IMG/VR virus record: IMGVR_UViG_3300030389_002958
Span: 1-37,427 of that record
Source of the DNA: a virus
Direction: 5' to 3' (one strand)
Length of the DNA stretch: 37,427 bases
Made by a program: the position numbers and the translations under genes. The notes below the pieces were generated by a model, which was not told the DNA's origin, ran no database searches, and worked only from the letters and a program-made list of their open reading frames with translations. This document shows positions 1-37,427 of the stretch, one piece after another (position 1 is the stretch's first letter; each line of letters opens with the position of its first letter).

Positions 1-77
1 ACTCCCATGATAACCAGTACTGGATTATCCTGACTGTCTACACAACAACATCTTTCGCAACTCTTAAATTTAATCAC
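1..77 (-). CDS. Small CxxC protein, truncated by the window edge
   Basis: This is the 5' part of the 54-aa zinc-binding-like protein that is complete at 36860-37024. It starts with GTG at 77, overlapping the end of the upstream zinc-ribbon gene, and runs off base 1. The T at base 3 makes a GGA glycine codon where the complete copy has GGG. Confidence 0.7.
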   Translation of the reverse strand, partial: MIKFKSCERCCCVDSQDNPVLVIMG

Positions 78-228
78 AATTAATTACACTTTCAAAATCT
101 GTACCACAGTATGGACAGAAGTTAGGGTCATTTATTCCTAAAGGCAACTCTAAAATAAAAAAATGATTTCCACAATCATAGCAAACAAACAATGATAGGT
201 CTTTCACACGTATAGGATAACTTTCCAA
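70..228 (-). CDS. 52-aa zinc-ribbon protein (left copy)
   Basis: The reading frame starts with TTG at 228, six bases after a clear AAGGAG, and gives 52 residues with two CxxC pairs (CYDCG at 16-20 and CPYCG at 38-42). That is the arrangement of a rubredoxin-like zinc ribbon. Function is unknown; small zinc ribbons in phages are often DNA- or protein-binding adaptors. It lies between the candidate small terminase and the large terminase on the late strand, so a packaging-related or late role is possible but inferred. The same gene recurs at 37017-37175 because of the terminal repeat. Confidence 0.7.
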   Translation of the reverse strand: MESYPIRVKDLSLFVCYDCGNHFFILELPLGINDPNFCPYCGTDFESVINCD

Positions 229-239
229 AATTTTCTCCT

Positions 240-359
240 TGTTTAGAGAGGTCTATACTATTTTAAAAAAAATTCGAACAAAACCCGACCCTACCCCCAA
301 AAAAATACCCTGCCTACATTTTTGTAACATTGACTTCTTGCGTTACATTTTTGTAGGTA
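240..359. other. Non-coding gap with two TACATTTTTGTA dyads and a G-run cluster
   Basis: This is one of the longest gaps in the late arm, between the candidate small terminase and the zinc-ribbon gene. It holds two identical 12-bp elements, TACATTTTTGTA at 315-326 and 344-355, each with TACA/TGTA ends, 29 bp apart. On the minus strand four G runs follow (308-310, 294-298, 289-291, 284-286), striking in such AT-rich DNA. No convincing promoter was found. Possible roles are a terminase recognition site or an operator; this is inference from position and symmetry. Confidence 0.5.
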
Positions 360-815
360 CTATATGTTGTGGTTGTTATTTTGCTTACCTACTATATCTT
401 GTGGCACTACATCTTGTGGGTTGGTTTCCTCTGCACCACTATATGTTGTATGCTCTAAAACCTCTATATTTGCGTTCTGAGGGACTTTCTCTTTCAGGTG
501 GTCAATATCACTAAATCTTATTATTTGTATAATTATGCTACGATTTTGAGCCTCTAAGCCTAGATATTTGCCTAAATAGTTACTCGCAGTAGCATTTCCC
601 TCCTCTGATTGCTGAAAAAGGTGGTTCAATACGTGCGTGCGTGTAAGGGATTTGTCCTCAAAGTCGATTTTAGGGTCTAAAGTTTTCCCTGATTTTACCT
701 TTTTATTTAGTGTTTTTATAGTGGTTATTATCTCTGTACATATAGCATATAATTCTTTATTTCCTGAAGAACTTTTAATGGCATCATACAGTGATTTTGC
801 GTCTTTATATTTCAT
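360..815 (-). CDS. Candidate terminase small subunit
   Basis: A 151-aa protein. Its middle (about residues 62-90) reads THVLNHLFQQSEEGNATAS and then NYLGKYLGL, resembling the helical 'L..A..GN..AA.YLG...G' pattern of phage small terminases, which recognise the packaging site and recruit the large subunit. The C-terminal third is polar and Asn/Gln-rich, ending NNNHNI. Its start overlaps the preceding gene by ATGA, and the large terminase lies four small genes downstream on the same strand across the contig junction. The family call is by resemblance only. Residues near the C-terminus differ between the two terminal copies (Asn here, Ile at the right end). Confidence 0.5.
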   Translation of the reverse strand: MKYKDAKSLYDAIKSSSGNKELYAICTEIITTIKTLNKKVKSGKTLDPKIDFEDKSLTRTHVLNHLFQQSEEGNATASNYLGKYLGLEAQNRSIIIQIIRFSDIDHLKEKVPQNANIEVLEHTTYSGAEETNPQDVVPQDIVGKQNNNHNI

Positions 816-1066
816 GTTTTTAACAGTAATTTATTCGCCTGAAAAAGACCACTAAAAAAGGGTGTGAAAATATTTTTAATTTGGTGCTTGACCTGTGAAT
901 TACTATAGTGTACGCTCAGCAGTGACAGTTGAGAAAACGTTATGAATTTTGTCCTCTGTCTGCGAAGTTCTTTGACATTTGAAAGTGGGAAATAATCAGG
1001 GTCTAGCCTATGACCTATGATGCCGTGCTGATTAGACTGTTGCCATGACAACCCAAAAATTTCCAC
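812..1066 (-). CDS. Hypothetical protein, first gene of the late arm
   Basis: An 84-aa frame with GTG at 1066, placed five bases after GAGAGG on the minus strand. A TTG start at 1081 is also open, but the purine-rich segment then lies inside the gene. The stop overlaps the next start as ATGA, which supports real coupled translation. The N-terminus (VEIFGLSWQQSNQHGIIGHRLD) looks protein-like; the C-terminal half is hydrophobic and basic without a recognisable motif. Notably the leader AAGTTGAGAGAGGAA resembles the ribosome-binding segment repeated before early plus-strand genes. I do not recognise a family. Confidence 0.45.
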   Translation of the reverse strand: MEIFGLSWQQSNQHGIIGHRLDPDYFPLSNVKELRRQRTKFITFSQLSLLSVHYSNSQVKHQIKNIFTPFFSGLFQANKLLLKT

Positions 1067-1091
1067 TGATTCCTCTCTCAACTTTAATGTA

Positions 1092-1120
1092 ACTATACTA
1101 GTAAAAGTACTAGATATAAG
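1092..1120. promoter_or_regulatory. Divergent promoter/operator region
   Basis: This lies between the outward-facing early and late arms. An inverted repeat CTAGTA-AAAG-TACTAG (1098-1113) is flanked by TATAAG reading rightward (1115-1120) and by TATAGT reading leftward (complement of 1092-1097). Both look like -10 boxes of back-to-back promoters, with weak -35 boxes. The symmetry suggests a shared operator between two promoters. The -10 assignments are by eye and could be coincidental in AT-rich DNA. Confidence 0.45.
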
Positions 1121-1166
1121 GGTGGCAAGTCCTTAAAAATACAGAGCCAAAGTTGAGGTTAATATA

Positions 1167-1535
1167 ATGAATATATCAAGTAAATTGTCGTTTAAAGAAG
1201 TACTAAATAAGTGTAATGATGTTGTCGATTTTATCGGTGACGACCAAAAAATAGTACTTGTTATTACTCCATGGGAAATAAATTATAATAATGAAGAGGC
1301 TAGTAGAAAAGTCGTTTATGAGTTAAATCGTAAAGGCTATCAACCTAAGCCTGAGTATGTAATATCGACTCAGTTCTTATCATTTCCTAATGACTCACTC
1401 GGACATAGTTCAGAAGATTATACGACTTGGTTTGGTGGTGGTCATTACTATAAAAATTATCAGGAAGCTTACAAAGATTATAAAGAAAATAATCGTGAGT
1501 TTTGGTTCACTGATAAAGAACGATTCAATGCTTAA
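1167..1535 (+). CDS. Small early protein, paralogue of the next gene
   Basis: A 122-aa acidic, aromatic-rich protein starting at ATG 1167 after AGTTGAGG. It shares an ordered pattern with the protein at 1618-1977: LxxxxVLxKCNxVVD, a hydrophobic strand (KIVLVIT versus KIVILAS), then TQFLSF/TQYLQF and an SEDYTTW/DEDYKTY segment followed by a lysine/tyrosine-rich stretch. They are tandem paralogues. No catalytic motif is visible and I do not recognise the family. As the first gene of the early arm it is a candidate host-takeover protein, by position only. Confidence 0.75.
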   Translation: MNISSKLSFKEVLNKCNDVVDFIGDDQKIVLVITPWEINYNNEEASRKVVYELNRKGYQPKPEYVISTQFLSFPNDSLGHSSEDYTTWFGGGHYYKNYQEAYKDYKENNREFWFTDKERFNA

Positions 1536-1617
1536 TGCTACATCGGAACACATCGCTATTGTGGTGTGTTCTAGTGTATTATTAATAGTGATAATACTTA
1601 ACATTGAGAGGAATAAA
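1533..1617 (+). promoter_or_regulatory. Two-hairpin leader, copy 1 (type B)
   Basis: The intergenic stretch is repeated almost entirely at 1975-2062. It folds as two successive hairpins: GAACACATC (1546-1554) with GGTGTGTTC (1563-1571), one G-U pair, and GTATTAT (1576-1582) with ATAATAC (1591-1597). It ends in a TTGAGAGGAA ribosome-binding segment before ATG 1618. Between the copies the stems are identical and the loops differ in sequence and length, as expected of selected RNA structure or a recent duplication. Confidence 0.7.
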
Positions 1618-1977
1618 ATGAAAAAAATTGATTCAGGTTTACCTGTTCTAGATGTGTTGCAAAAATGCAATGTAGTTGACGGCGAAAAAATTGTAATCTT
1701 AGCTAGTGATTGGACTATATCAGCTATCGGTTCAAGAATGAAAAGAGAAGTTCTTGCTGAATATTTAGATGAGTTTGTTGTATGGACTCAATACTTACAG
1801 TTCGATAGAAATGCTGATGAAGATTATAAGACTTATATGGATTCAGGTAAGTATAGTAGAGACTATGAAAGTGGTTTAAAATGCTTTCAAAGGCACATCA
1901 AAAACTACGATATAAAGTTATATGATTGTGTCGAAGTAAACCTAAGTTACAGACGTAACGACTTAAAAATTGATTAA
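1618..1977 (+). CDS. Small early protein, paralogue of the preceding gene
   Basis: The frame is open upstream to 1390, but ATG 1618 follows GAGAGGAATAAA at the spacing used throughout this region, and the region before it is the conserved leader, so 119 aa is preferred. The protein matches the 1167-1535 product in gapped alignment (LPVLDVLQKCN-VVD, KIVIL, WTQYLQF, DEDYKTY). Gene and leader together look like one duplicated unit. Function unknown. Confidence 0.75.
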   Translation: MKKIDSGLPVLDVLQKCNVVDGEKIVILASDWTISAIGSRMKREVLAEYLDEFVVWTQYLQFDRNADEDYKTYMDSGKYSRDYESGLKCFQRHIKNYDIKLYDCVEVNLSYRRNDLKID

Positions 1978-2062
1978 TGCTACATCGGAACACATCATTT
2001 TTTATGGTGTGTTCTAGTGTATTATTAATTAAGATAATACTTAACGTTGAGAGGAAAATAAT
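1975..2062 (+). promoter_or_regulatory. Two-hairpin leader, copy 2 (type B)
   Basis: This is the second copy of the leader at 1533-1617. Stems GAACACATC (1988-1996) with GGTGTGTTC (2006-2014), and GTATTAT (2019-2025) with ATAATAC (2034-2040), are kept, while loops change from GCTATTGT to ATTTTTTAT and from TAATAGTG to TAATTAAG. It ends in GTTGAGAGGAAAATAAT before ATG 2063. Confidence 0.7.
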
Positions 2063-2362
2063 ATGATTATTGATTATATTTTATTCGGTATTGTTGACAA
2101 TGCAGTAATGATTATTGGTGCATTAACAGGTAAAGAAATCGAGAATTTCTTACCTAAAAGATTCCAAAAAGGCACAGGTGCAGTCATCGGTGCAGGACTT
2201 GGAAATGCAGTTTCAGATTTTATGGGTGGCATTTCATCAGGTAATCTTGACCTAGCAGTTTTTACTGCAGTAGGTTGTCTAATTGGACTAATTGTAATAC
2301 CAATAGTTCTAGTTGGTAAGGCTAGATTTAAAGGTAGAAAGGCAGTTTACTCGACTAAGTGA
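2063..2362 (+). CDS. Small glycine-rich membrane protein
   Basis: A 99-aa protein with hydrophobic stretches at about residues 3-22, 38-56 (GTGAVIGAGLGNAVSDFMGG, glycine-zipper-like) and 64-86 (LAVFTAVGCLIGLIVIPIVLV), then a basic tail. It probably sits in the host inner membrane. Similar small proteins with a GAVIGAGLGNAVSD-type motif occur in marine phages, but I know of no assigned function. Its type B leader is the same as that of the upstream paralogue, so all three first genes share an expression signal. Confidence 0.75.
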   Translation: MIIDYILFGIVDNAVMIIGALTGKEIENFLPKRFQKGTGAVIGAGLGNAVSDFMGGISSGNLDLAVFTAVGCLIGLIVIPIVLVGKARFKGRKAVYSTK

Positions 2363-2390
2363 GTATAAATAGATGTTAGGCTTAGTGCGT

Positions 2391-2408
2391 TGACCTCTTC
2401 GGAGGTCA
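2391..2408 (+). terminator. Hairpin with UUCG loop upstream of leader A1
   Basis: TGACCTC-TTCG-GAGGTCA forms a perfect 7-bp stem capped by a UUCG tetraloop. No T-run follows, so it may be a processing or mRNA-stability hairpin rather than a strong intrinsic terminator. It occupies the same place, just ahead of a type A leader, as the hairpins at 3198, 4025, 4489 and 5093. Confidence 0.55.
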
Positions 2409-2415
2409 GGTCATA

Positions 2416-2450
2416 GAACTCATACAGTTTGAGTTCGCAGTTGAGAGGAA
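2416..2450 (+). promoter_or_regulatory. Type A structured leader, copy 1
   Basis: GAACTCA (2416-2422), loop TACAGTT, TGAGTTC (2430-2436), then GCAGTTGAGAGGAA up to 2450, six bases before ATG 2456. It is one of five copies in which the stem sequence changes with compensation while the loop and the segment after the stem are nearly fixed. Confidence 0.8.
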
Positions 2451-2455
2451 ATAAA

Positions 2456-2944
2456 ATGAGTAAAAATCATGATTGGTGGAAATTTTCCAACTCTTATAGA
2501 TTAAAAATCTATGATGAGAACAAAGAGAAAGAAAGACAAAAGTTAGGATTGAAATATTACAATATTCATCGTAATTGTCAGTTACAAAATGATGTACCAT
2601 TATCATCTGTTGAGCATTTCAGAATGATGAAACGTTTTGGTAAATACATCGCAAGTCTAGATAATAGAGTGTCTTTACGTAGCATACAAAAAATTAATAA
2701 AAATTGGTGGTATGAAGAAGACTTTTGCCATTTAGATAATTATTGTTGTGAAGTTTGGACAGAGATTTCATTTACAGTATTAGCTAAAGATTTTGACGAA
2801 GCTAATGGTATTATCGATTGGCATTATGGCAATGCAGTAGAGTATGATGATAAGAAGTATTCAAAGGTTTGCTTCGTTGATTTTAATTGTATGGATTACA
2901 ACGAAGAGTTTCATCAGGACGCAATATTAGAGGAGGTTAACTAA
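2456..2944 (+). CDS. Hypothetical early protein
   Basis: ATG 2456, after the type A leader, gives 162 aa; an in-frame upstream ATG at 2429 lies inside the leader hairpin and is rejected. The N-terminal part is charged and aromatic (KNHDWWKFSNSYRLKIYDENKE split by basic residues). The C-terminal half, about 95-162, has alternating strand-like stretches around EISFTVLAKDFDEANGIIDW, reminiscent of small domains in which a strand is followed by an EA-rich helix, also seen at 4281 and 4728. I do not recognise a family. Its stop overlaps the next start as TAATG-like coupling. Confidence 0.7.
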   Translation: MSKNHDWWKFSNSYRLKIYDENKEKERQKLGLKYYNIHRNCQLQNDVPLSSVEHFRMMKRFGKYIASLDNRVSLRSIQKINKNWWYEEDFCHLDNYCCEVWTEISFTVLAKDFDEANGIIDWHYGNAVEYDDKKYSKVCFVDFNCMDYNEEFHQDAILEEVN

Positions 2945-3186
2945 TGAGTGATAGCTGGATTAGTGAAAATGATAGAGCAATGGACATGGCTGACAATTGG
3001 GTTAGCCATGCCGACTCTAAAGGTATACAAGAAGAATGGCATGACGCTTATGACGGAGACGAAGAACCACAAGTCAAAAATATTGATGTTTGGATTCAAG
3101 TTTCTGCTGAGACGAACATGACATCTCAGGAAGTTAAACAATTATTATTAGATAAGTTAAACAAATTAGATTGGGAATTTGAATAA
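2944..3186 (+). CDS. Small acidic early protein
   Basis: An 80-aa, strongly acidic protein starting at the last base of the preceding stop codon (TAATG), so probably translated by coupling; GAGGAGG of the previous gene's end supplies a ribosome-binding site. The C-terminal half (NIDVWIQVSAETNMTSQEVKQLLLDKLNKLDWEFE, read in two pieces) predicts a strand-helix-strand unit. The acidic composition could fit a DNA mimic or inhibitor, but nothing specific supports this. Confidence 0.65.
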   Translation: MSDSWISENDRAMDMADNWVSHADSKGIQEEWHDAYDGDEEPQVKNIDVWIQVSAETNMTSQEVKQLLLDKLNKLDWEFE

Positions 3187-3197
3187 TATATCTACCG

Positions 3198-3223
3198 AGT
3201 ACATTGGCTCAGGTCAGTGTACT
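3198..3223 (+). terminator. Hairpin upstream of leader A2
   Basis: AGTACATTG (3198-3206) pairs with CAGTGTACT (3215-3223), 9 bp including one G-U, with an 8-base loop. It lacks a T-run. It lies 12 bases after the preceding stop codon and 19 bases before the type A leader hairpin. Confidence 0.5.
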
Positions 3224-3241
3224 TCATAGAAATATTAATCA

Positions 3242-3276
3242 GAACTGATACAGTTTCAGTTCGCAGTTGAGAGGAA
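3242..3276 (+). promoter_or_regulatory. Type A structured leader, copy 2
   Basis: GAACTGA (3242-3248), loop TACAGTT, TCAGTTC (3256-3262), then GCAGTTGAGAGGAA. Relative to copy 1 the sixth stem pair changes from C-G to G-C, a double compensatory substitution. Confidence 0.8.
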
Positions 3277-3280
3277 TAAA

Positions 3281-3727
3281 ATGAAAGATACGATAGATAA
3301 TACAATGCATGCAGAATACTCAGATGCTTCAACTAAGAATATTAAGTCTTGGGGAAAAGTTGTTAAGTACAGATGCACTAGAGATAAAGATATAACTTAC
3401 AATGTTAGGTTCAATCCTGAATTGTACAACATCACATTCAAAAGTGGTTATGACCAAGATGATTACATCATTGATAGAAACAGTAAGATTGTTAAAATCA
3501 TTAATCAAACATGTAAATTCTTAGAAAGAATAGACATCTTTACAAACCTTGTCGGTGATGATGCATGGTATGACCAATACAAAGAAGTAAGTATTTTTGC
3601 TGACGCTCCTGTATATGGTTCAGGTTACCATTTCAAGTTTAAAGATGAGGTAACTGCTCATGTTTTTACAAAAATCGTTAACACTCTAATAGCAAAGGAA
3701 AAAAAAGATGAAAAGAAAAATGATTAA
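3281..3727 (+). CDS. Hypothetical early protein
   Basis: A 148-aa protein starting at ATG 3281, four bases after GAGAGGAA. It is rich in Asp, Lys and Tyr with predicted strands (VVKYRCTRDKDITYNVRF) and a C-terminal helix ending in a lysine/glutamate tail (IAKEKKDEKKND). No known motif. The next gene starts inside its last codons in another frame, indicating coupled expression. Confidence 0.7.
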   Translation: MKDTIDNTMHAEYSDASTKNIKSWGKVVKYRCTRDKDITYNVRFNPELYNITFKSGYDQDDYIIDRNSKIVKIINQTCKFLERIDIFTNLVGDDAWYDQYKEVSIFADAPVYGSGYHFKFKDEVTAHVFTKIVNTLIAKEKKDEKKND

Positions 3728-4016
3728 AAGTATTAAGACCACAAGTCCTAGTAAAAAAATCGGTGTCATTATTGATGTATGGAAAGAAAAAAATAAATTA
3801 CAACAATATGATACATATGGTTTCATGGAGTTGGCACACATTGAAAGTGGTGGTAATCAATACTATAAAACTAGTAATTTACGATTCAATAATGACCTTG
3901 AATTATGTGATTACGATGGCAACTTTCCAAATGGTTTGCCAAAATATATCTTCCCAATTCTCAAGGAGAATGGATTCAATCCTGATGAAATTCAAAGTAT
4001 TGAAGAAGAAGATTAG
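3708..4016 (+). CDS. Hypothetical early protein
   Basis: A 102-aa protein beginning with a basic segment (MKRKMIKSIKTT), overlapping the preceding gene by 20 bases; an AAAGGA lies nine to ten bases upstream. The C-terminus is acidic (EIQSIEEED). An overlapping frame at 3763-4056 is a shadow, as it lacks a ribosome-binding site and breaks the leader arrangement. No family recognised. Confidence 0.65.
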   Translation: MKRKMIKSIKTTSPSKKIGVIIDVWKEKNKLQQYDTYGFMELAHIESGGNQYYKTSNLRFNNDLELCDYDGNFPNGLPKYIFPILKENGFNPDEIQSIEEED

Positions 4017-4024
4017 CATGGCAC

Positions 4025-4050
4025 GAACGGGTCGCTCCCGTTCCCAATTT
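4025..4050 (+). terminator. Terminator-like hairpin upstream of leader A3
   Basis: GAACGGG-TCGCT-CCCGTTC (4025-4043) is a perfect 7-bp GC-rich stem followed by CCAATTT. The same CCAATTT(T) tail follows the hairpins at 4489 and 5093, so hairpin plus tail is a repeated unit. The short T-run suggests partial termination or RNA processing. Confidence 0.6.
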
Positions 4051-4055
4051 AAATA

Positions 4056-4090
4056 GAGTTCATACAGTTTGAACTCGCAGTTGAGAGGAA
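4056..4090 (+). promoter_or_regulatory. Type A structured leader, copy 3
   Basis: GAGTTCA (4056-4062), loop TACAGTT, TGAACTC (4070-4076), then GCAGTTGAGAGGAA before ATG 4095. Compared with copy 1, pair 3 changes A-U to G-C and pair 4 changes C-G to U-A, both keeping pairing. This copy is the strongest single evidence that the RNA fold is under selection. Confidence 0.82.
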
Positions 4091-4094
4091 ATAA

Positions 4095-4280
4095 ATGAGT
4101 AAATCGATTAAATACATTAATGCCTGTTTCCAAATATTACTTGATAATATTTTTTTTGAAACAGATTACAAAGATGATGAGGGATATTATGTTAGACGTG
4201 TTAATAAAATACCCTCACAGTTAATAAAAGATGTAGAAGAAGCAATTGAACAAGCATTAAATGATGGAAGGAATAAATAA
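4095..4280 (+). CDS. Small early protein
   Basis: A 61-aa protein behind leader A3. Pattern: helix (SIKYINACFQILLDNIFFET), a short DDEGYYVRR turn, then a helix ending in EEAIEQALNDGRNK. No motif recognised. Its stop codon directly abuts the next ATG (TAAATG), so the two are a coupled pair. Confidence 0.6.
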   Translation: MSKSIKYINACFQILLDNIFFETDYKDDEGYYVRRVNKIPSQLIKDVEEAIEQALNDGRNK

Positions 4281-4472
4281 ATGAGTACATTTACGATACA
4301 TAGATTAGTAAGTAAGTGGGAAACTTACGAAAATATTGAAGCTTCAACAAAAGAAGAAGCATTAAAATTAGTAAGAGAAGAATTGTACAGAGATACAGAA
4401 GAATTAGACAAAGTTAAACAAACAATAATAGAGGAAATAATAGAGGAAAATAAATCTTGTCCTGTGAAATAA
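4281..4472 (+). CDS. Small early protein with EAST(K/S)EEA domain
   Basis: A 63-aa protein: strand FTIHRLVSKWETYENIEA followed by a helix STKEEALKLVREELYR and a charged helical tail. The strand-then-'EAS..EEA...A' layout resembles small DpnD/PcfM-like domains and recurs in the product of 4728-5084 (VEASSEEEAHEKAN). A ribosome-binding site GGAAGGA precedes it within the end of the upstream gene. Function unknown. Confidence 0.65.
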   Translation: MSTFTIHRLVSKWETYENIEASTKEEALKLVREELYRDTEELDKVKQTIIEEIIEENKSCPVK

Positions 4473-4488
4473 AATCATATACTGTTAT

Positions 4489-4519
4489 GACGTTCAGTTA
4501 AAAAACGTCCCAATTTTTT
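4489..4519 (+). terminator. Terminator-like hairpin upstream of leader A4
   Basis: GACGTT (4489-4494) pairs with AACGTC (4504-4509), followed by CCAATTTTTT. This has the look of a weak intrinsic terminator and shares the CCAATTT tail with the neighbouring modules. Confidence 0.6.
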
Positions 4520-4523
4520 AATA

Positions 4524-4558
4524 GAACTGATACAGTTTCGGTTCGCAGTTGAGAGGAA
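4524..4558 (+). promoter_or_regulatory. Type A structured leader, copy 4
   Basis: GAACTGA (4524-4530), loop TACAGTT, TCGGTTC (4538-4544) with one U-G pair, then GCAGTTGAGAGGAA and ATG 4562. Confidence 0.8.
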
Positions 4559-4561
4559 CAA

Positions 4562-4738
4562 ATGAAAAGATTACTAATAAAATTACTTATTAAAGTAAAA
4601 ACACTAACAATGGAAAATGAATATAGAATTGGTAAATTACTCCGAACACTTGATAGAAAACATAGTGATTTATGTTGTAATTTTACCGAGAAAATAATTG
4701 TTATCATTTCTAAATTAAGAGGAACAAATGAAAAATAA
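4562..4738 (+). CDS. Small basic early protein
   Basis: A 58-aa frame starting four bases after GAGAGGAA of leader A4. It begins with a basic amphipathic helix (MKRLLIKLLIKVKTL), and has one CC pair mid-protein. Its end overlaps the next start, and its last codons contain the next ribosome-binding site AAGAGGAA. The leader is the main support for it being a gene; function unknown. Confidence 0.6.
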   Translation: MKRLLIKLLIKVKTLTMENEYRIGKLLRTLDRKHSDLCCNFTEKIIVIISKLRGTNEK

Positions 4739-5084
4739 AACTAAGAATACATATACCATAAAAAAAGAAATAGATTTTTATGTGTATATAAAAGTAGAAG
4801 CATCAAGTGAAGAAGAAGCACATGAAAAAGCAAATGAATGTACCATTCGTTGTCCATTACATAATAATTATGTAGTAGAAGAAGTTTCATTTAAGGACTA
4901 CGTAGGAGATATGAGTATTACCTTAGATAAAGAAGAGTTTCTTTGTCCTATAAGTGATGAGTACTATGATAAATCCGATGCAGTTCTAGTCACACATAAA
5001 GGTGAGACGTTTGAAATTTCTGAGGACGCTTGGTACGACTTACAGTACGATAAAAATGAAGAATACAAACTTGTAAATTCATAG
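4728..5084 (+). CDS. Hypothetical protein with DpnD/PcfM-like N-terminal pattern
   Basis: A 118-aa protein starting six bases after AAGAGGAA-type sequence. Residues 9-40 read as strand (TIKKEIDFYVYIKVEA) then helix (SSEEEAHEKAN), like the 4281 product and like small DpnD/PcfM-type domains. The C-terminal half, about 45-118, is acidic with several short strands (CPISDEYYDKSDAVLVTHKG). It contains four cysteines without CxxC spacing. The domain likeness is weak and by eye only. Confidence 0.65.
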   Translation: MKNKTKNTYTIKKEIDFYVYIKVEASSEEEAHEKANECTIRCPLHNNYVVEEVSFKDYVGDMSITLDKEEFLCPISDEYYDKSDAVLVTHKGETFEISEDAWYDLQYDKNEEYKLVNS

Positions 5085-5092
5085 CCATAAAC

Positions 5093-5119
5093 GAGGGTGT
5101 GGCAACCCTCCCAATTTTT
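5093..5119 (+). terminator. Terminator-like hairpin upstream of leader A5
   Basis: GAGGGT (5093-5098), loop GTGGCA, ACCCTC (5105-5110), followed by CCAATTTTT. It is the best terminator-like hairpin among the five cassette hairpins. Confidence 0.65.
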
Positions 5120-5130
5120 AGATTTAAATA

Positions 5131-5167
5131 GAACTGATATAGTTTCGGTTCGCAAGTTAAAGAGGAA
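5131..5167 (+). promoter_or_regulatory. Type A structured leader, copy 5 (divergent)
   Basis: GAACTGA (5131-5137), loop TATAGTT, TCGGTTC (5145-5151), then GCAAGTTAAAGAGGAA before ATG 5172. The only copy with a loop change (C to T) and a loosened ribosome-binding segment. Confidence 0.72.
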
Positions 5168-5171
5168 TAAA

Positions 5172-5378
5172 ATGAAAATCGAATACAAAGAGAAGTCTGA
5201 CGTGATGGTACTTACATTACGAAAGTCTAAAGTTCACCCTGTTAGTGATACTCATTGTCAAATTATATTTGATGTTGAGCCTGACATGAGAGAATTATCA
5301 GAAATATATAATCATGTAATTATGCTCAAGATGGTTGATTCAGAAACAGACCGAGCCAAAGAGGGAGGTTTATTCTAA
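5172..5378 (+). CDS. Small early protein
   Basis: ATG 5172 follows the fifth type A leader, giving 68 aa; an upstream in-frame ATG at 5097 lies within the terminator-like hairpin and is rejected. The protein is strand-rich (KSDVMVLTLRKS, CQIIFDVEP) with no recognised motif. Its stop overlaps the nuclease start (TAATG), and GAGGGAGG inside its end is the ribosome-binding site of that nuclease, so the leader may control nuclease output through coupling. Confidence 0.65.
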   Translation: MKIEYKEKSDVMVLTLRKSKVHPVSDTHCQIIFDVEPDMRELSEIYNHVIMLKMVDSETDRAKEGGLF

Positions 5379-6418
5379 TGATAACATTTGGAGTTAGAGG
5401 TCTTATTGCAGATACATCTAATGATGATGTAAAAACATTGAGACCTGTTGTTGGTTCAGCAGTCAAGTTAGTTGCTGAGCCTGACAACAAGCATGATAAA
5501 AATGCAGTCGCAGTATATTGGAACAATCATAAATTAGGATATGTTCCTAGTATAAAAACTCTCCAAGAGTCATCACTTCATTATAAGATAGGCACAGTCC
5601 TGTCTTATGGTTATACTGAAGATGGTGGTAATAATTGGAATGATGAACATAAAGGTAAACTAGGTAGTGTTAAGATTGGTTTAGGTAAGGCTAAAGAAGA
5701 AGAAAATTTTTCTCCTGCAGTTGGACAATTAAAACCAAGAATATCTTCTATTCTAAGTTACCTGAATTATACAGGTAATGTCGATGGACTTATCAGGTGG
5801 GCATTTCAAAATGCTGACTCATTTGATGGTTATAAAAATGCATTACAAAAAACTGCTGACAAAGGTACTGAGGTTCATAAGGCTATAGAATGTTATATTA
5901 AATATAATGTCTTTAGAGATGGACTAGATATATTTGACCCTAAAGCACTACAAACCTACAAAGATTACAAGGGTGGTAAGTCAGGTCAAATGGCGTGTTG
6001 CAAAGATATTCCTGAGGGTTGGTTTAACTTTATGAAAAAATATAAAGTCAGACCTATCTCAATGGAAGAAAGACTTGTCGATAGCCAGTTAGGTATAACT
6101 GGACAGTATGATATGCTTGCTTACATTGAACATAAAGGTGTTGAAAAAGTTGCCATTATTGATTGGAAAACAAGTAAAAAAATTACTGATAAACATAGAC
6201 TACAGTGTTCATTCTATGTGAAGACATGGTATAACAATGTTTCTCAATATACTACTCCTGTTGGAATGGTTGTTGCCTTTGGTGGAAATAATAAACAGGG
6301 TTATTCTTGTAGTATTGTTGATTGGGACGAGTGGCATAATTATTATATTGCAGTGTCTCGTCTTAAAGATGCACTTGATATATTGGGTGTTAAATTTCCA
6401 ATGGAGGCATTAGCATGA
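5378..6418 (+). CDS. HIRAN domain fused to a PD-(D/E)XK nuclease
   Basis: A 346-aa protein. Residues 3-60 look like a HIRAN domain (FGVRGLIADT..., LVAEPDNKHDKNAVAVYW, KLGYVPS), a fold that binds DNA ends or stalled-fork structures. Residues about 115-330 look like a RecB/Cas4-type exonuclease: GTEVHKAIE helix, then YDML (Asp near 245), IIDWKTSKK (Asp262, Lys264) and Q-x-x-x-Y of motif QCSFY. It probably trims or recombines phage DNA and sits at the head of the replication block, upstream of the helix-turn-helix protein, helicase and SSB. The next gene overlaps by ATGA. The catalytic fold is confident; the HIRAN call is somewhat less so. Confidence 0.8.
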   Translation: MITFGVRGLIADTSNDDVKTLRPVVGSAVKLVAEPDNKHDKNAVAVYWNNHKLGYVPSIKTLQESSLHYKIGTVLSYGYTEDGGNNWNDEHKGKLGSVKIGLGKAKEEENFSPAVGQLKPRISSILSYLNYTGNVDGLIRWAFQNADSFDGYKNALQKTADKGTEVHKAIECYIKYNVFRDGLDIFDPKALQTYKDYKGGKSGQMACCKDIPEGWFNFMKKYKVRPISMEERLVDSQLGITGQYDMLAYIEHKGVEKVAIIDWKTSKKITDKHRLQCSFYVKTWYNNVSQYTTPVGMVVAFGGNNKQGYSCSIVDWDEWHNYYIAVSRLKDALDILGVKFPMEALA

Positions 6419-6699
6419 GACAAAAAAGATTAGGTAAATCATGTCCTATTGAACTAAAAGATATTAAAGAATATCGGATAGAAAAAATGTTTAAGGAACA
6501 TAAACCTCAAGATGAAAACATAATATGGGAACTAAAATATTCACGTAGTCCTTTAACAGGTCAATTCCTGTTAAGCTTTGACTCAATTAGTGAAGCATCA
6601 AGAAGATTGAATATTGATAGGTCGCATATTGTTGGACAATTAAGTGGACGTTACCCACATGTTCGTGGTTTAATATTTAAATACAAGGAGATTGAATAA
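6415..6699 (+). CDS. Stand-alone NUMOD1-like DNA-binding protein
   Basis: A 94-aa basic protein. The C-terminal part (about 52-92) reads LLSFDSISEASRRLNI, DRSHIVGQLSG and GLIFKYK, matching the NUMOD1 pattern 'F.S..EA.R.L.I....I...'. NUMOD1 is a helix-turn-helix module usually joined to GIY-YIG or HNH homing endonucleases. No nuclease motif is present, so this is either an independent DNA-binding protein or a relic of a homing enzyme. The N-terminus is Lys/Glu-rich. It overlaps both neighbours (ATGA and TAATG). Confidence 0.6.
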   Translation: MRQKRLGKSCPIELKDIKEYRIEKMFKEHKPQDENIIWELKYSRSPLTGQFLLSFDSISEASRRLNIDRSHIVGQLSGRYPHVRGLIFKYKEIE

Positions 6700-7319
6700 T
6701 GAATATGACGTACACTACAGGTGAGTTCGGTATCTTTCCCTCTAAAGTATTAAAGGGATTGCACCCATACAAACAGGTAATTATATCTTGGTTGATATAT
6801 CATACAAACAATGAGAGTGGGATTAGTTTCCCATCTCTCAGTCTTTTATCTAAAGAGTGTGGTATCAATTCAAGAACAACATTAATCAAACACATTGCTG
6901 AGTTAGAGTCTTTGGGTTATATACAAAAGACACAAACTAAACGTGATGATGGAGGTTATACTTCAAATAGGTATAGGGTGTTCATTAAACGTACAACCTC
7001 TAGTACAGAAAATGTACAAGGGGTAGTTCCTCAGGTGGACACTAACTATAAGAATATTAACAATAAGAATATTAACTTATTTGAAGAGTGTTGGAAATTA
7101 TATGGTTGTAAAGGTAATAAACCTACTGCATTAAAATATTGGAATAGATTATCTAATAAAGACCACAAGTCTATAAAGGATAAAATAATACCATATATTG
7201 AAAGCAGACCTAATAAGGTATACAGGAAAGATTTCCAAGCTTGGATAAACCCTACCAATAAAATGTGGTTGGACGAAATTATAAATGAAAGTGAACCAAG
7301 AAAGATTGTTGAGATATGA
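6699..7319 (+). CDS. Winged-helix replication protein (helicase loader / initiator-like)
   Basis: A 206-aa protein. Residues about 15-95 form a typical phage helix-turn-helix (PSLSLLSKECGINSRTTLIKHIAELESLGYI, read in parts, then KRDDGGYTSNRYRV wing). A low-complexity NIN-rich linker leads to a C-terminal domain of about 70 residues (LYGCKGNKPTALKYWNRLS, YIESRPNKVYRKDFQAWINP) like that in phage replication proteins next to DnaB helicases. It lies directly upstream of the helicase with an ATGA overlap. Origin binding and helicase loading are inferred. Confidence 0.7.
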   Translation: MNMTYTTGEFGIFPSKVLKGLHPYKQVIISWLIYHTNNESGISFPSLSLLSKECGINSRTTLIKHIAELESLGYIQKTQTKRDDGGYTSNRYRVFIKRTTSSTENVQGVVPQVDTNYKNINNKNINLFEECWKLYGCKGNKPTALKYWNRLSNKDHKSIKDKIIPYIESRPNKVYRKDFQAWINPTNKMWLDEIINESEPRKIVEI

Positions 7320-8578
7320 AACAAGAAACTCCATATGACAACGAGTCTGAGTGTGGTGTATTGGGGTCTATATTGTTAGACCCTAATTCATTCACAAAGA
7401 ACAGATTAAAACCTGATGACTTTTATATGATGAGACATCAAGTCTTGTTTAGAAAGTTACAGGAGATGTATATAAATAATAAAACGTTAGACGCTATTAC
7501 GATTAGGAATGAATTAAATGATAATAATTTATTAAGTCAAGTAGGTGGTGAAGATTATCTATTAGAACTTATGGATTCAACTATTGTTCCTAGTCATTAT
7601 AATGCTTATCAAGATATTGTTTTAGAAAAATCTAAATTAAGAAAAGAGATTAAAATTTTTAATGATGGTTTATCAAAAGCATATAATCATGAAAGTGGTT
7701 CTGACTCTGTTATGAGTAACTTAATATCTTTAAATGTAAATGAAGTTGTAGATAAACCTCTTCATGAACATGCTAAAGATTTTATTGATGCTTGTGCAAA
7801 AGGTGAGTCAGGTAATGTTAATTGGTGGTCTAATGATTGGACAAATCATTTAGGTCGTTTGAAGAATGAATTAATCATTGTTCATGCACCTAGAAGTACA
7901 GGTAAAACTGCATTGATACTTCAATGGATTTTTCATCTGCATGTAAATGGTTTTGTTTCACCATTAGCATCACTAGAAATGTTACGTTCTGAGTTAGTTC
8001 CTAGATTTATAAGTCAATATCAAGTTGATACTTGGTTTATGAGAACTAGAGGATTCATTACTGATAATGAAAAAAGTAATTCAGAAAAAGCAGTGAGACA
8101 TATAAAGAAAATGAACTATAAAATTGTCGATGGTGGCATGGATATAGAAGAGTTAAGAGCATGGGGTATCGCACAGAAAAAAGCAGGTGCTGACATTCTG
8201 TTTATAGATAATCTATTATGTATTAATCCTGATAAAAAATATGATTCTCGTACTTCAATGTATGACCATATTATTCATCAGTTAAAAGCATTAAGAGATG
8301 ATATTAAGATACCTGTAGTAGTACTCAGTCACCCTAATAGTGATGGTGGTATTGCTTATTCTAAGAACGTTGAGAATATTGCTGATATTATTATATATCT
8401 AATGAATGTTCCTTATGAGGGAGTTAAGGTAGATGGTAACCATATTGCTCGTAACCTTGATTATAAAGGCGAACATGTAATATGTAAATTCCAAAAGAAC
8501 AGACAAGGAATTAGTCCTGTCGCTAGTTTGGAGTTTGAACAAAACTATCAAACTTTTATACATAAAGAATGGCATTAG
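7316..8578 (+). CDS. DnaB-like replicative helicase
   Basis: A 420-aa protein. The N-terminal 110 residues match the DnaB helical domain (PYDNESECGVLGSILLDP, MMRHQVLFRKLQEMY). The C-terminal RecA-like domain has Walker A APRSTGKT at 191-198 (first glycine of the classic motif replaced by Ala), SLEMLRSELVPR, Walker B ILFIDN and a VVVLSHPN strand. It unwinds DNA at the phage fork in ATP-driven fashion. Slightly shorter than bacterial DnaB (about 470). No primase domain is fused, and none was recognised elsewhere, so host primase is probably used. Confidence 0.85.
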   Translation: MKQETPYDNESECGVLGSILLDPNSFTKNRLKPDDFYMMRHQVLFRKLQEMYINNKTLDAITIRNELNDNNLLSQVGGEDYLLELMDSTIVPSHYNAYQDIVLEKSKLRKEIKIFNDGLSKAYNHESGSDSVMSNLISLNVNEVVDKPLHEHAKDFIDACAKGESGNVNWWSNDWTNHLGRLKNELIIVHAPRSTGKTALILQWIFHLHVNGFVSPLASLEMLRSELVPRFISQYQVDTWFMRTRGFITDNEKSNSEKAVRHIKKMNYKIVDGGMDIEELRAWGIAQKKAGADILFIDNLLCINPDKKYDSRTSMYDHIIHQLKALRDDIKIPVVVLSHPNSDGGIAYSKNVENIADIIIYLMNVPYEGVKVDGNHIARNLDYKGEHVICKFQKNRQGISPVASLEFEQNYQTFIHKEWH

Positions 8579-8588
8579 TGCTTGACAC

Positions 8589-8626
8589 ACGTGGGGAAAT
8601 CATGAGAGAGTACCCTCGTATTTTTT
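8589..8626 (+). terminator. Possible weak intrinsic terminator after the helicase
   Basis: ACGTGGG (8589-8595) pairs with CCCTCGT (8613-8619) apart from one T-T mismatch, followed by A and six T. A TTGACA at 8582-8587 lies just upstream but has no matching -10 at the usual distance. Confidence 0.4.
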
Positions 8627-8643
8627 AAAGGAGAAAATTAAAG

Positions 8644-9318
8644 ATGAGTAGAACAAATCCAGTAGAAGAAACTACATCAGTACAAAATCCAACAACTGCA
8701 TTTATTGAATGGAATGCACAGAATGGACAGTTCAAGATGTGGGATAATATTAATAAGCAAGTAAGCTTTCTAGAAAAACCAATGCGTTTTGCAGTGCTAG
8801 ACCAAATGTCTAGTGTTGAGGGTTGGTTAGGTGATAGAGGCACTGCTTATTCAACAGGCTTCAGACAATCTAATGAAGATATTTCTGTCTATGTTAGAAA
8901 AGATGGAAGTCAAACTTTACATAAAAGAGGTACATACTCTGATATTAAAGATGAACTAAAAGATGAGGGAATAACATATCGTAAAAATATTTATGCAATG
9001 TTATGTGAAGATATAGATGATGTACCTATTGGTAGTATTGTTTGTATTAAGTTAAAAGGAAAGTCTGCTAACCTTTGGATAGAGGGTAAGTATGGTGACA
9101 ATTCTGATTTAACTAATAGTTCAGTTCAAACTATAGGTAGATTTAAATATCCTGTTTGGGAAAGTATTGAACTATCAAAAGATGAAATTGAAAATGCAAA
9201 AGATTGTGATAAAGAACTTCAAGAATATTTTAATTCTTTAAATCATAATGCAACTTCACATCAAGATGAGTCTGTTGAAGCCATTAAAGATGACATGGCT
9301 GAAGAGATACCATTTTAA
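8644..9318 (+). CDS. Single-stranded DNA-binding protein
   Basis: A 224-aa protein with a strand-rich core (residues 15-160: FIEWNAQNGQFKMWD, RFAVLDQMSSVEGW, IYAMLCEDIDDVPIGSIVCIKLKGKS) and an acidic disordered tail ending DDMAEEIPF. That ending mirrors the (D/E)-(D/E)-I-P-F tip by which SSB proteins recruit partner enzymes. The core resembles OB-fold single-strand binders of marine phages rather than E. coli SSB. It probably coats replication intermediates and feeds helicase, nuclease and NinG. It is preceded by AAAGGAG, ten bases upstream of ATG. Confidence 0.7.
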   Translation: MSRTNPVEETTSVQNPTTAFIEWNAQNGQFKMWDNINKQVSFLEKPMRFAVLDQMSSVEGWLGDRGTAYSTGFRQSNEDISVYVRKDGSQTLHKRGTYSDIKDELKDEGITYRKNIYAMLCEDIDDVPIGSIVCIKLKGKSANLWIEGKYGDNSDLTNSSVQTIGRFKYPVWESIELSKDEIENAKDCDKELQEYFNSLNHNATSHQDESVEAIKDDMAEEIPF

Positions 9319-9377
9319 AGAAACGACAGAGTATGACTGTATCAATGAATAACTTATTCAAATCTCAACGAGGAGTT

Positions 9378-9409
9378 GCCTGACCCTTTCATATGTCAGG
9401 CTTTTTTTT
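9378..9409 (+). terminator. Strong hairpin-T8 element between SSB and ninG
   Basis: GCCTGAC (9378-9384) and GTCAGGC (9395-9401) form a perfect stem followed by eight T, a textbook rho-independent terminator. The T-run runs directly into ATG 9410. A GAGGAG at 9370-9375 lies just before the stem, so folding would bring it to about ten bases from the start codon. It may therefore both attenuate transcription and set up translation of ninG. Confidence 0.85.
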
Positions 9410-9853
9410 ATGCCTAGAAAACGTACAATTAAATCAGCAAAAAAGGGTGCTTGGGATATGTTCTCAAAATACATTCGGCTCAGGGACTCAATCGCTACTA
9501 CAGGAACAACAGATAGATGTGTATGCGTAACATGTAAAGATACTGTTCCTACTAAATATTATAAAGGATTTAACACACTGCAAGCAGGACATGGTATTGC
9601 AGGAAGAAGTAAGAATATTTTATTTGATGAGGATTTAGTTTATGGTCAATGCCAATCATGTAATTGTATTCATGGTGGAAGACTATCAGAGTATGCAATA
9701 TTCCTGATAGATAAATATGGTAAAGAATGGTTTGAAGAAAAATGTTTTATATCAAGAAAGCCTGCCGAAACAAGATGGTCTATTCAGGAGTTAGATGAAA
9801 TTAAACAAAAGTACAAAGATAAATATGAGGAATTATTAAATGAACACAGATGA
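9410..9853 (+). CDS. ninG: NinG/Rap-family recombination nuclease
   Basis: A 147-aa protein. It has KKGAWDMFSKYIRLRDS at 11-27, a cysteine pair CVTC near 38-43, LQAGHGIAGRSKNILFDEDLV, and CQSCNCIHGGRLSEYA. These are hallmarks of lambda NinG (Rap), an HNH-like zinc protein acting on branched recombination intermediates. Length is shorter than lambda NinG (about 200 aa). The ATG directly follows a terminator T-run with no adjacent Shine-Dalgarno; the downstream ATG at 9458 would cut off family-conserved residues, so 9410 is kept. Confidence 0.82.
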   Translation: MPRKRTIKSAKKGAWDMFSKYIRLRDSIATTGTTDRCVCVTCKDTVPTKYYKGFNTLQAGHGIAGRSKNILFDEDLVYGQCQSCNCIHGGRLSEYAIFLIDKYGKEWFEEKCFISRKPAETRWSIQELDEIKQKYKDKYEELLNEHR

Positions 9854-9926
9854 TTTTATGTATTTAGTTTTTTTATTTTTATTTGCAACAGTACTTTTTT
9901 GTATGTTTATGGAACTAGTAACTTAA
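9840..9926 (+). CDS. 28-aa single-span membrane peptide
   Basis: ATG 9840 overlaps the end of ninG in another frame. The peptide is MNTDDFMYLVFL followed by FLFATVLFCMFMELVT: a short acidic N-terminus and one membrane helix. A ribosome-binding site is poor (GAGGAATTATTAA upstream), so coupling is likely. The 5-residue polar head plus uninterrupted hydrophobic span suggests a real membrane peptide, but short AT-rich frames can mimic this. Confidence 0.45.
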   Translation: MNTDDFMYLVFLFLFATVLFCMFMELVT

Positions 9927-9938
9927 AGGGAGGTAGTA

Positions 9939-10760
9939 ATGGCTTATAGTATTGCAAGATGTAGAGAGATAAAAGAACGAGTAGATGACATTGGTATATT
10001 TGAAACTGCTATGGAATATGGTATATCAGCAGAGTCAGTTAAAAGAGCATTAAGATATTTAAAAGCAGAGACTTCTATTCCAACACCAATGGAAAGATGT
10101 AAATTAAATGGTGGAAGAAACGTACTGGTTATAGGAGATTTACATTGTCCGTTTGATTTAAATGGTTACTTAGATTTCTGTTCTGATATGTATATGAAAC
10201 ATGCTTGTGACACTGTTGTTTTTATAGGTGATTTAATAGATAATCACTTTGCTTCTTATCATGAAACAGACCCTAATGGTATGGGTGCTGATGATGAATT
10301 ACAAAGTGCAATTATTAGATTAGCACCATATTACAAAGCTTTTCCTGAAGCACATGTTACTATAGGTAATCATGACAGAATGGTGTTTAGAAAATCTATG
10401 TCATCAGGTGTACCTAAACGATGGATAAAATCATATGCTGAAGTTTTAGAAACACCTAATTGGATATTTACAGACTTCGTTGATATTGATGGTGTGTGTT
10501 ATATTCATGGTGAAAATGGTACTGCTAGAAGTAGGTCTTTATTAGAGATGACATCAATAGTTCAAGGTCATTTACATACTGAAATGTATACTCATTGGAG
10601 TTTTGGAAAGAACAGAAGTGTATTTGGTATGCAAGTAGGTTGTGGTATTGATGCACAAAGTTATGCAATGGGATATTGTAAACATGCTAAGAAACCTGCA
10701 ATAGGTTGTGGAATAGTTTTGAAAGGTGAAACTGCAATTAACGAGGTAATGTCATTATGA
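9939..10760 (+). CDS. Helix-turn-helix + calcineurin-like phosphoesterase
   Basis: A 273-aa protein. Residues 1-45 (CREIKERVDDIGIFETAMEYGI, SAESVKRALRYLK) resemble a sigma-type helix-turn-helix. Residues 60-260 carry the metallophosphoesterase signatures: GDLHCP (66-71), GDLID (about 97), GNHDR (143-147) and GHLH (210-213), which bind two metal ions. Such phage enzymes act on nucleic acid or cyclic nucleotide phosphodiesters; the substrate here is unknown. GGGAGG eight bases before ATG is a strong ribosome-binding site. The ATGA overlap links it to the next gene. Confidence 0.82.
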   Translation: MAYSIARCREIKERVDDIGIFETAMEYGISAESVKRALRYLKAETSIPTPMERCKLNGGRNVLVIGDLHCPFDLNGYLDFCSDMYMKHACDTVVFIGDLIDNHFASYHETDPNGMGADDELQSAIIRLAPYYKAFPEAHVTIGNHDRMVFRKSMSSGVPKRWIKSYAEVLETPNWIFTDFVDIDGVCYIHGENGTARSRSLLEMTSIVQGHLHTEMYTHWSFGKNRSVFGMQVGCGIDAQSYAMGYCKHAKKPAIGCGIVLKGETAINEVMSL

Positions 10761-10957
10761 TTAAATTAACTTACGAAGACGATACAGGTATCTTTGGTTT
10801 CAAAGATAAAAACGCATGGACTCAGGAAGATGCTACTCATATGTTTCAAGAAATGCTGAAACAAATATATAGTCTACCTGATAATTTTAAACTAACAGGT
10901 ACTGCAGAGTTACCTAAAGTTGAAGTAGATGAACATGCTATAGATGAGGGAATGTAA
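10757..10957 (+). CDS. Small acidic protein
   Basis: A 66-aa acidic protein overlapping the phosphoesterase stop by ATGA and the next start by TAATG. It has a helix (AWTQEDATHMFQEMLKQIYSL) between two short strand regions. No family recognised. Its position in a tight chain of overlapping genes supports it being real. Confidence 0.65.
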   Translation: MIKLTYEDDTGIFGFKDKNAWTQEDATHMFQEMLKQIYSLPDNFKLTGTAELPKVEVDEHAIDEGM

Positions 10958-11118
10958 TGAATTGTTGGTCTTGCGATACAGAACTAATATGGGGTGGCGA
11001 CCATATGGTAGATGAAGTTTCTGATGAACTCGCAGAAGTTTTTAATATAGTATCAAACTTTACTTGTCCACAATGTGGAAGCTATGTAGAGTTCTATCAT
11101 AAAAAAAATTCAAAATAA
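10957..11118 (+). CDS. 53-aa zinc-ribbon protein
   Basis: The protein starts MNCWSCDTELIWGGDH and has a second pair in FTCPQCGSYVEFY, so CxxC at 3-6 and near 37-40: a two-knuckle zinc ribbon. MNCW(S)C...WGGDH proteins of this size are common in marine phages and lack an assigned role. It is the last gene of the plus-strand arm and starts by TAATG coupling. Confidence 0.72.
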   Translation: MNCWSCDTELIWGGDHMVDEVSDELAEVFNIVSNFTCPQCGSYVEFYHKKNSK

Positions 11119-11122
11119 TTTG

Positions 11123-11191
11123 TGCTTCAATGCGATGAAGCAATGCCCATAAATGGTTTACTAGTTCCATGATAAAAACTAGTTTTTTTTT
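11123..11191 (+). terminator. End-of-early-arm hairpin and terminator
   Basis: A perfect hairpin TGCTTCA-ATGCGA-TGAAGCA (11123-11142) is followed by a second element, ACTAGT (11160-11165) with ACTAGT (11178-11183), running into nine T (11183-11191). The latter looks like an intrinsic terminator for early transcription; the former may protect the 3' end. Confidence 0.65.
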
Positions 11192-11195
11192 GGTC

Positions 11196-11222
11196 TTGAC
11201 TTCTTTGTTTAAATCCTATAAG
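11196..11222 (+). promoter_or_regulatory. Promoter of the riboswitch unit
   Basis: TTGACT (11196-11201) and TATAAG (11217-11222) with a 15-bp spacer, slightly short. It starts directly after the preceding T-run, and initiation near 11229 would place the aptamer right at the RNA 5' end, which supports the call. Confidence 0.6.
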
Positions 11223-11238
11223 GAATTTAGTTATAACT

Positions 11239-11286
11239 CGTTCAACCTGTATGGTCGGAAGTAGGTCAAAGTGACTGAAGGAACGC
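11239..11286 (+). promoter_or_regulatory. Glutamine-II riboswitch (Downstream-peptide type)
   Basis: P1 is CGTTC (11239-11243) with GAACG (11281-11285). A short P2 is ACC/GGT (11245-11247, 11253-11255). The conserved core CGGAAGTAGG (11256-11265) overlaps P3 GGTCA/TGACT (11264-11268, 11272-11276), followed by GAAG and GAACGC. The order P1-P2-CGGAAGUA-P3-CUGAAG-AACGC is the glutamine aptamer layout known from cyanobacterial glnA and Downstream-peptide RNAs. A GGGAGG site and a very short frame follow at once, as in that class. It probably senses L-glutamine and so host nitrogen status; the direction of control is not visible. Confidence 0.85.
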
Positions 11287-11306
11287 TAACATTGGGAGGT
11301 CTATCA

Positions 11307-11363
11307 ATGGAAGTTATCCTTACTTATCGAGGTGTAGCATACAAAAAAATCCTAAAGAGGTAG
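11307..11363 (+). CDS. 18-aa riboswitch-controlled peptide
   Basis: The peptide is MEVILTYRGVAYKKILKR, with GGGAGG seven bases upstream. LTYRGVAY matches the L-x-YRG-x-x-Y pattern of DUF4278, a domain found largely in cyanobacteria, and short peptides of this kind are typical downstream of this aptamer class. The basic tail and tiny size suggest a binding peptide that modulates a host protein. That target is unknown, and any link to nitrogen regulation is inference from the riboswitch. The frame is followed 12 bases later by a stable hairpin. Its last codons overlap the convergent gene. Confidence 0.75.
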   Translation: MEVILTYRGVAYKKILKR

Positions 11364-11510
11364 TATGCGAATGTGTCCCACTTCGGTGGGACTTATCTCT
11401 ATACCGATTTGTTCACTAGCCTTTCTTATCATTTCATCTCTATCAAAACCTTTTACCTCAACTGTTGCTTCTTTACCTGACTCTTTGTGAACAATACGAT
11501 ACATAGACAT
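11352..11510 (-). CDS. 52-aa hypothetical protein, last gene of the late arm
   Basis: ATG 11510 follows a strong AGGAGAGG. The 52-aa product (MSMYRIVHKESGKEATVEVKG..., ending GHIRILPL) predicts strand-helix-strand with a central helix FDRDEMIRKASEQ. No family recognised. Its C-terminal codons are read over a perfect inverted repeat (11375-11392) that also acts on the opposite strand, and its stop codon lies inside the riboswitch peptide frame; the two transcripts would be complementary. Confidence 0.7.
   Translation of the reverse strand: MSMYRIVHKESGKEATVEVKGFDRDEMIRKASEQIGIEISPTEVGHIRILPL
11375..11392 (+). terminator. UUCG hairpin closing the riboswitch unit
   Basis: GTCCCAC-TTCG-GTGGGAC is a perfect 7-bp GC-rich stem with a UUCG loop, 12 bases after the peptide stop. 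The run after it is only moderately T-rich (TTATCTCTAT). It may act as terminator or 3' stabiliser. It is also coding sequence of the minus-strand gene. Confidence 0.6.
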
Positions 11511-11627
11511 ACCTCTCCTGTTAATAACTTGTTAATAATTAATTGGTCATTTTAAAGGTTTTAATGATGCTGACCAAACACCATAGGAACAGGGTAATGA
11601 ACGACCCTTACGATAACCTCTTAACGT

Positions 11628-12023
11628 TTATTTTCTAGATATAGTGCTCGAGCCAAAATAAAACCCAATTATGCAATAAAGAGAATCATATACGCTTTGG
11701 TGTACGAGCAAACCTGATAAAGTTTCGTATACTGTTTTCTTCCAAAAGAACATTCCTTTCTCTACTGGAATAGTAATACCAACTTCTGTAAAACTTATAA
11801 TGAATGGTGCTATAACAACTGCAAATAATATAGTTGCTACTATACCTCTTCTAACCCAAACACCACCTCTTACTGATGCTTTGTCATGAGATATATCAGA
11901 TGCTTCTTGTTTTGATAATAACATCTTTGTTTGTTCCTGTTGTGCTGATACAAGGTTACCTATTAGTTTAAATATAAAACCTGATAAACCTCCTCCTAAT
12001 AAACTTAATACTGATGCGTCCAT
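11628..12023 (-). CDS. Holin-like membrane protein (GTA-type 3TM)
   Basis: A 131-aa protein with hydrophobic stretches at about 5-24 (VLSLLGGGLSGFIFKLIGNL), 59-78 (GIVATILFAVVIAPFIISF) and 108-126 (HQSVYDSLYCIIGFYFGSS). A charged loop RGGVWVRR precedes the second span. The layout and the SLLGGGLSG start resemble the three-span holins of gene transfer agents, which perforate the inner membrane to time lysis. It lies in the small-gene cluster at the end of the late arm, where lysis genes are expected. No endolysin was recognised beside it. Confidence 0.6.
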   Translation of the reverse strand: MDASVLSLLGGGLSGFIFKLIGNLVSAQQEQTKMLLSKQEASDISHDKASVRGGVWVRRGIVATILFAVVIAPFIISFTEVGITIPVEKGMFFWKKTVYETLSGLLVHQSVYDSLYCIIGFYFGSSTISRK

Positions 12024-12038
12024 AATTACCTTTCTTAT

Positions 12039-12431
12039 TTATAATCTTGCATGTGATTTTGGCTCAACAGTTGAATTAGCAAATCTTACTGTTGAAAATA
12101 ATATACCATTTAGAATTTGGTCACTTACTGTACCATCTATATCCATTGATGAAAAATATTTATCATGTGATGTTCTTACTTTAAATATAATATCTCTTTG
12201 TGCAGGTACTGCAAATGAAGCATACTTATTTCCACTTGTTCCATCAACAAGAAAAACAAAACGATTTTGTTCTATACTATCAGAAGAAACCATACTAGTT
12301 GCTCTTACAAATAAACTACTAATCTGAAGATTAAGAGCCACATTAAAATTACCTCTATTATTATAGCTATTAAAACTTCTTTGTAATCTACCTAATGAAT
12401 CGTTAGTAAAACCATTTAATAGTTCAATCAT
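12039..12431 (-). CDS. Small beta-rich virion-type protein
   Basis: A 130-aa protein rich in short strands. The segment ASFAVPAQRDIIFKVRTS followed by KYFSS aligns with ASLAIPANCGIIIKKEAD followed by MFTSS in the next gene upstream, so the two are paralogues. It overlaps that gene by ATGA. Small tandem beta proteins downstream of internal virion genes are often tail-fibre or capsid decorations; this is a position-based guess. Confidence 0.65.
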   Translation of the reverse strand: MIELLNGFTNDSLGRLQRSFNSYNNRGNFNVALNLQISSLFVRATSMVSSDSIEQNRFVFLVDGTSGNKYASFAVPAQRDIIFKVRTSHDKYFSSMDIDGTVSDQILNGILFSTVRFANSTVEPKSHARL

Positions 12432-12721
12432 GTTCCATACCTTATTGGTGTTAAACTTATATTACTATTTGCCCCACCACCTTGAACACCTGAAGATGTA
12501 AACATAAATTGGTCAGCTTCCTTTTTAATAATTATTCCACAATTTGCAGGTATTGCTAAGCTTGCAGTTCTTGTTGTATTATCACTAGTATCTAATAAAT
12601 GTATAAAACCTGCATCTTGGTTTTTTCTGTTACAACAATAAACGATTGGTGAATCACTTACAGTTGTTTTATTTCCTATTAAATCTGCACCTACTGCTAA
12701 TCCTGATGGGTCAATAATCAT
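12428..12721 (-). CDS. Small beta-rich virion-type protein, paralogue
   Basis: A 97-aa protein beginning MIIDPSGLAVGADLIGN. It shares the A-x-A-(V/I)-P-A, II-x-K and (Y/M)F(T/S)S positions with its neighbour at 12039. Ser/Thr/Gly/Asn-rich with alternating hydrophobics, consistent with a beta sandwich. No known family recognised. ATGA overlap with the downstream gene indicates co-translation and probable joint assembly. Confidence 0.65.
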   Translation of the reverse strand: MIIDPSGLAVGADLIGNKTTVSDSPIVYCCNRKNQDAGFIHLLDTSDNTTRTASLAIPANCGIIIKKEADQFMFTSSGVQGGGANSNISLTPIRYGT

Positions 12722-12730
12722 ACTATGCTC

Positions 12731-13051
12731 CTATTTTGTCAAAAATCTTACTACTTCTATTTTACATTTTACGTTAGCTTGTGTTCCTCTAATTAATAAT
12801 TTTGCATCACATAAAGTAAATTCTTCATATATACCTACTGCAGTTCCTGTACCTCTTGGATACAAAGTTATACTAGGTATACCCTCACCATCTGAGTCGT
12901 TAACTACATTTAAAGGTACTGTTGAATCACTTGCTATAATAATATATCTTGTATTTGAAGGAACATTAATAGCACTCGATGGAGTTGTACCTGTTAAACT
13001 TCCTGTATGAAGTAATTCCATTTTATTTAATCTTGCTATTCCGTTTGGCAT
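12731..13051 (-). CDS. Small beta-rich virion-type protein
   Basis: A 106-aa protein with a Ser/Thr-rich, strand-alternating sequence (YIIIASDSTVPLNVVNDSDGEG, ITLYPRGTGTAVGIYEEFTL, split) and a likely beta-sandwich fold. It is the first of three such small proteins in a row and may be a distant relative of the two downstream. It lies nine bases upstream of the next start. Structural role inferred from composition and context. Confidence 0.62.
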   Translation of the reverse strand: MPNGIARLNKMELLHTGSLTGTTPSSAINVPSNTRYIIIASDSTVPLNVVNDSDGEGIPSITLYPRGTGTAVGIYEEFTLCDAKLLIRGTQANVKCKIEVVRFLTK

Positions 13052-13052
13052 A

Positions 13053-13295
13053 TTACACCCTATACTTTCTAGTTAATTCTGCTATCTTCTTTGGTTGTTT
13101 TACAAATTGTTTTCCTTTTGCATCACCTTTTGCTTTTGCTCTATTAGTAGATGCTATTTGTGATTTACTTAAAGCTTTCCATGCACTATCAGGTAAGTAT
13201 CTTTTCTTTCCTTTACTAGGACTTCCATCAGAGGTTCTCCATTTCTGTTGTCCCCATTTACGTAACATAGTTTGTGGTTTTCTTAACGCTGACAT
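13053..13295 (-). CDS. Small basic protein (DUF5872-like character)
   Basis: An 80-aa, strongly basic protein. KWGQQKWRTSDG, KKRYLPDSAWKAL, and KGKQFVKQPKKIAELTRKYR are typical of small basic phage proteins that share W/Q-K-W, YLP and a lysine-rich tail with each other and with some large DNA virus proteins. Probably nucleic-acid binding. Its ATG overlaps the upstream stop (TAATG). Exact family naming is uncertain. Confidence 0.68.
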   Translation of the reverse strand: MSALRKPQTMLRKWGQQKWRTSDGSPSKGKKRYLPDSAWKALSKSQIASTNRAKAKGDAKGKQFVKQPKKIAELTRKYRV

Positions 13296-13426
13296 TATGC
13301 CTCACTTAGTAAAGTTTTCTTCTTACCTTTACGTAATTTTTTAAAATCAGCACCTGTAATTTTATCTCTTGGTTCTGATATTCTTGCTAGTTTTTTTTGT
13401 TTATCTGTATATTTATTAAATGGCAT
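13295..13426 (-). CDS. 43-aa basic protein
   Basis: Reads MPFNKYTDKQKKLARISEPR then DKITGADFKKLRKGKKK and a short tail, with stop and start of both neighbours overlapping as TAATG. The EPRDKITGADFK-x-LRK motif is familiar from short phage proteins in this position, always beside a QWSARKAQM-type protein. Function unknown; the charge suggests DNA or RNA binding. Confidence 0.68.
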   Translation of the reverse strand: MPFNKYTDKQKKLARISEPRDKITGADFKKLRKGKKKTLLSEA

Positions 13427-13593
13427 TATTTATACCCTCCCCCTTTAGCTTTGTACATTCTAGCTAACATCTGTGCTTTACGAGCAGACCATTGTCCTGC
13501 ATTACCACCTTTGCTACCTGCTTTAATTCTATTAAATAAAGTTTTTCTCATTGTAGGTTTAGTATAATTACCTGCTTCATTTACTCTACTCAT
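13426..13593 (-). CDS. 55-aa basic protein with GGxxGQWSARKAQM motif
   Basis: ATG 13593 follows GGAGG by six bases. The product starts MSRVNEAGNYTKPTMRKTLF and contains GSKGGNAGQWSARKAQMLARM, ending in KAKGGGYK. This is the DUF5872-type signature of many marine phages and some algal viruses. Role unknown; possibly a virion nucleic-acid-binding protein. The start lies within the last codons of the upstream gene, and its stop overlaps the next start. Confidence 0.75.
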   Translation of the reverse strand: MSRVNEAGNYTKPTMRKTLFNRIKAGSKGGNAGQWSARKAQMLARMYKAKGGGYK

Positions 13594-13870
13594 TCAATTC
13601 CTCCAGTTTTTTTTCAATAAAAGTTATTCTCATATTTTGTTCTACATCTAATGGTAGTATTCCATCAGACTCCCACTCATCAATCCATTGCTCGTTAGCT
13701 TTTATATCATCAAGCATTCTAACTTGCTCATGTTCAAGTAACATAATACGTTCATCAACATGAAAATAACCAATAACTGCAATAGCAACACCACCTATAA
13801 TAGATAAAAGATTACGCAATGGTATCGTAATATCTGTTCCCTCACCTATTTTAAAATCTGTATCAGGCAT
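13586..13870 (-). CDS. Membrane-anchored coiled-coil protein
   Basis: A 94-aa protein: about 17 polar residues, a hydrophobic span at 20-37 (LLSIIGGVAIAVIGYFHV), and an acidic heptad-like helix to the C-terminus (LLEHEQVRMLDDIKANEQW, FIEKKLEEL). One span followed by a coiled coil is the layout of inner-membrane spanins or of holin-associated proteins. It lies between two holin candidates. Spanin function is possible, but no partner lipoprotein was found. Confidence 0.6.
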   Translation of the reverse strand: MPDTDFKIGEGTDITIPLRNLLSIIGGVAIAVIGYFHVDERIMLLEHEQVRMLDDIKANEQWIDEWESDGILPLDVEQNMRITFIEKKLEELNE

Positions 13871-14153
13871 AATTTCTACATTTCCATTTTCTTAATGCTA
13901 ATAATTTTCTAGTTGGTCTACCTTTACTATCTTTCAAAGCACCTTTCATACCACTCATTCTTGCACAAAATGATTTACGTCTTTTAGCATCTCTTGTGCC
14001 TCTTCTTACTTTACCTGTAACAGGACGTTGTAAATTACCACCAGTAGCTTTATTATATTTATCTCTACCTTTTTGAGATAATCCACCTGTAGGGTTCTTA
14101 TCTGCTTTGACCATATTAACTACAGTTCTTTTTCTCTTTGGTCTATTACTCAT
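13863..14153 (-). CDS. DUF6321-like basic protein
   Basis: A 96-aa basic protein. The features are NPTGGLSQKGRDKYNKATGGNL, split, then RRKSFCARMSGMKG, a DSKGRPTRKLLALRKWKC core and a short tail. SFCARMSGMKG and RKALALRKWxC are signatures of the DUF6321 family seen in phages and large algal viruses. Function unknown; a DNA-binding structural role is likely from its charge. Start overlaps the upstream holin-like gene by ATGA. Confidence 0.75.
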   Translation of the reverse strand: MSNRPKRKRTVVNMVKADKNPTGGLSQKGRDKYNKATGGNLQRPVTGKVRRGTRDAKRRKSFCARMSGMKGALKDSKGRPTRKLLALRKWKCRNYA

Positions 14154-14302
14154 TCTTTTAACTTTTTATTAATGCTTACTACTAAGTATATTATAGTTAA
14201 TATTGCTACTAATGCTGATAGCACTGCATTTACTGTAGATAGTGTTATACTACTTATAAATCCAAGTACTCCTACTGTTGTTTTTTCTATTATCTCATTC
14301 AC
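14150..14302 (-). CDS. 50-aa two-span membrane protein (holin candidate)
   Basis: GTG 14302, with a purine-rich GAGAGA six to eleven bases upstream. The 50-aa product has a helix at 9-26 (TVGVLGFISSITLSTVNA) and one at 27-43 (VLSALVAILTIIYLVVS), then the basic end INKKLKE. Two spans with a charged tail is the layout of class II holins. Its stop overlaps the next ATG by ATGA, and it is the first gene after the strong promoter at 14329-14357. Confidence 0.6.
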   Translation of the reverse strand: MNEIIEKTTVGVLGFISSITLSTVNAVLSALVAILTIIYLVVSINKKLKE

Positions 14303-14328
14303 TGTGTCTCTCGAATTATGGTTAATAT

Positions 14329-14357
14329 TTAATAAAACTCTTAAATGGTCATGTCAA
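14329..14357 (-). promoter_or_regulatory. Sigma-70 promoter for the terminal late cluster
   Basis: On the minus strand TTGACA (14357-14352) is followed at exactly 17 bp by TATTAA (14334-14329). The predicted start is about 20 bases upstream of GTG 14302. It lies within and just past the 3' end of the giant gene, giving the holin-like and small-protein genes independent expression. Confidence 0.75.
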
Positions 14358-14365
14358 GATTATTC

Positions 14366-17300
14366 TTAAAATAAGTTACCTGATGACCCTCCTCCTCGTC
14401 TGTTACTTTGATAAACGCTAGAACCTATTCCAAAGAACTCAGGAATTGCTAACATAGCACCCTCTGTAAGAGTAAGTTCATTCATATAAGCATCTCTAAC
14501 TGTTTGTAATATAATTGGTGTTAATGCATCACCAACTGCTTGTGGTACTGAAATATCTTCTCCTGTAACCCAATCCTCACCATATAATAATTCATGAGTA
14601 ATACCAAAAGGAGGAGATAATTTATATTTAAAAAATGTTGCTACGTTTTGAAAGTTACGATTAACAGAGTCATCATCAACGCCATATTTAATTGCTCTTG
14701 CTATAACTCTCATTGGTTGTTGAACACCACCCCAAATATCCCATCGCATATCATCTATTCTAATTTTACCCCAATCTGCTTCTTCAGGGTCTTCTTCTAC
14801 TTCTGCACCTGCTAATGATGCTAATGCTAATATTACTGCACCTGTACCTAAGAACGCTAACCAAGTTGTCATTAAGTCTTGTCTTAACTCAGGATACTTT
14901 TTATATTTATATATTGACGATGGTGCTACTTGTATTCTAGATGCAGTAAATCTTGGTGAAAATAATACTGTAGATAATATATCAGTTGCTCTTCCTAAAC
15001 TTCCTAAGTCACCTCTACCTGTTGCAATATTAATAAAGTTCATAAATGACTCTTGTGCTTCTACACTTAGTACTCCTGTACGTTGATGTCTTTCTAAGAA
15101 ATCTACTGCTACACCAACTCTTAATAAGTTAATATATCCAACATAATGTCTTTCTGACATTTGTCTTATTTCTCTAAATACAGGTATTCTATCACCTAAG
15201 TTAGAAGAGAAAGCTTCTTCACCTTGTCTTACTCCACCACCTACTTCAGGTAAGAATAATCCTAGTGCTTCTAAATCATATTTTCTTGCTTGCTCTCTTA
15301 CAAACAAATCTATTTCTTCAGCAGTTGTACCACTAAAGAATGACATAAACGATTTATTCCATTTATCTCTAAACGCAGGATTTTTTGCTAATAATACTGG
15401 TAAATATCTAGGTGTTAATATTAGTCCTTGTCTAAGTATTGCTGACATATCTGCCATTGTTAATGCTAAACGAGGAAAACCAATAGCATCAGCAATTTGA
15501 TATTTATATAATTGATATTCTTTTCCTGCTATTTTAATTGGCTTACCGACTTTATTTTTTTCACTACGTTGAGTTATTTTTCTTAATCTTGTATTTATCT
15601 TTTCTTTTAATGCATTACGTTTTTTAGTTAGTTCTAATATTTTTAATGTCTTAGGTCTAGATTTCTTAGGTTTAAGTAATGTACTATAATCTTCTTCGTC
15701 AATAATTCTTTGTAACTCTTTTATTTCAGCTTGTAATCTAAGCATTTGTTTTAGTTCATCTAGTTCTGCTAATGCTTCTTCTACAAGTTCTTGTCTTTCA
15801 CCTTGAGGTATATTCTTTTTACTAAATGTAGCAGTTGTATTTTTTAACTTTTGTATCTTTTGTCGTATAATATCTAAGTCTTGGTCAGTGACAATATTAG
15901 TGACAGACAGTGACAATGTTTCTAATGTTTCTTGTAGTTTATCTAACTCTGCTATAAATTGATTTACTGTTTTTATACTAGTTGTTTTCTTACTAAGATT
16001 AAATAATTCTTTTGCAAGTTTAGAAACACCAGTCTCTGCATTTGCAGATATTTTAATTAGTGATAATACTGCAATATACTGTTTCTTTAAATCAAATGCA
16101 GGTAATGTATTATTAGCAATAGCAGTTAATATTTGTTGTCTAGTATAATCTTCTCCTAATACATCTTGTATACCTTTTACAATATCATCAATAGAAACTT
16201 GTATTCCGTCTTCAACACCATTCAATATAATTCTTTCAGCAAGTCTTGCTATAAATACATCTTCTCTACCCTCATAGTTTGCTAAATCTAAAAACCCTGT
16301 TTTAAATCTATCATCAGCAATCTTTTGTTCTTTACCACCAAATACACTAAATATTTTTGCACTTACTTTACCAATTTTACTTGATATATCTTCCCAACCT
16401 TGTGCTATTTTTTCTCTAAACTTCTCACCTTTTTTACCTGTTTGAGTAGCTTGGTTATATATATCTTTTACATATTCATCAACTTGGTCTTCTACAGTTG
16501 TATCTACTGCATCATTAACATCATCTATTTCATCTTCTACTTCTTGTATATTTCTAAATGTATCATTAATAAAATCAATATCTTCTTGTGTTATAGAGCC
16601 ACCTAATGCTGACATAGCTTTTCTTACTATTTCTTCAAAGTTTGATGCTCCTGACAACCATCTTCTTGTTATCAATGTTGTACCACTTATACTTCCTATA
16701 ACAATCATAGCAGAAGCCAAATCATCTATTCTTTGAGATACATTATCTAACTGTGCTTGTGTAGCTTCGAGTTCATCATTATCTGTAGAACGTTTTTGTT
16801 CTAGGTCTTTACGTAATTGTTTTTGTGTTTGCCTTAAAGCACCCATAACTGCACCTATACCTGCTTGTATGGTTGCATTAATTCTAGCTTCATCAGGATT
16901 AGATAATATAATGACTGCTTCTTTAAGCATGTTTTTAGCCAGTATATCAATTCTAAATACACCATCTGCATCTCGACCAAATAAATCTATAGCATTTTGT
17001 AATAGTTGATTTACAGAAGTGCCACCATTAGTAAAGTCTTCAGGATTTAAACCAAAGTCAGCCATACCACCGAATGTAAAATCTATATCATCTATTTCAC
17101 TATCAGGAGTTCTTTGTTCTCTTCCATCATCAAATATAATTTGTTTTGTTTCTTCAGGAAATAATTCTAATTGTTTTGTAGGATTTTCAGCAAGGTCAAT
17201 AGGAACTGTAACTACAGGTCGTAGCCGTTCAGAGTCAGAAGATTTTCTGTAGTTAAGTCGTCCCCGAACATTTCCATCAATGTCTCTTGACTCTCCACGA

Positions 17301-20300
17301 CCCTCTCTATTTGCTCTAAGGTCAACGTTAACCCATTCATATTCGCTACCGATTCCACGTCTGCTGATAAGATAATCTTCTCTTCGTTGGTCAAACCATT
17401 CATCTACTTTACCTCTGTTATTTAAGTCATCTATTATACTTTGTTTTGTATCATCAGGAAACAATAATCTTATTTTTTCCCATGTTATAGATTGTAATTC
17501 TCTTGCTTTTAATCCAAGTTCTTTTGCTAAATCTCTATATATATCTGCCATATAAGCATATACAATCTGACTTCTTTCATCTGCATTTTCCTTAAATGCA
17601 AAACGAGATTTAAATAATTGTTTTACTGCAAAACTATTTGCTGAATGTGGTGTTAACAACCCTGCACTAAAAGCATGTGTATCTATAGTTACATCAGAAG
17701 AATTAGTAGGGTCAAATATATTATTATAAAAACTTCTTACTTTATGTCCTACACCTAAACTATTGGAAATATTTTCCATGCTACCATCAAATAAAACAGA
17801 TACACCATCATATATTTCAGCAAAACTTCCCCACCCATGATTAGCGTTTTCTCCATTATTTTTTGTTTGTTCTCTTAGTGCAACACCCTCAGGAGAAACT
17901 ACATCAAATTCTAAACCATGACGTTCTGTAGATATAATTCTAACTAATGCACCAACTAAAATTTCTTTTCTTTCTCTTTCTTGTTTAGTGTTTTCAGGTA
18001 ACCTCATTAATTCATTAATACTTTTACCTTGTAATCTTGGAAGCATTTGTCTTCTTTTTCTTTCTTCAGATTTTGTATCTACATTAAGAAATTTTTCTAT
18101 ACCAAATTTAAAATCTTCTTCATTAAATATTGTGCCACTGTCATTTAAAATAACATCAATTATATTTGCACCTTGTTGTATATTTTGAAACCAGTCTTTT
18201 TGTGGTGATTGTGTTGCTAAAACTGCTGATACTTGTGCTAAACTAAAACCACTTTGTTCTGCTAAAGTTTTTGCTATAGCATTAGCACCATCATACCATA
18301 GTTTAGAACGTTTTCTAATTCGTTCAGGAACGCTATCATATAAATATTTTAAATTACCTTTTATAATTTCCGTCATAATTTCTAAGCGTTCATCAATATC
18401 TATATTTTTATTAAGTAATTTTTCTACTTCAGGTATATCATATAAATCAGGATTATCTTCATATCTTTGTAATCTTGCTCTTAATAAAGGTAATTCTTTT
18501 TTATCTCTATCTAGATTTTTTTTAATTTTTTCTGCTTTAGCAGGATTAGTTTCATTTTTTAATTTAGTTTCATTTTTTGAAATTCTATCTCCAATCAACT
18601 CTATTTCTCTTCTATCTAAATAGACTTGACCTATATAAGTTGGTAAACCATAAACTAATATTTCTATTAAACTTTCTTTAGCTTCAACATTTACTTCTAA
18701 TTGTGTATTTATATTTTCTATTGTTTCTTTTGCTTTTTGTTTTCTTTTTGTTCCCTCTTTTGCAGTTTCAAATATTTTTTTATTTTTTTCTAACCTTGCT
18801 TTAATTTTTGCATCAGGTTTTGCTCTTCTATTTAAACCAACATCAGATTTTCCTATTATTGTTTTATCTTCTGCTGATACATAACTAACGGCAGTATTTA
18901 CTCTTTGTTCTTTACCATCTTCTATTCCATAATTATCTATATAAGGTATTTCAGGTTCTGTTGGTGCTTGTAAAACTTTAGCATCAGGATTGTTTTGCAT
19001 TTCTGCATGTAAATTAGGATAAAACTTTTTAAGTATACCTTGTGCTACTTTTGTTAAAGTATTAAAAGTTAATCCATTTTGTATAATTAGTTCATCTAAA
19101 TATGGTAAATCAGCATAACCTTGATTGTCGTATAAAACTTGTTTTTGTGTTTGTGATAAACGATTTACTATTTTCATTTTACCACCAATTACCCAATTAC
19201 CAGTAGCATTTGGATTAGTTTTAAAATAGTAAAAACCATTTTTAGGTAGCTTATCTCTTAAATCTCTTGTTTTACTAGCATTAGCTTCTTCTTGATAATT
19301 AACATCAGCAGATATTTCTACTTCTGCCCATACAGTATTAGGTTTTCTATAATCAATACTACCATAACGTTCTGTTTTACCACCTATTTGAGTAGCAGTT
19401 ACTTCATCTGTTGCATGCCAACCTGCTCGCATTGCAAGATTTTTTATTTCACCACCTTTTACTTTACCTGTCTTTTTATCTATTTCACCTACTTTTGCTT
19501 CTACCCATTCATTTTCAGGTACTGCTTCTTTTGAATAAACATATAATGGATATAATTTATTATCTTCACCTATTCTAAATAACTTATAAGCTTTGATTGA
19601 TTTTTTAGGTGCTTTAGTTTTTTTAGGTGCTACTTGTTTACCCTCTGTTTCATATATCTTTCTTTGCTCTTTACCATATTCTTTATTATTAGAGTCTCTT
19701 TCATTAGGCACAATAAACATTATGTCTTTTTCATTTAATACTTTACCAGTAGCAAATCCTCTACTTACTGTATCTAAAAACGATAATACTTCTTGTTCTT
19801 CATTTTCTTTTATATTTACACCAACCAAAGATAACAAGTCTCTTACCATTCTGTATATTAATGGTCTAACAGTTGGTAATCCATTTTTATAAGACGATGA
19901 TAATATACCTGCAAGTTCTGCAATAGCTTCTTCTATTTGGTCTTCATTAGATAAATCAGAATATAAATTTTTAAAATTATTTATTTGTCTAACTAATTCT
20001 TCATTACCTGATTTTTGTACAACATCAAATATTTGTTGTAATTTTTTTTGTGTATTTTCTGTGTTAAATTGTGATGCTAATAATGCATGGAATGTTTCAT
20101 GTCCTACAGTTCTTTGATTAGCTAATTCTAAATTAACATGTACAACACCTTGTTTATAAAAGCCTGCACCAGTACTTCCTGTAGCTTTGGTAAATGCTTG
20201 CGTTGTATTGTATGTAACAAACTTAACGTTAGGTGCTATTCTTGATAATGATTTTCTTGCTCTAGCAATTTGACTATTTACTGCATTTTCTCTAACTTGT

Positions 20301-22417
20301 TTTTTTTCTATTACAAATCTTCTTTTTGCATTTTCTAAAGTTTCACCTTGTTTACGATATTTAGTATCAATAAAGTTATCATATTTATTAGAATAGATAA
20401 CATCTCTTATAAAAGTAGTATCTATTGATGATTGCCAATCAATTTTACTTATACCAAATCTATTATCTGTTTTTTTATTTCTAATTAAAAATTCTGCATA
20501 TGCCGTATCTTTATTATTTTTTGCCCATGAATTATATAATATACGACTTTTTTTATCTCCATTTATACCTTTGTAAAAATCATCTTCTATTTCAGGAAAG
20601 TTTTCTATATATGCAGTCAAGTCTTCATCTGTCATATTTGCTAATTCATTCCAGTCATCTTCTGCAAATACTTTTATTCCTTTATCATTTGTATCTGTAA
20701 GTTCACCAACTGCACTATTTACTTTAACTAATACATTATTTATATCTTCTGATGATTTTGCTAGTATAGCTTCTTCTGATAACTCATCTGCTAAATCTTC
20801 TTGTACACCACGACTAATTAATTCTTGTTTAATATTAGCTTTTCTTTTTACAGGGTCTTTTTCTAATTGATTTACATTAAGCATTACTTCATCAGCAACT
20901 GCTTTAAACTCATCTGTTTGCATTGTTTCTATAGTAGTAGGTAGTCCCATACTAACTATAATTTGTGGTATTGATTGTACAAATGCTTCTCCACCATCTT
21001 TTGCTAACCCACCTAATGTTTCTGCATTTAATTGTTTACCTACACCTGTTGCAATATCTTCTACTAAATTAACATCAGGGTTCATTTGTTCTAATGTCAT
21101 ACCTGTAGACTCTTGTACTATTTCTTGTAAGCCCTCTTCAAGTGCTTCTCCTAATACACGATATGCACCAATAGTACCACCTTTAGTTAACAGTTTAAAA
21201 AATTTATTATCTGTCATTGCTTTGTTCATAACAAACTTTAATAAACGTTTATTTGTTGCACCTCCTGTAATTTTTTCAAAATCAAATCCTTTAAATTTTG
21301 GAAGACCGATTATTCTTTCTATTAATGCATAAGGAACACCTGCTACATTAGCAATTTGTGTTGCTCTTTTAAATTCTTCATCAGATACTTGGTCTATTGT
21401 TTTATCTTCTAAATATGCACGTAACATAGAACCTGCACCTTGTTGTTGAAGATATGCAGTTGTAGCTAGTCTACCTGAATTTGCTATTACTGTAGATGCT
21501 ACTGCACCTCCACCTCCAGTTACTGGTGCTGATGCTCCTGTTATTGCTGAACCTATTGCATAAGGTGTAGCTATTACACCAAGTTCAAGTTGTAATGGTG
21601 CTGATTGTAATGCACCTCTGAAAGCCCTTTTTGGATTGAAATAAGATAAATCAGAATAATCAAAAGCACTACCAATAGTTCGTTGTACTTCATTTGCCTC
21701 CCTAATTAAATCAAATACTTGTTGTTTATCATTTAATGCACTTTGTAATGCAACACGTTGGTCTATATCTATTTGATATAATCCATAATCAAATGCACCT
21801 GTATTATCGCCACTACCTTTTACTACTTGTCCAAAAGTATCATATTCAACATCATTATTTTTTCCATCTAATGCTTTTTGTGCATAATCTTTTAAAACAA
21901 CTTGTCTAAGTGGTAATGAAAAACTATATATATTTACCCCTTTGTTCGCCACTTTAGATACTTCTTTTGAAGCTTCAGGATTAGCATTAATATATCTATC
22001 TTCATTGCTAACAGTATATTCGTCATCTTCTTCTGTATACTGTGCTTTTTTCTCATTAAGTACTGTTGGATAATCAATGGGTTCATCTTCACTAAGACCT
22101 CTTTCTTTTCTTATCATATCGTCATATGTATTTGCTTTTACACCTGACTCTATTTGTTGTTGTGTGTCTCCAATTTTTGAACCCTCAAACGCATGTAATG
22201 TTGTTTTAGCTTTTTCGTGTTCATCGAATAAACTATTTTGTTTATCATCTAATGACTCACTAAGACTATCGTTTAGTGTTGCATGTGGAGTAAATTGTGG
22301 TTTAGGGTCATCATCAAAAGAATAACCTTGTGCATAGAACTTATCTCTTGCATCTGCAATTTCTTCTTTAGAGTAACCTCTTTCTTGTCCTCTTAATATA
22401 AAATCAGTTTGTTTCAT
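14366..22417 (-). CDS. Giant polyvalent internal virion protein
   Basis: A 2683-aa protein, over a fifth of the genome. Visible parts: hydrophobic Gly/Ala region about 270-315; a zincin-type HETFH motif at 773-777 with EEAIAELAG about 55 residues later; a domain about 940-1080 (KAYKLFRIGEDNKL, RAGWHATDE, WAEVEISADVNYQ) of the kind seen in large polyvalent phage proteins; a DUF7178-like segment near 1390-1620 (ATQSPQKDW at about 1401-1409, TIDTHAFSAGLL); coiled coils; one strong membrane span near 2514-2537. It follows two internal-virion-like genes, so it is probably ejected into the host with the DNA, like T7 gp16 but twice its size. The protease and other enzymatic roles are inferred. No lytic transglycosylase motif was found. 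Confidence 0.82.
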   Translation of the reverse strand: MKQTDFILRGQERGYSKEEIADARDKFYAQGYSFDDDPKPQFTPHATLNDSLSESLDDKQNSLFDEHEKAKTTLHAFEGSKIGDTQQQIESGVKANTYDDMIRKERGLSEDEPIDYPTVLNEKKAQYTEEDDEYTVSNEDRYINANPEASKEVSKVANKGVNIYSFSLPLRQVVLKDYAQKALDGKNNDVEYDTFGQVVKGSGDNTGAFDYGLYQIDIDQRVALQSALNDKQQVFDLIREANEVQRTIGSAFDYSDLSYFNPKRAFRGALQSAPLQLELGVIATPYAIGSAITGASAPVTGGGGAVASTVIANSGRLATTAYLQQQGAGSMLRAYLEDKTIDQVSDEEFKRATQIANVAGVPYALIERIIGLPKFKGFDFEKITGGATNKRLLKFVMNKAMTDNKFFKLLTKGGTIGAYRVLGEALEEGLQEIVQESTGMTLEQMNPDVNLVEDIATGVGKQLNAETLGGLAKDGGEAFVQSIPQIIVSMGLPTTIETMQTDEFKAVADEVMLNVNQLEKDPVKRKANIKQELISRGVQEDLADELSEEAILAKSSEDINNVLVKVNSAVGELTDTNDKGIKVFAEDDWNELANMTDEDLTAYIENFPEIEDDFYKGINGDKKSRILYNSWAKNNKDTAYAEFLIRNKKTDNRFGISKIDWQSSIDTTFIRDVIYSNKYDNFIDTKYRKQGETLENAKRRFVIEKKQVRENAVNSQIARARKSLSRIAPNVKFVTYNTTQAFTKATGSTGAGFYKQGVVHVNLELANQRTVGHETFHALLASQFNTENTQKKLQQIFDVVQKSGNEELVRQINNFKNLYSDLSNEDQIEEAIAELAGILSSSYKNGLPTVRPLIYRMVRDLLSLVGVNIKENEEQEVLSFLDTVSRGFATGKVLNEKDIMFIVPNERDSNNKEYGKEQRKIYETEGKQVAPKKTKAPKKSIKAYKLFRIGEDNKLYPLYVYSKEAVPENEWVEAKVGEIDKKTGKVKGGEIKNLAMRAGWHATDEVTATQIGGKTERYGSIDYRKPNTVWAEVEISADVNYQEEANASKTRDLRDKLPKNGFYYFKTNPNATGNWVIGGKMKIVNRLSQTQKQVLYDNQGYADLPYLDELIIQNGLTFNTLTKVAQGILKKFYPNLHAEMQNNPDAKVLQAPTEPEIPYIDNYGIEDGKEQRVNTAVSYVSAEDKTIIGKSDVGLNRRAKPDAKIKARLEKNKKIFETAKEGTKRKQKAKETIENINTQLEVNVEAKESLIEILVYGLPTYIGQVYLDRREIELIGDRISKNETKLKNETNPAKAEKIKKNLDRDKKELPLLRARLQRYEDNPDLYDIPEVEKLLNKNIDIDERLEIMTEIIKGNLKYLYDSVPERIRKRSKLWYDGANAIAKTLAEQSGFSLAQVSAVLATQSPQKDWFQNIQQGANIIDVILNDSGTIFNEEDFKFGIEKFLNVDTKSEERKRRQMLPRLQGKSINELMRLPENTKQERERKEILVGALVRIISTERHGLEFDVVSPEGVALREQTKNNGENANHGWGSFAEIYDGVSVLFDGSMENISNSLGVGHKVRSFYNNIFDPTNSSDVTIDTHAFSAGLLTPHSANSFAVKQLFKSRFAFKENADERSQIVYAYMADIYRDLAKELGLKARELQSITWEKIRLLFPDDTKQSIIDDLNNRGKVDEWFDQRREDYLISRRGIGSEYEWVNVDLRANREGRGESRDIDGNVRGRLNYRKSSDSERLRPVVTVPIDLAENPTKQLELFPEETKQIIFDDGREQRTPDSEIDDIDFTFGGMADFGLNPEDFTNGGTSVNQLLQNAIDLFGRDADGVFRIDILAKNMLKEAVIILSNPDEARINATIQAGIGAVMGALRQTQKQLRKDLEQKRSTDNDELEATQAQLDNVSQRIDDLASAMIVIGSISGTTLITRRWLSGASNFEEIVRKAMSALGGSITQEDIDFINDTFRNIQEVEDEIDDVNDAVDTTVEDQVDEYVKDIYNQATQTGKKGEKFREKIAQGWEDISSKIGKVSAKIFSVFGGKEQKIADDRFKTGFLDLANYEGREDVFIARLAERIILNGVEDGIQVSIDDIVKGIQDVLGEDYTRQQILTAIANNTLPAFDLKKQYIAVLSLIKISANAETGVSKLAKELFNLSKKTTSIKTVNQFIAELDKLQETLETLSLSVTNIVTDQDLDIIRQKIQKLKNTTATFSKKNIPQGERQELVEEALAELDELKQMLRLQAEIKELQRIIDEEDYSTLLKPKKSRPKTLKILELTKKRNALKEKINTRLRKITQRSEKNKVGKPIKIAGKEYQLYKYQIADAIGFPRLALTMADMSAILRQGLILTPRYLPVLLAKNPAFRDKWNKSFMSFFSGTTAEEIDLFVREQARKYDLEALGLFLPEVGGGVRQGEEAFSSNLGDRIPVFREIRQMSERHYVGYINLLRVGVAVDFLERHQRTGVLSVEAQESFMNFINIATGRGDLGSLGRATDILSTVLFSPRFTASRIQVAPSSIYKYKKYPELRQDLMTTWLAFLGTGAVILALASLAGAEVEEDPEEADWGKIRIDDMRWDIWGGVQQPMRVIARAIKYGVDDDSVNRNFQNVATFFKYKLSPPFGITHELLYGEDWVTGEDISVPQAVGDALTPIILQTVRDAYMNELTLTEGAMLAIPEFFGIGSSVYQSNRRGGGSSGNLF

Positions 22418-23960
22418 TATTATCTCTTACAGGGAAAAATTCATCTAATGGGTCAGATTGTACTTGGAGAGTTTTTATACTAGGCTTCAAAGGCATAACA
22501 ACTGCTTTTTGTCTTACTGGTGCTAATACTTGTCTAACTGCAACATTAATTTCATTTTGAAATGCTATTGACTCATTATCATCTTTTTGCACTTCGTTAT
22601 ATAAATTAACACCACGTACTTTTTCTTTACCTGAAGTTATTCTAATTTTTTGTCCATCAACTTCATATGTTCCTTTTTTTATACCTCTTAAAAATTCTTC
22701 TAATTCAAATATTGTTTGTGTATATAAAGTATCTCTTAAATCAGCAGGCATACTTCCTGTTAATGCATTAAATTGTTTTGTGTATTCAAGCATTGCTCTT
22801 GCTTCTATATTATCAAATGCTCTATCATGTTTATTTCTACCACCAACAAAAAATCCTACAGTGTTTTCATTACCCATAGCATTTGTAATAGGTGATAATA
22901 ATTTAGAACGTATCATTGGTGTTGGGTTAATTTTGTTTATATCTGACATTATATCATCTAATTCATCTAAAGCTTCACCTTTAAATTCACCATTCATATA
23001 ATTTACAATTCTACGTTTTACATTTGCTACTCTTTTTTGTCCACGTCTACTTAACAAATCACCATCAGCATCTTCTACTAATCCTTGTGCAAATCTTTCT
23101 GTTTGTAATGCTATTGCTTCTCGATAGTAATTTGCTTGTTGTGCATTTAAATTACCTTTAGCATAGTTGTCAGCAACCCAGTATTCGTCCAATAAGCCTT
23201 GTTTTAGCAACTTATCTCCATTATCCATAGCAGGCTTTACCTTAGACTCTAGTAGTGTTTTTTGCCTATATATAGCCTGATTTTTTAATTGGTTAAATTG
23301 TGCAAAAGTTAATGCGTCTGTATATTTTTTATCATTTACAATTTTATTTATTTCATTTGGGTCATTTGTAGTAATAATTTTATTTAGTACATAATTGTAT
23401 CTACCTTTAGATTGATGGTCTCGAGCCTTAGCTTCTCCAACAATTTTTGCTAACTCTTTAATTTTAGCATCGCCAGTTTCCATGTCATCATTTTTGTAAT
23501 ACATGTTGGCTTCTTGTACAATTTTGTCTTCATAGTCTGTTAATTTTAATGCTATTTGTTCTTTTTGTGCATTTAATCTTATTTTTTCACTATCTAGTTT
23601 CCATCTATTTACATATCTATTAGGTAAACCATATCCTCTTGATTTTATTTCACTTTCAATTTTATCTAATTCAGGTGCTATATAATCATCATAGACAGTA
23701 TCATAACTTGCACCTTTATTAACCATTGCATCTACACGTAATGCTTCTAACTCACCTTGTTTAGCAACAGAAAATGTTTCATAATCAGCATCATCTGCTC
23801 TAGTTTTTAGTTCTGCAATTTGATTACCAACTTTTGAAACTGCTTCACCAAAGTTTTGGTCTGCTCTTGCTAATGATGACGCTACGTTAGGGTCTAATTT
23901 TGCACCTCCGTACTCTGCACTAACCGATGGTCTCTTTTCATATAAAGGTATTCTAGCCAT
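22404..23960 (-). CDS. Internal virion protein (T7 gp15-like position)
   Basis: A 518-aa, mostly helical and charged protein. The N-terminus (RIPLYEKRPSVSAEYGGAKLD) and the following long helices (NQIAELKTRADDADYETFS) resemble phage proteins in the second internal-core slot of podoviruses. It sits between a short gp14-like protein and the giant protein and overlaps the latter by 14 bases. It is expected to form the ejection core that crosses the host envelope. No catalytic motif seen. Confidence 0.68.
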   Translation of the reverse strand: MARIPLYEKRPSVSAEYGGAKLDPNVASSLARADQNFGEAVSKVGNQIAELKTRADDADYETFSVAKQGELEALRVDAMVNKGASYDTVYDDYIAPELDKIESEIKSRGYGLPNRYVNRWKLDSEKIRLNAQKEQIALKLTDYEDKIVQEANMYYKNDDMETGDAKIKELAKIVGEAKARDHQSKGRYNYVLNKIITTNDPNEINKIVNDKKYTDALTFAQFNQLKNQAIYRQKTLLESKVKPAMDNGDKLLKQGLLDEYWVADNYAKGNLNAQQANYYREAIALQTERFAQGLVEDADGDLLSRRGQKRVANVKRRIVNYMNGEFKGEALDELDDIMSDINKINPTPMIRSKLLSPITNAMGNENTVGFFVGGRNKHDRAFDNIEARAMLEYTKQFNALTGSMPADLRDTLYTQTIFELEEFLRGIKKGTYEVDGQKIRITSGKEKVRGVNLYNEVQKDDNESIAFQNEINVAVRQVLAPVRQKAVVMPLKPSIKTLQVQSDPLDEFFPVRDNNETN

Positions 23961-23964
23961 AATA

Positions 23965-24411
23965 TTATTCCAAACTGCTTACAAAGTTTCCTACACCTGA
24001 TAATAGTGTTGCTCTTGACCTTGCTTTTCCTGTTGCTTCAGCAACTCTTCCCTCGTACAATGTCATCTCTGCTTCTGATAATGCACCCTCTCTTTGTATT
24101 TCTCTTGTTCTTCTGTCATTTAATAAATCTAATTGCATATTAGCTATTTCATCTAATTGAACTAATAGTGGTGTACCCTCATCTGCCATAGCACCAGTAG
24201 ATAAAAAACCTGCACGTTGTCTTGCTCTAAATTTTCTTTGGTCTCTAACTTTTTGTTGTGTTTCAGCTTCTTTTGCAAATTTAATATTTTCTGCTTTATT
24301 ACGCAATAACTTAGCATTGTATTCAGATGCTTGTCTTTGCATTTTACCCTCAGCACGTTGTGCTCTTGCAGACATAACTGAACCTGCTAAACCTATAAGT
24401 TGACCTATCAT
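23965..24411 (-). CDS. Internal virion protein (T7 gp14-like)
   Basis: A 148-aa protein with a hydrophobic N-terminus (MIGQLIGLAGSVMSARAQ) then a long alanine/arginine-rich helix and the motif RQRAGFLSTGAMADEGTPL, common in small internal core proteins of podoviruses. It overlaps the tail protein by ATGA and stands four bases ahead of the next gene. Expected to insert into the outer membrane on ejection, by analogy with T7 gp14. Confidence 0.72.
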   Translation of the reverse strand: MIGQLIGLAGSVMSARAQRAEGKMQRQASEYNAKLLRNKAENIKFAKEAETQQKVRDQRKFRARQRAGFLSTGAMADEGTPLLVQLDEIANMQLDLLNDRRTREIQREGALSEAEMTLYEGRVAEATGKARSRATLLSGVGNFVSSLE

Positions 24412-27400
24412 CTTCTATCCTCCACTCTCGGTATCATTGCTAATATACTACATGGTGATGGTGTATCATTTATTACATATATAAGTTTTAAAAACTCACT
24501 AGCGTTTGCTAACCATACTTCTGCATCTTCGCTATATAATGCAGTATTATCTGAATTGAAAACAACACTGTCAAGGTCATTCTTAGTTTGTCCAACTTTT
24601 GCTTGTAATGTATCTTTAAATCTTATAGTTGCATTTTGTACATCTTTTTTACTACCTAATGTTGTTGTAGATGTTGTTTCAGTATCTAGATACATAGGTG
24701 CTATACAAGCAGTATAATTTAATCCTACATAAACTGTAGTACTTCCTGTTGTTCCTATATCTATTTTACCTGCATTTACTGTATATGTAGTTGTATCAGG
24801 AATACCATCTTTTACTACACTTACTGTTTTACCCTCAAATTCATCTAAACCAGTAAGTTCAGAACTTGCAGGAGACTCAAATTTAATTGAAAAATCTACA
24901 CCAATATAATTTGAAGTATAATCTGTAAATTCTCTTTCTCTAAATACACCAACTTTTCTTTGTTTTTTTTGTGATACATTCCAATATTCAGTATCAAACG
25001 ATGGTACTGATGTTCTTCCTGTATGTGGTTGTATACATATGTAACAAACATCATTATAATCTACGTATTGATTTAAATGATATGTACCTGAAGAAACCCA
25101 ATCAGGTGGATTTATTTCATATTCAGTTACAGAAAAAACTTCGTCCTCTTCTTGTGAGTTTGGTAATATACCAATACTTAAAAATTTACCTGTATCATTT
25201 ACTGTATGTCTATGCCACCCATATACTTTTTGTTCTCTTTCATATGTAAAACCAAGTAACTGACCATCTTGTCTAATTAACCATAATATATTATCAGGTT
25301 GTTGTTGATATGCCCAATTAGTAATTCCACCCTCTGTTATATGTTCTGAGAATATTGTTAAATCAGGTGCAATAAATTCATCTTGGTTAAAATCATAAGT
25401 CCATTCTCTTACTTTACGTCCTTGTCTCATAGCAAATATAACTGCTGAATTTATTAATGTTGCTTGTGTTGTATTAGAACCATATGTTGTTTTCCTGTTT
25501 AATGCAAAAGATGTAGGGTTTATAGGTGTTCTATCTGACTCAGGTTCAAGAGACCATTCACTTCCTGATGTTCCAATAATTAATGCTTCATGTGGTACTA
25601 GCCATTGTATACTATCTAAGTTTCCTGAGTTTATAGTAAGTTTCATTGCAGAAGTTGCTAATGTACCTAATAAAAAATTATTGTAATCATCACTTCTTGA
25701 TAACCATATTGTATCAGGATAACTAGAAACTCCTGAAAAAACCATTCTATTTTGATATAATGCTAAACAAGATGGAAAACCTCTAAATTTTGAAAATGCA
25801 CCCTCTGACCATTTATTCATATTTGGTTCAAGTTGTCTCCAATGACCATCATTATATTGTTCAATAAATGTATTAGCAAAAGTGGGTGTAGAAGAATCTA
25901 TTTCTTTAACACATTCATAATATTTTGTTTCAGTAGCAGGTTTATATTTTCTTAAAATACCTAAAGTTGTACATGTTATAAGAGAGTTATCTAATGTAGC
26001 AGTTTCAGGAGTTGCATTAAAAAATAAACCTGTATTACTTGTTGATTGTCCTGATACATCAAAAGATTGTAAAGTTTGTAAAAAAGCACCTGATACTCTT
26101 TTTGATATAATATGATTATGAGTATCTAGTGCAAAAGGATTTGAGTCATCACTAGTTATATCTGACATAAACGGACTACTTACTGAAGAATTAGGAAATA
26201 CATCAGTTCCAAGTAATGCACCATTAGTTCCTAATCTAAATATATAATTTACATTACGATTATAACTACTTTTACCTGTTTTGTACTCATGAGAAACTTG
26301 TGCGTAATAAAGAGAATCAGAAGCTTTATCATATCCTATACTTCTTGGATACATTCTATATGCTCTTAATCCAATACTACCTCTCGCTTCATTTTGTTGC
26401 CAATAAAATACATTATAAGATAAATCTCTAGCATTAAATGATACTAACCTATAATATCTTGCATCTTGTATAACAGGTCTAGCTATTACGTATAATAAAT
26501 CATTTGCTAATGCTATATCTATAATATCTTCTTGTGCATCATTTGCACCTAAGTTTGCTACTTTAACTAATGTAACTGTATCATCTTCAGGTGATATAAA
26601 AAATTTAAAACACCTACATGTATTTTTTGATGGATTTGTTTGTACAAAAAAGTATTGTTGATTAACTAAAGATAAAGATGCATTTGTTATATCATAATTT
26701 CCAGTTGTACTTAATCCACCATTTGGTAATGCTATTTTAAAATTAGTTGTATCTGTTCGTTCTGTAATAATATGGTCGCCACTTAACTGAGGTAATGTAG
26801 AAGAAGTTATACCATCAAATGTTACAGACATTCCTTTAGCTATTCTATGTGTTGATGAAGTTGTTATAGTAGCTATTTCTGTATTGTGGTCATATGCAAT
26901 TTGTGTTACATCTGATGCTGATATAGTTGCATTTTCTCCAAATATACTTGATATAGATATTTTACCTGAAGCACAAGCCACAGTATTATTTAAGTCAGTT
27001 AAGTGAGAACTATCTTCTGAACCACCTACAACTATTTCTGTGTTATCTTTTAAATCAATAGTGCTACTTCCATCATTAAATGTTGTAAACTCAAAAGGAG
27101 ATTGTACTTGAACTTTTGTTCCTACTGAAAATGCTTGTGATGATGACCAAGATGTATAATCTTGTATTGAATCTTGGAATGGACTTATAACATTTGCAGT
27201 TGCTTCTGTTGCACTTGTTACAGAACTTATTTGTACTAAAGACTCAATATAAGGATTTTCAATAACAAAAGAAAAATTAAATGGAGTGCTTGCAGAACTA
27301 TTAACATGGTCATATCTTACACGTATAAATGTATTATTTTCCTCAGGTTGTTCTGATGATGTTGCAAAATTTTTAGCATTACTTTGCCCTGCAGTTGTAC

Positions 27401-28529
27401 CATTTCCCGAAGTATCACCAACTATTATATAAGTTTCAAAATTAATACCACCATCTAAACTTCTTTCTAATGTTACTTTACCTAACCATGTACCATTAGT
27501 AGTTATATTCCAATTAGAATTAGAAACGTTAACTGCATTTGAAATGTTTGAACTAGCGTAATTTGCAGTTATAGAACTATTACTTTTATCTCGTATTGCT
27601 CTAAATTTAAAATATGCACCTACATGATTATCGTCAAATAAATCTAAATTTGATGTTAATGTTGTTGTTCCTGATGTACTTGATGAAGTTATTCTAAAAT
27701 CTTTATTTGTATTTTCTTCTTGTAAAGGTGGAAATCCAGTAGAAAAATCAAAGTCAGAAAAATCCCAACTTGTATTATCTGCTGAAGATGTTCTGCTTAA
27801 AGTTTTAACAGGGTGATTTGGGTGTGTAATAAATAAAACATCAGCAGATTGTGTAAATTTTAAATCTTTTATTTCATCTGCTAAGTATGGGTGACTAACT
27901 TCAAAAGCAGGTGAACCTAATGTTAATGTACCTGTAAATGTATTTGGGTTTTGTCCATCTGCACCACCACTATTAGTTATTTTTAAATATATTGTTTGAA
28001 AACCTAAACTATCATTATCCTTAATAAAAAACGATGGTGCATTAGGTTTAGCCGTTGGTTCAGCATATATTGTAACTCCATCAATAATTAATGAAGTTGT
28101 ATTATCTAATTGTGGGTCACTATCATCAGGAAGTGTGCAATAGTAATATTTACTAAGACTGCCACTTACTGTACCTCGTGTCCATTTAAATTTAGTTGCG
28201 TCTGTTAAATCTTGTGCATTTTCTATTATTTGTTGTTTATCTTTATAAAATCTAAAATATCCATCAAACTCAGTTGTACCTGTATTTCCTATTTCTAACA
28301 TAAATGCTTCATCAACATTAAATGTAAAAGGATATAATCTAGCATTAATATTATCTTTAGTATTAGCTAGTTCTTGTATGGCAGGTCTTCTTATTACACC
28401 ACCATATGGAAGAGGAACAAAGTTTTCTAATTCTTGACAACCTGATTGGTATTTATCAACATCTTCACGTGCATAGAGGTATGGTGATAATTCGCCTGCA
28501 TTAAAACTATTGACGACTTTCTTAGCCAC
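24408..28529 (-). CDS. Large tail tubular protein B-like protein
   Basis: A 1373-aa protein. The first 50 residues (FNAGELSPYLYAREDVDKYQ, then NFVPLPYGGVIRRPA) are the classic start of podovirus tail nozzle proteins related to T7 gp12. Late features include FRGFPSCLALYQNRMVFSG and the tail-protein motif IQWLVPHEALIIGTSGSEWSL (split), and a segment near 1143-1180 (SSGTYHLNQYVDYNDVCYIC ... YWNV) like carbohydrate-binding modules of the CBM5/12 type. Over 500 residues longer than T7 gp12 (794 aa); the extra Ser/Thr-rich middle (about 160-640) is probably inserted beta domains. It may bind the host surface as well as form the nozzle. Confidence 0.8.
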   Translation of the reverse strand: MAKKVVNSFNAGELSPYLYAREDVDKYQSGCQELENFVPLPYGGVIRRPAIQELANTKDNINARLYPFTFNVDEAFMLEIGNTGTTEFDGYFRFYKDKQQIIENAQDLTDATKFKWTRGTVSGSLSKYYYCTLPDDSDPQLDNTTSLIIDGVTIYAEPTAKPNAPSFFIKDNDSLGFQTIYLKITNSGGADGQNPNTFTGTLTLGSPAFEVSHPYLADEIKDLKFTQSADVLFITHPNHPVKTLSRTSSADNTSWDFSDFDFSTGFPPLQEENTNKDFRITSSSTSGTTTLTSNLDLFDDNHVGAYFKFRAIRDKSNSSITANYASSNISNAVNVSNSNWNITTNGTWLGKVTLERSLDGGINFETYIIVGDTSGNGTTAGQSNAKNFATSSEQPEENNTFIRVRYDHVNSSASTPFNFSFVIENPYIESLVQISSVTSATEATANVISPFQDSIQDYTSWSSSQAFSVGTKVQVQSPFEFTTFNDGSSTIDLKDNTEIVVGGSEDSSHLTDLNNTVACASGKISISSIFGENATISASDVTQIAYDHNTEIATITTSSTHRIAKGMSVTFDGITSSTLPQLSGDHIITERTDTTNFKIALPNGGLSTTGNYDITNASLSLVNQQYFFVQTNPSKNTCRCFKFFISPEDDTVTLVKVANLGANDAQEDIIDIALANDLLYVIARPVIQDARYYRLVSFNARDLSYNVFYWQQNEARGSIGLRAYRMYPRSIGYDKASDSLYYAQVSHEYKTGKSSYNRNVNYIFRLGTNGALLGTDVFPNSSVSSPFMSDITSDDSNPFALDTHNHIISKRVSGAFLQTLQSFDVSGQSTSNTGLFFNATPETATLDNSLITCTTLGILRKYKPATETKYYECVKEIDSSTPTFANTFIEQYNDGHWRQLEPNMNKWSEGAFSKFRGFPSCLALYQNRMVFSGVSSYPDTIWLSRSDDYNNFLLGTLATSAMKLTINSGNLDSIQWLVPHEALIIGTSGSEWSLEPESDRTPINPTSFALNRKTTYGSNTTQATLINSAVIFAMRQGRKVREWTYDFNQDEFIAPDLTIFSEHITEGGITNWAYQQQPDNILWLIRQDGQLLGFTYEREQKVYGWHRHTVNDTGKFLSIGILPNSQEEDEVFSVTEYEINPPDWVSSGTYHLNQYVDYNDVCYICIQPHTGRTSVPSFDTEYWNVSQKKQRKVGVFREREFTDYTSNYIGVDFSIKFESPASSELTGLDEFEGKTVSVVKDGIPDTTTYTVNAGKIDIGTTGSTTVYVGLNYTACIAPMYLDTETTSTTTLGSKKDVQNATIRFKDTLQAKVGQTKNDLDSVVFNSDNTALYSEDAEVWLANASEFLKLIYVINDTPSPCSILAMIPRVEDRR

Positions 28530-28537
28530 ATTACCTC

Positions 28538-29467
28538 CTATGGAATTGTATTATAATCTGTTTGAGCAAAAGGAGGATAACTGTTTCCTGAACTAGCAGT
28601 TGTTTGTGTTGCTTCTAACCATTCACTATCATTAGTAGCAAAGTTATATTGTTCAAAACCATTTACTCTTCTTGCTTCAGGCATTACTGCACTAGTAAAT
28701 TCATCTAGTATATCATTTGCCCTTTTTTCATTACCTGCTACTGGTATTGCTAATTTATATGCTAACCATGTATAAAATGCTTGTGCAAATAAAGAATCCA
28801 TTTCTGTTGGTTCAGGTGCTTTATCATAACAAATAAATGCTTTTTGATTGTTTGTTAATAATATATCTTTTTCTACATGCCATTCTACTAATGGTTTACT
28901 GTAGTAATATATACTATTTGTTGGACTAACAGATATAGTTCTTATTACATCGCTTGGTAATTTGAATTGATATTCATACCCATAAATTGGTTTTACTAAT
29001 GATACAGTAACTCCATTACTAAATGTTAATGGTGGATTATAAGTTGTAACATCATTTGTTACTGTAGTGCTTGATGCACCAAAAACTAATATCCATTGTG
29101 TTTTACTGGTAGTATTAAAAGTAAGACTAACATAATCAGCATTTCCTGAAGTGCTATTTGTAAATACAGGTCTGTTTGTTGAATCAACAGATGATGCAGA
29201 TAATGTATATGTTTCTTCGTTTCCTGAGTCAGATACACTTGCAGGAATAACGATTGTTATTTCATTAGCACCAATTTGTGTTCTTGTTTTACAACAGTTC
29301 CAAGTGTGTAATCTAACAAGTTCATTTAGTGCTTGGTCATAATGTAAATCACATTGTGTAAAAACGCTTCCTGTATTATTAGAAAACGTTGGGTCAGTAA
29401 GTTGGTTTCTTTCATTTCCTATCTTACTTAACGCAAGATTACATAATTTGACTTTTGTTAATGACAT
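28538..29467 (-). CDS. Tail tubular protein A-like (adaptor)
   Basis: A 309-aa protein. The N-terminus (VKLCNLALSKIGNERNQL, then YDQALNELVRLHTWNCCKTR) is the hallmark of podovirus gp11/gp4-type tail adaptors that ring the portal. An insert of about 110 residues (70-180) rich in Ser/Thr/Val divides it from the C-terminal helices (FAQAFYTWLAYKLAIPVAGN). It is followed closely by the nozzle gene. Longer than T7 gp11 (196 aa) because of this insert. Confidence 0.8.
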   Translation of the reverse strand: MSLTKVKLCNLALSKIGNERNQLTDPTFSNNTGSVFTQCDLHYDQALNELVRLHTWNCCKTRTQIGANEITIVIPASVSDSGNEETYTLSASSVDSTNRPVFTNSTSGNADYVSLTFNTTSKTQWILVFGASSTTVTNDVTTYNPPLTFSNGVTVSLVKPIYGYEYQFKLPSDVIRTISVSPTNSIYYYSKPLVEWHVEKDILLTNNQKAFICYDKAPEPTEMDSLFAQAFYTWLAYKLAIPVAGNEKRANDILDEFTSAVMPEARRVNGFEQYNFATNDSEWLEATQTTASSGNSYPPFAQTDYNTIP

Positions 29468-29469
29468 AA

Positions 29470-29501
29470 TAAAAAAAAATAAGGGGGAGGTTGCCCTCCC
29501 C
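29470..29501 (-). terminator. Strong intrinsic terminator after the capsid unit
   Basis: On the minus strand GGGGAGG-GCAA-CCTCCCC is a perfect 7-bp stem (29501-29484), followed by CTTATTTTTTTTTA. It lies just after the decoration-like gene and before the tail genes, so most capsid transcripts should end here and tail genes depend on read-through. Confidence 0.88.
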
Positions 29502-29508
29502 TCAGTTG

Positions 29509-29886
29509 TTACTCATTAGTTGCAATAAATATAACACCACGAACTTGAGCAGACTCACTTAAAGTAATAGCAAGGTCGTCCCCTCCTACGTCAATATAAG
29601 CTTCATCTCCATCGTCGAGGTCATTTGGTAATACTAAGTTACCAGTATTTGTAGCTACATACTTATCATCATCTGCAGTTGTACCCAACTTAGATATGTT
29701 TCCTGCACTTGTAGTAAGGTCTGCTAAAACAATGCGAGCCTTTGCAGGTAATGTATCTGCGATTTGAACAAGTCCAGATGTAGCAGAAGTAATACTTACA
29801 GTAATAGCTTGGACATTACCACGATACTCGTATTTATTAACTAATTTGTTAGCAAGTACATTTGTTAATTCGTCTGAATTAGCCAT
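29509..29886 (-). CDS. Decoration or head-fibre-like protein
   Basis: A 125-aa acidic, Ser/Thr/Ala/Asp-rich protein with a helical start (ELTNVLANKLVNKYEYRG) and a beta-rich remainder (AITVSITSATSGLVQIAD, ARIVLADLTTSAG). Directly downstream of the major capsid gene (14-base gap) and inside the same promoter-terminator unit, so made in high amounts. Composition and place fit a capsid decoration or head fibre; no specific family recognised. Confidence 0.65.
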   Translation of the reverse strand: MANSDELTNVLANKLVNKYEYRGNVQAITVSITSATSGLVQIADTLPAKARIVLADLTTSAGNISKLGTTADDDKYVATNTGNLVLPNDLDDGDEAYIDVGGDDLAITLSESAQVRGVIFIATNE

Positions 29887-29900
29887 AATAATAATCCTCC

Positions 29901-30941
29901 TTAATTAGTTTCTCGACATGGAATGACTACTACTTTTTCTTCTTCCATTCTAACTGCACCAAACTCAGCTTTCATGTAAGCATAGTAATTAAACCCTTTA
30001 TCTGCTCTTTCTGACACTTTGGTAGTCATGTCAGGATTAACTTCAAACAACGATGCACTTGGAGCAAATGCGTAAACGGCACGATAGCTATAATTACTTC
30101 CTGTAGGAGTAGTTCCTGCTATGTTTTTTACTCTTGTCCATGTACCTTTTGCATTATCAACATCAGAATTAGCAATTTTTAAACTACCAACAGTTGACCC
30201 ATCACCAACAGAACAAGTATTTTGACTGAAGTAAGGAATAATGTTTGAGATACAGAATTTTGCACCCATGTAGTCGTAGATTTTACCATAACTATTACTG
30301 TCTATTGGACGAGATGCAGTATAGTCAAAGTTGATGAAGTTATCATCAGCCATCATTTCTTGCCACTGTGTCCAAGAAATCTTGAATACAGGTGCTAAGT
30401 TTTCTACGTCAACATTGTTGTTTCCGAATTGTGCTAACGCTTGTAAGAACTTACTATAAGTGAATCCCTCTAGTACTTCAGCAGTTCCATCATGAATTGA
30501 TGATACTGCGTTAGTTAAAGTTACAGAAGTTGCACTTGTTTCTAAGTCTGTAGTATTAGCAGAACCTAGCATAGCTTGGTCGATGATAATATCTTCTTGA
30601 CGAAGAAACTTGTTCTTCATAGCAGTTAACTTTGCATTTCTTGGGTCTACACCCATTTTAGACAAATCAGCCCAATCCATGAATTGCCCATCTTGGTAAG
30701 CAATTCTTGATGTACGTCTTCGGCTATAGTCTAATTCAGATATTGGAGAATCTCCAAATCTGTTTGTAACAACTTGAGGTAAACCCCCTCCAGTCGTTCT
30801 TTGATAAACACCCTCTTTACGATATAAGTCGCCTGTAGCTAACATAATGTAAGGACGAAGTTTACCACCATTAACTTCAACAGTTTCTCTAATAGACCTG
30901 TCAAAGCCAATTACATATGTGTTTAATAAGTCTTGCGACAT
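29901..30941 (-). CDS. Major capsid protein
   Basis: A 346-aa protein. IRETVEVNGGKLRPYI, RRRTSRIAYQDGQFMDWADLSKMG (split) and the C-terminal region ASLFEVNPDMTTKVSERADKGFNYYAYMK with GAVRMEEEKVVVIPCRE match HK97-fold capsids of BPP-1-like and marine podoviruses, whose C-terminus carries a similar G-A-x-R-x-E-E-E-K-V motif. It follows the scaffold gene, with a private promoter, a structured leader and an excellent GGAGG. Length is typical. Confidence 0.85.
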   Translation of the reverse strand: MSQDLLNTYVIGFDRSIRETVEVNGGKLRPYIMLATGDLYRKEGVYQRTTGGGLPQVVTNRFGDSPISELDYSRRRTSRIAYQDGQFMDWADLSKMGVDPRNAKLTAMKNKFLRQEDIIIDQAMLGSANTTDLETSATSVTLTNAVSSIHDGTAEVLEGFTYSKFLQALAQFGNNNVDVENLAPVFKISWTQWQEMMADDNFINFDYTASRPIDSNSYGKIYDYMGAKFCISNIIPYFSQNTCSVGDGSTVGSLKIANSDVDNAKGTWTRVKNIAGTTPTGSNYSYRAVYAFAPSASLFEVNPDMTTKVSERADKGFNYYAYMKAEFGAVRMEEEKVVVIPCRETN

Positions 30942-30995
30942 ATTTCACCTCCGAATTAATAGTTAATACATATAGTTAATTTACTTTTTCGGCTT

Positions 30996-31060
30996 AGAGT
31001 GTCCTCGACAGGAGGGTCTTGCCTGATTTAAGGTTCTCACCTTTGATTTACTATCAGGCA
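30996..31060 (-). promoter_or_regulatory. Structured 5' leader of the capsid mRNA
   Basis: Between the capsid promoter and its start lie about 130 untranslated bases. TGCCTGAT (31060-31053) pairs perfectly with ATCAGGCA (31027-31020) around an inner AAGG/CCTT hairpin, and a second small CCTC/GAGG hairpin follows (31015-31003). Such hairpins can stabilise abundant phage mRNAs. No T-run is present, so it is not an intrinsic terminator. Confidence 0.55.
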
Positions 31061-31093
31061 CAAATTGTGGTATCTGTTGTAAAATCTAAAATT

Positions 31094-31122
31094 CATATAT
31101 ATTTATTTTAATAAATTGTCAA
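31094..31122 (-). promoter_or_regulatory. Strong promoter for the major capsid gene
   Basis: Minus strand: TTGACA (31122-31117), then TATATA at 15 bp (31101-31096) or TATATG at 17 bp (31099-31094). A consensus -35 in an otherwise AT-rich gap between scaffold and capsid, about 150 bp upstream of the capsid ATG. Confidence 0.72.
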
Positions 31123-31129
31123 GTATTTT

Positions 31130-32014
31130 TTATAACAAACTTGGTGGTGGCTTTAATTTAGCTTGTTGATTTAATAAAACACCACGTTCTTTAACTAACG
31201 CTTGATATTCTGCACTATGAGTATGACCTTTAAATTCACGCATCTCTTTTTCAACATTACGCAAACCATCTTCTACAGTTTGATAACTTGCATTGCTTTC
31301 TGCAATAACTGCATCATCACCAACTAAAGGACAAATTTTTTCAAAAAATGCTAAAACAAAATCAGGATTATTACCAATAGCAGGGTCATCTTTAAAATCT
31401 CCCATACCTAAATAATCTAATGTATTAGCAACTTTAGATAAATTATACTCGTAATCATTACCACGCCATACATCTCTCAATGTTTCTTCAGCTTCTGCAA
31501 GACTCATTTCTTCTTCACGTTCTAAATAGTCTTCTTCGTTTTGACCTCTCATTAATTCATAATGGAGTAACGCTTCTGTTTGCTCATTAGATAAACCTAA
31601 AGTATGTGCTACTTCTTTAAACTCACTTACTTCTTCTTCATCTAACTCTACATGAGAAAACTCTTCTGACAATTCAAGATTATAGTCTTCTGCAGATGGT
31701 GGTATACCTAATGCTTGTCTTCTTTGTTCTATAACAACAGGGTCTTCAGATGTCATAAAATCTTCAATCTTTTGACCAGTAAGACTTTGCGAATGTATCG
31801 CACCTTTTGCCATTTCAACAGGGTTATTATATTTAGACCATATTGAATGTTTACCTAAATCATCAGGTAAAGAATCAACCCATGTTCTATTAAAACGACC
31901 CTCATTATCTAACATTGAAGCATCATCAGAAATTTCTTCTTCATAATGCTCTGTATCTTGTACTTCTTCTTCAACACCCTCAGGTGCTACATCTTCATAT
32001 ACTTCTTCCGACAT
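31130..32014 (-). CDS. Scaffolding protein
   Basis: A 294-aa acidic, helix-rich protein. The N-terminus is almost all Glu/Asp (EEVYEDVAPEGVEEEV), then MLDNEGRFNRTWVDSLPDDL, a motif typical of podovirus scaffolds just ahead of the capsid gene. The C-terminal helix-turn-helix (EYQALVKERGVLLNQQAKLK) is basic as required for binding capsid subunits. It lies between the portal-side genes and the capsid promoter, the expected place. Probably removed from the procapsid during assembly. Confidence 0.8.
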   Translation of the reverse strand: MSEEVYEDVAPEGVEEEVQDTEHYEEEISDDASMLDNEGRFNRTWVDSLPDDLGKHSIWSKYNNPVEMAKGAIHSQSLTGQKIEDFMTSEDPVVIEQRRQALGIPPSAEDYNLELSEEFSHVELDEEEVSEFKEVAHTLGLSNEQTEALLHYELMRGQNEEDYLEREEEMSLAEAEETLRDVWRGNDYEYNLSKVANTLDYLGMGDFKDDPAIGNNPDFVLAFFEKICPLVGDDAVIAESNASYQTVEDGLRNVEKEMREFKGHTHSAEYQALVKERGVLLNQQAKLKPPPSLL

Positions 32015-32058
32015 ATGACTTCCTTTTTATTCATATTAACTGCCCATTTAAATTGAAA

Positions 32059-32484
32059 TTACTTACGTCTATAACCTGACATAGTTTTTCTCATTTTTAT
32101 AGATTTAGGTTTTTTAAGTTTTATGTTTTTCTTTAAATTTTCAAGAATATTATTTCCTGATTTTTTAGCAGGTGCTTCTTTTGGTCTTCTTGAACCTCTA
32201 GAACCTGTACTTTTTGAACTATATGTTGGTTGCTCAACAGGTTTTCTAGTACCTCTAGAACCTAATCTTTTCTTAACTGCTTTTTTATTAACAATTTTTT
32301 GTACTTCTTCTTTTTTATTTTTTTTAGAAGTTGGTACTCTGTTTTTACCAACACCTGCAGTTTTTGGTTCTTGTGTTTTACTGGGTCTTCTTGAACCTCT
32401 AGAACCAACTTTTTTTGAACTATACTCTTTTTGCTCTACAGGTTTTCTTGAACCTCTAGAACTTCCATGACCTTTTCTATGCAT
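32059..32484 (-). CDS. Very basic protein with duplicated SRGSRRP module
   Basis: A 141-aa protein of which well over a third is Lys/Arg. Two copies of the same module are seen: SRGSRKPVEQKEYSSKKVGS with RGSRRP (about 9-34) and SRGTRKPVEQPTYSSKSTGS with RGSRRP (about 76-101), separated by a lysine-rich linker. The tail KKPKSIKMRKTMSGYRRK is also basic. Intrinsic disorder and DNA binding are likely; being next to portal and scaffold it may be a capsid-interior protein. No family recognised. Confidence 0.65.
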   Translation of the reverse strand: MHRKGHGSSRGSRKPVEQKEYSSKKVGSRGSRRPSKTQEPKTAGVGKNRVPTSKKNKKEEVQKIVNKKAVKKRLGSRGTRKPVEQPTYSSKSTGSRGSRRPKEAPAKKSGNNILENLKKNIKLKKPKSIKMRKTMSGYRRK

Positions 32485-32485
32485 C

Positions 32486-32695
32486 TTATTTCTCCTCGCT
32501 TATTAAAGCTTTTATATATCTAATTAAATCTTGCATACCATTACGATATGCACACTCTGCATGAGATAATTGACTTCCAACTTGTTCATCAATTAATGCA
32601 AATGCATCTATATCTTCTAAAACTCTTATTCCGTCCTCTGTATTAAAAACTCTTTTATACGAACCGATAAGAATATTTAATTCATCACTGTTCAA
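32486..32695 (-). CDS. Bbp19-like small phage protein
   Basis: A 69-aa helical protein: YKRVFNTEDGIRVLEDID, then HAECAYRNGMQDLIRYIKAL. The 'YKRVFNTxDGxxVLxDL ... GxxDxxxxI' layout matches the Bbp19-type family found next to the portal gene of BPP-1-like and other podoviruses. Function unknown, probably assembly related. It starts 11 bases before the portal gene ends, so is translationally coupled. Confidence 0.68.
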   Translation of the reverse strand: MNSDELNILIGSYKRVFNTEDGIRVLEDIDAFALIDEQVGSQLSHAECAYRNGMQDLIRYIKALISEEK

Positions 32696-34346
32696 GATTT
32701 ATATCCCCTTGTTCTACCTGACTTATTATACTAGATGGGTCAACTGCACCACTTACTTTTTGAACTGCGTCTGCTAGTGCAGGTGCTTGTTTAACCATCA
32801 TTTGTTCTTGCATCATTGCAAATTGTGCTTCACGTTCTTCCATAACTTTACTTGGGTCTTTTAATGCGTTCATACTAGAACTGTTAGCATACCATATTTC
32901 TCTAAATAATTTATCAGGCTCTACATTTTGTAAAGACATTTGCATATTAGGGTCACGAGATGCTAATTCACCAAAGACACGTAAAGTATTTATAGCACCC
33001 ATTGTTTCAAATGATTTAGTAGCCATAGATAATCTACCTACATAATCTATTTCATACGTTGGGTTGTCTGCTAATGCTTGTGGTACTTCAGGTAAAAGTT
33101 TTTTCTTTTGTGCTATGTAATACAAATGTTCCATCATTGGATTAACATGTTCATTTAAATATCTACTAACAAAAGGTGCTAGTGTCATCATATCAGTAGT
33201 CATTCTTTCATTTACTTCTGTTGCAGTCATATTCCTGTAATCTTCTAAAGGACGGAATAAATGATTAAAAAACATTTGTTTAATCTGTTTTTCATGAACT
33301 TGATACATTTCAAATGCTAAATTAGAATCTCCTGCAGGTTGTAATCTTTCAGGTTTACCATTAGGATTAGTTGCTCTCCATTTAATTATAGCACCTGCTC
33401 TATTACTTATATTACTAACACTATCATCATCAGGTACTAACCATTGTGCATTAGACCTTTGTTCAGCAGATAAAACCATTGAACGATAAATAATATTTGT
33501 TCTTCTTGCAGTTCCTAATATCATGCTCATAGGAGAACGACCATAGATTTCATCGTTGCCTTTACTAAACCTTGCAACTTTGTAAGGGTTATAGTCAAAC
33601 CCACTTTCTAAAATAATAGTTCCTTTTTCTCTACTTATGTGAAATGATGCGAATGGTTTCTGTGTGTTCTTTTTATCTGCTTTCACATAATCTGTTCTTG
33701 GCATAATAAATTGTATAAAAGTATATTTACGACTTCCGTAATCTTTTGATTGTTCTTCTAACTGGTCAAAGCCTGCTTTTGATAAAGCTTCTGCACCATA
33801 TTTTTGTATTGCTTGCCTAAGAGTTAATTTAAATTCTCTAGCAACAGTATCTACCTCACCAAGATAATTTTCTTCTAATCTAACATCGCTAATAATATGA
33901 TTTCTAAATCTTACTATTTCTTTATCATCTTCTTCTAATGTTAAACAATTTGTACCAAAACAACCCATACAAAGTAATGCTTGAAATTGTTCTTGTGCAA
34001 AATTAGAACCAACAATAATTTGATGAATAACTCTACTTACTTGTTCAAAATAATATGCTACTTGCTCATCTGCCATTAACATAGGATTAGGGTGTCTATA
34101 CTTTGCCCATACACTATTTGGTGGAAACATATGAGAATAAAAACCTGATGCAAAATTATAGTTAGCTTCTATACAAGTATCAATCATACGTTGTGGAGAT
34201 TTTTCTAATCCACCATAGCGTACACGATTGATGTTATCGTTTGTAGGTAAACACCAATCAGCACATTCTTGCCATAGGTTTTTCCAATTACCTAAAGCAT
34301 ACTGGTTCATGCTATCAAATTTTCTTACAAGGTTTTTTCCGTCCAT
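32685..34346 (-). CDS. Portal (head-tail connector) protein
   Basis: A 553-aa protein. Features: WKNLWQECADWCLPTNDN near 20-37, MIDTCIEANYNFASGFYSHM, GTNCLTLEED, YGRSPMSMILGTARRTN, and MTATEVNERMTTDMMTLAPF followed by a long C-terminal helical and acidic tail. These are typical of T7/BPP-1-type portals, which form the twelve-subunit DNA channel. Size is typical (about 535-560). The start overlaps the preceding stop by TAATG. Confidence 0.85.
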   Translation of the reverse strand: MDGKNLVRKFDSMNQYALGNWKNLWQECADWCLPTNDNINRVRYGGLEKSPQRMIDTCIEANYNFASGFYSHMFPPNSVWAKYRHPNPMLMADEQVAYYFEQVSRVIHQIIVGSNFAQEQFQALLCMGCFGTNCLTLEEDDKEIVRFRNHIISDVRLEENYLGEVDTVAREFKLTLRQAIQKYGAEALSKAGFDQLEEQSKDYGSRKYTFIQFIMPRTDYVKADKKNTQKPFASFHISREKGTIILESGFDYNPYKVARFSKGNDEIYGRSPMSMILGTARRTNIIYRSMVLSAEQRSNAQWLVPDDDSVSNISNRAGAIIKWRATNPNGKPERLQPAGDSNLAFEMYQVHEKQIKQMFFNHLFRPLEDYRNMTATEVNERMTTDMMTLAPFVSRYLNEHVNPMMEHLYYIAQKKKLLPEVPQALADNPTYEIDYVGRLSMATKSFETMGAINTLRVFGELASRDPNMQMSLQNVEPDKLFREIWYANSSSMNALKDPSKVMEEREAQFAMMQEQMMVKQAPALADAVQKVSGAVDPSSIISQVEQGDINLEQ

Positions 34347-34576
34347 TACATACTACCTTGACCTAAAATACTTTTAGACGCTTTTTGTGGTGTTTGTTTA
34401 CCTAACTTACTAACAGTTGGTTTTCTTTTTGATAAAATCGTAGAACGTCTACCTTGTCTCTGACCTGACTGTGCTGATGCAACTGCTTGTTGTCCTGCAG
34501 TATCAACTCTTGTAGGAGCAGGAGATGGTGGTGGAGGTGGTGGTGGCGTTGGTGGTGCTTCTTGTTTACTTCCCAT
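34346..34576 (-). CDS. Proline-rich protein with RRSTILSKRK motif
   Basis: A 76-aa protein: a polyproline stretch at residues 8-21 (PPTPPPPPPPSPAP), then GRRSTILSKRKPTVSKLG. Small proteins with a proline-rich start and (G/R)R-x-STIL motif occur right before portal genes in many podoviruses; their role is unknown. It resembles the gene upstream in layout (polyproline then basic tail). Disordered; possibly a neck or virion accessory. Confidence 0.65.
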   Translation of the reverse strand: MGSKQEAPPTPPPPPPPSPAPTRVDTAGQQAVASAQSGQRQGRRSTILSKRKPTVSKLGKQTPQKASKSILGQGSM

Positions 34577-34589
34577 AATAATATCCTAA

Positions 34590-34868
34590 CTAATAACTTT
34601 TGTTTTGTGTTTTCTTAAATAATGATGATGACGTATCTGCTACAGTCATACCTTGTCCAACAGTATTAATCATTGTTGGTTTAAATGTATCTTTTTCAGT
34701 ATAACCTCTACCTTTTCTTTTTGGTTTCATTTTACCCATAGCATTCTTTTGGTCGATAATTCTACGTTCACTAATATTCATTTCTTTATCAGCTTCTGAT
34801 GCTCTTGGAGTAATAGCAGGTGGTGGTGGGGGTGGTGCAGGTTTTGGTGCTTTATATGTTGTACCCAT
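34590..34868 (-). CDS. Proline-rich basic protein
   Basis: A 92-aa protein with PAPPPPPPAITPR at 10-22, a central helix (SEADKEMNISERRIIDQKN) and a basic part KMKPKRKGRGYTEKD. Start MGTTYKAPKPAP parallels MGSKQEAPPTPP of the next gene, suggesting diverged tandem copies or convergent composition. Function unknown. Confidence 0.62.
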   Translation of the reverse strand: MGTTYKAPKPAPPPPPPAITPRASEADKEMNISERRIIDQKNAMGKMKPKRKGRGYTEKDTFKPTMINTVGQGMTVADTSSSLFKKTQNKSY

Positions 34869-34869
34869 C

Positions 34870-35256
34870 TTAGACTCCTACTTCAAATCTGTTTTTATGT
34901 TTTTTAAAATCTCTTCCTCGTAAGGAAGTTCTCCATATTAAGTTTTTAATTTTTTCTTTTTCAACTAATCTAATGTTGCCATCAAAACGTTCATATGCAA
35001 CATATTTCATATTTTTCATCGTATAATGAAAAGCCATATTTGGGTCACCTGCGAGAATGTATATAAACCAAGTATCTAGTTTGTCAAGTATAATCTTTGA
35101 TTTTTTTCTTATAGACTCTGAAGAAGTTTGATATGCACAAACAAAACAATCATCATCTGAATGAAATGCTCCTACTGTACCACAATGTTCTATTATTTTG
35201 TAAAATTCATCAGGATTATCTTTATACAATAATTTTGCTCTATCAAATGGCTTCAT
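34870..35256 (-). CDS. GNAT-like phage protein (DUF2833/T7 gp13-type)
   Basis: A 128-aa protein. The block SESIRKKSKIILDKLDTWFI followed by YILAGDPNMAFHYTMKNMKYVAYER resembles the acetyltransferase-like fold of T7 gp13 and DUF2833 proteins (helix, 'W.Y...N..H...L...GF'). Such proteins help virion assembly without known enzymatic activity. It overlaps the large terminase by ATGA. The family call is by layout. Confidence 0.5.
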   Translation of the reverse strand: MKPFDRAKLLYKDNPDEFYKIIEHCGTVGAFHSDDDCFVCAYQTSSESIRKKSKIILDKLDTWFIYILAGDPNMAFHYTMKNMKYVAYERFDGNIRLVEKEKIKNLIWRTSLRGRDFKKHKNRFEVGV

Positions 35257-36653
35257 ACTATAAACTCACTTCCGTCCACAAACTGTGGTGTTTTCCTTTG
35301 TTGTCTTGTTTTTAGATATGGGTCTATCATTCTATTATGCATTGCCATACCTAACATTCTTACTGCATCTGCTCCATGAGAATGTTCATTATGTAATATC
35401 TTACCACTACTGGCATTCCATTGATAATTTACTAAATGTTCTAATAAAGTATCAAGTTTTGAATTAATCCATATAGTTGGCAATAGTCTTCTTATTATTT
35501 CAATATCATCTCGAACAGAATTAGTTTTTGGTATTGACCTAACATCAAATCCATACTCTGTTCTACAAAAATCAATTATGTTTGTTCCTGTGTTACCCAT
35601 TCGTTTCTTTGAGTCATGTGGCATAAAATGTCCTGCATAGTCATAGGGTTTGCTATTTATCACATCAAGATAATGTTTTATATCATGTCCTGTGCTTTCG
35701 TAATAATCGATAATCTGTATTCTATCTGTTCGTGTATCAATGTGTGCAAATACTATAGCCGTTGGGTCGTCCATACCTAAATCCCAAAATGTATATACCA
35801 TATCACCTTTTTGATAATGCAATGGTGCAATCATTCCTTTTTGTTCTAACTTAGCCATTTCATATCCGTACACTGAGTTTGCTACATCTGCTACTGCTTC
35901 GTTAAGATATTCTTGTCTAGCTAGAGAATATGAAATCATTTTAGAATCTACTCTATCCTGAACATTCAAATACTTCAATCCAGTGAGAGGGTCAGTCTTA
36001 CCAAGTAACTCAGGATTTAAATTCATATCTTCACTTACCCAACAGTATCGTTTAGTTTGCTGAGGAGTAAGCCATTCACAAAACCAATTAGGGTCATGTT
36101 GGTTAGCTTCATACATTTGGTACAACAAATTTTTTCTACCTCGCATTGTACCATTCATAATTATCCAAGCATTACCCTCATCTAAAATCGGAGATAAAAA
36201 TCCTGTGACTTCTTCTTTGTGCAATGAAAACTCAGACAAAGCGTATCCGTAACCCCCCTGCCCTACAAAGTCTAGATTGTCTGTACCACTGAAGTTTACG
36301 ACTGAGCCATTAATTAATCCAATCTTCATATCGGTATTGTTTTTGTATGCAACTATTTCTTTGGGAAAGATTATATCTAACAGGTTACCTGATAATCCAT
36401 TGATAGTTACGATGTTGTTCCATATAGCACGTTCTGCCCATTTACGTGTAGGAAATAAATAATAGTAAGAACCTACTCGTTCTATTGCACGTTGAGATAA
36501 CATACTTGCCGTTGTTACATCTTTGCCGTGTCGTCTTGCCCAACTAATTAAAATATTCTTACTACCTGCTTCTAATGCTTTCCATGCACCCATTTGATAA
36601 TCTCTAGGTAATATCTGTGGCAGGCGTATGCGTAATTCTTCTAAAAGTTCCAT
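35253..36653 (-). CDS. Terminase large subunit
   Basis: A 466-aa protein with the ATPase Walker A-like ARRHGKDV at 39-46, hydrophobic-acidic YALSEFSL (Walker B-type) and MNGTMRG coupling segment. The nuclease half has FWDLGMDDPTAIVFAH (first metal Asp), YDYAGHFMPHDSKKR and HGADAVRMLGMAM (final Asp). It translocates DNA into the capsid and cuts the concatemer. The R-R-x-G-K-D form instead of GKS/T is common in this branch. Length slightly short but complete. Confidence 0.9.
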   Translation of the reverse strand: MELLEELRIRLPQILPRDYQMGAWKALEAGSKNILISWARRHGKDVTTASMLSQRAIERVGSYYYLFPTRKWAERAIWNNIVTINGLSGNLLDIIFPKEIVAYKNNTDMKIGLINGSVVNFSGTDNLDFVGQGGYGYALSEFSLHKEEVTGFLSPILDEGNAWIIMNGTMRGRKNLLYQMYEANQHDPNWFCEWLTPQQTKRYCWVSEDMNLNPELLGKTDPLTGLKYLNVQDRVDSKMISYSLARQEYLNEAVADVANSVYGYEMAKLEQKGMIAPLHYQKGDMVYTFWDLGMDDPTAIVFAHIDTRTDRIQIIDYYESTGHDIKHYLDVINSKPYDYAGHFMPHDSKKRMGNTGTNIIDFCRTEYGFDVRSIPKTNSVRDDIEIIRRLLPTIWINSKLDTLLEHLVNYQWNASSGKILHNEHSHGADAVRMLGMAMHNRMIDPYLKTRQQRKTPQFVDGSEFIV

Positions 36654-36712
36654 ATCAGGCTAACCCAATATATAACTCCCAAAGAGATTAAAATTTTTGC
36701 GAGAGTATACAT
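36641..36712 (-). CDS. 23-aa membrane peptide
   Basis: Translates as MYTLAKILISLGVIYWVSLI followed by WNF: a single hydrophobic span. Start overlaps the preceding stop (TAATG), and its end runs into the large terminase start in another frame. No Shine-Dalgarno is seen, so translation would be by coupling. A real small membrane protein is plausible but unproven. Confidence 0.4.
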   Translation of the reverse strand: MYTLAKILISLGVIYWVSLIWNF

Positions 36713-36879
36713 TATTTTTTTGTCCAATCTATATCGTCATAGTTTTTACGATATTTATTTTTCTGCCCAGTTGTTCTTGAAAAATTATTATTATCTAGTG
36801 TTTTCTTCCAATCTCTTTCGTCCTGTGCTTTCTGTGTATATCTGTACGGGACGTTTGGTTCATGATAGCCACTGTTCAT
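36712..36879 (-). CDS. 55-aa hypothetical late protein
   Basis: ATG 36879 lies after GAGGAG (spacing 7). The product begins MNSGYHEPNVPYRYTQKAQD and is polar throughout, ending NYDDIDWTKK. Its start lies inside the small CxxC gene, in another frame. No family recognised. The strong ribosome-binding site and overlaps on both sides support a real gene. Confidence 0.6.
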   Translation of the reverse strand: MNSGYHEPNVPYRYTQKAQDERDWKKTLDNNNFSRTTGQKNKYRKNYDDIDWTKK

Positions 36880-37024
36880 CTGTCAACTCCTCAGGTTGTT
36901 CTCCTGTGTAACACATCAGACATACAAATTCAAGAGGAACATTATCTACCCCCATGATAACCAGTACTGGATTATCCTGACTGTCTACACAACAACATCT
37001 TTCGCAACTCTTAAATTTAATCAC
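36860..37024 (-). CDS. 54-aa CxxC zinc-binding-like protein
   Basis: GTG start at 37024, within the last codons of the zinc-ribbon gene. The protein has a CERCCC cluster at 7-12 and CLMC at 35-38, a two-pair zinc ribbon, then an acidic tail (EQPEELTDEQWLS). Two adjacent zinc ribbons of similar length between the terminase genes suggest related roles, perhaps packaging or transcription accessory proteins. Family unknown. Confidence 0.65.
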   Translation of the reverse strand: MIKFKSCERCCCVDSQDNPVLVIMGVDNVPLEFVCLMCYTGEQPEELTDEQWLS

Positions 37025-37175
37025 AATTAATTACACTTTCAAAATCTGTACCACAGTATGGACAGAAGTTAGGGTCATTTATTCCTAAAGGCAACTCTAA
37101 AATAAAAAAATGATTTCCACAATCATAGCAAACAAACAATGATAGGTCTTTCACACGTATAGGATAACTTTCCAA
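37017..37175 (-). CDS. 52-aa zinc-ribbon protein (right copy)
   Basis: Identical to the gene at 70-228: TTG start after AAGGAG, CxxC pairs at 16-19 and 38-41. One biological gene if the ends are an assembly overlap. Confidence 0.7.
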   Translation of the reverse strand: MESYPIRVKDLSLFVCYDCGNHFFILELPLGINDPNFCPYCGTDFESVINCD

Positions 37176-37306
37176 AATTTTCTCCTTGTTTAGAGAGGTC
37201 TATACTATTTTAAAAAAAATTCGAACAAAACCCGACCCTACCCCCAAAAAAATACCCTGCCTACATTTTTGTAACATTGACTTCTTGCGTTACATTTTTG
37301 TAGGTA

Positions 37307-37427
37307 CTATATGTTGTGGTTGTTATTTTGCTTACCTACTATATCTTGTGGCACTACATCTTGTGGTATGGTTTCCTCTGCACCACTATATGTTGTATGC
37401 TCTAAAACCTCTATATTTGCGTTCTGA
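37307..37427 (-). CDS. Candidate small terminase, C-terminal fragment at window edge
   Basis: The last 39-40 codons of the gene complete at 360-815; the 5' part runs off the window. Codon change AAC-CCA to ATA-CCA region gives Ile-Pro here in place of Asn-Pro. Not a truncated gene but a repeat of the left end. Confidence 0.6.
   Translation of the reverse strand, partial: QNANIEVLEHTTYSGAEETIPQDVVPQDIVGKQNNNHNI

What the first reader, a model, noticed from the sequence alone, without database searches (positions are those of the whole stretch)
2416..5174. Five early genes share a covarying hairpin leader fused to a fixed ribosome-binding segment
Before the genes at 2456, 3281, 4095, 4562 and 5172 the same leader occurs: a 7-bp stem, 7-nt loop UACAGUU (UAUAGUU once), then directly GCAGUUGAGAGGAA and the start codon. 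The stems are GAACUCA/UGAGUUC, GAACUGA/UCAGUUC, GAGUUCA/UGAACUC and GAACUGA/UCGGUUC (twice). Pairs 3, 4 and 6 change on both sides and keep pairing, and one A-U/G-U shift occurs, while the loop stays fixed. A DNA operator would conserve the arms; fixed loop with compensated arms argues for an RNA structure recognised by its loop. It could be a regulon-like translation or processing control for small early genes, which I cannot match to a known RNA family.
Basis: seen in the sequence. Interest (0 to 1): 0.9.

Follow-up and report, generated by a model that had tools for sequence, protein, structure and literature searches.

The report
Ribozyme-cut hairpin leaders in phage genes
A marine phage puts the same small RNA hairpin and ribosome-binding site in front of five early gene groups, and in at least one of them a self-cutting RNA (a pistol ribozyme) sits so that its cut would leave that hairpin at the very front of the message, much like a part that synthetic biologists built by hand.

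Summary
Five early leaders carry a 7-bp hairpin with loop UA(C/U)AGUU, then a ribosome-binding segment and the start codon. Adding six copies from a near relative and one from an unrelated phage, all 70 counted base pairs form. Four of seven pairs change on both sides, and the loop stays fixed. A covariance model built from the window copies alone finds the unrelated copy at E about 1e-6. So it is an RNA hairpin, and no Rfam family matches it.

Leader 1 begins with a full pistol ribozyme whose predicted cut lies 5 nt before the hairpin; the relative has two more in the same position. Two other kinds of structure precede the other leaders: long imperfect duplexes like RNase III sites, and short GC-rich hairpins followed by CCCAAUUU, a possible RNase E site. 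Every gap between early genes holds one such leader; all other junctions abut or overlap.

Best reading: modular cassettes that cut a polycistronic early transcript into short messages, each starting with a standard hairpin and ribosome-binding site. This is T7-like processing with a natural RiboJ-like end. The pistol match is solid; the other cutters, stabilisation, and what reads the loop are inferred.

The parts
2416..2436 (+). 5' hairpin copy 1 (GAACUCA-UACAGUU-UGAGUUC), then RBS segment to ATG 2456
3242..3262 (+). 5' hairpin copy 2 (GAACUGA-UACAGUU-UCAGUUC), ATG 3281
4056..4076 (+). 5' hairpin copy 3 (GAGUUCA-UACAGUU-UGAACUC), ATG 4095
4524..4544 (+). 5' hairpin copy 4 (GAACUGA-UACAGUU-UCGGUUC), ATG 4562
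5131..5151 (+). 5' hairpin copy 5 (GAACUGA-UAUAGUU-UCGGUUC), ATG 5172
2349..2415 (+). Pistol self-cleaving ribozyme (RF02679), expected cut G2410^U2411, 5 nt before hairpin copy 1; its first 14 nt overlap the end of the upstream CDS
   Evidence: Rfam 66.8 bits, gathering 34.5, E 3.2e-10; two homologues before hairpins in L007
1533..1584 (+). Long imperfect duplex hairpin, RNase III-site-like (leader of gene 1618)
   Evidence: -24.3 kcal/mol, z -7.5; nuclease not tested
1975..2027 (+). Long imperfect duplex hairpin, RNase III-site-like (leader of gene 2063)
   Evidence: -22.3 kcal/mol, z -6.9
3184..3238 (+). Long imperfect duplex hairpin, RNase III-site-like (leader of gene 3281)
   Evidence: -23.0 kcal/mol, z -7.3; L007 homologue keeps the fold with changed sequence, z -7.4
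4025..4050 (+). GC-rich hairpin + CCCAAUUU (possible RNase E site RN^WUU), leader of gene 4095
   Evidence: z -2.6 for 4017-4050; motif from PMC5222698; weak
4489..4519 (+). Hairpin + CCCAAUUU, leader of gene 4562; possible H-type pseudoknot ACUG/CAGU
   Evidence: z -1.1 for 4478-4522; weak
5093..5120 (+). Hairpin + CCCAAUUU, leader of gene 5172; possible H-type pseudoknot GCCA/UGGC
   Evidence: z -2.0 for 5082-5115; weak
1576..1597 (+). Possible AU-rich 5' hairpin GUAUUAU/AUAAUAC with another loop, mutually exclusive with the long duplex; followed by AUUGAGAGGAA and ATG 1618
   Evidence: sequence; inference
2019..2040 (+). Same kind of hairpin before GUUGAGAGGAA and ATG 2063
   Evidence: sequence; inference
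2437..2455 (+). Conserved RBS segment GCAGUUGAGAGGAA(A)UAAA, shared by leaders at 2046, 2440, 3266, 4080 and 4548 with variants at 1603 and in leader 5172

Best explanation
The leaders are modular mRNA-processing cassettes at the borders of small early operons. Each has an upstream cutting element, then a hairpin with loop UAYAGUU, then a strong ribosome-binding segment. A polycistronic early transcript is cut in every intercistronic gap: by a pistol ribozyme before gene 2456 (family match shown; cleavage inferred), probably by host RNase III at long duplexes before 1618, 2063 and 3281 (inferred), and perhaps by RNase E just after a GC-rich hairpin before 4095, 4562 and 5172 (weakly inferred). 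Cutting leaves messages of one or two genes, or a few, whose 5' end is the same hairpin a few nt in, which should hinder 5'-end-dependent decay and keep the RBS open. The fixed loop is probably also bound by a host or phage factor, because a pure blocking hairpin would not need a fixed loop.
For: RNA hairpin: 70/70 cells paired, 4/7 pairs changed on both sides, score 0.571 against 0.240 shuffled, 0/500. A model from the window copies alone finds all L007 copies and the unrelated phage copy (E 1.4e-6), next hit E 0.56. Pistol directly before hairpin 1 and twice in L007; expected cut G2410^U2411, hairpin at 2416. The three pistols differ by paired changes in P1 and the following stem. Long duplexes z -6.9 to -7.5, one kept with changed sequence in L007. 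All 7 intercistronic gaps from 1535 to 5172 (78-94 nt) hold a leader; the other junctions up to 8578 abut or overlap. The same hairpin follows three unrelated upstream elements. These hairpins lack the direct T-run of the terminator-like hairpin at 9318-9410. Design parallels: RiboJ is a ribozyme followed by a 23-nt hairpin before the RBS (PMC6206723); T7 early mRNA is cut at five RNase III sites into mono- and dicistronic mRNAs (PMC4858673).
Against: No RNA data; nothing was tested at the bench. Only the pistol has a family match; RNase III and RNase E roles rest on shape and short motifs, and an RN^WUU match is common in AT-rich RNA. The host is not known. The fixed loop is not explained by a mere blocking hairpin. 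The unrelated phage copy (L084) has the hairpin before an RBS but no visible cutting element upstream. Pistol ribozymes in other phages are not followed by a 5' hairpin clearly more often than chance (5 of 14 mRNA-like cases, one of them the L007 copy; shuffle mean 2.1, 11/200 at least as high).
Confidence: 0.6

Rival explanations
1. Translational operator: a phage or host protein binds the UAYAGUU loop next to the RBS and represses or activates a set of early genes together, as T4 gp43 does at its own mRNA; the upstream structures are unrelated.
For: Fixed loop with compensated arms, 17-20 nt from the start codon, in several genes; precedent of a hairpin-loop operator with conserved UAAC loop near an RBS in T4/RB69 gene 43 (PMC3014915); the hairpin also occurs without a ribozyme in an unrelated phage.
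Against: No binding protein is known; this alone does not explain the pistol cut 5 nt upstream in three of three cases, or the long duplexes in other gaps. It is compatible with the best explanation as an added layer.
Confidence: 0.2
2. DNA hairpin promoter for a virion RNA polymerase of the phage N4 type: stem and loop extrude in DNA and each copy starts a short-leader transcript.
For: Compensated arms with a fixed loop would also be expected for an extruded DNA hairpin; the phage encodes a 2683-aa protein in its structural block.
Against: No RNA polymerase family match for that protein in Pfam or PHROGs, none in the PDB by sequence, none for PF00940 in the genome (the PF00940 search rang in no control genome either). 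N4 promoter hairpins have 3-nt loops (own knowledge), here 7. A pistol ribozyme 5 nt upstream implies read-through RNA.
Confidence: 0.04
3. Recent duplication of one leader with drift: the hairpin is a passive passenger and the apparent covariation reflects gene conversion or shared ancestry of a few arm types.
For: Copies are mostly paralogues in two close genomes; only about six arm types exist, so independent events are few.
Against: Arm types differ by paired changes with no unpaired cell; a new fully paired arm type (GAGUACA/UGUACUC) occurs in an unrelated phage, while none of 62 background pattern matches in one scan pairs fully.
Confidence: 0.06
4. The upstream hairpins are intrinsic or attenuated terminators and the loop hairpin is an antitermination (nut/put-like) signal that lets polymerase through the early operon.
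For: Repeated hairpins in sense orientation in an early operon; GC hairpin with U-rich tail at 5093 and two others called terminator-like.
Against: The U-runs are offset or weak, whereas a hairpin with eight Ts lies at 9318-9410; pistol and long duplexes are not terminators; no boxA-like partner was recognised.
Confidence: 0.1

Closest known systems
Pistol self-cleaving ribozyme (Rfam RF02679)
   Same: 2349-2415 matches the whole 68-position model at 66.8 bits; two homologues in L007
   Different: Here it forms the front half of a fused leader whose back half is a conserved hairpin plus RBS, next to sister leaders with other upstream elements
RiboJ insulator (synthetic; ribozyme followed by a 23-nt hairpin before the RBS)
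   Same: Ribozyme, then a hairpin of about 21-23 nt, then the RBS; cleavage leaves a defined hairpin 5' end (PMC6206723)
   Different: Natural, pistol instead of sTRSV hammerhead, fixed-loop hairpin, and repeated leaders in one operon of which only one has the ribozyme
Phage T7 early mRNA processing by RNase III
   Same: One early polycistronic region divided in the intergenic gaps by duplex hairpins into mono- and dicistronic mRNAs (PMC4858673)
   Different: Mixed upstream elements including a ribozyme, and a standard hairpin with an RBS after each; RNase III cutting not shown
5'-terminal stabilising stem-loops (ompA, papA)
   Same: Hairpin a few nt from the expected 5' end, upstream of the RBS (Emory et al. 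1992 and Bricker and Belasco 1999, listed in PMC3997798)
   Different: Loop sequence is fixed; several copies in a phage; stabilisation not measured
T4/RB69 gene 43 operator
   Same: RNA hairpin with conserved loop near an RBS (PMC3014915)
   Different: Repeated before several small genes; no known binding protein; ribozyme-linked
Type II hammerheads in early leaders of pelagiphage HTVC109P and marine phages
   Same: Ribozyme before RBS and start of small phage genes; the product starts with a hairpin, stem I
   Different: Other ribozyme class; the hairpin is part of the ribozyme itself; not reported by Rfam at gathering in L008, L107, L109

Membership tests
Pistol ribozyme (RF02679) | Consensus sequence and secondary structure (full covariance model) above gathering score | tested here: met
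   66.8 bits against 34.5, model 1-68 of 68
[quoted passage not shown]
   CUAAG (loop) with CUUAG (junction), read from the sequence; kept in the three copies; feature as stated in PMC4604425
Pistol ribozyme (RF02679) | Self-cleavage in Mg2+ | not testable with these tools
   needs in vitro transcription
Known Rfam RNA family for the UAYAGUU hairpin | Match to any of 4227 families | tested here: not met
   no Rfam match covers copies 1-4 even at the permissive setting; a chance-level call of 17.4 bits against gathering 68 covers 5039-5151
RNase III processing site | Long, nearly continuous double-stranded stem in an intercistronic gap | tested here: met
   1533-1584, 1975-2027, 3184-3238; z -6.9 to -7.5
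RNase III processing site | Cleaved by RNase III | not testable with these tools
   no RNA data, host unknown
RNase E site | RN^WUU in a single-stranded segment | tested here: inconclusive
   CCCAAUUU after three hairpins fits, but the motif is common in AT-rich RNA
Intrinsic terminator | GC stem directly followed by a U-run | tested here: inconclusive
   U-run offset by CCAA at 5093; long duplexes followed by AGUGUAUUAU; scan calls three of them
N4-type DNA hairpin promoter | Encoded virion RNA polymerase | tested here: inconclusive
   no match found, but such enzymes are divergent and the PF00940 control rang nowhere
Translational operator | A protein that binds the loop | not testable with these tools
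   needs binding assays

The most novel reading that the evidence does not exclude
A new RNA element family: a 21-nt hairpin with fixed loop UAYAGUU, used by unrelated phages as the standard 5' end of early mRNAs, joined to interchangeable cutting elements (ribozyme, RNase III-type duplex, RNase E-type site), with its loop read by a dedicated factor.
Probability: 0.35. Interest if true: 0.85.

Novelty: new variant of a known kind. Interest (0 to 1): 0.72.

Why it matters
Pistol and hammerhead ribozymes have been found near phage genes for years with no proven job. Here a pistol sits where its cut would give a phage mRNA a defined hairpin end, and sister leaders in the same operon have the same end behind other upstream elements. 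That gives a concrete, testable role for phage ribozymes (early mRNA maturation) and a natural counterpart of the RiboJ insulator.

Tried and rejected
Weak twister call at 1112-1178 (20.5 bits, gathering 39.9, E 1.3): its 3' strand lies inside the coding start, rejected as noise. Pseudomonadales-1 RNA call at 5039-5151 (17.4 bits against 68), likewise. Distant pelagiphage genomes (HTVC100P, Lederberg, HTVC035P, Greip): no Rfam hits. Whether pistol ribozymes in phages are generally followed by 5' hairpins: a first count suggested some excess (14 of 58 against 7.6%), but the stricter test on mRNA-like cases was not convincing. Leaders of homologues of gene 2063 in other contigs: the 40 inspected showed no such hairpin. 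Scan for the hairpin in bacterial and archaeal genomes: only chance-like matches. First hammerhead script returned nothing because lazy matching did not explore pairings; rewritten. Loop-loop kissing partner: AACTGTA occurs on the + strand only far away, at 17204 and beyond. Search of the long-duplex sequence in viral contigs: only this lineage and one chance match.
Full report
THE OBSERVATION. The five leaders exist as described. The hairpins are at 2416-2436, 3242-3262, 4056-4076, 4524-4544 and 5131-5151, 17 to 20 nt before the start codons. The pattern of loop, any seven bases and RBS segment occurs four times exactly and in none of 100 shuffles. The fifth copy has loop UAUAGUU and a divergent RBS segment (GCAAGUUAAAGAGGAA). 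All five stems pair at 7 of 7.

MORE COPIES. A scan of viral contigs with a looser form of the pattern found only two contigs: L006, the same genome running across the window's end and start, and L005/L007 (IMGVR 3300030108_002775), a relative about 95% identical in much of the shared parts but with rearranged early genes. L007 has six hairpin copies, each before a gene. A second scan with only the hairpin core fixed found one true copy outside this lineage: L084 (contig IMGVR 3300039049_000129), GAGUACA-UACAGUU-UGUACUC, 7 of 7 Watson-Crick with arms not seen elsewhere, 22 nt before an ATG with another RBS. That contig carries other phage genes (a 610-aa terminase-like protein among its ORFs) and its early part gave no DNA match in the phage collection. 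The controls are good: other pattern matches are chance-like; in the last scan 62 of 62 background matches pair at 3-6 of 7.

COVARIATION. On 12 copies (10 distinct) all 70 cells pair. Pairs 3, 4, 5 and 6 have two-sided changes; pairs 1, 2 and 7 never vary. The covariation score is 0.571 against 0.240 +/- 0.051 for shuffles (0/500) and at most 0.140 for slid partners. Most copies are paralogues, so cells are not independent. As a held-out test, a covariance model from the five window copies alone finds all six L007 copies and the unrelated copy at E 1.4e-6; the next hit is E 0.56. No Rfam family fits the hairpin. It is therefore a real RNA hairpin with a conserved loop.

WHAT LIES UPSTREAM. 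Rfam finds a full pistol ribozyme at 2349-2415, 66.8 bits against a gathering score of 34.5. By the known cut site of the class (own knowledge), cleavage falls between G2410 and U2411, so the downstream RNA would begin UCAUA and then the hairpin. L007 has two pistols in the same position (46.8 and 46.2 bits), and the three differ by paired changes. The leaders of genes 1618, 2063 and 3281 instead begin with long, nearly continuous duplexes with small symmetric mismatches (z -7.5, -6.9, -7.3); the L007 homologue of the third keeps the fold (z -7.4) with a changed middle and loop. This is the shape of RNase III sites. The leaders of 4095, 4562 and 5172 begin with short hairpins, each followed by the same CCCAAUUU; AA^UUU fits the RNase E motif RN^WUU (PMC5222698), but such motifs are common in AT-rich RNA and these hairpins are only weakly better than shuffles. 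A possible H-type pseudoknot (GCCA/UGGC, ACUG/CAGU) in two of the three remains unexplained.

ANATOMY OF THE OPERON. Between 1535 and 5172 there are seven intercistronic gaps of 78-94 nt, and each holds one leader; the other junctions up to 8578 overlap or abut. So the leaders mark the borders of small operons of one or two genes, the last one longer. The same hairpin follows three different upstream elements, which makes the leader look modular. A hairpin followed by eight Ts lies at 9318-9410, so the phage appears to use ordinary terminators, and the leader hairpins do not look like it.

MECHANISM. Shown: the hairpin, its covariation, its occurrence in another phage, the pistol match and its position, the strong long duplexes, and the gap rule. 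Inferred: that the pistol cuts in vivo, that RNase III and perhaps RNase E cut the other leaders, that the hairpin end slows decay and frees the RBS, and that something reads the loop. The closest engineered parallel is RiboJ, a ribozyme followed by a 23-nt hairpin (PMC6206723). The closest natural parallels are T7 early mRNA processing by RNase III (PMC4858673) and stabilising 5' stem-loops (references in PMC3997798). In the two leaders with another hairpin loop (1576-1597, 2019-2040) the long duplex and the hairpin share a strand, so cutting could switch one into the other; this is a conjecture.

RIVALS. A loop-binding translational operator remains open and could act on top (T4 gene 43 is a precedent, PMC3014915). 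A DNA hairpin promoter of the N4 type is unlikely: no polymerase was found, though the searches are weak. A terminator/antiterminator reading is less likely for the reasons above.

BROADER CONTEXT. Pistol cores were found in 72 viral contigs, several with three copies before successive small genes (L060, L070, L074). A motif search found seven type II hammerheads, none in shuffled DNA, most of them directly before RBS and start codons in pelagiphage HTVC109P and marine contigs L107, L109 and L132; Rfam at gathering does not report those in L008, L107 and L109. A general link between pistol and a following 5' hairpin was tested and is not convincing. Published work on hammerheads in bacteria and phages states that their biological function is unproven (PMC3088659).

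Noticed in passing
window 11237-11289 (+); L227 5687-5739 (-): Glutamine riboswitch aptamer (RF01739, 48.2 bits) in the phage and its relative.
   Followed up: no
window 1069-1083: The leader of the first early gene holds UUCCUCUCUCAACUUU, complementary over about 9-10 bp to the RBS segment of its own and all other early leaders (duplex -11.6 to -15.2 kcal/mol; only a few of 300 random 26-mers do as well). Might be a sequestering or trans-acting antisense.
   Followed up: partly
L008:563-621, L008:2325-2378, L107:686-744, L109:20-78, L109:497-556, L132:1692-1750, L132:2398-2453: Type II hammerhead-like motifs, mostly directly before RBS and start codons of small genes in pelagiphage HTVC109P and marine phage contigs; those in L008, L107 and L109 are not reported by Rfam at gathering.
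   Followed up: partly
window 2349-2362: The pistol P1 strand overlaps the last codons of the upstream gene, so ribosomes finishing that gene could affect ribozyme folding.
   Followed up: no
L007 1230-1310: What looks like a degenerate copy of the long-duplex leader lies just upstream of a pistol leader, as if one cutting element had replaced the other.
   Followed up: no
L060, L070, L074: Three pistol ribozymes each, before successive small genes of other phages.
   Followed up: partly
window 1-37427: L006 joins the window's end to its start, so the window is probably a complete circular or circularly permuted genome.
   Followed up: no
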